A stretch of 64,000 nucleotides of DNA from Clostridiales bacterium (GTDB lineage Bacteria; Bacillota; Clostridia; Caldicoprobacterales; DTU083): NCBI GenBank assembly GCA_012842605.1, contig DUSN01000070.1, positions 1 to 64,000 of the forward strand, in the 5' to 3' direction. Numbering within the stretch: position 1 is the stretch's first letter; every line of letters starts with the position of its first letter. Shown here piece after piece: positions 1 through 64,000 of this stretch. Position numbers and translations under genes: made by a program. Below the pieces are notes generated by a model. The model saw nothing but the letters and a program-made list of their open reading frames with translations. It was not told where the DNA came from and did not search any database.

Positions 1-124
1 ACCTATTCTTTTCTGATTATTATCGTAAAGTCTGCGTAAACTAAGGAACCGCCGTATACGTGAACCGTTTGTACGGTGGTGTGAGAGGTCGGTAGGTGAA
101 TTTATCACCTACCTCCTACTCGAT
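1..124 (+). mobile_element. 3' end of a group II intron (domains V and VI)
   Basis: The left edge holds the catalytic 3' end of a group II intron. Bases 48-56 (ACCGCCGTA) pair with 72-80 (TACGGTGGT) as the lower helix of domain V; 58-60 pair with 66-68 above a short loop and an asymmetric bulge. Bases 91-99 pair perfectly with 105-113 as domain VI. The A at 118 is the likely branch point, and the intron should end at A123-T124, the expected AY. The sequence resembles the bacterial class C type, which usually inserts after terminator hairpins; that class call is from memory. Any maturase gene would lie left of the window. No coding sequence is seen in 1-47. Bases 125-164 are 3' flank before the convergent URO-D gene. 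Confidence 0.85.
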
Positions 125-164
125 TGAGACTTGAAATTTATATCATTTATTTTTCTTAAGAAAT

Positions 165-1115
165 TCAGCCCTTATAATGCTTATATTTTCTTAAAGCATC
201 AAAAATTGCAGCTACATTGTTTAATGGTACTTCAGGACCAATCTCGGCTTTAACAGCCAGGCCTCCCTGGGGAAGATACAGGGTTTCAACTGCTCCCCTT
301 ACATGATCGTCAATTTGCGAAGGAGTAGCAAAGGGAAACAGCTGTCTGTCCAGGTCCAAATCAACAGCTATTTTGCCCTTGCATACCCGCTCCAGGTTTT
401 CAAGGCCATTTGCACGGTATTGGGGATTTATCATATCTACCCCGCATTCTTTAAGGTCAGGTATGATTTCATATATCATACCGTCTGAATGCATATATAC
501 ATATCTTCCTGTCTTCTTAACCATCTGGTACATTTTCATGTAACAGGGTTTAAGATACTTTCTCCATTTATCAGGGCCGATAGCCAGCCCATTCTGCATA
601 CCCAGATCATCACCGAATACAACCAGTTCCGGTGCATTTGGCAGTATTGCTTTTATTTGCCGGCAATTGTATTCCAGCACTTTATCAATCAGGATTTGCA
701 GTTCTTCACATTCTTCAGCAAAATCCATCATTGCTTCTTCAAATCCACGCAAGTCAAGAAGCCTTAAGTACATAAAGCCATGGGGCAGCCTGCCGTCGCG
801 GTTAGGCGGGATCTCCAGGGTTAAAATGTCCTCCCTGTTTGGCACAGGATGACCGGTTACAATGGATTCCATTCCTTCAGTTAAGTTGCTCCATACGCAT
901 CCCCACTCATCAGTGAAGGTGCCAGCATGGTAAGTTCGAGGTATGTATACATCAATGTTATTCAAATCAGGGATTATCGGGACCAGATCCGGGTACTCTT
1001 TTGCCAGTTTGACAAATTCCTCGCCATGCTTAAGCCATACAGCCGGCAGGATTCCAACAGATACGGGAATCTCTTCGGGGTATTGCCAGGTGATGGCTTT
1101 CATTAAGTTGTTCAT
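165..1115 (-). CDS. Uroporphyrinogen decarboxylase (URO-D) superfamily protein
   Basis: This 316-residue soluble protein fits the URO-D superfamily, TIM-barrel enzymes that include heme-pathway HemE and many cobalamin-linked methyltransferases (MtaA/CmuA type). It is shorter than HemE and lacks an obvious HemE N-terminal signature, so a methyltransferase-like or unknown role is more likely than heme synthesis. The C-terminal half has the family pattern of a Tyr-Met-His-Ser-Asp stretch followed by a segment with Asp-Met-Ile-Asn-Pro. The ATG has a strong GAAGGAGG site six bases upstream. No heme or corrinoid genes lie nearby. Such orphan URO-D proteins are common beside glycan-degradation genes in Clostridia, which fits the cluster at 9.8-18 kb, but no substrate can be named. 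Confidence 0.8.
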   Translation of the reverse strand: MNNLMKAITWQYPEEIPVSVGILPAVWLKHGEEFVKLAKEYPDLVPIIPDLNNIDVYIPRTYHAGTFTDEWGCVWSNLTEGMESIVTGHPVPNREDILTLEIPPNRDGRLPHGFMYLRLLDLRGFEEAMMDFAEECEELQILIDKVLEYNCRQIKAILPNAPELVVFGDDLGMQNGLAIGPDKWRKYLKPCYMKMYQMVKKTGRYVYMHSDGMIYEIIPDLKECGVDMINPQYRANGLENLERVCKGKIAVDLDLDRQLFPFATPSQIDDHVRGAVETLYLPQGGLAVKAEIGPEVPLNNVAAIFDALRKYKHYKG

Positions 1116-1204
1116 ATTGCCCCTCCTTCGCAGAAATAAAAGATAAGTAAGCCTTAATTTATTTATATGTCATATACTATCAGAATCAAAGATAAATGAC
1201 AATT

Positions 1205-1675
1205 TTATTTTACGTTTACTATAGTCCCCTTTGTAATTTCTGCAAGGACGGCAGATGAAAGCTTGAATACTGTATTGGGTGTTCCTGCAGCAGCCCATAT
1301 TTCATCATATTGCATTAAGTCTTCATCTATAAATGTAGTAATAGCATTTTTATGTCCAATGGGTGGAATGCCTCCTATTGCAAAGCCGGTATGTTCTAAA
1401 ACAAAATCGGCATCTGCTTTCTCTAACTTCTCACCGATTCGATCTTTGAATAATTTTTCATTAACCCTGTTTGAGCCGCTTGTTATAATAAGAATTGGTT
1501 TTTGCGATGTCTTGCCTCTAAAAATCAATGACTTGGCTATTTGGTCTACAGAGCAGCCTAATGCATTGGCTGCTTCCTGAGCCGTGCGTGCAGAGTCCGA
1601 TAATTCTATTACATTAAGCTCATAACCAAGCTCATTAAGGGTATTCTGTACTTTTTCTGCACTTTTTGGCAGCAT
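1205..1675 (-). CDS. YbaK/EbsC-type aminoacyl-tRNA deacylase
   Basis: A 156-residue stand-alone YbaK/ProRS-associated domain protein. The family hydrolyses mischarged tRNAs such as Cys-tRNA(Pro) or Ala-tRNA(Pro) in the cytoplasm. Seen here are the internal K-S-L-I-F and G-S-N-R-V-N segments, followed by the glycine-rich G-I-P-P-I-G-H loop, which together are characteristic of the domain. Length matches the family (about 155-160). The ATG is preceded by GGGAGGG. It is monocistronic-looking, between the URO-D gene and an ABC exporter operon on the same strand. The exact tRNA substrate cannot be told from sequence. Confidence 0.88.
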   Translation of the reverse strand: MLPKSAEKVQNTLNELGYELNVIELSDSARTAQEAANALGCSVDQIAKSLIFRGKTSQKPILIITSGSNRVNEKLFKDRIGEKLEKADADFVLEHTGFAIGGIPPIGHKNAITTFIDEDLMQYDEIWAAAGTPNTVFKLSSAVLAEITKGTIVNVK

Positions 1676-1708
1676 ATCTCATCCCTCCCGGTAGTGTATA
1701 AGGAATTT

Positions 1709-2368
1709 TTAAAATTCCCGGCTGTTGTAAATTCTGACGGAAAGTATAAAAGATATTGTCAGGAAAACCAAAGCTGCTCCAACTATAAGAATAAATATCT
1801 GCATATCCTTAAATTGGCTTAAACTGGCTATGACAGACTTAAGCAAGCTGTCCGGCATATTGTTCGTTGCTGCTTCAATCAGAATCATGGTGCCAAAGAA
1901 GAAAAGGAAGAAGAGTATGAAACTGAGAATCTTAGCCCTTGCATAACCAAACTTAAAGTAAACAGGGTAGTAGATGCCATTCATCAGCATAACTCCTGCC
2001 AAAGCAGCTCCCAGGCTTTCCAATGTAATAGGAGGAATTCTGACAGGCACGCGAACTGCTGTGAGAATAAGGGTTAATGCCATATAACCAAGAATAGCAA
2101 TCAGTGAATATATTAAGATCGACAGATATTTGGAAAGCACGATTGCTTTTCTGGTCAGCGGCAAGCTGTTCATAACAATGTCGGAGTTTGCTTTATCCTC
2201 ATAGCTGGATACAGCTCCAACCATTTGATAGGTAACAGCAATGACAATGGCTGAAAAGGCTCCCGTACCAATGCTGTTAAAGGCAAACATGAAAATCACT
2301 ATATACAGACCTACAAATGCCAGAGTCTTTTTTTGTATAAGAATGTCCTTTAGAATCAGATTAAGCAT
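1709..2368 (-). CDS. ABC-2 type transporter permease
   Basis: A 219-residue integral membrane protein with about six hydrophobic segments, of the ABC-2 permease type (YtrC/ABC2_membrane_5-like). It should form the channel partner of the ATPase encoded just upstream; the two reading frames overlap by eight bases, so they are translationally coupled. AAAGGAGA precedes the ATG. A motif near the first cytoplasmic loop (S-Y-E-D-K-A-N-S-D, then P-L-T-R) is typical of this small-permease group. The substrate is unknown. Relatives are used for antimicrobial peptide or cell-envelope stress export. Confidence 0.85.
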   Translation of the reverse strand: MLNLILKDILIQKKTLAFVGLYIVIFMFAFNSIGTGAFSAIVIAVTYQMVGAVSSYEDKANSDIVMNSLPLTRKAIVLSKYLSILIYSLIAILGYMALTLILTAVRVPVRIPPITLESLGAALAGVMLMNGIYYPVYFKFGYARAKILSFILFFLFFFGTMILIEAATNNMPDSLLKSVIASLSQFKDMQIFILIVGAALVFLTISFILSVRIYNSREF

Positions 2369-3230
2369 ATCGGTTCTCCTTTCTTGTATAATACAGCAGA
2401 ATATCTTCCAGTGTTGGTTTATCTATTATAGCTCCGGCCTTTTTAAATGATGCTGCCACTCTATTGTCCGCAGCCAGGGCGTCAAAGCCATAATCATTTT
2501 TTCTGATGCCTATCAGATTTTTACTCATGTCAGAGTTTAGCAGAGACAGGCTGCCTTTTACAATAGCGTGTCTTTCCAATAATTCTTCTTTTGTTGTGCT
2601 GAAAAGAATTTCTCCTTTGTGAATCATAATGATATAATCGGCGATACGATCCAGGTCGGAGGTAATATGGCTGGAGAAAAACACGCCTTTATTCTCATCT
2701 TGTATTAAATTGTACAAAATGTCCAGGATCTCGCTGCGCACCATAGGATCCAGACCGGATGTCGGTTCATCCATAATAAGCAATTCCGCATGATGCGAAA
2801 GGGCAATTGCCAGGGAAAACTTTACTTTCATACCCCGTGACAATTCTTTTATTTTTTTGTTGGGAGACAGGCCAAATTCTTTCATATAGTATTTAAATTG
2901 CTCTTCATCCCACTTTTGGTACAGGGGAGCAATAACCCGTTTCATTTCTTCTACAGTAAGCTCTTCATAAAAATGGTTTTCGTCGTATACAAATCCGATA
3001 CGGTTTTTAATTTCCTTTTCATGAACAATGTTATCCAGTCCGAAAACACTGATTTCACCGCTGTCTTTTTTAAGCAGATTAAAAATCAGCTTAATTGTAG
3101 TTGTTTTTCCGGAACCGTTTGGGCCAATAAAACCGGTGATGTAACCTTTAGGCAGACTAAAACTTATATTGTTCAATGTAAAATCCTTAAAGCTCTTCTT
3201 AAGATTTTTAACTTCCAGTATATTTTCCAA
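2361..3230 (-). CDS. ABC transporter ATP-binding protein (YtrB-like)
   Basis: A 289-residue ATPase that powers the adjacent permease. Walker A is GPNGSGKTT near residue 36; the ABC signature is the variant LSRGMKVK; Walker B is LLIMDEPTSGLD, followed by the switch His in SSHITSD. About 70 C-terminal residues beyond the nucleotide-binding domain are typical of YtrB/BcrA exporters. Translation should begin at TTG (3230) because GAGGAGG lies seven bases upstream, inside the end of the GntR gene. Order regulator-ATPase-permease on one strand marks an operon controlled by the GntR protein. Confidence 0.92.
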   Translation of the reverse strand: MENILEVKNLKKSFKDFTLNNISFSLPKGYITGFIGPNGSGKTTTIKLIFNLLKKDSGEISVFGLDNIVHEKEIKNRIGFVYDENHFYEELTVEEMKRVIAPLYQKWDEEQFKYYMKEFGLSPNKKIKELSRGMKVKFSLAIALSHHAELLIMDEPTSGLDPMVRSEILDILYNLIQDENKGVFFSSHITSDLDRIADYIIMIHKGEILFSTTKEELLERHAIVKGSLSLLNSDMSKNLIGIRKNDYGFDALAADNRVAASFKKAGAIIDKPTLEDILLYYTRKENRYA

Positions 3231-3232
3231 TG

Positions 3233-3607
3233 TTATACCTCCTCATAGAATATTCTCAGCATTTCTTCCAGTTCTGAATATGTCAGATTTGCAGACTTTG
3301 CTGCAAATACCACCTCGGCTATTTTTTCTTCTACGATTTTTATGCGGCTTTCCCGGAGCAGTTCTTTGTTCTGCGCAGCAACAAAAGAGCCCTTTCCGGC
3401 AATTGTTACAATAAAACCCTCCTTTTCCAGTTCATCATAGGCGCGCTTTGTGGTAATAACGCTTATATGAAGGTCTTTTGCAAGACTTCTTATAGATGGA
3501 AGAGGCTCTAGCTCATTAAGATAACCCTTAATGATATGATCCTTGATCTGATCCACTATTTGTTCGTATATTGGTTTATCGCTGGAATTAGAGATAATAA
3601 TGTTCAA
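3233..3607 (-). CDS. GntR family regulator, YtrA subfamily
   Basis: A 124-residue repressor with an N-terminal winged helix (P-I-Y-E-Q-I near residue 12, then the L-P-S-I-R-S-L-A and recognition-helix region) and only a short C-terminal tail. That tail is the hallmark of the YtrA subfamily, which controls its own ABC exporter operon. Start is TTG at 3607 with AAGGGGTGA upstream. The stop is two bases before the ATPase start. It probably binds the repeats at 3706-3731 overlapping the operon promoter and is released by an envelope-acting compound; the inducer is not visible. Confidence 0.9.
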   Translation of the reverse strand: MNIIISNSSDKPIYEQIVDQIKDHIIKGYLNELEPLPSIRSLAKDLHISVITTKRAYDELEKEGFIVTIAGKGSFVAAQNKELLRESRIKIVEEKIAEVVFAAKSANLTYSELEEMLRIFYEEV

Positions 3608-3701
3608 ATCGGTTTTTCACCCCTTACATCGTACTAATCCTGTGCATCTGTTATTGTAAAACATGGTTCGTTTACTGCCATCATGCACCAGTGTTATATT
3701 G

Positions 3702-3731
3702 ATTATACTGTTCATATACAGTATATACAGT
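3702..3731 (-). promoter_or_regulatory. GntR operon promoter region with operator repeats
   Basis: On the minus strand TATAAT lies at 3707-3702. Immediately upstream are a perfect tandem 9-bp repeat (ATATACAGT at 3714-3722 and 3723-3731) and an inverted repeat, TACTGT 3706-3711 with ACAGTA 3718-3723. The repeats sit within the promoter, where a YtrA-type repressor would bind. The -35 is weak. About 100 bases of leader separate the -10 from the TTG start of the GntR gene. Confidence 0.5.
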
Positions 3732-3847
3732 TAGAATAGAGATGTCAACAATTATTTTTAAATTTTTACGGTATTCAATTTGATTCTAATAGTTGACCCG
3801 GAGTCCCATTCTATAAAATGAACATAATTCCGAGAGAGTTTAACATA

Positions 3848-4372
3848 CTATGCCATACATTTATAATTATTTGCAAACTTGGATTTGATGAATAATTTAA
3901 AATCTTCTATGTTATCAACGTCCATTTTCCTGATCAGAGATGCTTGATTCATGTTTAGATAAAATATAAAATAATCGCTGCTCTCCAATAGCTCATAAAA
4001 TTGGCTGTATTTCAGTTCACCTGTTGAGTTCAAGGACTCATTGCGGATAACTACTTTGTCATCATAGAATTCCAGGGTATTTACAGTGCCAAAGGTTCCT
4101 GTCTTATCTGTACTGATTCGCTGTTTGTTTTTAATTTCTACCTTTAAACAAATAGCAACAACTGACAATGCAAATAAAAGTATCCAGGTTATTGTTAGCC
4201 ATAACCAGTTGATTTCTGTTGAGTTTAAATTAATAAACAAACTTCCAATTAAGCTGATTACAGCTATCATCGGAAGAGCTGTCTTGTTTCTGAAAAATGC
4301 TGCAATGTACAAAAATTTTCTATAATCCTCTTTTTCCATAGTCGTTTTAACAGTAAATTTCGGTACATCCAT
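3848..4372 (-). CDS. YcxB-like membrane protein
   Basis: A 174-residue protein with two closely spaced hydrophobic segments (about residues 25-65) and a soluble C-terminal domain, matching the YcxB-like family of uncharacterised Bacillota membrane proteins. The ATG at 4372 is preferred over further upstream codons because AAAGGA lies about 11 bases before it and the upstream extension is low-complexity. Function is unknown. It stands alone between the GntR operon and the Spo0E-like gene, which diverges from it. Confidence 0.75.
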   Translation of the reverse strand: MDVPKFTVKTTMEKEDYRKFLYIAAFFRNKTALPMIAVISLIGSLFINLNSTEINWLWLTITWILLFALSVVAICLKVEIKNKQRISTDKTGTFGTVNTLEFYDDKVVIRNESLNSTGELKYSQFYELLESSDYFIFYLNMNQASLIRKMDVDNIEDFKLFIKSKFANNYKCMA

Positions 4373-4605
4373 TATCGTATCATTCCTTTTTTTGAATATG
4401 GCTGATGCATTACTAAACCTGCCTGCATAACATTTGTAAATTTTTAAATTATTATACCATAAAAAGGCAATAATGTACCATATACTAGCCTGAAACTGAT
4501 AGATAATAATCGAATGAGTTGGATGACTGTGCAAATTTGTTTCATTTTTATAAATTATCAAAATATGTAATAAGAATGTGTCTAATTATTTTATATTTTA
4601 GCGTG

Positions 4606-4634
4606 TTGTGTAAATTATCATAAAATGGTATAAT
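4606..4634 (+). promoter_or_regulatory. Sigma-A-type promoter of the Spo0E-like gene
   Basis: TTGTGT (4606-4611), a 17-base spacer and a perfect TATAAT (4629-4634). Transcription should begin near 4641, leaving a leader of about 225 bases before the Spo0E-like gene. Confidence 0.65.
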
Positions 4635-4637
4635 ATG

Positions 4638-4867
4638 CCTAATGAATGTTAGGCTGATAAACTGTTTTACCTAAACATAACCAAATGTTAATGTTCGGTT
4701 TAAGAGGGAAGCATATGTGATAAGCAGCACAGAAATCTATAATTTCTTTTTGAAATTATGGAACTGCCATTTCTTGAATTGCAAATAAGCCCTTACTTTC
4801 GATTGTTTTTGGCAGACCTGTAATTTACTTTTATAAATTTAACTTATTAAGAAAGGAAGGCATCGGT
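4638..4867 (+). other. Long, foldable 5' leader of the Spo0E-like gene
   Basis: About 225 bases without a convincing gene. It contains several inverted repeats: GCCTAA/TTAGGC near the 5' end, ATAATTTC (4739-4746) with GAAATTAT (4752-4759), and a long-range CTGCCA (4764-4769) with TGGCAG (4810-4815). It does not match the c-di-GMP-I, cobalamin or other riboswitch consensus sequences that I know. The hairpins lack a U-run, so no attenuator is obvious. Confidence 0.4.
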
Positions 4868-5074
4868 ATTATTAAGCAATTATTACTAAAGCCTGACAAA
4901 CAAGCAAATATAAAAAATAGAATTGAAGAATACAGGAATTTGATACATGACAGGATTTACCTTGGGGAAAACTTTGTAGCTGATGATGAAATGATTAAAA
5001 TGAGTCAGGACTTAGACAAGCTGATTGTTGAGTATATGTGTGCTCAAGGCAAGAGCAGTTGTGAAAACAGCTGA
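4868..5074 (+). CDS. Spo0E-like aspartyl-phosphate phosphatase, apparent ATT start
   Basis: A 68-residue protein with the family signature SQDLDKLI at residues 46-53 and a helical N-terminal half ending in R-N-L-I-H, as in Spo0E/YisI/YnzD proteins. These dephosphorylate Spo0A~P and so delay sporulation. The frame has no ATG, GTG or TTG between the stop at 4775-4777 and codon 45. GGAAGG ends at 4860, seven bases before ATT at 4868, so ATT (or less likely ATC 4862 or ATT 4871) appears to be the start. Rare starts limit translation, which would suit a regulator needed at low dose. It converges on the XRE gene. Family assignment is good; the start is inference. Confidence 0.8.
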   Translation: MIKQLLLKPDKQANIKNRIEEYRNLIHDRIYLGENFVADDEMIKMSQDLDKLIVEYMCAQGKSSCENS

Positions 5075-5169
5075 ATATTAGATGATTTCATATTTCAACC
5101 ATAATGGTATTTTCATTTCATATAAAGCATCTTTTTCCAGATTTACAAAAATGTGAGCATGTATTATAA

Positions 5170-5186
5170 TGTTCTATATTAGAACA
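5170..5186. promoter_or_regulatory. 17-bp perfect palindrome, candidate XRE operator
   Basis: TGTTCTA-TAT-TAGAACA lies between the converging Spo0E-like and XRE genes. It shares ATGTTCTA with the site at 5499-5506 and TTAGAA with 5461-5466 in the promoter region of the XRE gene, so it may be a third site for the same protein. It could also affect read-through between the two genes. Confidence 0.45.
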
Positions 5187-5191
5187 AAATG

Positions 5192-5437
5192 TTACTTTTC
5201 TATACCTAACAGCCAATTTGGACTGACTTTAAGAATTTGGCTAAGAGCTAATAATTCGTAATCAGTCACTATCCGTTTCTGCTGTTCAATTTTGCTTATA
5301 CTTGCTCTGTCTATATACACTGCAATAGTTTCCAACTTAGCGGATAATTGCTGTTGGGTTAATTTATTATTTAACCTTGCAGTCTTCAGGTAAGGACCAA
5401 TTATGTTTCGATTATCATTATCAAGAATTAATTTCAT
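5192..5437 (-). CDS. XRE family helix-turn-helix regulator
   Basis: An 81-residue protein that is almost entirely one lambda-repressor-like HTH domain: L-N-N-K-L-T-Q-Q-Q-L-S at about 26-36, recognition helix R-A-S-I-S-K-I-E-Q at about 59-67, and a C-terminal N-W-L-L-G. No sensing domain is present, so control would be by dimerisation, level or a partner protein. It is transcribed divergently from a diguanylate cyclase gene; inverted repeats overlap both promoters. It probably represses itself and the cyclase. Confidence 0.88.
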   Translation of the reverse strand: MKLILDNDNRNIIGPYLKTARLNNKLTQQQLSAKLETIAVYIDRASISKIEQQKRIVTDYELLALSQILKVSPNWLLGIEK

Positions 5438-5455
5438 GTTATCTCACCCTTTGTG

Positions 5456-5529
5456 TTTTATTAGAATAGTTTAGTTTTACCTATATCAAAGAATTTTATG
5501 TTCTAATAAAATACACAGAATGGTATTAT
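5456..5529. promoter_or_regulatory. Divergent XRE/GGDEF promoter region with 11-bp inverted repeats
   Basis: TTTTATTAGAA (5456-5466) and TTCTAATAAAA (5501-5511) are a perfect inverted pair 34 bases apart. Rightward, TTCTAA (5501-5506), 17 bases and TATTAT (5524-5529) form the GGDEF promoter, so one arm covers its -35. Leftward, TTTGAT (5490-5485), 16 bases and TATTCT (5468-5463) form the XRE promoter, so the other arm covers its -10. This layout suits a regulator that shuts both genes. Confidence 0.55.
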
Positions 5530-5540
5530 AGGAGTGTACT

Positions 5541-6266
5541 ATGGAAGAGTTTGCAAAAGTTGATAACACAGTATGCATCCTGACAAATTATCAAGTTAAG
5601 GTATATTACAGCAATATTGATAAGGATTCAGCTGAAAAGTACCTGGATGATATCAATATCCTTGACCATATGCCTGTTGACCGGGCTATTAATTACAAAC
5701 TTGGAGAATACAGTATTTCTGTTGAAAAGGTTGTTTTGGATGAAAGAATATACTACTTGGTTCTTATTCAGCAACAGGGCAAATTATATAAATATGCTTA
5801 CAAGGACTCACTTACAGGTTTGTATAACAGAAACTATTGGGAGCAGTTGATTGCTGGTATGCTGAATCGCTCAATACCGGAAAGGTATACTTTGATTATT
5901 ATTGATATGGATAATCTTAAAAGAATTAACGACAACAGCGGGCATCTTGCAGGTGACAGGGCTATATGGATTGTCGGAGATTCAATTAGGAGAAGCATCC
6001 GGAGTCAGGATATTGCAATACGGTACGGGGGAGATGAGTTTTTAATACTTCTTGCAAATACGAAAATGGATATTGTAAAAAATGTAATAAACAGGATTAA
6101 GCGAAATATAAGAAAAAAGGGAAAAGAAGAAAATATCGAAATTGAAATAAGCACCGGAACGGCTTGCTCCGGCTGCCCTTGTGAAATAGGAAAGGTAATA
6201 GCTTTGGCGGACAGCAAGATGTATAAAGAAAAGGCAATAAAAAGGTCAAAACAAATCTATAGCTAA
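5541..6266 (+). CDS. Diguanylate cyclase (GGDEF) with N-terminal sensor-like region
   Basis: A 241-residue cytoplasmic protein. Residues 1-90 look like a small PAS-like sensor; 90-241 form a GGDEF domain starting at D-S-L-T-G-L-Y-N-R-N. The active-site motif GGDEF is intact at 163-167, and an inhibitory I-site R-S-Q-D at 154-157 sits exactly five residues before it, so product inhibition is expected. It should make c-di-GMP from two GTP. No membrane segment is present. The divergent XRE regulator and shared operators suggest transcriptional control. A terminator follows at 6295-6330. Confidence 0.93.
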   Translation: MEEFAKVDNTVCILTNYQVKVYYSNIDKDSAEKYLDDINILDHMPVDRAINYKLGEYSISVEKVVLDERIYYLVLIQQQGKLYKYAYKDSLTGLYNRNYWEQLIAGMLNRSIPERYTLIIIDMDNLKRINDNSGHLAGDRAIWIVGDSIRRSIRSQDIAIRYGGDEFLILLANTKMDIVKNVINRIKRNIRKKGKEENIEIEISTGTACSGCPCEIGKVIALADSKMYKEKAIKRSKQIYS

Positions 6267-6294
6267 TAAAATATAAGATTTGAATCACAAAATA

Positions 6295-6335
6295 GAGGGC
6301 AATGTCCTTCACAGGATGGTTGTCCTTTATTTCTT
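6295..6335 (+). terminator. Terminator after the GGDEF gene
   Basis: AGGGCAA (6296-6302) pairs with TTGTCCT (6320-6326), with an inner TCCT/AGGA extension, followed by TTTATTTCTT. Confidence 0.6.
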
Positions 6336-6451
6336 AGCATGCAAATAGGAATGCAGAATTTTTAGTAATCAGTTGAAAGGAAACTATATTAAGAAGTATA
6401 TTAAGAGATTGCTTGGGATAGATGAGATTCTGGTAAAAAGGGAGGGGTTCA

Positions 6452-6880
6452 ATGAAGATTTTAAATCACATTCTCATTTTTTTGCATGCATTTGTCGGGA
6501 TTGGAGCAATAGCCGGAGGTTTGGCAGCTATTATTAACCCTTATGAGCCTATGGGTATAACAACAGATGTATTGAAAAACTCACCTTTCAATGATTTTCT
6601 CATTCCGGGAATTATTCTGTTTATAATAATTGGATTGGGGAATATTGTAAGTGCTGTAGTCTTAGGACTTGATTACAAATATAAGGGATATGTATGCAGT
6701 ATCTTTAGCTGGGCATTGGTTATATGGATTGTTGTACAATGTATTATGCTGTATGATGTTGTGGCATTACATGTTATATATTTTATTATAGGATTGGTAA
6801 TGGCTGCCCTTTCTGCCATGATATTATTTCATAAGCGTCAGTTTCCGGCAAATATAATTCTGAATTTCTTAGGTAAGTAA
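6452..6880 (+). CDS. Small four-helix membrane protein, function unknown
   Basis: A 142-residue protein with four predicted membrane helices (about 7-28, 48-72, 83-101 and 107-128) and short loops. The second half of loop 1 carries N-P-Y-E-P-M-G. I do not recognise a characterised family; similar hypothetical membrane proteins are scattered in Bacillota. AGGGAGGGG precedes the ATG. It stands alone, with terminators on both sides. Confidence 0.7.
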   Translation: MKILNHILIFLHAFVGIGAIAGGLAAIINPYEPMGITTDVLKNSPFNDFLIPGIILFIIIGLGNIVSAVVLGLDYKYKGYVCSIFSWALVIWIVVQCIMLYDVVALHVIYFIIGLVMAALSAMILFHKRQFPANIILNFLGK

Positions 6881-6931
6881 TGCACTTATCTTCTTTCCAC
6901 ATATAGGTTGATATAAAGGAGGAAGCTATGT

Positions 6932-6966
6932 GACACCTGCTTGTAAGAGCAAGTGTTTTTCTTTTT
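6932..6966 (+). terminator. Terminator hairpin downstream of the small membrane protein
   Basis: CACCTGCTT pairs with GAGCAAGTG with one mismatch, followed by TTTTTCTTTTTT. Just before it, AAAGGAGG (6915-6922) precedes ATG-TGA at 6928-6933 and a GTG at 6930 that opens a 14-codon frame running through the hairpin. Confidence 0.65.
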
Positions 6967-7165
6967 TATATTAATGTATATTTTTGTGTCCTGCATATAA
7001 AGGCATTAAGTGTCGAATAATTGCCAAAAAATTCATTTTCAAGTGAAAAAATCTGCGGTATAATATGTCAAAGTATAAGCATCAAAGGTATAATTTTACT
7101 TATTCAGTCAATGATTATACTGACAATAATATATATGTTTGTTACAAAAGCGGAGGTAGTGCTGG

Positions 7166-8167
7166 ATGCTAAAAAACTCCATAAAGATAGTTTGGAGGAA
7201 TCAGGTTTGGATTGTTCTTTATGTAGTTCTTTTGTCGTGTTTGATAGAGGTCAGGTTTTTAACCGGTGACAAGCTGGCATTCAAACAACAGGGAATTACT
7301 GCAGAAGGCAAATCAGATATTTTGGAGACATCTGAAACGGAGGCATGCTATAGTCGTAGTGTGCAGTTATCAAATGTGCAGGCAGAAATTGCTGAAGCAG
7401 TACCCGAATACGAATATACGGAAGTTTTATCTCAATCCATTATCGGCAATTACAGTGCATCAAGCAGGTCTGAAAATGAAACTGGTTTTGATGAATCAAT
7501 AGATGACGAGACAACAGACAGCGATGAAGAAAATGAGAAAGAAAATAATTATGATGTAAAGCCGGATAATACCGAAAAGCCAAAGATTAACACTGCCAAT
7601 GAAAATCCGGATGCCATAGACGTTCTGGTTAACAGAACCTATATATTGCCATCCTCATATGTACCCTCAAATCTTGTTATTCCTGATGTTCCTTTTACAC
7701 CCAAGTCTAATTACCGATTGTTAAGGGAAGAGGCAGCTGCTGCTCTGGAAGAGATGTTCAAAAGTGCTTTGGATGATGGCATTAAATTATATGCCCATTC
7801 CGGTTATAGAAGCTATATTAATCAAAAGGGTATATTTCAGAAAAATGTAAGTAAATATGGGAGTGTTGAAAAGGCTTCCCGGATAAGTGCCAAACCAGGA
7901 GAAAGCGAGCATCAAACCGGCTTGGCTGTGGACATAACTTCAAAAAGCGTTAATTATAAATTAGTCTCTTCTTTCAGCAGAACGGCAGAAGGCAAATGGA
8001 TAGCGGAAAATGCACATAAATTCGGTTTCATAATACGCTATCCCAAAGATAAGGAAGATATAACCGGTTTTATCTATGAGCCTTGGCATATTAGGTATTT
8101 AGGTGTAGAATTAGCTACTGAAGTATACAATAGTGGATTAACATTTGAAGAGTTTTTAGGTCAGTAA
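7166..8167 (+). CDS. VanY-type D-alanyl-D-alanine carboxypeptidase (M15B)
   Basis: A 333-residue membrane-anchored enzyme. Residues 12-29 form an N-terminal membrane segment; 30-160 are a low-complexity, acidic (E/D/N-rich) spacer reaching through the wall; the rest is a peptidase M15 domain. Zinc and catalytic motifs are complete: S-G-Y-R-S, then S-E-H-Q-T-G-L-A-V-D (247-256) and E-P-W-H (305-308). It trims the terminal D-Ala of peptidoglycan stem peptides outside the cell. GGAGG precedes the ATG. A TATAAT at 7059-7064 suggests its own promoter with a leader of about 95 bases. No vancomycin-resistance genes are near, so a housekeeping or sporulation wall role is likelier. Confidence 0.9.
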   Translation: MLKNSIKIVWRNQVWIVLYVVLLSCLIEVRFLTGDKLAFKQQGITAEGKSDILETSETEACYSRSVQLSNVQAEIAEAVPEYEYTEVLSQSIIGNYSASSRSENETGFDESIDDETTDSDEENEKENNYDVKPDNTEKPKINTANENPDAIDVLVNRTYILPSSYVPSNLVIPDVPFTPKSNYRLLREEAAAALEEMFKSALDDGIKLYAHSGYRSYINQKGIFQKNVSKYGSVEKASRISAKPGESEHQTGLAVDITSKSVNYKLVSSFSRTAEGKWIAENAHKFGFIIRYPKDKEDITGFIYEPWHIRYLGVELATEVYNSGLTFEEFLGQ

Positions 8168-8205
8168 AAAGGTATCACTATTGCATCAGGCAGGAGTTGG
8201 TTTTG

Positions 8206-9138
8206 TTGATTTTAAGTGTCAGCCGCAGGACTGATATACCCGCATTCAATACAGAATGGTTCTTTAACCGGCTGAAAGAAGGTTATGTTCTGGTACGCAA
8301 CCCTATGAATTATCATCAAGTGAGCAAAGTACCATTAGCACCTGATGTAATAGACTGCATTGTTTTTTGGACTAAAGACCCATCTAATATATTGAGCAAA
8401 CTAAATTTACTTGAGGAATACAACTTTTATTTTCAGGTAACAATTACTCCGTATGATAATAAAATCGAACGCAGTGATGCATCAAAGGAAAAAATAATTG
8501 AATCATTTCAAAAGCTATCAATCGCAATAGGGAAAAAGAAAACCGTTTGGAGATATGATCCCATCCTGTTAACAGATACTATAGACATAGATTTTCATAT
8601 AAGGAATTTTGATGCCTTGGCAGCAAAGCTTAGCGGTTATACAGAACGCTGCATTATCAGCTTTATCGATATGTATCGAAAGATAGAAAGCAGCATGAAA
8701 AAAATTAACTGGACAGCTATTAGCAATGATGACATGATTGCATTAGGGAAATTGCTGTTTGAAAAAGCTCAAAAATATGGGCTTAAACTTGCAGCATGTT
8801 CAGAACCGGTTAATTTGTCATCTATAGGTATAGAAAGAGCCAAGTGCATTGATTCTGCACTGATAGCAGATATAACGGGTAAAAATATTAATGTTAAAAA
8901 GGATCAGAATCAACGTGACGAATGCGGATGTGCAGCCAGCATAGATATAGGAGCATATAATACCTGCAGGCATGGGTGCTTGTATTGTTATGCCAATTAC
9001 AGCGATAAATCGGTAAACAACAATACTAAATACCATGATCCCAAATCTCCAATGCTTATCGGAAATATTGAACCTGGCGACAGGATTATTGACAGAAATG
9101 TAGAATCACATAAAGAAAGCCAGTTAAAGTTTTTATAA
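8206..9138 (+). CDS. DUF1848 protein with C-terminal cysteine cluster
   Basis: A protein of about 310 residues belonging to DUF1848, starting with the typical I-L-S-V-S-R-R-T-D-I-P-A-F. TTG at 8206 is chosen because AGGAG ends nine bases upstream; TTGs at 8197 and 8203 are closer to or overlap the site. Near the C-terminus, after an upstream C-G-C pair, comes C-R-H-G-C-L-Y-C-Y-A, a CxxxCxxC like that of radical SAM enzymes but at the opposite end. It may bind an iron-sulfur cluster. The family has no proven function to my knowledge. The YgjP-like metallopeptidase starts 32 bases downstream, so the two are probably co-transcribed. Confidence 0.85.
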   Translation: MILSVSRRTDIPAFNTEWFFNRLKEGYVLVRNPMNYHQVSKVPLAPDVIDCIVFWTKDPSNILSKLNLLEEYNFYFQVTITPYDNKIERSDASKEKIIESFQKLSIAIGKKKTVWRYDPILLTDTIDIDFHIRNFDALAAKLSGYTERCIISFIDMYRKIESSMKKINWTAISNDDMIALGKLLFEKAQKYGLKLAACSEPVNLSSIGIERAKCIDSALIADITGKNINVKKDQNQRDECGCAASIDIGAYNTCRHGCLYCYANYSDKSVNNNTKYHDPKSPMLIGNIEPGDRIIDRNVESHKESQLKFL

Positions 9139-9170
9139 AGTAAAAATTTATACTATTATGGACTGACACT

Positions 9171-9755
9171 ATGAATGATAGAAAAATAAACATAGAAATA
9201 ATCCGCAGCAGCAGAAGGACAATAGCCATGGAAATTACAAGGGATTTAAGAGTGCTTGTAAGAGCACCTTTTCGTATGCCTGACAGTGATGTACAAAGAT
9301 TTATAAAAGATAAATCCTCATGGCTTTATAAACATTTAGAGCTTGCAAAGAAAAAAATCGAAATGTATGAACAACAGGAAAAAACTGCTGCAAAGCTGAC
9401 AAGGGAAGAAATCAGCCAGCTTGCAGATAAGGCACTTAGGGTAATTCCTGAAAGAGCAGCTTTTTATGCTCCTGCTGTCGGTGTTAAGTTCGGGAAGATA
9501 ACCATACGTAATCAAAAAACAAGATGGGGCAGCTGTTCCAGCAAAGGTAATCTTAATTTCAACTGCCTGCTGATGCTCGCCCCGCCCGAGGTAATTGACT
9601 ATGTGGTAGTGCATGAACTTTGTCACATCAAGGAACTAAATCATTCAGCAAGATTCTGGAGCGAAGTCGAGCGGGTTCTTCCTGATTATAAAGAACCAAA
9701 GGAATGGCTTAAGAAAAACGGCAATGGGCTGATACAGCGTATGAGGCAAAAGTGA
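9171..9755 (+). CDS. YgjP-like (DUF45/M48-type) metallopeptidase
   Basis: A 194-residue soluble protein of the YgjP/DUF45 family. The zinc motif H-E-L-C-H lies near residue 148 with the third ligand in L-N-H-S-A-R-F-W, and the upstream R-W-G-S-C-S-S signature is present. Family members are predicted zinc-dependent hydrolases related to SprT; physiological substrates are poorly known. It follows the DUF1848 gene closely. Only a weak ribosome site is seen, consistent with coupling to the upstream gene. Confidence 0.88.
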   Translation: MNDRKINIEIIRSSRRTIAMEITRDLRVLVRAPFRMPDSDVQRFIKDKSSWLYKHLELAKKKIEMYEQQEKTAAKLTREEISQLADKALRVIPERAAFYAPAVGVKFGKITIRNQKTRWGSCSSKGNLNFNCLLMLAPPEVIDYVVVHELCHIKELNHSARFWSEVERVLPDYKEPKEWLKKNGNGLIQRMRQK

Positions 9756-9867
9756 TAATTAAGATGAACCTGTATCCCTTTATATTCTGAATCTATGGCA
9801 CATTAAATTTAATAGAATTTGCAGTGTGTTAATATAGATAGAATAAATAGAAAGGGGCCTCATTAAT

Positions 9868-11904
9868 ATGAAAAGATATTTGAAATTAGACAGTTTTCAT
9901 CTTGAGAATTGTGAACCATTTGTGCTGGATAAAGAAATTGCAGTAGTTAAATTCAATAAAGGAAAGGGAAGGCTTATTGCAGAGGGCATGCCAATGACTC
10001 TGGGAGGAACTGATTGGCATGGTGCAAAGTATCTTGTTTTTGATGTTATAGGATATGAAGAGCAGGATATCGCCTTGCTGGTGGAATTCTGGAATAAGGA
10101 TAACCATACAGACACCCCGACATTAAACTATGTCATAGGAATTCTGCCCAAAATACGAACCAGAATAGCTCTTCCGCTGGAAGCATTAAACTCTGAAGAG
10201 ATGTTTTTAAAGAGAACACCCTGCAAGCTCAAGACAGTTGTTCATGGTGACAAGGTTTATCTTGATGAAGCGAACAGGTTTGCGTTCAGCACAAGAAAAT
10301 CCTCTTTTGAACAGAGACTGGAAATATCAAATGTTTACTTATCAGATGAAGAACCCAATTATCCCGTACCGGAAGCTGAATTAGTGGACCAGTTAGGTCA
10401 ATATATCAAGAAAGACTGGCCGGGCAAGGTCCATAGTGAAAAAGAACTGGTATGCTATTTGCATCATGAGTCAGAAGTTCAAAATAAGTCCTGCCTGTCT
10501 GAATTCTCAAATGAATGGAGCCGGTATGGCGGCTGGAAAAACAAGCGTTTTGATCCAACCGGGTATTTCAGAACGGAATATGACGGTGACCGGTGGTGGC
10601 TGGTGGATCCTGATGGTTATGCCTTCTACAGCAATGGGCTGGATTGTGTTCATCCCCATGAGCAATATTCAAGAATATCAGGAATAGAGAATTTTTTAAC
10701 CTGGCTTCCTGATAAAAACGGAATGTTCCGGGATGCGTGGCGTATTGCAGGTGATATTAAGGAATATTACCCGGGTGAGTCCGATCTGTTCGATTTTGCG
10801 ATATCAAACCTTATTAGGGCATTTGGAGAAGATTGGTGGGATAAATGGGCTAAACTGACTAAGAGCAGGTTGATTGAATGGGGATTTAACACTGTCGGCA
10901 ACTGGTCAGATGCCAAGTTCATACGCTATGCAAATTTGCCTTATGTGTGGCCGTTAAGGCACTTCCCCCAGACAAAGCACAATATATTCAGAGACTTCCC
11001 TGACGTGTTCAGCACGGAGTATAGGGTGAACTCGGCTAAATTTGCTCAACAATTGAAGGACTTTGAAGGCGATAAAAACATGATAGGTTATTTCTTAAGG
11101 AATGAACCTATCTGGGCTTTTGTTGATATGATCATAGCAGAAAAAGTGCTTGAGAATGAGCAAATGTCAGATACAAAAGAAGCGCTTATTGAGTTCATCT
11201 CGAAAAAATATGACGGCGACATCAGCAAGTTTAACAGTGCCTGGAATTTATCACTGAATGGGTTTGAACAGTTGAGAAGAAGTATAAGAAAAGCTTCCAG
11301 GTTATCACCCCAGGCATTGAATGATCTTGAAGAGTTTTCACGGATTATGATTGATATGTATGTAAAAATACCCAGCGAAGAGGTGAAAAAGGTAGATCCA
11401 TACCATCTTAACTTAGGCATGCGTTACGGGCATATGACAAGGGATAACCTTGCAGCTGGATGCAAGTACTTTGATGTGTTCTCAATTAACTGCTATAATA
11501 TGAATCCGACGAATGAGCTTATGAAGGCAGGTACACTTACAGGCATGCCTGTAATGATTGGTGAATTTCATTTCGGTGCTCTCGACAGAGGACTAATGGC
11601 TACAGGGTTAAGGGCAGTAACGACTCAAACGGAACGGGGAAGGGCATACAAATACTATTGTGAAAATGCAGCTGCAGTAAAATACTGCGTTGGGACACAC
11701 TACTTTACCCTTGGTGATCAATCCTTCCTTGGGCGCCCTGACGGTGAAAACTATCAAATTGGTGTAGTCAATGTATGCAATAAGCCTTATAATGAGTTTG
11801 TTGAGGGTATAATTGAGACCCATCGGGAAATTTATGAGGCAGCTCAAGGTTTGAAAGAAAAATACAATATTCATCCGGAGGAAATAGCTTTTATCGCTTA
11901 TTGA
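9868..11904 (+). CDS. GH50-like (clan GH-A) glycoside hydrolase
   Basis: A 678-residue protein without a signal peptide, so probably intracellular. The N-terminal 160 residues look like a beta-sandwich carbohydrate module; the rest resembles GH50/beta-agarase-type TIM barrels. The candidate acid/base is Glu413 in N-E-P, and the candidate nucleophile is Glu566 in I-G-E-F-H-F-G, both placed as in clan GH-A. The substrate need not be agarose; many clostridial relatives are beta-galactosidase-like or uncharacterised. AAAGGGG precedes the ATG. It lies upstream of other glycan enzymes, but small unrelated genes intervene. Confidence 0.78.
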   Translation: MKRYLKLDSFHLENCEPFVLDKEIAVVKFNKGKGRLIAEGMPMTLGGTDWHGAKYLVFDVIGYEEQDIALLVEFWNKDNHTDTPTLNYVIGILPKIRTRIALPLEALNSEEMFLKRTPCKLKTVVHGDKVYLDEANRFAFSTRKSSFEQRLEISNVYLSDEEPNYPVPEAELVDQLGQYIKKDWPGKVHSEKELVCYLHHESEVQNKSCLSEFSNEWSRYGGWKNKRFDPTGYFRTEYDGDRWWLVDPDGYAFYSNGLDCVHPHEQYSRISGIENFLTWLPDKNGMFRDAWRIAGDIKEYYPGESDLFDFAISNLIRAFGEDWWDKWAKLTKSRLIEWGFNTVGNWSDAKFIRYANLPYVWPLRHFPQTKHNIFRDFPDVFSTEYRVNSAKFAQQLKDFEGDKNMIGYFLRNEPIWAFVDMIIAEKVLENEQMSDTKEALIEFISKKYDGDISKFNSAWNLSLNGFEQLRRSIRKASRLSPQALNDLEEFSRIMIDMYVKIPSEEVKKVDPYHLNLGMRYGHMTRDNLAAGCKYFDVFSINCYNMNPTNELMKAGTLTGMPVMIGEFHFGALDRGLMATGLRAVTTQTERGRAYKYYCENAAAVKYCVGTHYFTLGDQSFLGRPDGENYQIGVVNVCNKPYNEFVEGIIETHREIYEAAQGLKEKYNIHPEEIAFIAY

Positions 11905-11988
11905 GTGAATGATGAAATTAAGGCCTCCTTTTAAGAAAACTGCTTGCTCTATTTGCATGAATTATAGTGAAGAAAGGAAAATGCTGAT

Positions 11989-12735
11989 ATGAAAATGCAT
12001 AGCCGAATAATAGTAGTCTTGCTGTTAACTATATTATTGTGTATATCAGGTCAATCAATTATATATGCCAATTCTGCTGAGCCGCCCGGTTTCACTGTTA
12101 TTGTATCAAATCCACCTGATGATTTATCATTATCCTTGCTGCTTCCGGGAGGGAGCCAATCTGATGCCATAGTTCTGCCTAAAGAACAAAAAGCATGGGA
12201 GACATATTATAGATTCTTTTATCATTTGTCTCCATCCAGAGATTTTAATCTCGCTGATGCAGTACTTATTGTAGAAAGCAGTGAGCAGAGTTTCGAATGT
12301 CCTATACCCGGCGATACGTTTAAGGAATATAATAATTTACTGACGCTGGATTTGAATACAAAAACACTCAAAATAGGGCAATCACCGCTTAGAGTACCCA
12401 TATTGGTTGCCTTGCGGGTTGTTCTGACATTGCATATAGAAAGTGCTGTATTCTTTCTCTTTGGTTATCGGGAAAAACGCAGCTGGATGGCTTTTCTTGC
12501 AATAAATATTATAACCCAGACTTTTCTTAATGCTATGTTAACCGGTCCGGGTATAAGCTCTTATTGGATGTTTGGTTATATATTCATGGAGATTTTAATA
12601 ATTATTGCGGAGATGATTGCTTTTACCAGTATTGTTAAGGAGCATAAAAGATTTCGTACTGCTATGTATACGATTGCAGCCAATTTAGCCAGCTTAATAC
12701 TGGGCGGGCTGCTTATAACATATTTGCCGGTGTAA
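11989..12735 (+). CDS. Membrane protein with signal peptide and extracellular domain, unknown
   Basis: A 248-residue protein. Residues 1-28 look like a cleaved signal peptide (cut near Y-A-N-S-A); 30-135 form an extracytoplasmic domain; 136-246 hold four membrane helices. The A-E-P-P region and the P-G-G-S segment resemble clostridial proteins often annotated only as hypothetical. AAGAAAGGAAA precedes the ATG. No recognised domain or partner is visible. Confidence 0.7.
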   Translation: MKMHSRIIVVLLLTILLCISGQSIIYANSAEPPGFTVIVSNPPDDLSLSLLLPGGSQSDAIVLPKEQKAWETYYRFFYHLSPSRDFNLADAVLIVESSEQSFECPIPGDTFKEYNNLLTLDLNTKTLKIGQSPLRVPILVALRVVLTLHIESAVFFLFGYREKRSWMAFLAINIITQTFLNAMLTGPGISSYWMFGYIFMEILIIIAEMIAFTSIVKEHKRFRTAMYTIAANLASLILGGLLITYLPV

Positions 12736-12874
12736 TTGATAATACGATGAGCAATGGATAAACCTAACGAAGAACGTAAGGCATATGCTGATACTAATAC
12801 TTCCGCCATAATTAGTATAGAGAATAATATAGGAGTGATTTATATTTCATTTAACAATAAGGGAGGAAAAATAT

Positions 12875-13153
12875 TTGGGTTTAAAGGAGCAGTTCGAAAA
12901 GTATTTAATAAATAAAGGCTATAAGCAGACAACTCCAAGCGGCCACCCTAGTACAGTATATGATTACTGCAAAAGGATAGATAAAGTTTGCGAATGGGAG
13001 AATATTACCTGGCATCAAATAGCTGACAATATAAGTGTTATTTTACCTCAATATGATATCGGAGGAGAAAAAGAGGATCTCGGCAAAATTTCTCATTCTG
13101 CAGTAATTAATGCTTTAAGGCGTTTTTCTGAATTTGTTACCCATAATCTTTAA
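12875..13153 (+). CDS. Small protein resembling an integrase N-terminal SAM-like domain
   Basis: A 92-residue protein starting at TTG 12875, with GGGAGG seven bases upstream. The opening F-E-K-Y-L-I-N-K-G-Y and the R-R-F-S-E-F-V end recall the helical DNA-binding arm of tyrosine recombinases, but no catalytic domain follows. It may be a stand-alone DNA-binding or adaptor protein. Its coding quality and start site look genuine; its function is unknown. Confidence 0.6.
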   Translation: MGLKEQFEKYLINKGYKQTTPSGHPSTVYDYCKRIDKVCEWENITWHQIADNISVILPQYDIGGEKEDLGKISHSAVINALRRFSEFVTHNL

Positions 13154-13197
13154 TAAGAATGAATATATGAACTGAAGGTATAGATCATACTTAGGAG

Positions 13198-13425
13198 ATG
13201 AACTATATGTTATGCCCATACTGTGGTAAAGAGATGGGATTTGGTGTAATTCAGAGTCCTCATGAAATTAGCTGGAAACCGAAAAAAGGAAAGATTTTTG
13301 CAACTGCTCAATTTAGCAAAGATGCGGTTATTCTTTCTGAGTTTTCTTTTTTAAAAGGTTCATGTGTTGAAGCATACTGTTGTGATGAGTGCAAGAAAAT
13401 TATTATTGATTATGGGGTTGACTAA
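13198..13425 (+). CDS. Small zinc-ribbon protein (PF20097/DUF6487-like)
   Basis: A 75-residue protein with two cysteine pairs, C-P-Y-C-G near the N-terminus and C-C-D-E-C-K near the C-terminus, forming a likely zinc ribbon. The layout matches the PF20097 family seen in Bacillota. Such proteins are cytoplasmic and of unknown function. AGGAG precedes the ATG. It follows the small SAM-like gene by 44 bases. Confidence 0.78.
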   Translation: MNYMLCPYCGKEMGFGVIQSPHEISWKPKKGKIFATAQFSKDAVILSEFSFLKGSCVEAYCCDECKKIIIDYGVD

Positions 13426-13443
13426 CTTTTTTTATTAATTCTT

Positions 13444-13627
13444 GAAAAAAGTAAAGTAGCAGATAAAGCTTTATCAGAAAGTGAGCAGCAAGTTAGAAAT
13501 GAAGAAATAGGAGTATAGTGTTGATAACATAGATTACTCTAAAATAGAGTATTACAAACTGCTGGATGAATTCTTCTGAGATTATGAAGTGGTTTTATAT
13601 TTGAATATGCAGGAAATATGTAAATGA
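13444..13627 (+). pseudogene. Decayed coding fragment in two frames
   Basis: In this 300-base gap two stretches read like protein. Frame 1 from 13444 gives EKSKVADKALSESEQQVRNE. Frame 2 from 13511 gives EYSVDNIDYSKIEYYKLLDE and, after an in-frame TGA, DYEVVLYLNMQEICK ending at 13627. The codon content is coding-like and the frames join with one +1 shift. No start codon or ribosome site is apparent. I do not recognise the family. It could be chance, so the call is tentative. Confidence 0.4.
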
Positions 13628-13725
13628 TATTGAAATACTTATTAGCTTATGTATATTTTTATGGGTTATTTACAAAGACTTCAATTCCGGCAGCTCTAAA
13701 AAAACATATAAGCATGGAGGTCAAA

Positions 13726-15153
13726 ATGATTAAACTGAACAAAGAAGCATTAAAAGACAAAATTCACGCATGCTGGATAGGAAAGAACATAGGAGGTACA
13801 ATAGGGACACCATATGAAGGCAGACGAGAGTTATTGGACGTTAAAGGTTTTTCAACTCCCGGCGGAGCACCCTTGCCAAATGATGATCTAGACCTTCAGT
13901 TGATTTGGCTGCTTGCAATGGAAGAGCACGGGCCATACCAGTTAAATGCTCAAATACTGGGCGAATATTGGATAAGCTATATAACTCCCCATTGGAATGA
14001 GTATGGGATAGGCAAATGCAATATGAAAGCCGGTCTTCTGCCGCCTGTATCGGGAGAATATCAAAATCATTGGAAACATTCAAACGGCGCATGGATTCGT
14101 TCAGAAATATGGGCCTGCATGGCACCTGCAAGCCCGGATGTGGCAATCAGATATGCCCTGCAGGATGCCTGTGTTGATCACGGAATGGCCGAAGGTACAT
14201 ATGCGGAATTTTTCACAGCAGCATTAGAGAGCGCTGCATTTGTAATTACCGACATTAGAAAATTAATCGATATCGGCCTTTCAAAAATCCCTTCAGACTG
14301 CCGGGTTGCACGCAGTGTAAATATAGTATTGGATGCCTATGACAAAGGATTGGACTGGGTTACTGCTCGCAACTTGCTGGTGGAAGACAGTACGGACCTT
14401 GGGTGGTTCCAGGCACCGGCAAATATAGGCTTTACAGTGCTTGGCCTTTTGTATGGAGAAGGTGACTTTAAAAAATCCGTGATCTATGCTGTTAACTGCG
14501 GTGATGATACTGATTGCACAGGGGCAACGGTAGGTGCTGTTTTAGGAATTATGAAAGGTATGAAAGGAATTCCGGAAGACTGGCGCAGTCATATAGGAGA
14601 CGGCATTGTCACCATTTCACTGGATAATTCCTGCTGGGCTGTCGCAAAAACATGTACTGAGCTGACAGAGAGAACCTTTGACATGGTGCCGTTAGTGCTA
14701 AAAGCCAATAAGGCAAATGTAATGCTTCATGACGGTGATGATGTAGTAAGTGATGAAGATATTAATAAGATGTATAGCACTGATATAGCCCAAAAACTAT
14801 ACAGCACTCCCGGTTATTCATATAGTTTTGACTTTATCTATGCAGGTGCTAGAGTGGAGTTTGACGGTGAACCGGTTATAGAACCTTCAGGCAGCATAAA
14901 TGTAAAAGTGCGTTTCTTTAATAAAATGAATGATGCCAAGCATTTGAACATTCAGCTTCATCTGCCTGAGGGCTGGACTGCTAGTGGATGGAGACGGGAT
15001 GTATATCTGCGGCATCAGGAGCCTGCCTCAGCTTTGTGGTCAGCAACCATCACTGCCAATGAGCATGTTGAGGCTGTTAACCGCGTTATAATAGAAGCAT
15101 CGGTAATGGGACGTCCTTCCGTTTGTCTTATCCCCATAACAATTTTGGGATAG
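13726..15153 (+). CDS. ADP-ribosylglycohydrolase-family protein with C-terminal domain
   Basis: A 475-residue soluble protein. Residues 1-310 match the ADP-ribosylglycohydrolase fold: G-x-x-x-G-x-P-Y-E-G near the start, an N-D-D-x-D metal site after it, and N-C-G-D-D-T-D-C-T-G-A near residue 265. The remaining 160 residues look like a beta-sandwich domain. ATG 13726 follows GGAGG. Relatives occur often in carbohydrate clusters of Clostridia and Paenibacillus, where they may act on N- or O-glycosides rather than ADP-ribosylated proteins; this is an inference. Downstream are an FAD oxidoreductase and a fucosidase. Confidence 0.85.
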   Translation: MIKLNKEALKDKIHACWIGKNIGGTIGTPYEGRRELLDVKGFSTPGGAPLPNDDLDLQLIWLLAMEEHGPYQLNAQILGEYWISYITPHWNEYGIGKCNMKAGLLPPVSGEYQNHWKHSNGAWIRSEIWACMAPASPDVAIRYALQDACVDHGMAEGTYAEFFTAALESAAFVITDIRKLIDIGLSKIPSDCRVARSVNIVLDAYDKGLDWVTARNLLVEDSTDLGWFQAPANIGFTVLGLLYGEGDFKKSVIYAVNCGDDTDCTGATVGAVLGIMKGMKGIPEDWRSHIGDGIVTISLDNSCWAVAKTCTELTERTFDMVPLVLKANKANVMLHDGDDVVSDEDINKMYSTDIAQKLYSTPGYSYSFDFIYAGARVEFDGEPVIEPSGSINVKVRFFNKMNDAKHLNIQLHLPEGWTASGWRRDVYLRHQEPASALWSATITANEHVEAVNRVIIEASVMGRPSVCLIPITILG

Positions 15154-15217
15154 GAAAAGAGCATTTGGTGTTGATATAGATTTTGTACAAATGTGAATAT
15201 AACATGTGGATAAGTCA

Positions 15218-15262
15218 AAGGCTTTCGGCAACATGATGTAGTGCACTGCGAAAGCCTTTTAT
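15218..15262 (+). terminator. Terminator after the ADP-ribosylglycohydrolase-like gene
   Basis: AAGGCTTTCG (15218-15227) pairs perfectly with CGAAAGCCTT (15249-15258), followed by TTATGTT. The long loop and modest T-run make it moderate in strength. Confidence 0.6.
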
Positions 15263-15354
15263 GTTAAGTATGCTTTTATCTTAGCCATTAGCCATTACTG
15301 GCAATGCTGGTTGCTGCAAACCAGAAAGTGATTAAGCGAAAGCAGTGATAACGT

Positions 15355-16554
15355 ATGGAAAAAATAATTGAAACAAGGGAAGTACCGGTCAAAGGCGAAT
15401 ATGACATAATTATTGCCGGAGGCGGCATAGCGGGGGTAGCTGCAGCTCTTGCTTCAAAGCGGCTTGGGAGCAGGGTATTGCTTATAGAAAAAAGCGTTAT
15501 GTTAGGCGGGCTTGCAACGCTGGGCCTGATTAGCTGGTATGAACCCCTTTGCGACGGAACAGGAAGACATATTATAAAAGGCATTTCTGAAGAACTGCTG
15601 TTACTGTCCATCTGTTACGGACCTGATAATTTAGCAGAAGATTGGAAAACACATAAAATGAGTACTCCTGATTCCCGGCGGTATGCCACCCATTTTTCTC
15701 CTGCAATATTTGCGCTTGCCCTAAACGATCTTATGAGCAGGGAAAAAATAGATGTAAGACTTGATATGCTGGCATCGCACCCAGTTATGGAGCAAAATGT
15801 ATGTAAAGGGTTGATTGTAGAAAGCAAGAGTGGCAGAGAATTCTTTAAAGCATCTGTTGTAATTGATGCTACCGGCGATGCTGATATTCTTTTTCGGGGA
15901 GGAGTTCCATGTGTAAATGGAAGAAACTTTTTAAGCTATGTTTCACATGGATGTGGTTTGAGAGAAGCAGAAAAATTTATGAAAACCAGGAATGCTTTGA
16001 GTGTGCGAAAATGGATATCATGCGGTTCCAATATGTATGGCTCAGGGCATCCTGAAGGGCTGCACACTTTTTCCGGAACCACCAATGAGGATGTGACCGA
16101 ATTTATAAGGATAGGACAGCAAATGCTGTTCGACAGAATTAAGGATGAACCGCCGTCAGAACGGGATATTATTGCCATTCCCGGTATGGCGCAATATCGG
16201 ACAACCCGACATATCCAGGGAGAGTATGAGTTAACACTTGCAGACAAGGAGAAACACCATGAGGATTCTGTTGGTGCAATTGGAGATTTCCGCAACAGGG
16301 ATGTTCACTATGAAATTCCTTATCGCTGCCTGTATAATAAAAACTTTCCAAACATGCTGGCTGCAGGCAGGATAGTGAGTGCCAGCGGTGACGGGTGGGA
16401 GGTTACTCGTGTTATTCCTGTTGCTGCTCTTACCGGCCAGGCGGCAGGCACTGCTGCCCATTTGATAATTGCAAATAAACAATCAGCATCTGACATTAAT
16501 ATAACTGACTTGCAGAGCTTATTAACCAATCAGGGTCTTGTTCTTCATTTTTAG
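15355..16554 (+). CDS. FAD-dependent oxidoreductase (PF12831 type)
   Basis: A 399-residue flavoprotein. The dinucleotide-binding motif G-G-G-I-A-G-V-A-A-A-L-A lies at about residue 22-33, followed by E-K-S-V-M-L-G-G-L-A-T. A C-terminal G-R-I-V-S-A-S-G-D-G-W-E and the A-L-T-G-Q-A-A-G end close the FAD site. The family is common in polysaccharide-use gene clusters, where it may oxidise sugar hydroxyls; no substrate is known here. The reading frame ends inside the spacer before the fucosidase, so the two are probably co-transcribed. Confidence 0.85.
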   Translation: MEKIIETREVPVKGEYDIIIAGGGIAGVAAALASKRLGSRVLLIEKSVMLGGLATLGLISWYEPLCDGTGRHIIKGISEELLLLSICYGPDNLAEDWKTHKMSTPDSRRYATHFSPAIFALALNDLMSREKIDVRLDMLASHPVMEQNVCKGLIVESKSGREFFKASVVIDATGDADILFRGGVPCVNGRNFLSYVSHGCGLREAEKFMKTRNALSVRKWISCGSNMYGSGHPEGLHTFSGTTNEDVTEFIRIGQQMLFDRIKDEPPSERDIIAIPGMAQYRTTRHIQGEYELTLADKEKHHEDSVGAIGDFRNRDVHYEIPYRCLYNKNFPNMLAAGRIVSASGDGWEVTRVIPVAALTGQAAGTAAHLIIANKQSASDINITDLQSLLTNQGLVLHF

Positions 16555-16630
16555 ATATTGGTATTGCGATATTGCTGAAAATGAGTTAATTCAAATATCT
16601 CAAAAAGTCAAAATCAAAGGAGGAAGGATT

Positions 16631-17932
16631 ATGAGATTACTAAGCAGAAGTGAGTATGAGGAATGGACCGCCAAAACACGTGATGCTCGCATGGATTGGT
16701 GGCGTCAGGCAAGGTTTGGCATGTTTGTGCATTTCGGTTTGTATTCTCAGGTGGGAAGGAATGAATGGGTACAGACGCTTGAAAACTATCCGCTTGAAGA
16801 ATACGAAAAGCTTGCAGATACTTTTAATCCTAAACCCGGTGCACCCCGCGAGTGGGCAGCTTTGGCTAAGAAGGCCGGTATGAAGTATATGGTGCTGACA
16901 ACCAGGCATCATGAAGGCTTCAGCTTATGGGACTCAAAAGTAAATCCGTACAATAGCGTCAATTATGGTCCAAAGCGGGATATTGTAAGGGAATTTGTGG
17001 ATGCCTGCCGTGAGTATGATCTCAGGATCGGTTTTTACACCAGCTTGATGGACTGGCATCACCCTGACGGGTGGAGAGCAGCTTTTGACAGCGAAGCCAG
17101 GGCACGCTTCAATCAATATATTCTTGACCTGAATACAGAGCTCCTGACACAATATGGCAAGATTGATATTTTATGGTTTGACGTAGCTGCACCTATGGAG
17201 CACTGGGAAGGCTGGAACAGTCTTGAAATAAACCAGAAGCTCCGTGCAATTCAGCCTGATATTATCATAAACAACCGTTCAAGACTGGAAGAGGATTTCG
17301 GGACACCTGAGGAGCATATAAATGCTGAAAACCGTGACTGGGAGGCATGCATGACCTTTAACGGCATAAGCTGGGGCTATGTAGACTCTAAGCAGGCTGC
17401 CAGGTACAGCTACAATGCGCAGGGCATAATCCGCATGCTCAACCGATGCGCTTCAGGAGGAGGCAATCTGCTGTTGAATATCGGCCCGGCTCCGGACGGA
17501 TCTGTTCCTGAGGAGGCTGTTGAGCCGCTGATAACAGTGGGAGAATGGCTGAAATTAAATGGTAATGCTGTGTATGGGAAGATGACTCGAACTGGCGGAA
17601 GTGTAGCAGGAGGCAATGGCGTTTGCGGTTGTTCCTGCAAAGGAAATTCTGTTTATTTGTGGAACTGGATCTGGCCTTCAGGCGGTACAATGGCTTTTGG
17701 CGGCTACAAGAAGGCACCCAAATCCATCCGTTTTGTTCATGACGGAAAACCAGTGGATTTTGAACACAAAGGACACCGTATTATTCTTAAAAACCTGCCT
17801 GAAGAATGTCCGGCTCCTGTAGCGGGTATCACGGTTCTGGAAATGGAGTTTGATGGACCACCGGAATACTGCTTTGCCAGTTATTATCCGCAGCTGCACG
17901 GGGGTCGTGAAATCACAACAGAAAGACTCTGA
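16631..17932 (+). CDS. GH29 family alpha-L-fucosidase
   Basis: A 433-residue enzyme without a signal peptide. The N-terminal W-W-R-Q-A-R-F-G-M-F-V-H-F-G, the T-T-R-H-H-E-G-F-S-L-W-D motif, and the candidate nucleophile Asp in I-L-W-F-D identify family GH29. It should release L-fucose from the non-reducing end of short glycans in the cytoplasm. ATG 16631 is chosen because AAAGGAGGAAGG lies just upstream; the longer reading frame lacks a site. Family GH29 also has broad-specificity members, so fucose is probable rather than proven. Confidence 0.9.
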   Translation: MRLLSRSEYEEWTAKTRDARMDWWRQARFGMFVHFGLYSQVGRNEWVQTLENYPLEEYEKLADTFNPKPGAPREWAALAKKAGMKYMVLTTRHHEGFSLWDSKVNPYNSVNYGPKRDIVREFVDACREYDLRIGFYTSLMDWHHPDGWRAAFDSEARARFNQYILDLNTELLTQYGKIDILWFDVAAPMEHWEGWNSLEINQKLRAIQPDIIINNRSRLEEDFGTPEEHINAENRDWEACMTFNGISWGYVDSKQAARYSYNAQGIIRMLNRCASGGGNLLLNIGPAPDGSVPEEAVEPLITVGEWLKLNGNAVYGKMTRTGGSVAGGNGVCGCSCKGNSVYLWNWIWPSGGTMAFGGYKKAPKSIRFVHDGKPVDFEHKGHRIILKNLPEECPAPVAGITVLEMEFDGPPEYCFASYYPQLHGGREITTERL

Positions 17933-17953
17933 AACAGTATTGATTCAGATAAG

Positions 17954-17990
17954 AGCAGGCTGTTTCCGGTTACGGAAACAGCCTGCTTCA
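17954..17990. terminator. Strong hairpin downstream of the fucosidase gene
   Basis: GCAGGCTGTTTCCG pairs perfectly with CGGAAACAGCCTGC around GTTA. No T-run follows on either strand, so it may act as an RNA-stabilising or boundary structure rather than an intrinsic terminator. It sits between the fucosidase and the truncated IS66 end. Confidence 0.5.
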
Positions 17991-18053
17991 GCACAAGCAG
18001 ATTGAATGACTGTAGGTTTTAGATTAATATCAAATATCGCATATTAAGTGCCT

Positions 18054-18371
18054 TTAATGCTCCTGAGGGACAAACTTTTTACGTTTATCATGAGGGATGT
18101 CCTTTAAAAGATCAGCTCTCTGGCCTTTGTACTTCTTTCTAATGTAGCCCTTTACTTCCTTAAGATCAGGTTCCGGTGCCTGCGGATCAGCATAAACTTC
18201 TGCTTCATCAAAAAGAGACACCTGCCCTATGGAAAGGACTGATGTCTTCTCAGAACTTCTGCCATACAGCTTACGAGTCAGATAAGCAACTGTTTCATGA
18301 AGCCGTCTGTTTTCCAGTTCCAACTCATTTATGCGGTTTTTCAGGGCTGCTATCTGCTCTGCTGTGCTCAT
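18054..18371 (-). pseudogene. Truncated IS66 TnpC transposase
   Basis: The 105-residue product starts with the leucine-zipper-like N-terminal coil and contains the K-L-Y-G-R-S-S-E-K motif typical of IS66 TnpC. Full proteins are about 500 residues; the zinc-finger and DDE catalytic domains are missing. A clear ATG with GAGGAAA upstream remains. It has no transposase activity of its own. Confidence 0.85.
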
Positions 18372-18465
18372 AAATTACTGTTTCCTCACTGTTTTTGTTA
18401 GTTCAATTATATCATAAAACAGCCCGGAAATCCAGCAAATATGCGGCTTTGCGACATTTTTTCCC

Positions 18466-18825
18466 TTAAATGCAGGCTCCTATCTCTATCTTTTTAACTG
18501 CTTTAGGCTGGTCAATTGAGAGGCCTTCAAGCAGCCAACGGAATTCCTGGGGGGTGAGTGCCCGAACTGCCTCTGCATTCATAGGCCATTGATATTTCCC
18601 GTTCTCCAGGCGCTTGTATAGTAAAACAAAACCGTCGCCTTCCCAATAGAGCGCTTTCATCCGATCCCGCCGCCGGCCACAGAAGAGAAAGAGACTGTTC
18701 TGGAATGGATTCAGCTGAAAGTTCTGTTGAACAATAGCCGCCAATCCATCGATAGCTTTCCGCATGTCGGTATAGCCGCAGGCTATATAGATTAAGACAA
18801 AATCAAAAAATCCTTCGTAATCCAT
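18466..18825 (-). CDS. tnpB: IS66 accessory protein TnpB
   Basis: A 119-residue protein with the diagnostic Y-I-A-C-G-Y-T-D-M-R-K-A-I-D-G-L and L-F-C-G-R-R-R-D-R-M-K segments, then W-E-G-D-G-F, ending in the L-S-I-D-Q-P-K-A region. Its role in IS66 movement is required but not mechanistically defined. The ribosome site is weak, consistent with former coupling to a lost tnpA. Intact in sequence, but part of a dead element. Confidence 0.9.
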   Translation of the reverse strand: MDYEGFFDFVLIYIACGYTDMRKAIDGLAAIVQQNFQLNPFQNSLFLFCGRRRDRMKALYWEGDGFVLLYKRLENGKYQWPMNAEAVRALTPQEFRWLLEGLSIDQPKAVKKIEIGACI

Positions 18826-18897
18826 ATAATAAATGGCTTATGAAGGATTGTTTTTCTTTTATATTCAGCGGAACAACTTATTTGTATGGGAGCAAAT

Positions 18898-19407
18898 TTA
18901 TTTGATGTTCACAAGTAAACTGGCCTTGCTGTCAACCTCAGTCAGCTCTTTGCAAAACAGCCCCCGAATATAGCCACGGTCGGTGGTTGTGGAGTGCACA
19001 TAGAATCCCAGACCGTAGTAGAACCGCACCTGAGCAGTCATTTTGGTAGCAGTATGAAGAGTGATAAATGCAACGCCCTGTTTGCGGAGATCTTCTTCAG
19101 CCGCTTCCATCAAGGCTCTTCCCACACCGCTTTTCTGGATGTCCAGCTTTACACCGAACCGGCTTATATAAGCAATATTCCCGGGCAAAATTTCATACCG
19201 GATGGAACCCACAGGCATATCATCCAGCAGAGCGATGAGAATGGTTTTTCGCTCCATGTCCTGACGTATGGTTTCCTCGGTTTCTTTAAGGGCAGAAACA
19301 GTGTGGGGCAGGCCTAAGTCTTGAGCATATTTTTTAAAGGCTTCCTGGGTAATTTGGTGTATGGCAGGAATATCTTCAGGTAAGGCCTTGCGGATTACCA
19401 GATTCAT
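18898..19407 (-). CDS. GNAT family N-acetyltransferase
   Basis: A 169-residue acetyltransferase with the acetyl-CoA loop Q-K-S-G-V-G-R-A-L and a C-terminal Y-Y-G-L-G-F-Y. ATG 19407 is chosen because GGAGG lies eight bases upstream; the GTG at 19416 overlaps that site. It follows argF by 14 bases, so it is probably the last gene of the arginine unit. Its acceptor is unknown. It does not look like ArgA-type glutamate N-acetyltransferase, although a small-GNAT route to N-acetylglutamate cannot be excluded. Confidence 0.85.
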   Translation of the reverse strand: MNLVIRKALPEDIPAIHQITQEAFKKYAQDLGLPHTVSALKETEETIRQDMERKTILIALLDDMPVGSIRYEILPGNIAYISRFGVKLDIQKSGVGRALMEAAEEDLRKQGVAFITLHTATKMTAQVRFYYGLGFYVHSTTTDRGYIRGLFCKELTEVDSKASLLVNIK

Positions 19408-19421
19408 TTTGTGCACCTCCT

Positions 19422-20378
19422 TTATTTCAATAACAGGGCTAATATGGCTTTTTGCACATGCAGGCGGTTTTCGGCTTCATCAAAAACAACCGAGTTAGGA
19501 CCATCTATTATGTCTTCTGTAACTTCCTCGCCGCGATGGGCAGGCAGGCAGTGCAGGAATATGGCATCGGGTTTAGCCAATGAGAAGAGGCTGCTGTTCA
19601 CCTGGTAGGGAGCAAAGACCTGTTTTCTTTCTTCAATCTCTGCTTCCTGGCCCATGCTGGACCATACATCTGTATATACAGCATCAGCACCGTTAATTGC
19701 CTCTTTCGGATCATGAGTAATGGTTATTTTAGAACCGCTGATTTCAGCATTCTGCTTTGCAGATGCTGTTATCTGTTCGTCAGGCTCATAACCTGCAGGG
19801 CAGCTGATGGAGAAATCCATGCCAATTTTGGAGCATGCAATCATGAGTGAATGGGCTACATTGTTTCCGTCGCCTATAAAAGCCAGTTTAAGCCACTTCC
19901 ATGCATGCTTCTTCTCATATATAGTCATTATGTCTGCCAGAGCCTGGCAGGGATGCAGCAGGTCTGTAAGAGCATTGATGACGGGTATGGTTCCGTATTT
20001 GGCCAGATCTTCAACATCACTTTGCTTGAAGGTTCTGATCATAATTCCGTCAACATATCGTGAAAGTACTTGTGCTGTGTCTGATATTGTTTCCCCCCGG
20101 CCAAGCTGAATATCGGAGGAGCTTAAGAACAAGGCTTTCCCGCCCAGCTGGTACATTCCCACTTCAAAGGACACCCTTGTGCGGGTGGAGGATTTGGAGA
20201 AAATCATAGCTAAGGTTTTGCCCTGCAATAAGGGATGCTTTATATTGTTTTTCTGCTGTTCCTTCAATTTAAGCCCCAGGGAGACCACCTGGCATATCTC
20301 ATCAGGACTGTAGGACTGCAGACTCAGCAGGTGCTTCTGTGCAAAAGGTTTTTCAGGCTGATAATTATATAAATTCAT
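19422..20378 (-). CDS. argF: Ornithine carbamoyltransferase
   Basis: A 318-residue enzyme that makes citrulline from ornithine and carbamoyl phosphate. The carbamoyl-phosphate motif S-S-T-R-T-R, H-P-C-Q-A-L-A-D and the ornithine-side H-C-L-P-A-H-R-G are all present. ATG 20378 is chosen over 20396 because GGAAG lies seven bases upstream. It starts 14 bases after carB, so carbamoyl phosphate could pass between neighbours' products. Length is typical for the family. Confidence 0.96.
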   Translation of the reverse strand: MNLYNYQPEKPFAQKHLLSLQSYSPDEICQVVSLGLKLKEQQKNNIKHPLLQGKTLAMIFSKSSTRTRVSFEVGMYQLGGKALFLSSSDIQLGRGETISDTAQVLSRYVDGIMIRTFKQSDVEDLAKYGTIPVINALTDLLHPCQALADIMTIYEKKHAWKWLKLAFIGDGNNVAHSLMIACSKIGMDFSISCPAGYEPDEQITASAKQNAEISGSKITITHDPKEAINGADAVYTDVWSSMGQEAEIEERKQVFAPYQVNSSLFSLAKPDAIFLHCLPAHRGEEVTEDIIDGPNSVVFDEAENRLHVQKAILALLLK

Positions 20379-20392
20379 ACTTATACTTCCTT

Positions 20393-23300
20393 TCATGATG
20401 ATTGTTTGTACGGCAGGTATTCATTCAGGGGTATGGCATACAAATCCTTGAGATTTGCCTTTATCACACTTAACACAGCCCAGGCGGTGTCCAGTGAAGT
20501 AACGGACATAACGTTAAATTCCATAGCTGCCCTGCGGAGCTGGAAGCCAAGCCGCAGCGGGTTTTTACCCAGGCTGGGGGTGTTGATCAGCAGTTGAATT
20601 TTGTCTTCTCTGATGAATGAAATGGCTTCACTTGCTGATACTTCCATAGCTGGCAGTCCCTGCTTTCTGAAGTACTGACAGGTGTGCCGGGTAGCATATA
20701 ATAGAAAACCAATATTCAGAAACTCACGGGCAATTTTTGCCGCTTCTTCCTTATCCCGGTCTGCAATGGAAAACAGGACATTGCCTGTTGAAGGTACTTT
20801 CATTCCCGAAGCCAGCATGGCCTTTGTCAGGGCTTTGATGTAGCTGGAGTCAGTTCCCATTACCTCGCCGGTTGACTTCATTTCCGGGCCAAGGAAAGTA
20901 TCCACGGTGGCCATTTTCGAGAAGGAAAATACAGGTGCTTTCACGGTGACAAGGCCGGACTCCTTAACAAGTCCTGTCTTGTAGCCTAAATCTATTAGAC
21001 TGTATCCAAGCATAATTTGTGTTGCCAGGGCTACCATAGGTACACCTGTAACCTTGCTCATTATGGGTACGGTCCGGCTTGCCCTGGGGTTAGCTTCCAA
21101 AACATAAAGCTTTTCATTTTTATCAATGACAAACTGGATATTGAACAAACCCTTAATTTTAAGCTCCCTGCCGATTCGTACAGCGGCATCCACAATTTGT
21201 TCCTTGATGGCAGGGGAGAGGCTTTGCGGCGGATAGATGGAGAAGCTGTCACCCGAGTGAACGCCTGCTCTTTCAATATGTTCCATTATGCCTGGTATGA
21301 CTACATTCTCCCCATCGCAAACCGCATCCACTTCAGCTTCCTTGCCTGAAATATATTTGTCAATCAATACCGGATGCTTTTCAGATGCTTTAACGGCAGC
21401 AGTTATATAATTCTTCAGGTCTTTGTCATTATAAATGATTTCCATTGCTCTGCCGCCCAGAACATAGGATGGTCTGACCAGAACGGGATAACCGATGTTA
21501 CGGGCAATTTCCAGTGATTCCTCCAGGGATAATGCCGTACTGCCGGGTGGCATTGAGATGTCTAATTTATTTAACAGTTGAATAAATCTGTTGCGGTCTT
21601 CCGCTTTGTCAATGGAATCAAAAGAAGTTCCCAGTATATTAATCCCGTTTTTATGCAGTGGTTCTGCAAGGTTTATGGCAGTCTGTCCGCCAAATTGCAG
21701 TACAACACCCAGAGGGTTTTCCTTTTCGATGATATCCATCACGCATTCCAGTGTCAGCGGTTCAAAATAGAGTACATCTGATGTATCATAATCCGTGCTT
21801 ACGGTTTCCGGGTTGCTGTTTATAATGATTGCTTCCAGTCCCATTTTTCTTAAGGCCTTTACGCAATGCACGCTGCAATAATCAAATTCTATTCCCTGGC
21901 CGATGCGTATGGGGCCGGATCCCAGCACGATAACCTTGGTTTTGTTAGATGGAACAGCATCATCATGATGTTCCGGATCATAGCTGGAATAGTAGCAGGG
22001 AGGAGCTGCTTTCTTATCGCCGGTAATAGTGCCTATGGTGTTATAGCTGGGTTTAATGTTCCATTCCTTTCTCAGCTTTCGGATTTCGCTTCCTTCCACA
22101 CCCATGAGCTTTCCGATATAGGAATCGCCGAATCCGAATTTCTTGCATTCATAAAGCATTTCTTTAGTCAGGTCATCCAATTTCATTTTTCTGATCTGCT
22201 GGCTTATATCAATAATGTTTTTCAATTTATTGATAAAGTACTTGTCAATCTTTGTAATTTCATAAATTTCGTCAATATCATACCCTCGCTTTAAAGCCTC
22301 GGATATGACAAATATCCGCTCATCATCCGGATTCTTCAGGGAGTTATGGATAGCCTCGTCGCTCCAGGTGCTGATTTCTTCCATGCCAAGATAGTAGTCC
22401 AGTTTTATGTCCAGTGAATCGATTGCTTTAAGCAGGGATTCTTCAAAGTTCCTGCCAATTGCCATCACTTCGCCGGTAGCTTTCATCTGTGTTCCAAGGG
22501 TCCGGTTGGCTGTCACGAACTTGTCAAAGGGCCACCTTGGCACCTTGGTTACTACATAGTCCAAAACAGGTTCATATAAGGCGTTTCCTGTAGCGGGGTT
22601 CTTAATTTCATCCAGAGTCAAGCCTACGGCTATTTTGCTTGTCACCCTGGCAATGGGATAGCCTGTTGCCTTGGATGCTAGTGCACTGGAACGGCTGACC
22701 CTGGGGTTAACTTCGATGACAACATATTCATGTGTATACGGATGCAGCGCAAACTGGATGTTGCAGCCGCCTTCAATCTTCAGGGCTCGGATAATCTTAA
22801 TTGAGGCAGAGTGCAGCATCTGGTGCTCTTCATCAGTAAGTGTCTGGCTGGGTGCAACTACTATGCTGTCGCCGGTATGAATGCCCACCGGGTCAAAGTT
22901 TTCCATATTGCATACTACAATGTAATTATCCGCACTGTCCCGGATAACCTCATACTCAATTTCCTTCCATCCGGCTACGCTTTGCTCCAGCAGCACCTGG
23001 TGAATCATGCTGTTTTTCAGGCCTTTGGCTGCAATTGTCTTAAATTCTTCCATGTCATGCGCCATACCGCTTCCAGTGCCGCCTAAGGTATATGCGGGAC
23101 GGATTATGATGGGAAAGCCTGCTTTTTCAGCAAAGCATACAGCTTCATCAAGAGAGGTTACTATGGTGCTTTCAGCAACCCTTTCTCCAATTTCATTCAT
23201 AGTCTTTTTAAATAATTCCCTGTCCTCGGCCTTGTGTATTGTATCCAGGGAAGTTCCAAGCAGCTTAATATTCAGTTCATCCAAAATACCGCTTTCAGCT

Positions 23301-23605
23301 AGCTGAACCGCCATATTAAGGCCGGTCTGGCCTCCGAGAGTAGGGAGAATGCCATCAGGACGCTCCTTACGGAGAATATCAACCAAAATCTCGTGGGTTA
23401 TAGGTTCTATATATACTTTTTTGGCCATGTCTGTATCGGTCATTATAGTGGCAGGGTTGCTGTTTACCAGCACTACATCTATGCCTTCTTCCCGAAGGGC
23501 TTTGCAGGCCTGGGTACCGGAATAGTCAAATTCAGCTGCCTGGCCGATTACAATAGGGCCGGATCCAATTACCAATACTTTGTTAATGTCATGTCTATTC
23601 GGCAT
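20393..23605 (-). CDS. carB: Carbamoyl-phosphate synthase large subunit
   Basis: A 1070-residue enzyme with two homologous ATP-grasp halves, opening with G-S-G-P-I-V-I-G-Q and repeating as G-S-G-P-I-R-I-G-Q, and a C-terminal MGS-like allosteric domain. It makes carbamoyl phosphate from bicarbonate, ammonia and two ATP. ATG 23605 follows AAAGGAG. The glutaminase partner carA is not in the window, which is unusual for an arginine operon; it may be elsewhere or shared with pyrimidine synthesis. Confidence 0.96.
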
Positions 23606-23696
23606 AAGATTGCTCCTTTTTATCAAGTCTCAAGTTCACAGGGTAGAATATATGTTGGATTTAAACAATTGCTGTCATATAGTATTACAGACCGCT

Positions 23697-24899
23697 TCAG
23701 GGCTGAATCTCTGCAAATATTTCACGGAGAGCATCAAGCAATTGCTTGATTTCATCTTCCTTGATTATTAATGGGGGAACAAATCGCAGTGTATTGTGTC
23801 CTGCACAATTTATAATAAAGCCCTTTTCAAACGCTTTGTTTACAATTGCCTTGCCGGGGATGCTTTCATCCAGCTCCATGCCCAGCATAAGTCCTTTTCC
23901 CCTGACATCTTTTATAAAGCCAAAGTCATTTTTCAGATTGATAAGGCCTTCTTTGAATAATTTGCCCTTTTGCTCAACACTTTCTAAAAATCCATCTTCC
24001 AGAATGGTCTCCATAACTGCCAGCCCGGCTGTACATGCTAAAGGATTTCCTCCAAACGTAGAGCCATGGCTGCCGGGCTCAAAAGCATTTGCAGCTTCAC
24101 CTGCTGCTATGATTGCACCTATGGGAATGCCTCCGCCCAAGCCTTTGGCAAGGGTAATAATGTCAGGCTGTATTCCAAAGTGCTCATATCCGAAAAGCTT
24201 GCCTGTTCTGCCGGTTCCGGTCTGTACTTCATCAACAATCATCAGCAGACCATTATCACGGCAGATCTCCTCAACACCTTGCATATATTCCATAGTGCCT
24301 TCAATGATGCCGCCTTCCCCCTGAATAGGTTCAACCATAATGGCTGCAGTATTTTCTGTTACTGCCTGCTCCAGTGCTGTCAAGTCATTGTAAGGTACGT
24401 GCCTGAAGCCCTCCGGCATGGGCTGGAACGGTTCCTGGTATTTTTTCTGGCCTGTTGCTGCAAGAGCTGCCAGGGTTCTGCCATGGAATGAATTATATGC
24501 TGTTATTATTTCATATTTATACATGCCTTTTGAGCTAAAGTATTTTCTTGCCAGCTTGATAGCGCCTTCATTGGCTTCGGCACCGCTGTTGCAGAAAAAT
24601 ACCTTGCTGCCGCAGCTGTTTTCTACTAAAAGCTTGGCCAGCTTTGCCTGGGCTTCTATGTAAAAAAGATTGGAGCAGTGAAGCAGTTTTCCAGCCTGGC
24701 TTACAATGGCTTCTGTAAGCCTGGGATGATTGTAACCCAGGGAATTAACAGCGATTCCTGCAAGAAAGTCAATATAGGCTTTTCCATTGCTGTCATATAA
24801 TATTGAACCCTCTCCGTGGGTAAAGGCTGCCGGTATTCTGCTGCCAAATGTACTCATATGATAGGTTTTATCCATTTCAATAATATACTGGAGCATCAT
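23697..24899 (-). CDS. argD: Acetylornithine aminotransferase
   Basis: A 400-residue class III PLP aminotransferase. The PLP lysine lies in T-L-A-K-G-L-G-G-G, preceded by V-D-E-V-Q-T-G-T-G-R-T-G, typical of ArgD. It converts N-acetylglutamate semialdehyde to N-acetylornithine. ATG 24899 has GGAGG seven bases upstream. It is the first gene of argD-carB-argF-GNAT; the promoter at 24965-24993 carries an ARG-box-like operator. Related succinyl- and gamma-aminobutyrate transaminases are alternatives, but context settles it. Confidence 0.95.
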   Translation of the reverse strand: MMLQYIIEMDKTYHMSTFGSRIPAAFTHGEGSILYDSNGKAYIDFLAGIAVNSLGYNHPRLTEAIVSQAGKLLHCSNLFYIEAQAKLAKLLVENSCGSKVFFCNSGAEANEGAIKLARKYFSSKGMYKYEIITAYNSFHGRTLAALAATGQKKYQEPFQPMPEGFRHVPYNDLTALEQAVTENTAAIMVEPIQGEGGIIEGTMEYMQGVEEICRDNGLLMIVDEVQTGTGRTGKLFGYEHFGIQPDIITLAKGLGGGIPIGAIIAAGEAANAFEPGSHGSTFGGNPLACTAGLAVMETILEDGFLESVEQKGKLFKEGLINLKNDFGFIKDVRGKGLMLGMELDESIPGKAIVNKAFEKGFIINCAGHNTLRFVPPLIIKEDEIKQLLDALREIFAEIQP

Positions 24900-24964
24900 G
24901 GGCTTTCCTCCGTTCAAATAATCATCCGGACTGTTATTATTCCGGCATGATTTTATTACTTATA

Positions 24965-24994
24965 ATTATACATATATATGCATAATAATGCAAC
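24965..24994 (-). promoter_or_regulatory. argD promoter with ARG-box-like operator
   Basis: On the minus strand TTGCAT (24993-24988), 17 bases and TATAAT (24970-24965) form a sigma-A promoter. The plus-strand 18-mer at 24977-24994 matches 14 of 18 positions of the Bacillus AhrC ARG box as I recall it, and TGCAT-AATA-ATGCA is palindromic. ArgR bound here would cover the -35 and block transcription when arginine is plentiful. Confidence 0.65.
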
Positions 24995-25002
24995 ATATAA
25001 AA

Positions 25003-25033
25003 TAAAAAAGGCCAAACATAGGATGCGGCCTTA
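25003..25033 (-). terminator. Terminator of the SpoVB-like gene
   Basis: On the minus strand AAGGCC and GGCCTT pair around 13 bases, followed by TTTTATTTTA. It isolates the SpoVB-like gene from the arginine operon downstream. Confidence 0.7.
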
Positions 25034-25095
25034 AGTTTTTTCTTTATTTCCAGCCAGAAGGCTTATTTTGTCATTTTTCCTTATTCTGTTGGGTT

Positions 25096-26652
25096 TCATT
25101 CTCCAATATGCTTCCTGAAAAAGTCCCTTGAGGGAAGTCCGTTAACAGCCCAAAGAACGAGGAGGAATATAAACATACCCAATACGGAAGAAACTATGAT
25201 GCTTGTAACTACAGGGGTACCTAATCCTGCAAGAACGCCGTATATGCTGTGTGTAGTCAGTCCCATAAGCAGGCCGGCAAAACCAGGCTTTAAAAGCCAG
25301 TGTTTGAATTGAAAGGACATTTTGGCTGTTTTTAGCACCGTAACAAGGTTGAGGATGCTGACAACAAGGCTGCTTAAGGTAAATCCGACAATGATGCCGA
25401 ATAAGCGGATATAAGGATTTGCTAATAAAAAGTATGTACAAGCAAGCTGGATAACACTGCCGATTATAAAGTGAACAGCTGCCCGGGTCTGTTTGCCCAG
25501 TCCATTCAAAATACCGCTGCATGTGTGCTGAAGAGCGTGAAACAGCAGGGTATAGGAGATTGGTATCAGCAATGTGCCCACCATGGGCTGCTTATAAAGA
25601 ACATAGCCGATGGGCCTGCCAAGAGCTGCGAGCAATGCAGTGGAAGGAAAGGCAATCATACAAGTTAAGCGGATTGCCTTGGAAATCTTGTCATTGATTG
25701 CTCTCCAATTACTAAGGGCAAGATTTTCGGACAAATTTGGTATAATTATTACCGACAGGGCATTTGTAATGGTAAAGGGCAGAAACAAAAGCGGCATGAC
25801 CATGCCGGACAATATGCCGAACAAGCCTACTGCTTCTTCCTTAAGCAATCCTCCTGCCATAAGCCTTTGGGGAATCATGATAGAGTTGGCGGCAGCCATA
25901 AGGGAATTGACCAGGCGGGTAGATGTAATTGGAACAGCTATGGACAAGAGTGTCTTCAAATAATTTTCTCTGGTTTTTTGCAGAGGCTGCTTAACAGCAT
26001 ATTTTAAAGTCTTTTTGGATTTATGATAGTTGATGTGCAGGAACAGCAGGCTTGCTAATTCTCCAAAGATTGTGCCCAGCATTACCAGTGAAGCAGCCAG
26101 TGAATAGTTATTGCCCGGTGCCAGCAGATAGATGAGGGTAATGGCAACGGTCATCCGGACCAGTTGTTCTACAACTTCAGCTATGGCCGGGGGATGAATA
26201 TTTTTCTGGCCATAGAAATAACCTTTTAGGGAAGCGCCCAGCCCTATAATGGTAACACAGGGGAAGATAATGAAAAGAGCACCTTTGGTGCGTTCATCCT
26301 TAATAATAACCTGGGCTATGAAATCCAGATTCAAAAGGGCAGTCAATGCCAAGGTCAAAGAAACAGCAATAACCAGGGTTACTGCTGTGGCTACGGTTTT
26401 GTGCATCCCTCGGACATTGTTTTTAGCCCTGTTCTCAGCTACCATGCGGGAGACTGCTACAGGGATGCCGGCAGCAGTCAGAGTGACTGCAATTTGAAAT
26501 ACAGGGAAAACCAATTGTACAATCCCCATGCCCTGAGGACCGATCATTCTGCTCAGAAAGACACGATAGCCAAAGCCCAGGAGCCGTACTATTAAATTTG
26601 CAGCAGAGAGAATCATTGTTCCGTATAGCAATGATTTTTTATTGATCTTCAA
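25096..26652 (-). CDS. SpoVB-like polysaccharide/lipid flippase (MOP superfamily)
   Basis: A 518-residue polytopic protein with about 14 membrane helices. The N-terminus (L-I-V-R-L-L-G-F-G-Y-R-V-F-L-S-R, then I-G-P-Q-G-M-G) is typical of the SpoVB/putative polysaccharide biosynthesis group. Members flip lipid-linked precursors; SpoVB acts in spore cortex synthesis, but paralogues serve vegetative envelope polymers. It lies between argB and argD but ends at its own terminator, so it is not part of the arginine operon. Confidence 0.85.
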   Translation of the reverse strand: MKINKKSLLYGTMILSAANLIVRLLGFGYRVFLSRMIGPQGMGIVQLVFPVFQIAVTLTAAGIPVAVSRMVAENRAKNNVRGMHKTVATAVTLVIAVSLTLALTALLNLDFIAQVIIKDERTKGALFIIFPCVTIIGLGASLKGYFYGQKNIHPPAIAEVVEQLVRMTVAITLIYLLAPGNNYSLAASLVMLGTIFGELASLLFLHINYHKSKKTLKYAVKQPLQKTRENYLKTLLSIAVPITSTRLVNSLMAAANSIMIPQRLMAGGLLKEEAVGLFGILSGMVMPLLFLPFTITNALSVIIIPNLSENLALSNWRAINDKISKAIRLTCMIAFPSTALLAALGRPIGYVLYKQPMVGTLLIPISYTLLFHALQHTCSGILNGLGKQTRAAVHFIIGSVIQLACTYFLLANPYIRLFGIIVGFTLSSLVVSILNLVTVLKTAKMSFQFKHWLLKPGFAGLLMGLTTHSIYGVLAGLGTPVVTSIIVSSVLGMFIFLLVLWAVNGLPSRDFFRKHIGE

Positions 26653-26785
26653 ATTAAACAGCCTCCGGTATACAGATTGTCTAATTCATTCTTATTCGTA
26701 CCGGCAGGCTTTTTAGAAGTAAATTTCACTTAATTAAGGCATTAAGAAAGCTGCATTTATATTTATACATTCACAATTCTGAGGA

Positions 26786-26814
26786 TTGACACAAACCGGC
26801 AATTTACATATTAT
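26786..26814 (+). promoter_or_regulatory. Candidate antisense promoter reading into argB
   Basis: TTGACA (26786-26791), exactly 17 bases and TATTAT (26809-26814). No plus-strand gene follows before the divergent ABC gene 1.2 kb away, so any transcript would be antisense to argB. It may be chance in AT-rich sequence. Confidence 0.35.
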
Positions 26815-26831
26815 AAGGCTGAAGATGAAAC

Positions 26832-27695
26832 TTATGCAGTTACCATAGTCCCGATTCCTACATCGGTAAAGATCTCCAGCAGTATGGGATGTGGGATGGT
26901 CCCGTTAAGAATATGAGTGCGTTTAACACCCATTTCAATTCCCTTGATGCATCCCTGCACTTTGGGTATCATACCGCCGCTTATAACGCCTTCTTTTATA
27001 AGTTCATTGATTTCGGAAACAGTTATGGCTGAGATAAGTGAGCCGGGATTCTTCGGGTCCCTGTAGATTCCGTCTATATCAGTGAGAAAGATAAGCTTTT
27101 CCGCCTTCATTGCCGCTGCTATTTCACTGGCAGCCGTATCGGCGTTGATATTGTAGGCAGTACCGTCCGGCCCGATGCCTATGGGTGCTACAACCGGAAT
27201 ATATTCATCAGCGGCAAGTATCTCAAGCACTTTGCAGTTTACCTTGGTAATTTTGCCAACAAAACCAAGATCCACACCATCTACCGGTTCCATTTTCTCA
27301 ACCTGCAGAAGAGCACCGTCCATTCCGCACAGTCCAATTGCTTTGCCGCCAATGGCATTCAGCCGTGCTACTATGTCCTTGTTTATCTTGCCGGATAACA
27401 CCATCCGCACTACATCAATAGCTGATTCATCGGTTATGCGAAGTCCTTTGTGGAAACGGCTTTCTATCTGCATTAAGCTTAGTGTTTTATTGATTTCAGG
27501 TCCGCCGCCATGTACAACTACAGGATTTACTCCTACATATTTTAAAAGAGTAATATCCTGCATTATGGTCTGGATCTGCTCCTCGTCAATCATTGCATTG
27601 CCGCCGTATTTAATGACTACGGTTTTCCCGCTCAGTCTCTGTATGTATGGCAGTGCCTCAATAAGTATATTTGCTTTATAAATAGGATTTTCCAT
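26832..27695 (-). CDS. argB: Acetylglutamate kinase
   Basis: A 287-residue amino acid kinase that phosphorylates N-acetylglutamate, the second step of arginine synthesis. [10 protein letters not shown] near residue 26, the V-V-V-H-G-G-G-P substrate loop, and the C-terminal G-M-I-P-K motif are present. ATG 27695 follows GGGGTGA. The extended N-terminal helix suggests an arginine-inhibited type, but this needs structure comparison. It has its own ARG-box-like promoter and is separated from argD by the SpoVB-like gene. Confidence 0.95.
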
Positions 27696-27728
27696 TATGT
27701 CACCCCGTTTGCTTACTAATGTTAAATA

Positions 27729-27757
27729 ATTATACAATATATTTCATAAATATACAA
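27729..27757 (-). promoter_or_regulatory. argB promoter with weak ARG-box-like site
   Basis: Minus-strand TTGTAT (27757-27752), 17 bases and TATAAT (27734-27729). An ATTGTATATTTATGAAATA stretch across the -35 matches about 12 of 18 ARG-box positions. The geometry is the same as at argD, which supports shared control by an ArgR/AhrC protein, not itself encoded in the window. Confidence 0.5.
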
Positions 27758-27764
27758 TAATATT

Positions 27765-28016
27765 TTGAAAAACAAGGACATAGTAATATAATAGTGGTAT
27801 ATAATGAGACAAAATATTAACTTAAATTTCCAGTAATGTATATTTAGTGTATATTTTATATGCAAAGCTTTCAAAAACTTGCCGAGGAATTTTGTTAATA
27901 ATATCTATAGCCAGAATCTGCTTGTACAGATATAATTAGAATTGTATTAGAGATTAACCCAAATACACTTTCATTTTGCATCGGCAGGTGCGAAAATTTT
28001 TATTGGAGGGGTTTTA
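27765..28016 (+). promoter_or_regulatory. Promoter and leader of the sugar ABC ATPase gene
   Basis: TTGAAA (27765-27770), 16 bases and TATAAT (27787-27792) give a plausible promoter with a leader of about 220 bases. The leader holds a long-range pairing TTGCCGA (27879-27885) with TCGGCAG (27981-27987) enclosing an ATCTG/CAGAT hairpin near 27915-27931. The downstream arm is about 15 bases before the GGAGGGG site, so it could affect translation. No known riboswitch was recognised. Confidence 0.4.
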
Positions 28017-29132
28017 ATGGCAAGTGTTACGCTTAAAAACATTTATAAGGTTTATGAAGGCGGTGTCACAGCTGTCAGTGATTTCAACCTGGATATCCAA
28101 GATAAAGAGTTTATAGTATTGGTTGGACCTTCCGGATGCGGAAAATCAACCACATTGAGAATGGTTGCCGGTTTGGAAGAAATCACCGAAGGTGAACTTT
28201 ACATTGGTGATAAATTAATGAACGACGTTGCTCCCAAGGACAGAGACATAGCAATGGTTTTCCAGAACTACGCTCTGTATCCTCATATGACCGTATATGA
28301 CAACATGGCATTCGGTTTGAAATTGAGAAAGACTCCGAAAGCAGAGATTGACCGCCGTGTAAAGGAAGCAGCTAAAATCCTGGACATTGAGCACCTGCTC
28401 AACAGAAAGCCAAAAGCTCTGTCCGGTGGACAGAGGCAGAGGGTTGCTCTGGGCCGCGCTATAGTTCGTGAACCCAAGGTATTCTTGATGGACGAACCCT
28501 TGTCTAACCTTGATGCAAAATTGAGAGTTCAGATGAGAACCGAGATTACCAAGCTTCACAATAGATTACAGACCACATTCATCTACGTTACACACGACCA
28601 GACCGAAGCTATGACAATGGGTACCCGTATTGTTGTTATGAAGGACGGCTTCATCCAGCAGGTAGACTCACCGCAGAATCTGTACGACTATCCCTGCAAC
28701 CTGTTCGTAGCCGGATTTATCGGAAGCCCGCAGATGAACTTCATTCCTGTAACCCTTGTTAAGGAAGAAAATGATGTATATGCACTCTTTGAGGGCAACA
28801 AAGTTAAGATTCCGGAAGGCAAGGTAAAGAAGTTCAAGGATCTTTCCTACATTGGCAAGGAAGTTATCATGGGCGTACGGCCTGAAGACCTCCATGACGA
28901 AGAGATCTTCCTGCAGAGCGCAGTTGACAGCACAATCAAAGCTTATGTAGAAGTTGTCGAGCTGATGGGTTCAGAAACATATCTCTACCTGAATGTTGGC
29001 AGCGTTAACCTGACAGCCAGAGTTGATCCCAGATCAACAGCCAGAGCCGGAGATACCATCAGGATTGCTTTGGATCCTAACAGGCTCCACTTCTTCGATA
29101 AGGAAACTGAGGAAGCTATACTGGTTAAATAA
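28017..29132 (+). CDS. ugpC: Sugar ABC transporter ATPase (UgpC/MsmX type)
   Basis: A 371-residue ATPase with Walker A G-P-S-G-C-G-K-S-T, signature L-S-G-G-Q-R-Q-R, Walker B V-F-L-M-D-E-P-L-S-N-L-D and a C-terminal TOBE/MalK-like regulatory domain. No permease or binding protein lies nearby, which is typical of the shared MsmX/UgpC ATPase that serves several sugar importers in Bacillota. It could energise uptake of glycans for the intracellular hydrolases at 9.8-18 kb, but that is inference. Codon use looks more biased than neighbours, consistent with high expression. Confidence 0.93.
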   Translation: MASVTLKNIYKVYEGGVTAVSDFNLDIQDKEFIVLVGPSGCGKSTTLRMVAGLEEITEGELYIGDKLMNDVAPKDRDIAMVFQNYALYPHMTVYDNMAFGLKLRKTPKAEIDRRVKEAAKILDIEHLLNRKPKALSGGQRQRVALGRAIVREPKVFLMDEPLSNLDAKLRVQMRTEITKLHNRLQTTFIYVTHDQTEAMTMGTRIVVMKDGFIQQVDSPQNLYDYPCNLFVAGFIGSPQMNFIPVTLVKEENDVYALFEGNKVKIPEGKVKKFKDLSYIGKEVIMGVRPEDLHDEEIFLQSAVDSTIKAYVEVVELMGSETYLYLNVGSVNLTARVDPRSTARAGDTIRIALDPNRLHFFDKETEEAILVK

Positions 29133-29176
29133 AAATTTTGAATAATTTATAATAAAAGAAGGATTTCTGTCAAAAG

Positions 29177-29220
29177 AGCAGAAATATAAGTCCTTAAGGA
29201 TTATATTTCTGCTTTTTGTT
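29177..29220 (+). terminator. Terminator after the UgpC-type ATPase
   Basis: AGCAGAAATATAA pairs with TTATATTTCTGCT around a short loop, followed by TTTTTGTT. Confidence 0.8.
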
Positions 29221-29329
29221 ATGTTTTTATTAAATAAAAAGTTAAATTAAAGAAGAAGATAATGATGGATAATATTTCTTCTGTTAAAGTATTAATATAT
29301 TTTGTATACTAAAAGAGTGGGTGAAGATT

Positions 29330-30412
29330 ATGTTAAGTGAAAAAAGAATGCAGAAAATTTTGGACAAGCTAATAAAAAGTATTCAGGTTGAAACAGATAT
29401 TCTTGATGCCAACGGAGTAGTTGTTGCCAGCAGTGACAAATCCAGGATCGGTGAAACCTCAAATCTCGTTAAGAATTTCGTGGGCGAAGATGACAAAGCC
29501 ATATTTATCGATAATAATCATACATATATGAAATTTACAGTCGATAAGACGCTGGTTTATTTTCTGGCCATGGAAGGAACAAATCGTGTAACTCGCAACT
29601 ACTGCCTGCTGACTGTGTCCCTTATTGAAGCACATTTAAAGAACATGGTTCAAAAGCTTGATAAGGAAGAAGTAATGCGCCGTATTCTTCTGAATCAGCT
29701 GGGTGAATTGGAACTGCCCGAGCTTGTCCAGGATTATAAATTGGATCTTGGATTGCCGCGCTGTGTTTATATTATCAAAACCAACGGCATGGAGTCAGAC
29801 AGTGTTTATAATTTGCTTGTGAAGGCTTTCCCCAGGAGTCAGGGAGACATACTGGTTCAAGTAGACAGCATGACGGTGTGCCTTGTCAAGGCTGTAACCA
29901 AAGAGATGGAGGATGATGAGCTGCTGCAGCTGGCAGCAGCCATAGATGAAACCATTTTGAATGAGACCTCTGTCAGGTCATATATAGGCATAGGCAGTGT
30001 CAAAGAGCATCTCTTCCAGCTCCAGGAATCATATAATGAAGCTTCCAAGGCTATAGAGGTAGGAAGAATATATAATACCAGCAATCGTATTTATATGTAC
30101 AATGCATTGCTGCTGGAGAGGTTCCTGTTTGAGGTGCCGCTGCATCTTTGCGAGCGGTTCAGCAAAGGCCTTTTTGTCAAGGAATACAAAAAGATATTAA
30201 CGGAAGAAATGGTTACAACTATTGATAAATTCTTTGAAAACAGCCTGAACCTGAGTGAAACTGCAAGACAATTGTTCATCCATCGCAATACTCTTGTGTA
30301 CCGGCTGGATAAGATCCAAAAGGTAATGGGGTTGGATCTTCGCAATTTCCATGATGCCGTTACATTTAAAATAATGATGATGTTAAAGGACAGGTATACT
30401 TGGGAGGTTTAG
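29330..30412 (+). CDS. CdaR-family transcriptional regulator
   Basis: A 360-residue regulator with an N-terminal sugar-diacid-recognition-like sensor (residues about 1-120), a middle GGDEF-like region without the GGDEF motif, and a C-terminal PucR-type HTH (L-N-L-S-E-T-A-R-Q-L-F-I-H-R-N-T-L-V-Y-R). ATG 29330 is preferred over GTG 29321, which abuts the ribosome site. It lies between the sugar ATPase and ftsEX. CdaR proteins respond to glycerate-like compounds in E. coli; the ligand here is unknown. A UgpC-linked role is possible. Confidence 0.88.
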   Translation: MLSEKRMQKILDKLIKSIQVETDILDANGVVVASSDKSRIGETSNLVKNFVGEDDKAIFIDNNHTYMKFTVDKTLVYFLAMEGTNRVTRNYCLLTVSLIEAHLKNMVQKLDKEEVMRRILLNQLGELELPELVQDYKLDLGLPRCVYIIKTNGMESDSVYNLLVKAFPRSQGDILVQVDSMTVCLVKAVTKEMEDDELLQLAAAIDETILNETSVRSYIGIGSVKEHLFQLQESYNEASKAIEVGRIYNTSNRIYMYNALLLERFLFEVPLHLCERFSKGLFVKEYKKILTEEMVTTIDKFFENSLNLSETARQLFIHRNTLVYRLDKIQKVMGLDLRNFHDAVTFKIMMMLKDRYTWEV

Positions 30413-30414
30413 CA

Positions 30415-31101
30415 TTGATCCAATTTATAAATGTATCGAAGGTATATGATAACGGCCTTCAAGCATTGAATAATGTAAATATATCAGTTGAGAGCGGAGA
30501 ATTTGTTTTTATTGTGGGAGCCAGCGGAGCCGGCAAGTCCACTTTAGTAAAGCTGCTCCTGAAGGAAATCGAACCAACTGAAGGTAAAATAATAGTGAAC
30601 GATGTAGATTTGTCCAGAATGAAACGCAAGGAAATTCCCTTCTACAGAAGAGGGATAGGTGTAGTCTTTCAGGATTTTCGTCTGCTTCCTACAAAAACTG
30701 TTTATGAAAATGTAGCCTTTGCCATGGAGATAGTAGAAGCCTCTAGAAAAGAAATCAGACGCCAGGTACCAGCCGTGCTTGGCATGGTGGGCCTGGCATC
30801 AAAAGCCAATGCCTATCCCAGCCAGCTGTCAGGCGGAGAACAGCAGCGGACTGCTTTGGCAAGAGCTCTGGTAAATAACCCGTCTATTCTGATAGCGGAC
30901 GAGCCTACCGGAAATCTTGACGCGGCAACAGCTGCTGAAATAATGAAAATAATAAATATGATAAATCACAGGGGGACCACCGTTATTATGGCCACCCATG
31001 CCAGGGACATCGTAAACTCTATGAAAAAGAGAGTTATTACCTTCCGGAAGGGCATAGTGGTTTCGGATAAGGAGAAGGGGGAATACTTCTGTGAAGATTA
31101 G
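30415..31101 (+). CDS. ftsE: Cell division ATP-binding protein FtsE
   Basis: A 228-residue ATPase with Walker A G-A-S-G-A-G-K-S-T, signature L-S-G-G-E-Q-Q-R and Walker B I-L-I-A-D-E-P-T-G-N-L-D. With FtsX it controls peptidoglycan hydrolases at the membrane; in Bacillus it activates CwlO. Start is TTG 30415 with GGGAGG eight bases upstream. It overlaps the start of ftsX by 11 bases, so the two are translationally coupled. Confidence 0.96.
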   Translation: MIQFINVSKVYDNGLQALNNVNISVESGEFVFIVGASGAGKSTLVKLLLKEIEPTEGKIIVNDVDLSRMKRKEIPFYRRGIGVVFQDFRLLPTKTVYENVAFAMEIVEASRKEIRRQVPAVLGMVGLASKANAYPSQLSGGEQQRTALARALVNNPSILIADEPTGNLDAATAAEIMKIINMINHRGTTVIMATHARDIVNSMKKRVITFRKGIVVSDKEKGEYFCED

Positions 31102-31999
31102 AACTTGGAAAAGGATGGCCGGCCAGGGTTTCAGGAGTTTGTTTCGCAATCGTGTAATGTCCCTGGCATCTATTAGTGCCATAGCGGCTGCCCTGTTTGT
31201 TCTGGGGCTTGTTATGGCGGTGGTAATGAATTTCAATAATATAATTGCAGGTTTGGAATCCAAAGTGGAAATTACCATCTTTTTGAAAACTGATACTCAT
31301 TCCAGTGATATAAAGAGGATGGAACAACAGATACAAAGCTGGGAAGGTATCAGTGAGTGGGAATATATATCAAAAGATGAAGCCCTGGAAACCTGGAGAG
31401 AAGAATGGGGCGACATGGCATACCTTTTGGACGGTTACAACAGTGAAAACAATCCCCTGCCTGATTCTTTTCATATAAAAGTGCAAAAACCCGAATTTGT
31501 AGAGAGTGTAGTGGAAAAAGCCAGCAAGTTTGCTGCAGTGGAAAAGGTGCAGTACAGCAAGGATGTAGTTGATTCCATAGCCAGCATCGCTTCTACTACA
31601 CGCTTTTTTGGCATGATTATAGTGGTTGTGCTGATCATAATGGCTATGATTATTATTCACAATACCATCCGCATTTCAGTATACTCCAGGCGCCGCGAGG
31701 TAAATATAATGAAATATATCGGTGCTACTGACTGGTACATTCGCTGGCCTTTTCTCATAGAAGGCATGGCGCTGGGCTTGATAGGTGCTGCCATATCGGG
31801 AGGACTTACGGCAGGAGTATATTCACTTCTGCTTAAGCGTATCAGCAGTTCACCCATGCAGGGCAACCTGCTTTCTCAGTTTCAGCTGCTGCCCCTGGAC
31901 AGCATTTTGTATCCGATAGTCGGGTTGTTTATAATGGTAGGAAGCGCTGTAGGTATAGCTGCCAGCCTCTTGTCTATCAGTAAACACTTAAAGGTATGA
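31091..31999 (+). CDS. ftsX: Cell division protein FtsX
   Basis: A 302-residue membrane protein with one N-terminal helix (about 20-45), an extracellular domain (about 50-165), and three further helices near the C-terminus, the standard FtsX layout. It passes the FtsE ATPase signal to wall hydrolases. Translation starts at GTG 31091 within ftsE. A terminator follows at 32014-32050. Confidence 0.95.
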   Translation: MKIRTWKRMAGQGFRSLFRNRVMSLASISAIAAALFVLGLVMAVVMNFNNIIAGLESKVEITIFLKTDTHSSDIKRMEQQIQSWEGISEWEYISKDEALETWREEWGDMAYLLDGYNSENNPLPDSFHIKVQKPEFVESVVEKASKFAAVEKVQYSKDVVDSIASIASTTRFFGMIIVVVLIIMAMIIIHNTIRISVYSRRREVNIMKYIGATDWYIRWPFLIEGMALGLIGAAISGGLTAGVYSLLLKRISSSPMQGNLLSQFQLLPLDSILYPIVGLFIMVGSAVGIAASLLSISKHLKV

Positions 32000-32013
32000 A
32001 TGAATATAAGTTA

Positions 32014-32050
32014 ACAGAGTTCAGAGGAATTCTGAACTCTGTTTGTTTAT
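32014..32050 (+). terminator. Terminator after ftsX
   Basis: CAGAGTTCAGA pairs with TCTGAACTCTG around GGAAT, followed by TTTGTTTAT. Confidence 0.8.
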
Positions 32051-32165
32051 AGAAATAATATAGTATAAAAGGATTGATACCTTAAGTTTTTGTCTATAAT
32101 TATACCGGGTAGAGTTATAAATTGTGTATCCATGTGAATACTGTGTACCATTAAGGAAACTTTTT

Positions 32166-32194
32166 TTGTATTATCAACAGGCAGATGGTATAAT
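32166..32194 (+). promoter_or_regulatory. Sigma-A promoter of the S41 protease/MinJ-like unit
   Basis: TTGTAT (32166-32171), exactly 17 bases, and TATAAT (32189-32194), 38 bases before the chosen protease start. Confidence 0.7.
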
Positions 32195-32231
32195 AGATAA
32201 CATGGAGAAGCAGGCAGCAGGGAGGATTTTT

Positions 32232-33485
32232 ATGATAAGTAAAAGAGCAGCAGCTTTAGGTGCCATCATTCTTATAATATGTACGGCATTTTTTTCATCC
32301 ATAATTACAATGCGTATAAACGAATATATATTGATCAGCCAGGGAGACGTTATAAAAGCTGAAGAATATACCGAACTTAAGGATTTCTATAAAAAGTTCA
32401 ATCAGATAAAAAACGTAATTCAGGAAGAGTATTTGGAAGAACCGGAGCTCGACACTTTGCTGAACGGTGCTTTAAAGGGCATGGTAGCTTCTTTGAAAGA
32501 TCCGTATACTTATTATCTGACCGCTGAGGAATATAAAGATTTTCTCATTGACGTAGAGGGGACTTATGCAGGTGTAGGTCTATCGGTTTCCGTTACCGTT
32601 GAGGATAATATGATAACAGTGGTTAGTGCATTTAAAGGCAGTCCTGCTGCCGAAGCAGGCATAACCGCCGGGGACAAGATTATCCGCGTTGAAGGAGAAG
32701 AAGTGGATGGTTCCATGCTGGATGCAGCAGTCAATAAAATGCGGGGCGAGCCTGATACCCAGGTGAAGGTTTCCATACTTCGTGATGGTGAAATATTAGA
32801 TTTTGTCCTTACAAGAGCTATAATTAACATTCCTGATATGGAATACAAAATGCTGGATAATGAAGTTGGCTATATCTGGCTTTACCGTTTTGATCAGAGA
32901 TCCTCGGTTAATTTTTTGGATGCATTGAATGACCTTCATTCCCAGGGAATGAAAGGCCTGGTACTGGATTTGCGCAACAATCCAGGCGGCTTGCTGAGTG
33001 AATGTGTTGCTATAGCGGATATGCTGCTGCCTAAGGGACTTGTTTTGTACAGCCAGGACAGGCATGGCAATCGCGAGGAATATCTCAGCAATGAAGAGCA
33101 TATAGACATTCCCCTGGCAGTGCTGGTAAATGAATATAGTGCCAGTGCATCCGAAGTATTGTCGGGTGCCATACAGGATCATGGGGTAGGCGTTATAATA
33201 GGCAAAACCACCTTTGGCAAGGGACTTGTTCAGACTATCCGGGGCCCCTTCAAGGAAGGCGATGTCATTAAGCTGACCACTGCCCAGTACTTTACACCGA
33301 ATGGCAGGAACATCGACAAGAAGGGCGTGGTACCGGATATAGAGGTAGACGAGTTGGAGGAAGCAGCTGACTTTATTATCAACAACCCAGGTGAAGAACT
33401 CCCCTTGGAGCTGGATGCGCCCCTTTCAAGAGGATTGGAAGAGGTAAAAAAGCTTCTAAGCGAATTGAGCGAAGAAGGAGAGTAA
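32232..33485 (+). CDS. S41 carboxy-terminal processing protease (CtpB-like)
   Basis: A 418-residue protease: N-terminal membrane anchor (about 8-28), a PDZ domain (about 95-175) with the G-V-G-L-S-V binding loop, and an S41 catalytic domain with S-A-S-A-S-E (303-308) and the lysine in G-K-T-T-F-G-K-G. It cleaves exported or membrane proteins at their C-termini. In Bacillus CtpB processes SpoIVFA to activate sigma-K; the window's SpoIVFA/FB pair makes the same role plausible. ATG 32232 has GGGAGG upstream. The next gene starts three bases after the stop. Confidence 0.93.
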   Translation: MISKRAAALGAIILIICTAFFSSIITMRINEYILISQGDVIKAEEYTELKDFYKKFNQIKNVIQEEYLEEPELDTLLNGALKGMVASLKDPYTYYLTAEEYKDFLIDVEGTYAGVGLSVSVTVEDNMITVVSAFKGSPAAEAGITAGDKIIRVEGEEVDGSMLDAAVNKMRGEPDTQVKVSILRDGEILDFVLTRAIINIPDMEYKMLDNEVGYIWLYRFDQRSSVNFLDALNDLHSQGMKGLVLDLRNNPGGLLSECVAIADMLLPKGLVLYSQDRHGNREEYLSNEEHIDIPLAVLVNEYSASASEVLSGAIQDHGVGVIIGKTTFGKGLVQTIRGPFKEGDVIKLTTAQYFTPNGRNIDKKGVVPDIEVDELEEAADFIINNPGEELPLELDAPLSRGLEEVKKLLSELSEEGE

Positions 33486-33488
33486 AAA

Positions 33489-34715
33489 ATGGCTGGTTTT
33501 ATAAAGCTTCTGTTTACAGCTTTTGCCCAATCCATAACGAGTTTTCTGTATATTTTAATTACTGCTATTGTATATATGCATATAAAAAATGAGGCCCGAC
33601 TGGAAGAAACCTGGTTGGGCTTTCTTCGCGAAACCGTAAAAAACCGGTTGATGAATGCTATGCTGTACGGGATGATAGCAGGTCTGGCTGCCAGCACATT
33701 GATTGTTGCCACCGGCATTCCAATTGACCTGAATACGGCTATAATCCTATGGCCTTTTGCCCTGATGCTTACCTTGATCAATAAACGCTTTATATGTTTT
33801 TCCTATGCCGGAGGCATTATATCCCTTATCAGTCTGGTATCAGGCTGGCCAAAAATTGATGTGCCTGCTGTCATTGCCTTTATAGGGATTTTGCATTTGA
33901 CTGAAAGCATCCTCATATTGCTGGATGGACACCGGGATGCTTTGCCAGTGGTAATGGAGCACAAAAGATTCAAGCCTATCGGAGCTTTTGTTATGAACAG
34001 GTTATGGCCGGTACCTTTAATTATACTGACCATCCCCACTCAAGTTCTGCCTGCATCCGGAGGGGGAGTTGCCATGCCTGACTGGTGGCCGGTTTTCAGC
34101 ATGCAGAACGAAGGCGGGTTCATGCTGTTCCCCCTGGCTCTGGCAATAGAGTACGGGGGCTTGGCAGTAACTGCCGTGCCCAGGGAGAGAACAAGGCTGA
34201 TAGGCTTAAGTCTGGGAATATACAGCCTGTTCATATTTGCTCTGGCTTATCTTTCAATCAGGTTTTCCTGGCTTCAGTACGCTGCCGCAGTTCTTATGCC
34301 GTCATTGCATGAGTTAATAATGTACTTCAGCAAAAAAAGCCAGATGGAAGGCAAACCCATACTGGGTGCACCCTGGAGGGGACTCAGAATACTGGATGTT
34401 CTCCCTGATACTATAGGCAGCATGATGGGATTGAAGCCAGGAGATGTGCTGCTGAATATAAACGGGAAAGCGGTCAACAGTGAGGAAATGCTGGTTGAAG
34501 CCCTGAACAATGCTCCTCTTTATTTATGGATGGATATCAGCAGGAGGGGCAATGCCATGACTGTTGAGTACAGAAATTACAACAGGAATAAAGATAAGCT
34601 GGGTGTAATTTTTGTACCCAGAAAGGCAAGTCATTTTTATATACCTGATGAACGTCATGGCTTGGCGTTTTTAATGATGAAGCGCCTTACTCAAAGAAAG
34701 CATTTAAAAATGTAA
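33489..34715 (+). CDS. MinJ-like PDZ-domain membrane protein
   Basis: A 408-residue protein with eight or so membrane helices in the first 280 residues and a C-terminal PDZ domain (about 290-375; G-L-K-P-G-D-V-L-L-N-I-N-G within it). That architecture and its place after ftsEX and ctpB resemble Bacillus MinJ, which links MinCD to DivIVA at the poles and septa. Length and topology agree, but sequence identity cannot be measured here. Most of the non-PDZ sequence is divergent, so MinJ orthology is an inference. Confidence 0.7.
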   Translation: MAGFIKLLFTAFAQSITSFLYILITAIVYMHIKNEARLEETWLGFLRETVKNRLMNAMLYGMIAGLAASTLIVATGIPIDLNTAIILWPFALMLTLINKRFICFSYAGGIISLISLVSGWPKIDVPAVIAFIGILHLTESILILLDGHRDALPVVMEHKRFKPIGAFVMNRLWPVPLIILTIPTQVLPASGGGVAMPDWWPVFSMQNEGGFMLFPLALAIEYGGLAVTAVPRERTRLIGLSLGIYSLFIFALAYLSIRFSWLQYAAAVLMPSLHELIMYFSKKSQMEGKPILGAPWRGLRILDVLPDTIGSMMGLKPGDVLLNINGKAVNSEEMLVEALNNAPLYLWMDISRRGNAMTVEYRNYNRNKDKLGVIFVPRKASHFYIPDERHGLAFLMMKRLTQRKHLKM

Positions 34716-34738
34716 GCCGGAATCATTGCTTCCGGCTG
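34714..34738. terminator. Shared convergent hairpin between MinJ-like and LysM genes
   Basis: AGCCGGAA pairs with TTCCGGCT. On the minus strand TTACATTTTT follows, giving a terminator for the LysM gene whose stop codon lies inside the hairpin. On the plus strand the T-run is poor. Confidence 0.55.
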
Positions 34739-35523
34739 CCAATTTGAACCATAAGATGAAGTTTTATATGATTGATTTGTTTTGCACTGTTCCATCCCAG
34801 TATATGGTAAAGTCCATTTTCAATATCTTCCGGCAGAGTAAACTGGGAATGGTAACGTATCGTTTGGCTGGGAGTTATGGATACACTGCCCAGTACCTGT
34901 GTAAAGGATTTATCATCTGACCAGCGCCACAGGGACCGGCCTGAAGGATAGGCTATCTTGAAATCATAGCGCTGGCTTGTATTGTAATTCAGTGTAATTG
35001 TCTGGCTGGACAGATTTATTTTCGTCAAAACCATGTTAATTGTATCGCCCTGCCGGTATGCAGGCTTATCTGCAGATAATATCATGAGCAGTCCCGACAT
35101 CACCATTTCGGAATGGTATGGCGGAGAATTCTGAGTGACTCGGGCATTATCCAGCAGGTGCCTCCATGTATTGACATCAACATGGCCTGTAGGCGGCAGA
35201 TTCCGGCTTAACTGAAATTGCACCACACTGCCTTCTGTTGTGGATGTGAATATGCCGTCCAGTTTCCCCTTGTAAAATCCAAGCTTTTCCAGCTGGCTTT
35301 GCAGCAGCAGAACAAAGGGACCGCTGCTTCCTTTGCGGATATCCGGGAAACGGCTTGTATCTCCCGCACCGGAAAAAGGGAGGGGAATTTTCAGTATCTG
35401 TCCGGGATACACCATGTTGGGGTCGGTTATATGGTTTACTTGCATCAGGGCAGCAACAGTGGTCTTGAACCTTAATCCAATGGTATATAAACTGTCACCT
35501 GGCTGGACTATGTACTGAATCAT
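34723..35523 (-). CDS. LysM/peptidoglycan-binding/BsuPI-domain protein
   Basis: A 266-residue protein. Residues 2-48 are a LysM domain (Y-I-V-Q-P-G-D-S-L-Y-T-I-G); 64-130 a peptidoglycan-binding helical domain; 145-260 resemble the BsuPI proteinase-inhibitor domain. No signal peptide is seen, which is common for spore-coat or mother-cell LysM proteins of Clostridia. It may bind spore wall or cortex. The BsuPI part could inhibit an intracellular protease, as in Bacillus, but its role here is not known. Confidence 0.88.
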   Translation of the reverse strand: MIQYIVQPGDSLYTIGLRFKTTVAALMQVNHITDPNMVYPGQILKIPLPFSGAGDTSRFPDIRKGSSGPFVLLLQSQLEKLGFYKGKLDGIFTSTTEGSVVQFQLSRNLPPTGHVDVNTWRHLLDNARVTQNSPPYHSEMVMSGLLMILSADKPAYRQGDTINMVLTKINLSSQTITLNYNTSQRYDFKIAYPSGRSLWRWSDDKSFTQVLGSVSITPSQTIRYHSQFTLPEDIENGLYHILGWNSAKQINHIKLHLMVQIGSRKQ

Positions 35524-35683
35524 GGGCCATTCCTCCTTTGGTTATCGCGCATGCCGGGCTTTCATATTTATGTATATTATATAATTGCAAAACTATGCAT
35601 ACAAAACCGGGAACGCTTGAAGCCATGTCAACCTGAAGATTTTTGCTGTTATGCGTTCCTTTTCCTTTTTAACCAAAATATAA

Positions 35684-35721
35684 GAACGGGTGTTCTATTT
35701 TCTTGACAAGTATGTTATAAT
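35684..35721 (+). promoter_or_regulatory. uvrBA promoter with LexA (SOS) box
   Basis: GAACGGGTGTTC (35684-35695) is a perfect GAAC-N4-GTTC LexA/DinR box. It overlaps the likely -35 TTCTAT (35693-35698), which is 17 bases before TATAAT (35716-35721). LexA binding would block RNA polymerase until DNA damage, so uvrBA should be SOS-induced. Confidence 0.8.
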
Positions 35722-35747
35722 TATTCTTCGTAAGGAGGGGAGTTCCT

Positions 35748-37733
35748 TTGAAATTTGTCATAAAATCCGGAATGGTTCCCAAGGGTGATCAGCCAAAGGC
35801 TATTAAGCAGCTGGTTGAAGGAATCCTGCAGGGGAAAAAGCATCAGACCCTGCTGGGAATAACAGGGTCGGGCAAGACTTTTACAATGGCGAATGTAATA
35901 GAACAGGTTCAGCGGCCTACTCTTGTGCTGGCTCATAACAAAACCCTGGCTGCACAGCTGTGCAGCGAGTTCCGTGAAATATTTCCGGATAACGCGGTAG
36001 AGTATTTTGTAAGCTATTACGACTATTATCAGCCTGAAGCCTATGTACCTTCCAGTGACACTTATATCGAAAAGGACGCCTCCATTAATGATGAAATAGA
36101 CAAGCTCCGGCATTCTGCCACAGCCGCCTTGCTGGAGCGCAGGGATGTCATCATTGTTGCCAGTGTCTCCTGTATCTATGGTTTGGGTAACCCGAACGAA
36201 TACAGGGACTTGATGCTTTCTCTCAGACCGGGCATGGTAAGGGAGAGGGATGAAGTCCTGCGCAAGCTGGTTGACATACAGTATGAACGCAATGACATAA
36301 ATTTCGTCCGCGGCACCTTCCGTGTACGGGGAGATGTGCTGGAAATATTCCCGGCCAATTCATCGGAAAAAGCTATACGGGTTGAATTTTTCGGTGATGA
36401 AATTGACCGGATTTCTGAAATCAATACCTTGACAGGGGAGATTTTAGGTTACCTTTCCCATGCGGCTGTTTTCCCGGCTTCCCACTATGCATCTTCCCGG
36501 GAAAGCATGGAGAGGGCTATTGCCTTGATTGAAAGGGATCTGGAGGAGCAGGTAGCCCTGCTCAAATCGCAGGATAAGCTGCTGGAAGCACAGAGGCTGC
36601 TGCAGCGGACTAATTATGATATTGAGATGATGCGGGAAATCGGGTATTGCAATGGAATAGAAAACTATTCCAGGTATTTGGACGGCAGAAGTCCGGGAGA
36701 ACCTCCATATACCCTTTTAGACTATTTTCCTGAAGATTTTCTGCTTTTCATAGATGAGTCCCATGTAACCATTCCGCAGGTACGGGCTATGTATGCAGGC
36801 GATCGTTCCAGGAAAGAGACCCTGGTAGAGTATGGCTTCCGGCTTCCTGCAGCATTTGACAACAGGCCCCTGACCTTTGAAGAGTTCTGCAGCAAGCTGA
36901 ATCAGGTAATATATGTAAGTGCTACCCCTGGACCCTATGAACTGCAGATGTCTTCCAATGTGGTGGAGCAGATTATCCGGCCGACCGGTTTGGTGGATCC
37001 GGAGATTATAGTTATGCCGGTACAAGGCCAGATTGATCATCTTTTAGGCCAGATCAGGGAAAGAACTGCCCGTGGGGAAAGAGTACTGATTACCACCCTT
37101 ACCAAGAAAATGGCCGAAAGCCTAACGGATTTCCTTAAAGAAATGGATGTGCGGGTAAGGTATCTGCATTCGGATATTGATACAATGGAGAGAATGGAAA
37201 TTATTCGGGATTTGCGGCTGGGGGCCTTTGATGTTCTGGTAGGCATAAATCTGCTGAGGGAGGGGCTGGATCTTCCAGAGGTATCACTGGTAGCTATCCT
37301 GGATGCTGACAAGGAAGGATTTTTAAGATCCCAGACTTCACTTATACAAACCATTGGAAGAGCTGCACGAAATACCTCAGGCACGGTTATAATGTATGCA
37401 GATACTATTACCGATTCCATGAAATATGCCATAGATGAAACCAACCGCAGAAGAGCCATGCAGATAGAATATAACAGGCAGCATGGAATTACGCCTGAAA
37501 CCATCAGAAAAGAGGTATATGACAGGATCGAGATAACCAGGGCTGCCGAGGAGCATCAGGAATATGAAATTAATAAGGCTGCAACAAAGCAGGAAATAGA
37601 GAAGCTTATCAGGAAGCTGGAGAAAGATATGAAGACAGCAGCGGCAGCATTGGAATTCGAAACTGCAGCTAAAATTCGTGATCAAATTATAGAGCTGAAA
37701 AAGAAACAGAAAACGGGAGAAACAAATGAATAA
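35748..37733 (+). CDS. uvrB: Excinuclease ABC subunit B
   Basis: A 661-residue DEAD-like helicase of nucleotide excision repair. Walker A G-I-T-G-S-G-K-T, the beta-hairpin region [14 protein letters not shown] and the C-terminal UVR motif that contacts UvrC are present. Start is TTG 35748 after GGAGGGG. It overlaps uvrA by eight bases. The LexA box upstream indicates SOS control. Length and motifs are normal. Confidence 0.98.
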
Positions 37734-40560
37734 GGATGTACTGTTTATAAAGGGTGCACGTGAGCACAACCTTAAGAATATAGATATTTCCATTCCCAGG
37801 GGAAAATTAGTAGTGCTGACCGGGCTGAGCGGTTCCGGGAAAACATCCCTGGCTTTTGATACCATATATGCAGAAGGCCAGCGCCGGTATGTGGAATCCT
37901 TGTCGGCTTATGCACGGCAGTTCTTAGGTTTGATGGAAAAACCCGATGTGGATTATATAAGCGGCTTGTCGCCGGCTATTTCCATTGACCAGAAAACCAC
38001 CAGCCGGAATCCGCGCTCTACTGTGGGTACTGTTACCGAGATATATGACTATCTCAGGCTGTTATACGCCAGGATTGGTGTTCCACATTGCCCTGAGTGC
38101 GGACAGGAGATCCACCAGCAGACCATAGATCAAATGGTGGATGCTGTAATGAAACTGGAAGACCGTACCCGGATTCAGCTTCTTGCACCGCTGGTGCGGG
38201 GTAAGAAGGGCGAGCACGTCAAGCTTCTGGAGAGTATCAGAAAGGACGGCTATGTCAGAGTACGAATAGATGGTGTCATGCATGAGCTGACCGAGGAGAT
38301 AAGCCTGGAGAAAAACAAGAAGCATACCATTGAAGTAGTTGTGGACCGTCTGGTAGTCAGGGATGGGATTCAGAAGCGTCTGGCGGATTCACTGGAGACT
38401 GTACTGTCGCTGAGTAATGGTCTGGCAGTAGTGGATGTTGTGGACGGAGAGGAGTTCCTCTTCAGCCAGAATTATGCCTGTCCCAATTGCAGTATCAGCA
38501 TAGAGGAAATGGATCCCAGAATGTTTTCATTCAACACCCCCTATGGAGCCTGCGAGGCATGCAACGGTCTGGGGACATTGATGGAAATTGATCCCTCCCT
38601 TGTTATCACAAACTGGGAACTGTCCCTGGCAGGTGGAGCATTGTCGGCTCCCGGGTGGAATATGTCCAATGGAGATACGGTAGCTCAAATGTATCTTAAA
38701 GCCCTGGCGGGGCACTATGGTTTCAGCCTGGACACGCCGGTTAAGGATCTGGACAGGAAATATCTGGATTTGGTGCTGTACGGGACCAGGGGTGAGAAAC
38801 TGAAGGTACACTACAGCCGGGAAAATGGCTCAGGTTCGTTTGTATCTGCATTTGAAGGAATAATTCCCAATCTGGAAAGACGGTACCGGGAAACCCAGTC
38901 TCAGATAAGCAAAGAAGAAATCGAATCTTTGATGACCAACAAACCCTGTCCCAAATGCAATGGAGCCAGGCTTAAGCCGGAAGCCCTGGCAGTAACGGTG
39001 GCAGGCAGAAATATAGATCAGGTTACCAGAATGTCTATAAGGGAAGCACGTGACTTCTTTAATCAGTTGCAGCTGTCCGAGAAAGATGCCATGATAGCTC
39101 ACCAGATTATCAGGGAGCTAAAGGCACGGCTGGGTTTCCTTGTGGATGTAGGCCTGGATTATCTGACCCTGGCCCGTTCAGCCGGTTCACTGTCCGGCGG
39201 TGAGGCTCAGCGTATCCGGCTGGCTACCCAGATTGGTTCAGGCCTTGTGGGCGTATTGTATATTCTGGACGAACCCAGCATTGGTTTGCACCAGCGGGAC
39301 AATGAACGGCTCATCAAAACCCTTAAAAACTTGCGGGATTTGGGCAACACTCTGATAGTAGTCGAGCATGATGAGGATACTATGCGTGCTTCGGATTACC
39401 TTATAGATATAGGTCCGGGTGCAGGAGTCCATGGCGGGCAGGTGGTAGCCCAGGGCACTCCCCAGGAGGTTATGGACAACCCCAACTCCATTACAGGTCA
39501 GTATTTGAGCGGAAGGCTCCGCATTGAAATACCGGCAGAGCGCCGCAAGCCCAACGGCAAATGGCTGAAGGTCAAAGGAGCCAGGGAGAATAATCTGAAA
39601 AATATTCAGGTGGAATTTCCCTTAGGTGTTATGACTTGTGTGACGGGTGTATCCGGATCCGGGAAAAGCTCTTTAGTTAATGAGATTCTCTATAAAACTC
39701 TTGCCCGTGACCTTAACAGGGCAAACACTAAACCGGGGGATTGTGACGGCATTGAAGGTCTGGAATACCTGGACAAGGTAATCAACATAGACCAGTCTCC
39801 CATAGGCCGGACGCCCCGATCCAACCCCGCCACCTATACCGGAGTATTTGATCTTATCCGGGATGTATTTGCATTAACCAATGAGGCAAAAATCCGTGGC
39901 TACAGCAAAAGCAGATTCAGTTTCAATGTTAAAGGCGGACGATGCGAGGCCTGCCGGGGTGACGGAATCATTAAAATTGAAATGCACTTTCTTCCCGATG
40001 TATATGTGCCGTGCGAAGTATGCAAGGGCAAAAGGTATAACCGGGAGACCCTGGAAGTCAAGTATAAAGGGAAGAGCATTGCTGATGTGCTGGATATGAC
40101 GGTGGAAGACGCTGTTGAATTTTTCAAGAACATACCAAGACTGCAAAGGAAACTGGAAACCTTGTATGATGTCGGGCTGGGCTATATTAAACTGGGACAG
40201 CCTTCCACTACTCTGTCAGGCGGAGAAGCTCAGCGGGTAAAGCTGGCCAATGAGCTGGGCCGGCAAAGTACGGGCAGAACTCTTTATATTCTGGACGAGC
40301 CTACCACGGGGCTGCATGCAGCAGACGTGCGCAGGCTGATAGACATACTTCAGCGTTTGACCGAAGGCGGAAATACCGTGGTGGTTATAGAACACAACCT
40401 GGATGTAATTAAAACAGCGGACTATATCCTGGACCTGGGGCCGGAAGGCGGGGACTTAGGCGGAGAAATAGTTGCGCAGGGCACCCCTGAAGAGGTAGCG
40501 ATGAATGAAAAAAGCTATACGGGTCATTTCTTAAAAAAGGTCCTGGAGCGGGGCTATTGA
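37726..40560 (+). CDS. uvrA: Excinuclease ABC subunit A
   Basis: A 944-residue damage sensor with two ABC ATPase modules (G-L-S-G-S-G-K-T-S and G-V-S-G-S-G-K-S-S, each with L-S-G-G-E-A-Q-R) and zinc modules with C-P-E-C, C-P-N-C/C-E-A-C, C-P-K-C, and C-E-A-C/C-E-V-C pairs. It loads UvrB at lesions. ATG 37726 lies within the end of uvrB. Convergent with DUF4363; only two bases separate the stops. Confidence 0.98.
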
Positions 40561-40562
40561 GG

Positions 40563-40946
40563 CTAAAAGATGTTGCTAAGGGTGAGCCTTTCCCTGGCAG
40601 GTACATTAATAAGCTTATTCCTGAGGACTGCAATTTCAATCAGGCAGTCCTCAGCTTTTTGCGCCTTTGCCAAGGCTTTGAGCCGGACAAAAGATTCATC
40701 TATGTCGTCTATATTGGTATGATCTGTAAATGCATGCCATATTTTCCTGATATCCTGCCACTTAATGTCTGCCTGTCTCAATTCTGATGATGCTGTCTCC
40801 CAGTTGTTATTTTGAATCATGCCGTATACTTCCTCCAGCCGGTTGATCATATCTTTGCACTGCCTTTCCACCATTGAGGTATAAAGCAATCCGAATCCAA
40901 TTATCAGTGCCAATGAAACAACAATAAAAACAACAGGTTTCATCAT
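40563..40946 (-). CDS. DUF4363 family membrane-anchored protein
   Basis: A 127-residue protein with one N-terminal membrane helix (about 5-24) and a helical outside domain, matching DUF4363, which usually accompanies a DUF421 protein in Clostridia. It starts four bases inside the end of the DUF421 gene. The shared layout suggests a two-protein membrane complex. Function is unknown; a spore role is suspected only from its distribution. Confidence 0.8.
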   Translation of the reverse strand: MMKPVVFIVVSLALIIGFGLLYTSMVERQCKDMINRLEEVYGMIQNNNWETASSELRQADIKWQDIRKIWHAFTDHTNIDDIDESFVRLKALAKAQKAEDCLIEIAVLRNKLINVPARERLTLSNIF

Positions 40947-41623
40947 TTATTGCCCCTTTCACGGATTTGTATTTCAAGGCTGCCGTTTGAATCCAGGCTG
41001 GCAATCAATACATCCCTTGGCTGAAGATTTTTTTCTGCCAGCTGCTTGCTAAGCCATTTTATATCTTTGCCTGCTTTTGTAAGGTTTTTATGATGGATAT
41101 GCCCATCCATTATCAGCGTATACGGAATTCCCTCATAAGGCGTCTGGATGTTAAGATCTTTGGGTGTTAACGGGCGCTTCTGTGATTTGGGAATGACATT
41201 CAGCTGCCCTCCTGTTTCCAGTATGGCGAATTCCACGTCCGAAATGTTGGAAATATCTTTAGATCTCAGCTGTTCCAGTAAGTCATTCAGGTTGATTCTT
41301 TGTTTTTTCAGTTCATCTAAATTTATTCTGCCGTTTTCTATAATAATGCTTGGGGAACCGCAGACGAATGCTCTTATACGCTCGCTTTTAAGGGTAATAT
41401 ATGATAATATGAGCCCAGCCAGCAAAAGTGCTGCTATGGGAATAAGTCCGCTGAGGAGAGGTTTGCTGGTGTCTTCCATGGGGATGGTAGCCAGGTCAGC
41501 TATCATCAGAGCTATTACCAGTTCAAATGGCTGCAGCTGTGCAACCTGCCTTTTGCCCATTATACGCATCACAACAACTACAAGTGTATATATAATGAAT
41601 GCACGAATAAGGGATAACAGCAC
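40943..41623 (-). CDS. DUF421 (YetF-like) membrane protein
   Basis: A 226-residue protein with three N-terminal membrane helices (about 4-20, 35-52 and 58-77) and a cytoplasmic C-terminal domain of the YetF/DUF421 type; M-G-K-R-Q-V-A-Q-L-Q-P-F-E is the family marker. Several paralogues are usual in spore-formers. Its role is not established. It forms an overlapping pair with DUF4363. Confidence 0.88.
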   Translation of the reverse strand: MLLSLIRAFIIYTLVVVVMRIMGKRQVAQLQPFELVIALMIADLATIPMEDTSKPLLSGLIPIAALLLAGLILSYITLKSERIRAFVCGSPSIIIENGRINLDELKKQRINLNDLLEQLRSKDISNISDVEFAILETGGQLNVIPKSQKRPLTPKDLNIQTPYEGIPYTLIMDGHIHHKNLTKAGKDIKWLSKQLAEKNLQPRDVLIASLDSNGSLEIQIRERGNK

Positions 41624-41682
41624 GAGGTAATCATCCTTTCAGTACTAAAACCGGTATTCAAACATATATGCAGGACTAAAAC

Positions 41683-41712
41683 GAAAGCACAAGCCGTTAA
41701 GCTTGTGCTTTC
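41683..41712 (-). terminator. Terminator of the SASP gene
   Basis: A perfect 12-bp stem, GAAAGCACAAGC with GCTTGTGCTTTC, around six bases; GTTTTAG follows on the minus strand. Confidence 0.75.
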
Positions 41713-41752
41713 ATTTTACATCATTATACTAACTGCATCGCAGTTTCAATTC

Positions 41753-41944
41753 TTACTGTTGATGTTGATTTCTGTATTCTGCGAATACCTTCTTAACGAT
41801 TGTGCCTCCGATACGGCCTGCATCTCTGGAGGTCAGATTTCCATTGTAGTCTTTGTTCAGGGTAACACCGAGTTCATTTGCAACTTCATACTTCATGTTG
41901 TCGAATGCGCCTGAGCTGCGATTGCTGGAACGATTGGTAGCCAC
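41753..41944 (-). CDS. Alpha/beta-type small acid-soluble spore protein
   Basis: A 63-residue DNA-binding protein that coats spore DNA and protects it from UV and heat. The family core is present: K-Y-E-V-A-N-E-L-G-V (near 18-27) and G-x-L-T-S-R-D-A-G-R-I-G-G, the latter including the GPR protease region. Start is GTG 41944 with the ideal AAAGGAGGTGATATC spacing. A candidate sigma-G promoter lies at 41974-42003. This gene shows the host forms endospores. Confidence 0.96.
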   Translation of the reverse strand: MATNRSSNRSSGAFDNMKYEVANELGVTLNKDYNGNLTSRDAGRIGGTIVKKVFAEYRNQHQQ

Positions 41945-41973
41945 GATATCACCTCCTTTTTGCTTTGTAGTCT

Positions 41974-42003
41974 TATTATGAACAACGAGATTAGGTTATA
42001 TGT
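41974..42003 (-). promoter_or_regulatory. Candidate sigma-G promoter of the SASP gene
   Basis: On the minus strand ACATA (42003-41999), 18 bases, and CATAATA (41980-41974) resemble the forespore consensus GMATR-N18-CATWMTA as I recall it. Expected for a SASP gene. Confidence 0.5.
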
Positions 42004-42200
42004 CTTTTAAATAATGGAAGTACTGGTAATTCCGATATGTTTTCTTTTTATTCATCTTGACATTTAATATATAAGCATTTACCATTGAAATAGTATTAAT
42101 TCTATATGACTATTTTGGCTCATATTATATAAGCAAATGCGCAAATGCATTAAAAATAATTAAAAATAAACTTTTTTGAAATTTGGAGGGGGGATATCAG

Positions 42201-42737
42201 GTGCTTATTCAACTGTTGCTAACCATCGGTGGAATTGATTTAACCGGACTGGAAGGTCTTATTATTATTTTATTTATCTTGGGAATAGCTCTTGTAGTAA
42301 TTGAAATGGTAATGCCTGGTATTGGTATAGCCGGAATAATGGGTGTTGTTTCACTGATTTTCGGTGTTGTACTTGTTTCACGGGTTGTTTCGCCTGCTGT
42401 TCTCACTTTGATAATAACAATAGTGCTGCTTATTATTTTCGGCATGCTCTTCTGGCTGTATAAATCAGCTGTTAATAACGGCAAAATTTCACGGCTCCTT
42501 CTTTTGAAAGCGCGGACAGGCAGGGAAGAAGGTTATGTCAGCTCATCCCATACAAGTGATTTGATAGGCCTGAAGGGGGTAGCAGTAACTATTCTTCGCC
42601 CTGCAGGGACCGGGGATTTTCAGGGAAGAAAGCTGGATGTGGTTACAGACGGGGAGTTTCTGCCAAAAGGCACTCCTATTGTTATCACTAAAGTTGAAGG
42701 CTTTCGTATAGTAGTAGAAAAACTGGAAGAAAATTAA
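42201..42737 (+). CDS. NfeD-like membrane protein (short form)
   Basis: A 178-residue protein with three or four membrane helices (about 12-100) and a C-terminal OB-like NfeD domain containing G-x-x-G-V-A-V-T and the L-P-K-G-T-P-I-V-I segment. It belongs to the short NfeD forms, usually partners of flotillin or membrane proteases; neither is next door. GTG 42201 is chosen because GGAGGGGGG lies seven bases upstream; the TTG further upstream overlaps it. Confidence 0.82.
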   Translation: MLIQLLLTIGGIDLTGLEGLIIILFILGIALVVIEMVMPGIGIAGIMGVVSLIFGVVLVSRVVSPAVLTLIITIVLLIIFGMLFWLYKSAVNNGKISRLLLLKARTGREEGYVSSSHTSDLIGLKGVAVTILRPAGTGDFQGRKLDVVTDGEFLPKGTPIVITKVEGFRIVVEKLEEN

Positions 42738-42778
42738 AGAAAATAATAGTAGTGTTGTACTCAGACCGCACTTGAGGG

Positions 42779-42808
42779 AGAGCTGGATGTGTCTGGCTCT
42801 TTTTTCAT
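42779..42808 (+). terminator. Terminator after the NfeD-like gene
   Basis: AGAGC and GCTCT pair around TGGATGTGTCTG, followed by TTTTTTC. Confidence 0.6.
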
Positions 42809-42903
42809 ATCAAGGGGGCGGGGGCTTAAATGAGAATTATAAATAGGTATTCGGAGCATAGAGTATCTAAGACATATGACAGGTAGTTACAGGAGGGATT
42901 TTA

Positions 42904-43974
42904 TTGAAACCATATCTTTACCCGGCATCCCTGGCAACAATAGCATACGCCAGGGAAGGAACTAGACGGAGAATTTCTTCATATGACAGAAGGGGCGGCA
43001 ATGATGACAGGGTTCATATTGCTTCAGGAGAGCTTAAAAGAATAGCTGAAATGGACAAGCCAGGCATGATAACTCATATCTGGATGACGATTGCTACAGA
43101 CAGCCGTATTCCAGAAAGGGATTACCTGCGCAAAATGGTATTGATGATGTACTGGGACGACGAGGAAGAGCCAAGTGTGGAAGTTCCCATAGGTGACTTT
43201 TTCGGAATGGGTCACGGGATGACCAGAAACTTCGTTTCAGCGCCGCTTCAGATGAGTCCGGAAGATGGAAAAGGGTTTAACTGCTGGTTCCCCATGCCTT
43301 ATGAGAAGGCGCGGATAGAAATACTGAATGAATGTGACTCATCGATGACAGTATATTTCTATATAGATTATGAGGAATACGAAAAACTGCCGGAAGGACT
43401 GCTCAGGTTCCACAGTCAGTGGCGAAGGGAAAATCCCACTAAAGGAATGCATTCGGAGAATATGCCAAACAGAGAGTTCCTGTTTGGAGGGTATAATACA
43501 GACGGAGCAGAAAACTATGTTATTCTGGAGGCAGAGGGCAGAGGGCATTATGTCGGCTGTAACCTGAACATTCATAACCTGCGCGATACATCCAAATGGG
43601 ATTGGCCGGGTGAAGGCGATGATATGATCTTCATTGATGGGGAAAAATGGCCTCCATCCCTTCATGGAACAGGAACGGAAGACTATTTCAATTCTGCCTG
43701 GTGTCCTACCCAACAGTACTCTGCACCCTACCACGGTATTATTTCTCCCGGCAAGGATAATTGGAAGGGTAAGATAACCTATTACCGTTACCATATACAG
43801 GATCCGATAATGTTCAGAAAATCCATCCGGGTTACTATTGAACATGGTCATAATAACGGAAGATCAGATGATTGGTCTTCAACAGCATACTGGTATCAGA
43901 CAGAACCTCATCTTTCATTTCCCAAGCTGCCGCCGATGAAGCAGCGTCTGCCTATATATGAAGAGGAACTGTAG
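42904..43974 (+). CDS. DUF2961/GH172-like protein
   Basis: A 356-residue protein of the DUF2961 group, now partly classified as GH172 (difructose-anhydride synthases, alpha-fructofuranosidases and arabinofuranosidases). The G-T-G-T-E-D-Y-F motif near residue 257 holds a candidate catalytic Glu, and a second Glu lies in S-I-R-V-T-I-E-H-G-H. No signal peptide. Start is TTG 42904 after AGGAGGG. Isolated from other sugar genes; a second enzyme for imported oligosaccharides is likely but the substrate is unknown. Confidence 0.82.
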   Translation: MKPYLYPASLATIAYAREGTRRRISSYDRRGGNDDRVHIASGELKRIAEMDKPGMITHIWMTIATDSRIPERDYLRKMVLMMYWDDEEEPSVEVPIGDFFGMGHGMTRNFVSAPLQMSPEDGKGFNCWFPMPYEKARIEILNECDSSMTVYFYIDYEEYEKLPEGLLRFHSQWRRENPTKGMHSENMPNREFLFGGYNTDGAENYVILEAEGRGHYVGCNLNIHNLRDTSKWDWPGEGDDMIFIDGEKWPPSLHGTGTEDYFNSAWCPTQQYSAPYHGIISPGKDNWKGKITYYRYHIQDPIMFRKSIRVTIEHGHNNGRSDDWSSTAYWYQTEPHLSFPKLPPMKQRLPIYEEEL

Positions 43975-43987
43975 AACTTGCCAGCTT

Positions 43988-44020
43988 AAGGGGCACTCCC
44001 AGCGAGATCCCCTTTGTTTT
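43988..44020 (+). terminator. Terminator after the GH172-like gene
   Basis: AAGGGG and CCCCTT pair around 14 bases, followed by TGTTTT. Confidence 0.6.
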
Positions 44021-44151
44021 GCCCGTCAGGCAGGCATGCTGACTGCAGCCTTCTTTTAGCATATAAGGATATACTCCATTGTTTCATTGCAAAAAAAGTG
44101 TAATTATGAAATTTCCCTTAATTAGAAATTGATGGAAAATAGTTAAAACTA

Positions 44152-44176
44152 GAATCCGGGCGTGAGCCCGGATTTT
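44152..44176. terminator. Second hairpin before the coat protein genes
   Basis: AATCCGGGC and GCCCGGATT around GTGA, followed by TTCC on the plus strand. It may finish transcription from the left or protect the coat mRNA. The rest of 43975-44260 holds no gene. Confidence 0.5.
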
Positions 44177-44260
44177 CCATATATTACAATACAAAAATTC
44201 GGCTTTAAAAGACCATAATATAAGTGTAATTCAGCATTTTAGTATAAGGAGGCAAAAATA

Positions 44261-44461
44261 ATGGCTCAGTTAACCCACAAGGAACTAATGCTTTTGCAGG
44301 ATAATATCAAAATGTGCCAGGAAACAGAACAGTTTTTGCAGGGATGCATCAATATGGTCAGTGATCCCCAGCTTAAAAATATCTGTCAGCAGATGATTCA
44401 GGATCACAAGCAAGATGCTAAGCTTCTGTCCAGCTATATTACAAATACCAATATACAATAG
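44261..44461 (+). CDS. Small CotF-like/coat-associated protein, unknown
   Basis: A 66-residue helical, Gln/Cys-containing protein. It is not clearly a full CotF domain, but its K-E-L-x-x-L-Q-D, helix pattern and position immediately before a CotF-like gene (16 bases) suggest a small spore-coat or coat-adaptor protein. AAGGAGG precedes the ATG. A CATAATATA motif upstream resembles a sporulation -10, but no matching -35 was found. Confidence 0.65.
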   Translation: MAQLTHKELMLLQDNIKMCQETEQFLQGCINMVSDPQLKNICQQMIQDHKQDAKLLSSYITNTNIQ

Positions 44462-44477
44462 GGAAAGGATGAACAGA

Positions 44478-44750
44478 ATGGTTCAAAATAAAGTCTTAGG
44501 CGATAAGGAACTGGCATGGACTATTTTAAACACTCATAAATTAAGTGCGAATTCATTGAATAACTTAGTATTAGAGAGCGTAGATCCTAAGCTGCGTCAG
44601 GATGTAACCCAGATTTTATACCGCACTTATCAGCATCAAAAGATGATCTGGGATTATATGAGCAGCAAAGGCTTTTATCAGGTTGAGGCTGCACCTCCTC
44701 AGGAAATAGCTAAAGCTCAGCAGCAGTTGCAGCAGACCGGCATGCAATAA
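44478..44750 (+). CDS. CotF-like spore coat protein
   Basis: A 90-residue protein matching the CotF family of ferritin-like coat proteins (K-E-L-A-W-T-I-L-N near the start and W-D-Y-M-S-S-K-G-F-Y near the end). ATG 44478 has GGGAAAGG nine bases upstream; the ATG at 44469 is too close to that site. It follows the 66-residue gene and is followed by a strong terminator. A coat role is inferred from the family. Confidence 0.85.
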   Translation: MVQNKVLGDKELAWTILNTHKLSANSLNNLVLESVDPKLRQDVTQILYRTYQHQKMIWDYMSSKGFYQVEAAPPQEIAKAQQQLQQTGMQ

Positions 44751-44780
44751 TCAAGACTATAATTAAGTAATGAAAAACCG

Positions 44781-44808
44781 GCGGAATCAAAATTGATTCC
44801 GCTTTTTT
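44781..44808 (+). terminator. Terminator after the CotF-like gene
   Basis: GCGGAATCA pairs perfectly with TGATTCCGC around AAAT, followed by TTTTTT. The region to 45017 has no gene; a TATAAT near 44955 may be the promoter of the Na/Pi transporter. Confidence 0.85.
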
Positions 44809-45017
44809 ATTGTAATTATTGTCCGATATTTTTCATATTTACTATTGGGTTGGTTGCGGATGTGTATATTTATACCAAGTCCATTAAATTTGTATATTTC
44901 ATCCAAACTTTATGCAAAAAGTCTTTTTGGCTTTCAAGGGTATTGAAAATCCGGTATAATTACTAACTGTGTGCAGATGATACTGAATTATTGGTTATAC
45001 ATATACAGGAGGAATTA

Positions 45018-46628
45018 ATGACTTTGCAAATTCTTATATCATTGAGCGGAGGCCTGGGCTTGTTCTTATACGGAATGAAGCTGATGGCCGATGGTTTGGA
45101 AAAAACTGCGGGCAGCCGCATGAAGCGCCTTCTGGAAATACTCACTACAAACCGGTTCATGGGTGTATTGGTAGGTGCTGTTGTAACTGCCATAATCCAA
45201 AGCTCAAGTGCTTCCACAGTTATGGTGATTGGTTTCGTAAATGCCGGGCTTATGAACCTGGCCCAGGCAACCGGTGTTATAATGGGAGCCAATATCGGCA
45301 CCACGGTAACCGCCCAGCTAGTTGCGCTAAAACTGACGGATTATGCTCCGCTGGCAGTATTCTTAGGAGTGGGACTGCTGCTATTTGCTAAGAAGAAGTC
45401 GGTAAAACAGATAGGAGAAATTCTTGCCGGATTCGGTGTTCTCTTTATGGGTATGGAACTTATGTCGTCTGCCATGAAGCCGCTGCGTAATGATCCGGTA
45501 TTTCAGAATATGATGACTCAGATCAGCAATCCTTTTCTTGGTGTACTGGTTGGTACTGTAGTTACAGTAGCTCTCCAGAGCTCATCAGCTTCAATAGGAA
45601 TATTGCAGGCTTTAGCCATGCAGGGTCTGGTTAACATGGATACTGCCATATTCATATTATTCGGCCAGAATATAGGTACCTGCATAACTGCAATATTAGC
45701 CAGTATTGGAACCGGGGTTACCGCAAAAAGGGCAGCTGCCATTCATCTGCTGTTCAATGTTGCAGGTACAATAATTTTTCTTTTACTTATTTTCATTGGT
45801 GTGCCTTATGTAAAATGGATTGAAGCCCTTTCACCGGGGGATGTGGTAAAGCAGATAGCAAATGCTCATACTGGCTTTAATGTTGTAAATACTGTCTTAA
45901 CTTTCCCTGTAGCAGGTTATCTGGCATTTCTGGCTAAGAAAATAATACCGGGGGAAGAAAGCATTCAGGATGAGAAGCATCTTGAATTTTTGGACAAGCG
46001 TATAATGGAAACACCACCCATTGCAGTTGCGCAGATTATGAAGGAAGTTAACAGGATGGGTGATCTGGCTAAAACCAATCTGATTGATTCCATGGAGGCT
46101 CTGCTGAACAAGGATGAAGCCAAGGCTCAGGAGGTTTTAAAGAGAGAAGAGGTACTTAATTACTTGAATCGGGAGATAACCAATTACTTAATTATGGCAA
46201 ATGGATTGGAGCTGCCTGAGAAAGACTTAAAGCTTCTGGGCGGGCTTTTCCATGTGGTAAACGATATTGAACGGGTAGGCGACCATGCTGAGAACATTGT
46301 CGAGTATGCCCAATATCTCATTGAGCATAGCCTGACCATGTCGGATATGGCTGCCGAAGATTTAACCAATATGAAGAACAAAGTGCTTTCTTTGCTGGAT
46401 GAATCACTTACAGCTCTTAAAACACAGGACAGGAAGCTGGCAGGCAAAGCAAAGGCACAGGAAGATGCAATAAATGAACTGGAAAAAACCCTCAGGGACA
46501 ATCATATAGACAGGCTTAACAAACAGCAATGCATACCCAGCGTAGGTGTGGTTTTCCTTGATATGTTAAACAACCTGGAAAGAATTGCTGACCATGCATG
46601 CAATATTTCCCGGTTTGTTTTGGACTGA
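45018..46628 (+). CDS. Na/Pi cotransporter family protein with PhoU-like domain
   Basis: A 536-residue protein. Residues 1-310 form the NptA-type transporter with two Q-S-S-S-A-S repeats (I-Q-S-S-S-A-S and L-Q-S-S-S-A-S), the substrate-binding hallmark. About 340-536 form a PhoU-like helical domain. It imports or exports phosphate with sodium; in Bacillus and Vibrio NptA can function in either direction. ATG 45018 after GGAGGA is chosen over 44991. Confidence 0.9.
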   Translation: MTLQILISLSGGLGLFLYGMKLMADGLEKTAGSRMKRLLEILTTNRFMGVLVGAVVTAIIQSSSASTVMVIGFVNAGLMNLAQATGVIMGANIGTTVTAQLVALKLTDYAPLAVFLGVGLLLFAKKKSVKQIGEILAGFGVLFMGMELMSSAMKPLRNDPVFQNMMTQISNPFLGVLVGTVVTVALQSSSASIGILQALAMQGLVNMDTAIFILFGQNIGTCITAILASIGTGVTAKRAAAIHLLFNVAGTIIFLLLIFIGVPYVKWIEALSPGDVVKQIANAHTGFNVVNTVLTFPVAGYLAFLAKKIIPGEESIQDEKHLEFLDKRIMETPPIAVAQIMKEVNRMGDLAKTNLIDSMEALLNKDEAKAQEVLKREEVLNYLNREITNYLIMANGLELPEKDLKLLGGLFHVVNDIERVGDHAENIVEYAQYLIEHSLTMSDMAAEDLTNMKNKVLSLLDESLTALKTQDRKLAGKAKAQEDAINELEKTLRDNHIDRLNKQQCIPSVGVVFLDMLNNLERIADHACNISRFVLD

Positions 46629-46692
46629 CAAGCCTGATGCATTATAAAGTTAGCCATAATAATCTTTTTTTGTGAGAAAACTGACAAAATCC

Positions 46693-46720
46693 TTGTATTC
46701 TAATATAAAAATGTTATACT
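46693..46720 (+). promoter_or_regulatory. Promoter of DUF4321-maf
   Basis: TTGTAT (46693-46698), 16 bases and TATACT (46715-46720). Confidence 0.5.
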
Positions 46721-46821
46721 TTAATTAAGTATGCCATTGGACAAACTGTATTTATAACATGTTGTTCGGGGCAAGATAAAGTATGGACATCTTGCTTGGG
46801 CTGATCCAAAGGAGGAATTTC

Positions 46822-47085
46822 ATGCGCAGAACAAGTGGACGTGGAACAGGCAGATTGCTGCTGTTTCTGTTGTGTGGTATCATCATTGGTACAATTTTGG
46901 GTCATATTTTGTCAATTTATCTTGATCACCCAATATTCAATAAAACTTTGATGCTGGGCACCAACGAAGATTACGTTACCATTAATCTGACTGTATTCTC
47001 CATCATTCTGGGATTTACATTATATGTGAATTTTGGGACCGTTATTGGTGTCATTATTGGATTGATCCTTTACTTTAGATCATGA
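46822..47085 (+). CDS. DUF4321 membrane protein
   Basis: An 87-residue protein with two membrane helices (about 10-30 and 52-84), matching DUF4321, which is almost always upstream of maf-mreB in Clostridia. AAAGGAGG precedes ATG 46822. It overlaps maf by four bases (ATGA). Function is unknown; context suggests a link to cell-shape control. Confidence 0.82.
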   Translation: MRRTSGRGTGRLLLFLLCGIIIGTILGHILSIYLDHPIFNKTLMLGTNEDYVTINLTVFSIILGFTLYVNFGTVIGVIIGLILYFRS

Positions 47086-47708
47086 AACCCTTGGTTGACA
47101 TTAAGAAGAAAATTGTATTGGCATCAGCTTCACCCAGAAGAAAGGAACTGCTGGCCCGGATGGGCTTTTCTTTTGATGTTTTTCCCAGCACATCAGAGGA
47201 GTCGAACAAGGAAATCTTTGCCTTGTCAGCCGCCGAACAGGTATGCATGCTTGCAGAACAAAAAGCCGAGGATACGGCGTCACGGATATTTCAGGATTGT
47301 CTTGTTATCGGGGCTGATACCATTGTGGTAAGAGACGGACAAATTTTAGGCAAACCCAAGGATCGGAAGGAAGCCGCAGCCATGCTGAGGTCTCTGCAGG
47401 GTTGCTGGCATGAGGTTCTCACTGGTATAGCCTTAATAGACCGGAAACTGAGTTACCGTGATAAAGCATTTGAATGTACTCGTGTTGAGATGATGCAACT
47501 GGATACATATCAAATTGAATGGTATTTAGACAGCGGTGAGTACGCTGATAAGGCAGGAGCATACGGAATCCAGGGTCTGGCTGCAGCCTTTATCCCCAGA
47601 ATAGATGGCTGTTATTTCAATGTTATGGGTCTGCCGCTTAACCTCCTTTACAAAATGTTACAAAGATATAAAACCTATGCAGGATATTACAGTACAGTTA
47701 TTGATTAA
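47082..47708 (+). CDS. maf: Maf family nucleoside triphosphate pyrophosphatase
   Basis: A 208-residue enzyme with A-S-A-S-P-R-R-K-E-L-L near residue 14 and G-A-D-T-I-V central to the active site. Maf proteins hydrolyse modified or canonical NTPs such as dTTP/UTP and arrest division in Bacillus when overmade. Start overlaps DUF4321. It precedes mreB and has the usual length. Substrate preference cannot be told. Confidence 0.93.
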   Translation: MKPLVDIKKKIVLASASPRRKELLARMGFSFDVFPSTSEESNKEIFALSAAEQVCMLAEQKAEDTASRIFQDCLVIGADTIVVRDGQILGKPKDRKEAAAMLRSLQGCWHEVLTGIALIDRKLSYRDKAFECTRVEMMQLDTYQIEWYLDSGEYADKAGAYGIQGLAAAFIPRIDGCYFNVMGLPLNLLYKMLQRYKTYAGYYSTVID

Positions 47709-47778
47709 GGCAAGTGTGGCAATAATGTATAATACAAGTATACACGGGCTTGACAAAAAATGGAGGGAGTTAGGATAA

Positions 47779-48810
<1,032 letters not shown>

Positions 48811-48822
48811 GGGGAATAAGCG

Positions 48823-49659
48823 TTGCCCCAGTTTTTCAAGAGATGGCTGCTGGTGATTGTCATTCTGCTGGCAATCCTGTTAACTGTGCTGATTATAATA
48901 ACTTCGGGACAACGAGATAATTTAACGGCGATAGAAGGGGTTGTTGGGAATTTCATTGCCCCTGTTCAGGGATTCATGTATCGCATAGCTACATCTATAT
49001 CTAATTTTATTCAATATATAGGTGAAAGGCGGCAGTTGTCGGAGCAGTATGAATACCTTAAGGACAGAGTTGCACAATTGGAAGAGCAGCAGCTATTAAT
49101 GGATGAAGTAATCAGAGAAAATCAACGGCTTAAGAGATTGCTGGATTTTAAAGAGGAAAATGAACAATTTAAGGTTTCCGGAGTCAGAATAACCGGCAAG
49201 AATCCCGGAAACTGGTTCAATACTCTTACAATAGACGCAGGATCAAATCAGGGTATAACTGTCAACATGGCTGTTGTCAACGATCAGGGATTAATCGGCC
49301 GGGTAATAGATGTAGGAAGCAATTGGGCTAAGGTAAGAACCATTGTGGACAGTCAAAGCTCAGTGAGTGCAATAATTGAAAGAACCCGGGACAATGGCAT
49401 GGTTAAGGGCAATAATTCACTTACCTTTGAAGATGGATTGTGCCGGATGATAAACCTGCCGCTGGACTCAGACGTTGTTGTGGGAGACAGGGTAATTACA
49501 TCAGGACTGGGTGAGATATTTCCGAAGGGGATTTATATCGGTGAGGTTATAGAAGTGGTGGATGAAAAAAGAGATATGTATAAAACAGCTATAATCAAGC
49601 CCGGTGCAGACTTTCAAAGGTTAGAGGAAGTTCTTGTAATCCGAACCGTGAACAAATGA
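48823..49659 (+). CDS. mreC: Rod shape-determining protein MreC
   Basis: A 278-residue protein with one N-terminal membrane helix (7-27), a coiled coil (about 65-110; Q-L-E-E-Q-Q near 85) and two beta-rich domains outside, as in MreC. It links MreB to PBPs. TTG 48823 follows AGGGGGA. Twelve bases separate it from mreB. Confidence 0.94.
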   Translation: MPQFFKRWLLVIVILLAILLTVLIIITSGQRDNLTAIEGVVGNFIAPVQGFMYRIATSISNFIQYIGERRQLSEQYEYLKDRVAQLEEQQLLMDEVIRENQRLKRLLDFKEENEQFKVSGVRITGKNPGNWFNTLTIDAGSNQGITVNMAVVNDQGLIGRVIDVGSNWAKVRTIVDSQSSVSAIIERTRDNGMVKGNNSLTFEDGLCRMINLPLDSDVVVGDRVITSGLGEIFPKGIYIGEVIEVVDEKRDMYKTAIIKPGADFQRLEEVLVIRTVNK

Positions 49660-49678
49660 AAGAGGCAGGAGTATTTGC

Positions 49679-50191
49679 ATGAAGTATTGGGTAATAGCAG
49701 CTATTCTGCTGTTAAACATCATTATTCAGTCCACCCTGCTTCCCTTCCTGCAAATTGTGGGCACACAGCCCGATACTTTAATCATGCTGGTTACCGGCTT
49801 CAGCCTGTTGGATGGCAGCGGAATAGGCATGACAATTGGGCTTGCAGGCGGCCTTATCCAGGATATAATGTACGGCGGATCGGTGGGACTTAATGCTATT
49901 CATTATATGTTAATCGGATACCTGATTGGTCTTGTGCATGATAAGATTTTCGTAGACAAACTGATTGTACCTGTATTCTTTGTTTTCTGCAGCTCTGTTC
50001 TCAGAGGCCTTATGATGATGGGTTATCTGTATTTTACGCGGGCGGAAGTACCGTTAAACTTCGGCTTTACCCTGGTGATTCTGCCCGAAGCTTTATATAC
50101 AGCCGCTGTTATGCCTTTAGTCTTTTATCTGCTAACCCTCTTGTTCAGCAAAAGCTTCATGAAAAAAAAGTGGCATTTCAGGAGAAGATGA
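49679..50191 (+). CDS. mreD: Rod shape-determining protein MreD
   Basis: A 170-residue, five- to six-helix membrane protein. The G-L-x-x-G-L-I-Q-D-I-M-Y-G motif near residue 54-66 is typical of MreD. It forms the elongasome with MreC, RodA and PBP2. AGGAG precedes the ATG. The stop codon lies inside the loop of the operon's terminator hairpin. Confidence 0.92.
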   Translation: MKYWVIAAILLLNIIIQSTLLPFLQIVGTQPDTLIMLVTGFSLLDGSGIGMTIGLAGGLIQDIMYGGSVGLNAIHYMLIGYLIGLVHDKIFVDKLIVPVFFVFCSSVLRGLMMMGYLYFTRAEVPLNFGFTLVILPEALYTAAVMPLVFYLLTLLFSKSFMKKKWHFRRR

Positions 50192-50208
50192 CTTCTCCTT
50201 TTTTATTT
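50180..50208 (+). terminator. Terminator overlapping the end of mreD
   Basis: AGGAGAAG pairs with CTTCTCCT around ATGA, then TTTTTTATTT. The mreD stop TGA (50189-50191) is in the loop, so ribosomes finishing mreD may affect termination into the PBP2 gene. Confidence 0.75.
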
Positions 50209-50267
50209 GAGTGTATCATGGTAGAATATATATGTTCGATATACCCGAGGGGAATGGTTGACCTGTT

Positions 50268-52673
50268 ATGATGATGAAAAAGCTGTTGAAATTGATTAAG
50301 AACCGGTACTTTATTTTCGGTTTGATTATAACAATTATGTTTGGAATACTGGGATTTCGTCTTGCATACCTAACAGTGGATATGGGCGAGTATTATTACA
50401 AAATGGCTCAGGAACGGAAAAAAATAGAGGTTACCCTGAAAGGGGCCAGAGGCAATATCCTGGACCGCAACGGCATCCCTTTGGCTGTAAACCGTCAGAT
50501 TTATGTTGCGCAGGTTGACCGGAAATGGCTGCCAGCAGGTGATGAGGAAATAAACAGCATTCTCATGCAAGCAATAGAAATCATTGAACAGAACGGCGAT
50601 AACATACTGGATAACATACCCATTAAAAACGGAGTTAAGGTTTACGAGGATATTGTACCTTATGTTGTCGATGGTTATTATTATGACTTTGGAACTGAAG
50701 ATGCAGAAACTCACATTAAGCGATACAACACCTGGAGGAAAGAAGCCGGCATAAGCAGGGATCTCCCGGCCGATCAGATGCTGGCCTACTTACGTGAGCG
50801 TTATAAAGTAGATCCGTCCGTTTCAGACGAGCTGGCCAGGAAGATAATATCTATCCGCCTGGATATGTATTTTAACCGCTATAAGCAGGACGAGCCCATA
50901 AAGATTGCTGAAGATATCAGCAGCAGGACTGTTTCGCATTTAGAAACCTATGCGGATGAACTGCCCGGTATACAGACAGTAATAGAACTGGGGAGGTATT
51001 ATCCATATGGCACCAGTGCCCAGCACATTGTAGGCTATGTAGGAAGGATTACGCAAAACAATATAGACTCCTACCAAAAGCTTTACGGCAAGTCGCCTGC
51101 TGAGGATGGCTATAATATTTACAGCGACAAATACGGACAGGAAGGAATTGAAGCGTATGCCGAAAAATGGCTGACCGGCAATACCTTTGACAAGCACGGG
51201 TACCTGGAAGCGGAAGTGGATGCTTCCCGGCGGGTTATTAAGGTTTTGGATCAAAAACTGCCAAAGAATGGAAATGATGTGGTACTGACATTGGATATAC
51301 GGCTTCAAAGGATGGCAGAAACTGTCCTGGCTGAATACATTGAGAAAATGAGGGAAGGCATTGAGCCCTATGAAGGGGACAACCAGGCACCATTGGCCAA
51401 TACCGGTGCTGCTGTTATACTTGATGTGGATACCGGGGAAATCCTGGCCATGGCCAGCTATGCAAACAGCAAATATGTATATGACCTGAATGATTTTGCA
51501 AGGGGTATCACAAAGACCGAGTACAGCAACCTGCAAAACGATCCCTCCAGACCACTTTTTCCAATAGCATTTCAGGGAGGACAGCTGCCGGGTTCAGTAT
51601 TCAAGATGCTGGTGGGAATTGCTGCATTAGAAGAAGGCAAGGTAACCCCTGGAGAAACCATACTGGACCGTTTCAGGCTCAGGCCTTCTGCACCTGCCTG
51701 TTCGTCTAAAAACGGACATGGAAGGATAAATCTGATGGACGCTCTTAAGGTATCCTGCAACTATTATTTTACTGCTATAGGCGACCGTCTGAATATATGG
51801 GACCTTCATAAGTGGGCAGTAAGGTTTGGCCTGCATGGGCCTACCGGTCTTGAGATTCTTTCTCTTGACGGCAAAACTGACTTTAATGTTGTAGCCAATC
51901 CGGATGTTGTAGAGGGAAACCGGCGCAGAACAGCTTTCAGCAGTGTCAAGCGCATCATGAGCACCAAATACAACATAGAACTGACAGATGAACAGGCATG
52001 GGATTTAATTGATATAGACAGGCAGTATACCAAACTGGTCAATTATCTCAGAGATAATGGCTTGTTTAAAGCGGATGATAGAAAAGTTCATGATGCAGCC
52101 AATGATCTGCTTAATATATTTTATGAAGGCAGATGGAGTGACTGGGAGTTCCTCCGGGTATTTATAGGGCAAAGTGCCACCAGTGTCACTCCTTTAGCTG
52201 TTGCCAGGTACATTGCGGCAATAGCTAATGGGAACCGGGTTATGGAAACCCATGTGGTAAAACAGGTTCGCTCTCCTGAAGGCCAGGTTATTAAGGAAAC
52301 CAAACCTAAATACGTTAAACTGGATATAAAGGATAGAAATATAGCAGCTATTAAGGAAGGGATGCGGCGAGTTGTTTATGAACGAGGAGGAACCGGATAC
52401 AACGCATTTGCTGGACTGGATCCTTCCATAACACTGGGAGGCAAAACAGGTACCGCTCAGGTAAAACCAGGTATCGTGGAGCGTAATACTGCATGGTTTA
52501 CTGCGTTTACGCCATATGATGACCCGGAAATAGCAGTTGCAGTGGTAGTGCCGAACGGTAAGACTGCAGGAAACACAGCTCACATTGCAAGGCGCATAAT
52601 AGAGGAATACTACAAGATAACGAGGAGTGAGCAGGGCAATGCTCTTCCTGATACCAATGAACTGGTTCGGTAA
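50268..52673 (+). CDS. Penicillin-binding protein 2 (transpeptidase)
   Basis: An 801-residue class B PBP with an N-terminal membrane helix, a long pedestal (about 60-330), and a transpeptidase domain with S-V-F-K (catalytic Ser), S-C-N and K-T-G-T. It crosslinks peptidoglycan during elongation with RodA (54701-55858). It is longer than E. coli PBP2 (633) mainly through extra residues in the pedestal and between the SxN and KTG motifs. GAGGGG lies about 15 bases before the ATG, an unusually wide gap, and in-frame stops exclude earlier starts. Confidence 0.93.
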   Translation: MMMKKLLKLIKNRYFIFGLIITIMFGILGFRLAYLTVDMGEYYYKMAQERKKIEVTLKGARGNILDRNGIPLAVNRQIYVAQVDRKWLPAGDEEINSILMQAIEIIEQNGDNILDNIPIKNGVKVYEDIVPYVVDGYYYDFGTEDAETHIKRYNTWRKEAGISRDLPADQMLAYLRERYKVDPSVSDELARKIISIRLDMYFNRYKQDEPIKIAEDISSRTVSHLETYADELPGIQTVIELGRYYPYGTSAQHIVGYVGRITQNNIDSYQKLYGKSPAEDGYNIYSDKYGQEGIEAYAEKWLTGNTFDKHGYLEAEVDASRRVIKVLDQKLPKNGNDVVLTLDIRLQRMAETVLAEYIEKMREGIEPYEGDNQAPLANTGAAVILDVDTGEILAMASYANSKYVYDLNDFARGITKTEYSNLQNDPSRPLFPIAFQGGQLPGSVFKMLVGIAALEEGKVTPGETILDRFRLRPSAPACSSKNGHGRINLMDALKVSCNYYFTAIGDRLNIWDLHKWAVRFGLHGPTGLEILSLDGKTDFNVVANPDVVEGNRRRTAFSSVKRIMSTKYNIELTDEQAWDLIDIDRQYTKLVNYLRDNGLFKADDRKVHDAANDLLNIFYEGRWSDWEFLRVFIGQSATSVTPLAVARYIAAIANGNRVMETHVVKQVRSPEGQVIKETKPKYVKLDIKDRNIAAIKEGMRRVVYERGGTGYNAFAGLDPSITLGGKTGTAQVKPGIVERNTAWFTAFTPYDDPEIAVAVVVPNGKTAGNTAHIARRIIEEYYKITRSEQGNALPDTNELVR

Positions 52674-52771
52674 CAGTAAAAATGTTGCAGTCAAATAGAG
52701 GATTTTGTGTTAATTTGTAGAATGTAAATAAGATTAGTAATGAGCAGTGACAACGGGGGATATGGGACAAT

Positions 52772-53455
52772 ATGACACAACAGCCGGTTGTTTTTAAAGG
52801 TACTCGTAAAGGACTCAGTATCTACATCGCTAATGATGCAAAGATAGAAGATATCCGCAGTGCAGCAGACAGCAAGCTAAAATCCGGAAAGCCTTTTTTT
52901 GACGGAGCAACGGTTAATTTAACCTTTTTAGGCAGAGAATTTAATTCCCAGGAGCAATCACAGCTGCTGGAGCTTTTTGCCCAGTATATGAAAATCGGCA
53001 CCGTGGAGTTCACACAGGCTCCAGCCAGGCAGGAGGAATACCCTTCTGATGATCATTATAATTTCTTTGACGGTATTGAGGAAGGAATGGCCCGGTTTGT
53101 CCGGGGTACGGTGAGGAGCGGTCAGCGGATTTTCTATGAAGGTAATATTGTAGTAATCGGCGATGTTAACCCCGGGGGTGAAGTAATAGCCGGAGGCAAT
53201 ATACTTGTTCTTGGTACATTGAGGGGTATAGCCTATGCGGGGGCTACCGGCAATTCAAGCGCAGTGGTAGCTTCTTATTGCCTGCAGCCCACTCAGCTGA
53301 GAATAGCTGGTTATATAACCCGGGCGCCTGAAGGAGAGACCATAAAGCCGCCTTATCCGGAGGTGGCATACATAAAAGGGGACCAGTTGATCATTGAGCC
53401 CTATCTGCCAGGTAAAGGGAAACAAGCAGAATCGATACTGCAAACTAAAGTCTGA
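52772..53455 (+). CDS. minC: Septum site-determining protein MinC
   Basis: A 227-residue FtsZ inhibitor with an N-terminal domain (1-95) and a C-terminal beta-helix (about 105-205) carrying G-D-V-N-P-G-G-E-V-I-A-G-G-N-I. It is recruited by MinD. The three min genes are closely packed (gaps of 17 and 8 bases). Confidence 0.95.
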   Translation: MTQQPVVFKGTRKGLSIYIANDAKIEDIRSAADSKLKSGKPFFDGATVNLTFLGREFNSQEQSQLLELFAQYMKIGTVEFTQAPARQEEYPSDDHYNFFDGIEEGMARFVRGTVRSGQRIFYEGNIVVIGDVNPGGEVIAGGNILVLGTLRGIAYAGATGNSSAVVASYCLQPTQLRIAGYITRAPEGETIKPPYPEVAYIKGDQLIIEPYLPGKGKQAESILQTKV

Positions 53456-53472
53456 TATAGGGGGAAATGTAC

Positions 53473-54282
53473 ATGGGAGAAGTAATAGTAATCACATCCG
53501 GAAAGGGTGGGGTAGGAAAGACTACAACTACTGCCAATATAGGCACTGCTTTAGCCCTTGAAGGAAAAAAGGTTGTGTTGATAGATGCCGATATCGGGCT
53601 TCGCAATCTGGATGTTGTAATGGGATTGGAAAACAGAATTGTATATGATCTTGTAGATGTGGTAGAAGGGACCTGCAGGCTTAAGCAGGCCCTGATTAGG
53701 GACAAGCGTTTCAATGGTTTGCATTTGCTGCCGGCAGCCCAAACCCGGGATAAAAATGCCGTCACTCCGGCTCAGATGCAAAAGCTTTGTGAAGAACTCA
53801 AGCAGCACTTTGACTTTATATTGATAGATTGTCCGGCAGGCATAGAGCAGGGATTTAAAAATGCTATTGCCGGTGCCGACAAGGCTGTTGTTGTTACAGT
53901 ACCGGAAGTTTCCGCAGTGAGGGATGCGGACAGGATTATAGGACTTTTAGCATCCAATGAGCTGCCCAATCCCCTGCTGATAGTCAATAGACTGCGGATG
54001 GATATGGTTAAGCGGGGAGACATGATGGACATCGATGACACTATCGACATCCTGGGGGTTGATCTTTTAGGTGTGGTGCCCGATGATGAAAAGATCATAG
54101 TATCCAGCAATCGCGGAGAACCCGCTGTAACTGAGGATTCCTCACTGGCAGGACAGGCATACCGCAATATAGCGAAACGGCTTTTAGGCGAGGATGTTCC
54201 TTTAATGAACCTGCAGACTGAGGAAACCTTCATGGATAAATTGCGCAAGCTTTTTTCTGGAAAAAACAAAAAGAAACATTGA
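53473..54282 (+). CDS. minD: Septum site-determining protein MinD
   Basis: A 269-residue membrane ATPase with the deviant Walker A G-K-G-G-V-G-K-T-T-T and a C-terminal amphipathic helix (M-D-K-L-R-K-L-F) for lipid binding. It recruits MinC and is released by MinE. ATG 53473 is chosen over 53467 because the ribosome site GGGGG is eight bases away. Confidence 0.97.
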   Translation: MGEVIVITSGKGGVGKTTTTANIGTALALEGKKVVLIDADIGLRNLDVVMGLENRIVYDLVDVVEGTCRLKQALIRDKRFNGLHLLPAAQTRDKNAVTPAQMQKLCEELKQHFDFILIDCPAGIEQGFKNAIAGADKAVVVTVPEVSAVRDADRIIGLLASNELPNPLLIVNRLRMDMVKRGDMMDIDDTIDILGVDLLGVVPDDEKIIVSSNRGEPAVTEDSSLAGQAYRNIAKRLLGEDVPLMNLQTEETFMDKLRKLFSGKNKKKH

Positions 54283-54290
54283 AGGGGTGA

Positions 54291-54587
54291 ATGGCATTGC
54301 TGGATTTTTTCAAATTTTTCGGTAAGGAAGAAAATAAGAGCAAGGACATAGCAAAAGAAAGACTGAAGCTGGTGCTCATTCATGACCGCGCCAATGTATC
54401 CCCCAAATTTCTTGACTTGATTAAAGGCGATATTATAAAGGTAATTTCCAATTACATGGAAATTGATGAAACCGGCTTGGACATACGTTTATCCAGGATT
54501 GAGCAGGAAGATGACAATTATACATCAGCACTTGTAGCCAATATACCAATCAAGAGAATGAAGAACATAGGAAAGAACAACGGATAG
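54291..54587 (+). CDS. minE: Cell division topological factor MinE
   Basis: A 98-residue protein with an N-terminal membrane-targeting and MinD-binding part (L-D-F-F-K-F-F and R-L-K-L-V-L-I-H-D-R) and a C-terminal topological domain. MinE makes MinCD oscillate between poles. Its presence shows a pole-to-pole oscillator rather than only a MinJ/DivIVA system. AAGGGG precedes the ATG. Confidence 0.96.
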   Translation: MALLDFFKFFGKEENKSKDIAKERLKLVLIHDRANVSPKFLDLIKGDIIKVISNYMEIDETGLDIRLSRIEQEDDNYTSALVANIPIKRMKNIGKNNG

Positions 54588-54594
54588 GAATTAC

Positions 54595-54620
54595 AGGAGG
54601 GCAGATGCTCTCCTTTTTGT
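54595..54620 (+). terminator. Terminator after minE
   Basis: AGGAGGGC pairs with GCTCTCCT around AGAT, followed by TTTTTGTTT. Confidence 0.75.
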
Positions 54621-54700
54621 TTCCTGTGCCGGCCTTCTATTCTCATATATAATTCATTATGATATAATTAGTCATAATCATATAGGATGGAGTAGACTGC

Positions 54701-55858
54701 ATGTTTGATAAGAGGCTGATCAGGAATTTTGACTTCTTTTTGCTTTTTTTAATAATATTAATAACCGGATTGGGTCTGGTAGGAATAGTGCTGGCCACCC
54801 GTTCTCCTGTAGAAGGAGCTGACGGTGCTGTTTCAGAAGCTATCGGCAGCTTTAACCTGTATGCGGTAAAGCTTCAGATAATCTGGTTCGCTACCGGGCT
54901 GATACTTATGGCCATTGCTGTCAGCATAGACTATCATGTTATCAGTGATCTTTCTCTATATGGTTATCTGGTTGTTATAGGATTGCTGATTGTGGTGCAG
55001 TTTTTTGGCACAAAGGGAGGCGGCGCGCAAAGCTGGATTGCCATCGGGCCTTATAGAATGCAGCCCTCCGAGTTTTCAAAAATTGCAGTTATCCTTATGC
55101 TGGCACGTATTATATCAAAGAGAGAAGAAAAAGGCATTAATAACTTTACAAGCATACTCCTGCTGCTGCTGGCATTAGCCATCCCATTTGTGTTAATAAT
55201 TATTCAGCCGGATTTTGGAACCGCCATGGTTTTAATAGTTATTTTTGCGGGTATGATTTTTATTGGCGGAATTAAGTACAGGTTCATTTTAATTGCTATT
55301 TGTGCCGGTTTAGCTGTAATACCCGTTGTATGGTTTTCTTTTTTGGATGACTACCAGAAAAACCGCATATTAATATACCTTAATCCAGGCATGGATCCTT
55401 TAGGCAGTGGTTACCATGTTCTGCAGTCAATCATGTCCATTGGCTCGGGGCAGCTGACCGGTCGGTTGGGAAGCGGCGGATTTTTATTTGAAAATATGCT
55501 GAGTCAGCTGGACTTCCTGCCGGCAAAGGATACAGACTTTATTTTTTCGGTAATTGCCGAAGCACTGGGTTTTGTAGGCGGTATCACAGTTATCCTGCTG
55601 TATTTTATGCTCATAATGAGAACCCTGCGGACAGCAACCCGGTCCAGGGATACCTTAGGTTCACTTATATGCATCGGGGTAGCTTCCATGGTTTTGTTCC
55701 ATGTATTTGAGAATATCGGCATGACAATGGGCATCATGCCAATCACGGGCATTCCGCTGCCATTTATGAGCTACGGAGGCAGCTCCATGTGGACCAATAT
55801 GGTTTCTTTCGGTCTGGTTCTTAATGTCGGCATGCGCAGGCAGAAGATCAAGTTTTAG
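54701..55858 (+). CDS. rodA: Peptidoglycan glycosyltransferase RodA (SEDS)
   Basis: A 385-residue SEDS protein with ten membrane helices. Q-P-S-E-F-S-K near residue 125 and the G[12 protein letters not shown] near the end are diagnostic. It polymerises glycan strands with PBP2. It may equally be an FtsW/SpoVE paralogue, but gene context near mre/PBP2 supports RodA. GGATGGAG is upstream. Confidence 0.93.
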
Positions 55859-55869
55859 GAGGTTGTTTT

Positions 55870-56298
55870 TTGAATATAGCATTAATTGCCCATGATAAGA
55901 AAAAAGAAGATATGATAAATTTATGCATAGCATATCAGCCAATTTTGGAGAAGCACAACCTTTGTGCTACCGGAACTACCGGCAGGCTGATATCCGAAGC
56001 TACCGGGCTGAATATCCATCGGTACTTGTCCGGGCCTATGGGAGGAGATCAGCAGATAGGTTCTAAAGTGGCCTACAACAAAATAGATCTGGTGATTTTT
56101 TTAAGGGATCCGCTGACTGCTCAGCCCCATGAGCCTGATGTTAATGCTTTGCTCAGGCTTTGTGATGTGCATAATATTCCCCTGGCTACCAATCTGGCCA
56201 CTGCTGAGGCTATGCTGAAGGCAGTGGAACGGGGAGATCTGGACTGGCGCTATCTGGTAAATCCTCCAGATAAGCAGAATGACTTTACAGAATCTTGA
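55870..56298 (+). CDS. mgsA: Methylglyoxal synthase
   Basis: A 142-residue enzyme that converts dihydroxyacetone phosphate to methylglyoxal. The conserved [10 protein letters not shown] contains the catalytic Asp, and the [10 protein letters not shown] segment is also present. TTG 55870 follows GGAGG. It commonly sits between rodA and spoIVFA in Clostridia. It likely relieves phosphate shortage or sugar-phosphate stress. Confidence 0.96.
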
Positions 56299-56403
56299 AG
56301 CAGTATTCTTTATATGTAGTGCATATTCGGTATTCCTCCTAAATATATTTTATCAAGGAGACATGCATGCAGCTGCTTCAGCTGATATGAGGAGGAACCG
56401 TAT

Positions 56404-57366
56404 ATGGATGAAAAACAGCCTGTTGTTATACAGGGAAGACCGATAAACAGGGAAAGACCAAGAGAAAGAGCTGAATTCACCCATTATACCCGCCTGGGTT
56501 CATCCAGGGTTCAAAGCGGGTCAGGCAGGTATGGGCTGTCTGCTCTGCGGGAAGCCGGCAGCAGCACAGGCCAGGAAAGAATGCGCATTCGCACCGGCAC
56601 TGCCGGAATTGAGGGGCTGCGTACCCGTATCCGTTCTGCTGCCGGCCGTATCGGCACAGCTGCCGGTCCGCGCCCGAGAAGGCATAATTCGGAAAAAGAA
56701 TTGCCTAACGGTAATTTAATGATTAAAATAGCAATTTCAGTTATAATTGCTTTCGCTGTATTTTTGCTTAACAGCATCAAGCTGCCTCTTGCACAGTCTT
56801 TGGTGGATCATGTAAGGACAGCTATTACTCATGAGTTTGATCTGGAAGAAGCCCTGGGCAAACTGAAATTTGTAGGAGATATCCTCCCTGATAAAGTAAA
56901 GGCGGTGTTTGGATATAATACCGGCCAGTCTGAGGATGAAGAAGATGAAATACCAACCTTTGCTTCTCCTGTCCGGGGTGAAGTTGTCCGAAGGTTTGGA
57001 GAAAAAGTTGTACAGGAAGGTTCTAACAAGGCATTCACCAATCAGGGCATTGATGTGAAAACAGCTGAAGGCGCATCCATATATGCTGCAGCTGACGGTG
57101 TGGTGGCTGCAGTAGAAAAGCATGAGCTGTACGGTCAGTCCATCTGGCTGGATCATGGCAACCGGGTATTTACCTTTTACGGCAGGTGCGGGCAGATAGA
57201 TGTTAAGCCCGGCCAGAGGGTGCGTACAGGATATAAAATGGGCACCGTTGACCAATCCAATGAAGGGGAATCGGTATTGCATTTTCAGGTATGGATAAAT
57301 GATAAACCGGAAGACCCGCTTAGTGTCATTAAGACCGGCAAGGATACGGAAGGTCAAGGGGTGTAA
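56404..57366 (+). CDS. SpoIVFA-like protein with degenerate M23 (LytM) domain
   Basis: A 320-residue protein: an Arg/Gly-rich cytoplasmic N-terminus (1-100), one membrane helix (about 104-123), then a C-terminal LytM-like domain (about 190-310). The usual zinc ligands are missing: the H-x-x-x-D position reads N-Q-G-I-D, and the H-x-H position reads L-H-F-Q-V. Hence it is not an active peptidase. SpoIVFA of Bacillus has the same degenerate fold and holds SpoIVFB inactive. The next gene is SpoIVFB-like. GAGGAGG precedes the ATG. Confidence 0.82.
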   Translation: MDEKQPVVIQGRPINRERPRERAEFTHYTRLGSSRVQSGSGRYGLSALREAGSSTGQERMRIRTGTAGIEGLRTRIRSAAGRIGTAAGPRPRRHNSEKELPNGNLMIKIAISVIIAFAVFLLNSIKLPLAQSLVDHVRTAITHEFDLEEALGKLKFVGDILPDKVKAVFGYNTGQSEDEEDEIPTFASPVRGEVVRRFGEKVVQEGSNKAFTNQGIDVKTAEGASIYAAADGVVAAVEKHELYGQSIWLDHGNRVFTFYGRCGQIDVKPGQRVRTGYKMGTVDQSNEGESVLHFQVWINDKPEDPLSVIKTGKDTEGQGV

Positions 57367-57370
57367 ACGG

Positions 57371-58252
57371 ATGCGCATCGGCAGGATACTTGATATTGAT
57401 ATCCACATCAGCAAATATTTTCTGCTATTGATAGCTGTTATTCTAGTTACGGGACGCAGCGGTAATCTTACCGCTATTTTTTTCATTCTGCTGATACATG
57501 AATCAGCCCATATAATAGCTGCACGGATGTTGAAGCTGAAAGTATACGAAATAGAACTGCTGCCCTTTGGCGGGGCTTTGAAGATTCAGAGCTTGTTTGA
57601 GCTTAACCCGGTTCATGAGATTATAGTAGCAGCAGCCGGTCCCTTGTCCAATATCTTTCTGCTGCTTTTTTATTTCGGAGGCATCCAGACAGGGTGGCTG
57701 CCTGATAGTATGCCTGACCCGGATTTTGTGAATATTAATTTATTGCTGGCTGGGTTTAATCTGCTGCCTGCCCTGCCATTGGACGGAGGAAGGATCCTGA
57801 GAGCAGTTCTGGCCCGTCAAATGGGCATTAAAAGAGCTACACAGATTGCTTCCGGCGTGGGGTTTCTGTTGGCTTTGGTATTGGCTACTGCAGGCTTATA
57901 TGGGTTATACTATCGTGTATTCAATTATTCTCTTTTTATTTTGTCCGGGTTTATAGCCTACTCAGCGGCAAAAGAGAGAAGGAATGCAACATATGTCATG
58001 CTTAAGGATATAACTTATAAAAAGGAATGCCTTCTAAAGGAAGGCAGCATGCCCATACGCAATATTGCCGTTTTGTCCGGTGTGCCGCTTCGGGATGTGG
58101 TTAAAAAATTTGTCCCCCAGCGATACCATTATATCCAGGTACTGGATGAACAGCTGAAGGAGAAAGGCTGCCTGAATGAAAGCCAGGTTGTAAGCGGGAT
58201 ATTGGATTACGGCGCTCATGTGCAGGTGGGCAGGCTTTTAAGCAAACGATAG
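57371..58252 (+). CDS. spoIVFB: SpoIVFB-like intramembrane metalloprotease (M50)
   Basis: A 293-residue site-2 protease. The zinc motif is H-E-S-A-H at 43-47 and the second ligand region L-D-G-G-R-I-L at about 137-143, within membrane helices. A C-terminal cytoplasmic tail (about 205-293), CBS-like, binds ATP in relatives. In sporulation it cleaves pro-sigma-K in the outer forespore membrane. It starts five bases after spoIVFA. Translation is coupled (AAGGGGTG). Confidence 0.9.
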   Translation: MRIGRILDIDIHISKYFLLLIAVILVTGRSGNLTAIFFILLIHESAHIIAARMLKLKVYEIELLPFGGALKIQSLFELNPVHEIIVAAAGPLSNIFLLLFYFGGIQTGWLPDSMPDPDFVNINLLLAGFNLLPALPLDGGRILRAVLARQMGIKRATQIASGVGFLLALVLATAGLYGLYYRVFNYSLFILSGFIAYSAAKERRNATYVMLKDITYKKECLLKEGSMPIRNIAVLSGVPLRDVVKKFVPQRYHYIQVLDEQLKEKGCLNESQVVSGILDYGAHVQVGRLLSKR

Positions 58253-58309
58253 AGGAATTTGGATGCAGATGTAGAAAATAAAATAAGATAAATACGAGGA
58301 GGCTTCTTG

Positions 58310-60145
58310 TTGGACAAGTTATTGCTGGATAAAATCATGGGGCAGGTAAGCAAACCTGCTCGTTATATGGGAAATGAATATAATATGGTGGAGAAGGACC
58401 CTGATGATGTAAATATCCGGTTTGCTTTTGCATTTCCGGATGTTTATGAGGTAGGGATGTCTCACCTTGGAATGAAAATATTATATCATTTGATAAATGA
58501 GAGAAAAGATACCTATTGTGAAAGAGTATTTGCACCGTGGGTAGATATGGAAGAAAAAATGCGGGAGAACAATATTTCTCTGTTCACCCTGGAGACAAAA
58601 GACCCGGTATCCAAATTTGATTTTATAGGTTTTACACTTCAATACGAAATGAGCTATACCAATATATTGAACATGCTGGATTTGGCAGGCATTCCCCTTA
58701 AGGCTGAGGACAGGGAGGAAGGCCATCCTTTTGTAATTGCCGGCGGGCCTTGCGCATACAATGCCGAACCCCTGGCTGACTTTGTTGACCTTGTAGCTTT
58801 AGGAGAAGGTGAAGAGCTTATAGGGGAACTGCTGGATCTATACGCTGACTGGAAAGCATCTGGTCAAAGCCGCATTTCTTTTCTGGAACAGGCTGCAAGA
58901 ATTCCGGGAATTTATGTCCCGCGGCTCTATGATGTGAAATACCAGGAGGACGGCAGGATTCTGTCTGTAAAGCCAAACACAAAGGCAGCGCCTGAACGGA
59001 TTACAAAGCGTATAGTAAAGGATATGGACAAGGTATTTTATCCGGAAAAGATAATAGTACCTTTCATGGATATTGTTCATGACAGGATCATGCTGGAGCT
59101 GTTCCGGGGCTGTACCAGGGGCTGCCGTTTTTGTCAGGCGGGAATGATATACCGTCCTATCCGGGAACGGAATTTGGACAGGCTGCTGGAACTGGCTGAA
59201 AGGCTGGTACACAGCACCGGTTATGAAGAAATGTCCCTGTCCTCTCTGAGCTCCAGTGACTACTCCCAGCTGGAGGAACTGGTTAAACAGCTGATGGAAC
59301 GCTTTTCACACAACAGGGTAGCATTGAGCCTGCCATCACTTAGGCTGGATTCATTTGCAAAAGAGTTTATACAGGAGATGCAAAAGGTACGGAAGACAGG
59401 CCTTACCTTTGCTCCGGAGGCCGGTACCCAGCGCCTGCGGGATGTGATCAACAAGGGTGTAACCAGGGAGGATCTGGCGAATACAGTAACAGATGCCTTC
59501 AGATCAGGCTGGAACAGCATAAAGCTGTATTTTATGATCGGCCTGCCTACCGAGACCGAGGAGGACCTGCAGGGTATAGCTGAACTGGCTAAGCTGGTTG
59601 TTGACAGCTATTTCCAGGTAGATCGCGAGATAAGGCAGAAGGGATTAAATGTGACGGTGAGCACCTCATCATTTGTACCCAAACCGTTTACACCCTTTCA
59701 ATGGGAGCCGCAAGACCCTATAGATCTGCTAAGGGAGAAGCAGCAGTATCTGAAGAATGCCCTAAGGTCAAAATATATTGAATACAACTGGCATGATCCG
59801 GAGGTTAGTTTTTTGGAAGCTGTTTTTGCGCGAGGTGACCGCCGGTTGGGCAATGTATTGCTTTCAGCGTGGAGAAAAGGAGCAAGGTTTGACGGATGGG
59901 CTGAGCACTTTAAGATGGATGCCTGGATGGAGGCTTTTGGAGAAAACAATATTATGCCTGAATTCTATGCCAATCGAAAAAGAGAAAAAGACGAAATTCT
60001 TCCCTGGGATCATATTGATGCCGGAGTCAGCAAGGCGTTCTTGTGGAAGGAATGGCAGAAAGCCCTTAAAGGACAGACTACTCAGGACTGCAGGGTAAAC
60101 TGCACCGGCTGTGGTGTCAGCAGGCTTGGAGAGGGGCTGTGTTAA
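58310..60145 (+). CDS. Radical SAM protein, TIGR03960 family
   Basis: A protein of 611 residues with a central radical SAM core (C-T-R-G-C-R-F-C at about 268-275, CxxxCxxC) and a preceding B12-binding-like Rossmann region (about 40-180). The C-terminal C-R-V-N-C-T-G-C-G may hold a second iron-sulfur cluster. The family is always next to the DUF2344 gene and close to rng/rplU, but its reaction is not known. TTG 58310 is chosen as GAGGAGG is seven bases upstream. Its stop overlaps the next start. Confidence 0.9.
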   Translation: MDKLLLDKIMGQVSKPARYMGNEYNMVEKDPDDVNIRFAFAFPDVYEVGMSHLGMKILYHLINERKDTYCERVFAPWVDMEEKMRENNISLFTLETKDPVSKFDFIGFTLQYEMSYTNILNMLDLAGIPLKAEDREEGHPFVIAGGPCAYNAEPLADFVDLVALGEGEELIGELLDLYADWKASGQSRISFLEQAARIPGIYVPRLYDVKYQEDGRILSVKPNTKAAPERITKRIVKDMDKVFYPEKIIVPFMDIVHDRIMLELFRGCTRGCRFCQAGMIYRPIRERNLDRLLELAERLVHSTGYEEMSLSSLSSSDYSQLEELVKQLMERFSHNRVALSLPSLRLDSFAKEFIQEMQKVRKTGLTFAPEAGTQRLRDVINKGVTREDLANTVTDAFRSGWNSIKLYFMIGLPTETEEDLQGIAELAKLVVDSYFQVDREIRQKGLNVTVSTSSFVPKPFTPFQWEPQDPIDLLREKQQYLKNALRSKYIEYNWHDPEVSFLEAVFARGDRRLGNVLLSAWRKGARFDGWAEHFKMDAWMEAFGENNIMPEFYANRKREKDEILPWDHIDAGVSKAFLWKEWQKALKGQTTQDCRVNCTGCGVSRLGEGLC

Positions 60146-60834
60146 TGAGAGTTTTAGTTGAATACACCAGGGAAGAACGAGTGAAATACATTTCACATCT
60201 TGATTTAATGCGGACAATGCAAAGGGCCGTAAGACGGGCGGGCATCCCAATAGCATATTCACAGGGTTTCAATCCTCATCCGGTAATGGCGTTTGCTTCT
60301 GCATTGCCTGTAGGTGTAACCAGCGAAAAAGAATATATGGATATTGTGCTGGAGCAGCCTATGTCGCTGCCTGTATTAAAGGAGCAGCTGAATCATGCAC
60401 TGCCAAAGGGAATTGCCGTCAGAGAAGCAGTTGTTATAGAAGACAAAACTCCTTCTATGATGAGCTTAATAAAGAGGGCGGACTATAAGGTAACTGCAGC
60501 GGGGGTTGACTGGAATCAGGTTATAGAAGCATATACTGGAGCCTCTGAAATTTTGGTGGAGAAAAAAAGTAAAAAAGGGGTTACCACCATAAACCTGAAG
60601 GACGCTGTCTATAATATTTGCAAGGATGAAGAAAACGGAGAAGTATTGCATCTTTCATTAAAAGTCGGGGACAGCTCAGGCTTAAATCCTCTGTCCGCTG
60701 TTAATGCGCTGCTAAAGCTTTCAGGAGCGGCAAAGAATGAAGGCATTGATCTGACCGCAGCCGTTCATCGTACGGGGATGTATCTTATCCGTGAAGGACA
60801 ATGGGTCACCCCTCTGGCACTAAACATTGATTAG
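60145..60834 (+). CDS. TIGR03936 (DUF2344) radical SAM-associated protein
   Basis: A 229-residue protein that starts with the DUF2344 pattern (L-D-L-M-R-T-M-Q-R-A-V-R-R-A-x-I-P). ATG 60145 overlaps the upstream stop by one base. It is the constant partner of the TIGR03960 protein; some genomes fuse the two. Gene order next to rng and L21/L27 points to RNA or ribosome modification, but no activity is known. Confidence 0.88.
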   Translation: MRVLVEYTREERVKYISHLDLMRTMQRAVRRAGIPIAYSQGFNPHPVMAFASALPVGVTSEKEYMDIVLEQPMSLPVLKEQLNHALPKGIAVREAVVIEDKTPSMMSLIKRADYKVTAAGVDWNQVIEAYTGASEILVEKKSKKGVTTINLKDAVYNICKDEENGEVLHLSLKVGDSSGLNPLSAVNALLKLSGAAKNEGIDLTAAVHRTGMYLIREGQWVTPLALNID

Positions 60835-60844
60835 GGGGCATACG

Positions 60845-62419
60845 GTGAAGAAGCAGATTATCATAGATGTCCACCACGAACAGATCAGGGTGGCATTCAT
60901 GGAAGATGAAGATCTAGTAGAAATATATATAGAGGACACGGATAATCAAAGAATAGTAGGCAATATCTACCGTGGGAAGGTAACTAATGTGCTTCCCGGC
61001 ATGCAGGCTGCCTTTGTGGACATTGGTCTTGAGAAAAATGCATTTTTATATGCAGGGGATATTAACACTGATAAGTCGGTCTTTGAGTTTGCAGGCAGCA
61101 GCAGCAAATTGGCCGAGGGGCTGCAAAACCTTTCAATTCGCGATCTGCTGAAAGAAGGCCAGGAACTGACAGTACAGGTTCTGAAAGAGCCTATGGGAAC
61201 CAAGGGGGCAAGGGTATCCACCCATATAACGCTGCCGGGCAGATACCTTGTACTGATGCCTACCGTAAACTATATAGGAGTATCAAGAAGGATTGAAGAC
61301 GAGGCAGAAAGGCAGAGGCTGAGAGAGATTGCTGAACAGATCAAGCCGGAAACAATGGGCCTGATAGTACGCACAGCAGCCTTTCAGAAGGAAAGCAAAG
61401 ATTTTCAGCCGGATATAGATTTTTTAGTAAAACTTTGGTCAAAAATAAAGGATAAGGAGCAGCAAAAAGGCCGTGTGCCCAGACTGCTGCATAAGGATGA
61501 GAGCATTATATACCGGACAGTTCGGGATTTGTTTACCGGGGATGTAGACAAACTGGTTATCAACAATTATGAGGAATATAAAAAAATACTGGAATGGATT
61601 GACATCATTTCTCCTGCGCTGAAAGACCGGGTGGAGTATTATCAGCAGAACAGGAGTATTTTTGAGGTATACGGCATAGAGGATAAAATAGAAAAGGCCA
61701 TCCAGAAAAAGGTATGGCTGAAAAACGGCGGATACCTGATTATAGATCCAACCGAAGCTCTTACGGTTATAGATGTTAACACAGGCAAATATGTCGGCGG
61801 TGTAAACTTGGAAGAAACGGTGCTTAATACCAACCTGGAAGCAGCTGAGGAAATAGCAAGGCAGATCCGTCTCAGGGATATAGGCGGCATTATAATTATT
61901 GATTTTATTGATATGAGTTCGGAAGAGCACAGGCAGCGCGTCATTGATGTGTTGAAATCGGCTCTTAAAAAGGATCGCACAAAAACAAATGTGCTGGGCT
62001 TTACCGGGCTGGGACTGGTTGAGATGACCAGGAAGAAGGTGCGCAACCGCCTGACCCATTCTTTGTTGAAACCATGTCCCTATTGCAGCGGAACCGGCAA
62101 AGTATATTCCGAGAGCATGGTTCTTGCCAAGCTGGAAAAGGAATTGGAGCGGATGGCCCGGGATCAGGGCCTGTACGGTATTCTGGTGGAAATCCATCCT
62201 GCTGTAGCCAGGTTATGGATGGAGGAAGACGGCAGGGGTCTTGAAATATTGGAAAGCGCTCTCAACAGCAGGATTCTGCTGCGAATGAACAGCTCAATGC
62301 ATGTGGAAGATGCTAATGTACTGCCTATCCGCAGTCATGAAGAAGCCGAAGAAATTGTCAGTATGCTGGAAGATACAGTATATACTACAGGATTTGACTT
62401 GTCCAGAACTACAAGCTGA
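60845..62419 (+). CDS. rng: Ribonuclease G
   Basis: A 524-residue RNase E/G-type endoribonuclease. An S1 domain lies near the N-terminus (about 38-125), catalytic Asp in L-T-V-I-D-V-N-T-G and I-I-I-D-F-I-D-M, and the zinc link C-P-Y-C-S-G-T-G for dimerisation. It matures rRNA and turns over mRNA. GTG 60845 follows AGGGGG. It follows DUF2344 by ten bases. Confidence 0.95.
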   Translation: MKKQIIIDVHHEQIRVAFMEDEDLVEIYIEDTDNQRIVGNIYRGKVTNVLPGMQAAFVDIGLEKNAFLYAGDINTDKSVFEFAGSSSKLAEGLQNLSIRDLLKEGQELTVQVLKEPMGTKGARVSTHITLPGRYLVLMPTVNYIGVSRRIEDEAERQRLREIAEQIKPETMGLIVRTAAFQKESKDFQPDIDFLVKLWSKIKDKEQQKGRVPRLLHKDESIIYRTVRDLFTGDVDKLVINNYEEYKKILEWIDIISPALKDRVEYYQQNRSIFEVYGIEDKIEKAIQKKVWLKNGGYLIIDPTEALTVIDVNTGKYVGGVNLEETVLNTNLEAAEEIARQIRLRDIGGIIIIDFIDMSSEEHRQRVIDVLKSALKKDRTKTNVLGFTGLGLVEMTRKKVRNRLTHSLLKPCPYCSGTGKVYSESMVLAKLEKELERMARDQGLYGILVEIHPAVARLWMEEDGRGLEILESALNSRILLRMNSSMHVEDANVLPIRSHEEAEEIVSMLEDTVYTTGFDLSRTTS

Positions 62420-62496
62420 TGCCACAGAATATTGGCAAGTGCGATAATTTTTAAAAAGGGGCAAAATAAGAGAATCGGCAGCAATATGAAATTTTG

Positions 62497-62526
62497 TTGA
62501 CAAGTAAATGAAATATATGCTAAAAT
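62497..62526 (+). promoter_or_regulatory. Sigma-A promoter of rplU
   Basis: TTGACA (62497-62502), 18 bases and TAAAAT (62521-62526). Strong, as for a ribosomal protein operon. Confidence 0.7.
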
Positions 62527-62536
62527 GACCTTTGTG

Positions 62537-62612
62537 TAGCCGCTCGAATATGGTTTGCAAATCCGTTTTCAGGATACCAGTATTCGGCGAGACTGGTTAG
62601 GGGAGGTGCGCT
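62537..62612 (+). promoter_or_regulatory. Candidate L21 (rplU) autoregulatory leader
   Basis: CGC-T-CGAATA (62541-62550) pairs with TATTCG-GCG (62581-62589) as a nine-pair stem with one bulged base, enclosing competing hairpins GGTTTGCAAATCC (62552-62564) and ATCC/GGAT. The structure lies just upstream of the GGGGAGG site of rplU. Ribosomal leader RNA for L21 is known in Bacillota; direct match was not verified. Confidence 0.5.
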
Positions 62613-62616
62613 ATCT

Positions 62617-62928
62617 ATGTATGCTGTTATTAAGACCGGCGGAAAACAGTACAAGGTTCAGGAAGGTGACATCATCCGGGTTGAAAAACTGGATGTTGAA
62701 GAGGGCTCCGTTGTAAAGTTTGAAGAAGTCCTTGCTTTGAGTGATGACAATGGCCTGAAAGTTGGTACTCCTGTTGTGGAAGGTGCCGTGGTAGAAGGCA
62801 ATGTGCTCAAACAGGGCAAAGGTAAGAAGATTATAGTTTTCAAATACAAGCCGAAGAAGAATTACCGCAGGAAGCAAGGTCATCGTCAGCCCTTTACTCA
62901 AATTCAGATCACCAAAATAATAGGATAA
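62617..62928 (+). CDS. rplU: 50S ribosomal protein L21
   Basis: A 103-residue ribosomal protein binding 23S rRNA. Starts [14 protein letters not shown], the family signature; ends in the basic [18 protein letters not shown] precedes the ATG. It heads rplU-prp-rpmA. Confidence 0.98.
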
Positions 62929-62938
62929 GCGGCTGGTA

Positions 62939-63277
62939 ATGATGATTCAGATAATTCTCCTGTCAGATAAGGAAGGTCTGATAAAAGAATTTACAGTAAA
63001 AGGACATGCCGGGTATGACCGGCCGGGCAGAGACATTGTATGCGCCGCAGTATCCGCTGTGGTCCAGACTGCGGTAATAGGCTTAACAGATGTTGCAGGC
63101 ATCAATGTAAGGCATTTTCAGCAGGATGGATTTCTGAAATGTGCTTTGCCTGAGATTAATAATGCTGAAGAAAAGAAAGCGGCAGGCCTGATACTGGATA
63201 CCATGCTTGCCGGGCTGAAGAGTATCCAAATGGGATACCCGAACCTGATCCTCATTAAGGAAAGGAAGGTGGATTAA
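62939..63277 (+). CDS. prp: Ribosomal-processing cysteine protease Prp
   Basis: A 112-residue protease with G-H-A-G-Y and D-I-V-C-A-A-V, giving catalytic His and Cys. It removes the N-terminal extension from L27 in Bacillota, and the next gene encodes an L27 with such an extension. The stop is immediately before the rpmA start (0-base gap). Confidence 0.95.
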
Positions 63278-63580
63278 ATGTTCAGAATGGATTTGCAATT
63301 GTTTGCACATAAAAAGGGAGTGGGAAGTTCCCGAAACGGCCGTGACAGCGAATCCAAGCGTCTTGGACCAAAGAGAGCTGACGGACAGTTTGTTCTGGCA
63401 GGCAACATCCTGGTAAGACAAAGGGGAACCAAGATTCATCCCGGGACCAATGTAGGCATTGGCAGTGATGATACGCTCTATGCAACCATTGACGGTATTG
63501 TTAGATTCGAGAGAAAGGGCAGAGACAAGAAGCAGGTCAGCGTATATCCTGCTGCTGACGGCGTTGCTGCCCAGATGTAA
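63278..63580 (+). CDS. rpmA: 50S ribosomal protein L27 with cleavable N-terminal extension
   Basis: A 100-residue protein. The first residues, [10 protein letters not shown], are the Prp-cleaved extension; mature L27 would begin H-K-K-G-V-G-S. Its flexible tail reaches the peptidyl-transferase centre, so the extension must be removed for function. AAGGAAGG precedes the ATG. Confidence 0.97.

Positions 63581-64000
<420 letters not shown>

Follow-up and report, generated by a model that had tools for sequence, protein, structure and literature searches.

In Bacillus subtilis, SinR is an XRE-family repressor whose operator is GTTCTYT, with a preference for inverted repeats (PMC3163267). Another group of proteins, the Spo0E family, has an SxxxD signature that was reported to be critical for Spo0E (PMC11115286). 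Excludons and cis-antisense switches have been described (PMC7154746) and modelled, and the modelling indicates that bistability can arise where feedback acts together with interference and antisense RNA (PMC4519249). In C. difficile, c-di-GMP inhibits early sporulation by a pathway that is unidentified (PMC8653836). The locus analyzed here shares features with SinR, the Spo0E family, and excludons. It lies in a window of 64 kb, by which we mean the whole stretch of DNA that was analyzed, and associates a small XRE protein and its predicted operators with a diguanylate cyclase (DGC), a Spo0E-like gene, and a putative antisense promoter (P_as).

Genes of the locus

The three genes of the locus all match a Pfam family and follow each other on the + strand in the order Spo0E-like (+), xre (-), and DGC (+) (Table 1). 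The XRE protein ends at residue 81, has matches to HTH families only, and scores 37.7 bits against PF01381, for a curated cut-off of 23, which places it in HTH_3. A sequence search of the PDB with this protein gave no match at E 0.001. The DGC has an intact GGDEF motif and an intact RxxD motif (RSQD) (RSQDIAIRYGGDEF), and lacks a Spo0E tail. The GGDEF motif is kept in the orthologues, reading YSGDEF in one of them (L033). There is no evident ATG, GTG, or TTG just before the domain encoded by the free Spo0E-like gene, and the ribosome-binding site AAGGAAGG stands upstream of ATT ATT. This suggests either that translation begins at ATT, which is rare, or that the start codon is damaged.

Table 1. 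Features of the locus and their positions in the window.
Feature	Position	Strand	Evidence
Free Spo0E-like gene, SQDLD motif	4868..5074	+	PF09388 E 1.7e-8; probable start ATT 4868 after AAGGAAGG
P_as, putative antisense promoter: TTTACA (5142-5147), N17, TATAAT (5165-5170)	5142..5170	+	Best match, conserved
Operator C, TGTTCTATATTAGAACA, adjoins the P_as -10	5170..5186	.	Sequence, conservation
xre, 81-aa HTH_3 repressor	5192..5437	-	PF01381 E 2.1e-9; 70-93% identity to orthologues
Operator A, directly upstream of the XRE ribosome-binding site; includes 11-mer 5456-5466	5452..5468	.	
Operator B, upstream of the DGC gene; includes 11-mer 5501-5511	5499..5515	.	
DGC, PAS-like N-terminal domain and GGDEF domain	5541..6266	+	PF00990 E 4.5e-34

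Operators and their specificity

A preliminary description of this DNA had reported two perfect inverted 11-mers and a 17-bp palindrome. Both are present and exceed chance: the 11-mers TTTTATTAGAA (5456-5466) and TTCTAATAAAA (5501-5511) are perfectly inverted to each other, and the palindrome TGTTCTATATTAGAACA (5170-5186) has arms of 7 bp. The comparison of the flanks of related loci gave a consensus for the predicted operator of the XRE protein, TGTTCTAATAAAGAACA, which is 17 bp long, has the form TGTTCT-N5-AGAACA, and is AT-rich at its centre. Only three 17-mers in the 64-kb window match it with at most 3 mismatches, and these are operators C (1 mismatch, at 5170), B (2, at 5499), and A (3, at 5452). 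Rather than forming one inverted-repeat operator, the 11-mers turn out to belong to two separate ones, at 5452-5468 and 5499-5515. Operator A precedes the XRE start by about 30 bp and operator B by about 78 bp, the latter adjoining the DGC gene, and operator C is found a few bases past the XRE stop. The possibility that operator C serves as the terminator of xre was rejected, since the 17-bp hairpin is weak and no T-run follows it in the direction of this gene.

Genome-wide counts of operators were obtained by pattern searches. In the window's genome, where they were aimed at a wider regulon, these searches revealed no further site with at most 1 mismatch; there were 28 matches for 17 in the control at 3 mismatches, and matches at 2-3 mismatches barely exceed the control. 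In six other genomes, sites with at most 1 mismatch were found at the XRE-DGC module only, with the exception of Anaerosolibacter (L027). The latter has extra operators upstream of two lipoprotein genes, 1-3.5 kb away, which are arranged as TTTACA-N17/18-TATAAT plus operator (L027:6948-7010 and L027:8595-8660, one of which is a back-to-back pair). In this genome the XRE regulon seems to have spread to neighbouring genes. Among distant relatives of the XRE protein, we found neither a GGDEF neighbour nor operators. Since the sites are specific to the module and these relatives lack both, we regard the operators, the repressor, and the cyclase as one unit.

Conservation and mobility

A genome scan identified 16 loci with a closely related XRE protein (70-93% identity), and searches in related genomes yielded 8 more. 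The operators were compared across 25 loci, i.e., the window and these 24 loci of other Clostridia. The loci of the genome scan belong to Thermoanaerobacterium, Caloramator, Lutispora, Clostridium, Herbinix, Geosporobacter, Anaerosolibacter, Tissierella, Tepidanaerobacter, Caloranaerobacter, and others. Across these loci, which are not fully independent, several being one mobile-element lineage, operator B is found with at most 3 mismatches in 25 of 25, operator A at the same threshold in 23 of 25, and operator C with at most 1 mismatch in 21 of 25. Of the 23 loci having both A and B, 20 show an offset of exactly 48 bp between them, and the three operators occupy near-fixed positions around orthologous xre genes in other genera. 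Because the third codon positions of xre are so diverged (35-54% identity to those of the window), the operators are maintained by selection rather than by recent descent. The preliminary description had named a lack of conservation in orthologous loci as the result that would speak against it. The sites are conserved, and this strongly supports its claim of a small repressor with matching operators at its own promoter region and at that of the DGC. The distances between XRE proteins are also correlated with those between DGCs (rho 0.85, Mantel p 0.001). The DGC gene was lost in one locus (L019) and shortened in two others (L026 and L022), with the operators still in place.

Several copies of the module lie in DNA that different genera have in common: the identity is 90% over 5.2 kb between L022 and L025 and 96% over 7.3 kb between L023 and L024, and the shared DNA carries SpoVS, DndB-like, and primase-like genes. 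The module might then time the entry of cargo, much as the controller proteins of restriction-modification systems do, with a mobile copy that enters a repressor-free cell expressing the DGC-Spo0E protein at once, blocking sporulation while it becomes established, and being shut off later as the XRE protein accumulates. The closest fold matches of this protein, which include C.BclI, C.Esp1396I, and ICEBs1 ImmR, could be cited in its favor, but with E about 0.01 they are weak, and small HTH repressors in general give such matches; moreover, the copies in the window and in Thermoanaerobacterium look chromosomal. We keep this explanation as an alternative, though an unlikely one. In L021-L025, L029, and L030, the module is surrounded by SpoVS, free Spo0E-like, DndB-like, and primase-like genes on elements that occur in more than one genus; these may be mobile elements influencing the sporulation of their hosts. 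Searches of phage, plasmid, and viral collections gave no close copies of the close XRE family, and for this reason we rejected a phage or plasmid origin for it.

A putative antisense promoter

The best match to a sigma-A promoter between 4600 and 6500 is P_as, with 11 of the 12 hexamer bases. It points into xre in the antisense direction, with the DGC gene lying beyond, and operator C, which adjoins its -10, spans its predicted start site. In the 21 loci with operator C, TATAAT adjoins the operator in 18, TTTACA is found at exactly 17 bp in 14, with spacers of variable sequence, and the remaining 7 have no exact TTTACA at this distance. The promoter is kept alike beside spo0E, spoVS, or gcvT (gcv operon). 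Given that operator C is absent in four loci (L028, L031, L032, and L003), P_as is not essential to the module.

The XRE protein could also be a plain autorepressor acting by looping, with operator C as an auxiliary site some 300 bp away that would strengthen the repression of xre and the DGC gene, and the promoter-like hexamers being incidental. Its fold matches include C.Esp1396I and P22 c2, which are known for cooperative binding, and operator C is kept in L029, L030, and L033 despite a poor or absent -35. Yet, in the best promoter match of the region, TTTACA-N17-TATAAT is kept at exact spacing around a variable spacer, and an identical promoter-operator unit stands upstream of real genes in Anaerosolibacter. 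We therefore regard looping as unlikely. That the same unit precedes the lipoprotein genes argues for P_as being a true promoter.

The palindrome had initially been taken for an operator of the Spo0E gene. Operator C does lie between xre and its neighbour, and Spo0E-like or SpoVS genes are frequent there, which would fit a direct control of these genes by the XRE protein. However, operator C is at their 3' end, away from their promoters (in the window, 96 bp beyond the stop codon of the Spo0E-like gene), and it persists where SpoVS, the gcv operon, or another gene is the neighbour, on a promoter that reads into xre. Such direct control is very improbable, and we retain operator C as a putative site for the control of P_as. 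In two loci (L023:5240-5290 and L026:5246-5290), operator C is part of a longer palindrome (about 29-39 bp), and TATAAT-like hexamers are found on either strand, which suggests a two-way promoter.

No terminator between P_as and the DGC gene is conserved among loci; the window has a weak terminator-like hairpin on the antisense strand (5334-5360). The preliminary description had also placed one 11-mer over the -10 of an XRE promoter and the other over the -35 of a GGDEF promoter, and neither assignment was upheld. The promoter search of 4600-6500 found no near-consensus XRE promoter. The -10 proposed for GGDEF, TATTAT (5524-5529), directly adjoins the AGGAG ribosome-binding site, so that the start site would fall beyond the latter, and the TTCTAA/TATTAT promoter, unconserved among loci, was rejected; the one strong promoter of the region is that at 5142-5170 on the + strand, which the preliminary description had overlooked. 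A sigma-D reading of a CCGAA motif between A and B was discarded as well, since the motif is absent in the window and in L018. The Rfam matches at the loci are only the glycine and glmS riboswitches of neighbouring genes, and neither a c-di-GMP riboswitch nor any other RNA element was found above the Rfam thresholds.

Cyclase-Spo0E fusions and sporulation

A Spo0E-like C-terminal tail was found on 11 of the 20 full-length orthologous DGCs, and PF09388 confirms it in 6 of the 19 DGCs that were scanned (best E 1.4e-11, in L061). The SxxxD signature reads SQDLD in the free gene of the window and SQKLD, SEKLD, SQRLD, or SIKLD in the tails. It is missing from the tails of L021, L023, and L024; in these loci, a free Spo0E-like gene lies close by, and that of L021 reads SQQLD. 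The predicted structure of the L061 protein (mean pLDDT 84) consists of PAS-like and GGDEF domains, which match solved PAS-GGDEF structures, and of a two-helix hairpin. In the window, the free Spo0E-like gene stands in place of the tail, and Anaerosolibacter has one at the same position. SpoVS and Spo0E-like genes often neighbour the xre-DGC module. Of the proteins encoded by the genome of the window, two have a Spo0A-type output domain, four are Spo0E-like, and eight are GGDEF proteins. The preliminary description had suggested that the repressor links c-di-GMP to sporulation through a palindrome acting on the Spo0E gene. The latter part was not supported, but the tails and the neighbouring genes favor the link itself. 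The support comes from the architecture of the proteins, and the link seems to lie in the family of the DGC.

Other arrangements of these domains were observed. PAS-GGDEF-Spo0E fusions occur without this XRE protein or the operators (L121:2140-3147, L123:2229-3158, and L124:2321-3211), with a different divergent XRE gene close to the fusion gene in L123, and a different protein, which is larger and whose family is uncertain, has a Spo0E-like domain close to its N-terminus (L122:3018-3791). In L025 (4008-4211), the Spo0E tail is out of frame with the cyclase, probably because of a recent frameshift, and it is intact in the closely related L061. Our search of the open-access literature found no paper on PAS-GGDEF-Spo0E proteins.

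A proposed two-state switch

The genes and their domains, the operators, the promoter match, the positions and conservation of these elements, and the fusion can be read from the sequences. From them we infer binding and repression. The 81-aa XRE protein would bind the three 17-bp operators as a dimer, limiting its own expression at operator A and that of the divergent PAS-GGDEF cyclase at operator B, and shutting the strong sigma-A promoter P_as, at the 3' end of xre, at operator C. Upon a drop or an inactivation of the XRE protein, P_as would fire and the full antisense of xre would be transcribed, and this transcript is expected to continue into the cyclase gene, for which it would provide a long leader (about 365 nt). 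The antisense RNA and the collision of polymerases would lower XRE further, and the expression of the cyclase would go up. XRE and P_as would thus be mutually exclusive, which may result in a bistable, two-state switch. Its output would be c-di-GMP and, in many orthologues, the fused Spo0E-like domain, predicted to dephosphorylate or block Spo0A; in the window, the free Spo0E-like gene, upstream on the same strand, would replace the fused domain. High output of the module is predicted to delay sporulation. We consider it rather probable that the XRE protein represses itself, the DGC, and P_as, and that the module is a two-state switch whose output delays sporulation. Since the PAS-like domain of the cyclase is variable, the data suggest that the output protein also senses an input.

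More tentatively, the module could be a partly mobile bistable antisense switch in which the repressor gene lies inside the leader of its target and the output is a PAS-GGDEF-Spo0E protein with two functions, the synthesis of c-di-GMP and the removal of phosphate from Spo0A. If true, this output would couple a second messenger directly to the decision to sporulate. For the link between c-di-GMP and sporulation in other Clostridia, the fusion of a cyclase with a Spo0E-like domain provides a concrete candidate at the molecular level. In addition, the locus offers a compact example from nature of an antisense promoter that is conserved and apparently under the control of the repressor that it overlaps, a kind of circuit predicted by modelling to be potentially bistable (PMC4519249).

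Comparison with known systems

Like SinR, the protein is an XRE repressor of Firmicutes in a context of biofilm and sporulation, and the half-site GTTCTTT of many module loci would fit GTTCTYT. In TGTTCTTTATTAGAACA, one half-site is GTTCTTT and the other is GTTCTAA, vs. GTTCTYT for SinR. In contrast to SinR, it has 81 aa with an HTH only, without a SinI-like oligomerisation/tetramerisation domain, and in most of the genomes searched its operators are confined to the locus that encodes it. The controller proteins of restriction-modification systems and ICEBs1 ImmR are likewise small autoregulators with an HTH, in some cases on mobile DNA, and give the closest folds, but here the similarity is weak and the controlled gene encodes a c-di-GMP enzyme. 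The gene of the window and most tails share the two-helix hairpin and SxxxD of the Spo0E-family phosphatases of Spo0A (PF09388; PMC11115286), whereas here the domain, with its predicted action on Spo0A, is often fused to a PAS-GGDEF diguanylate cyclase. Finally, as in an excludon, the transcript from a promoter is predicted to be antisense to one gene and to serve as the leader for the divergent one, with the difference that the gene crossed in antisense encodes the probable repressor of that promoter, whose operator lies on the promoter itself.
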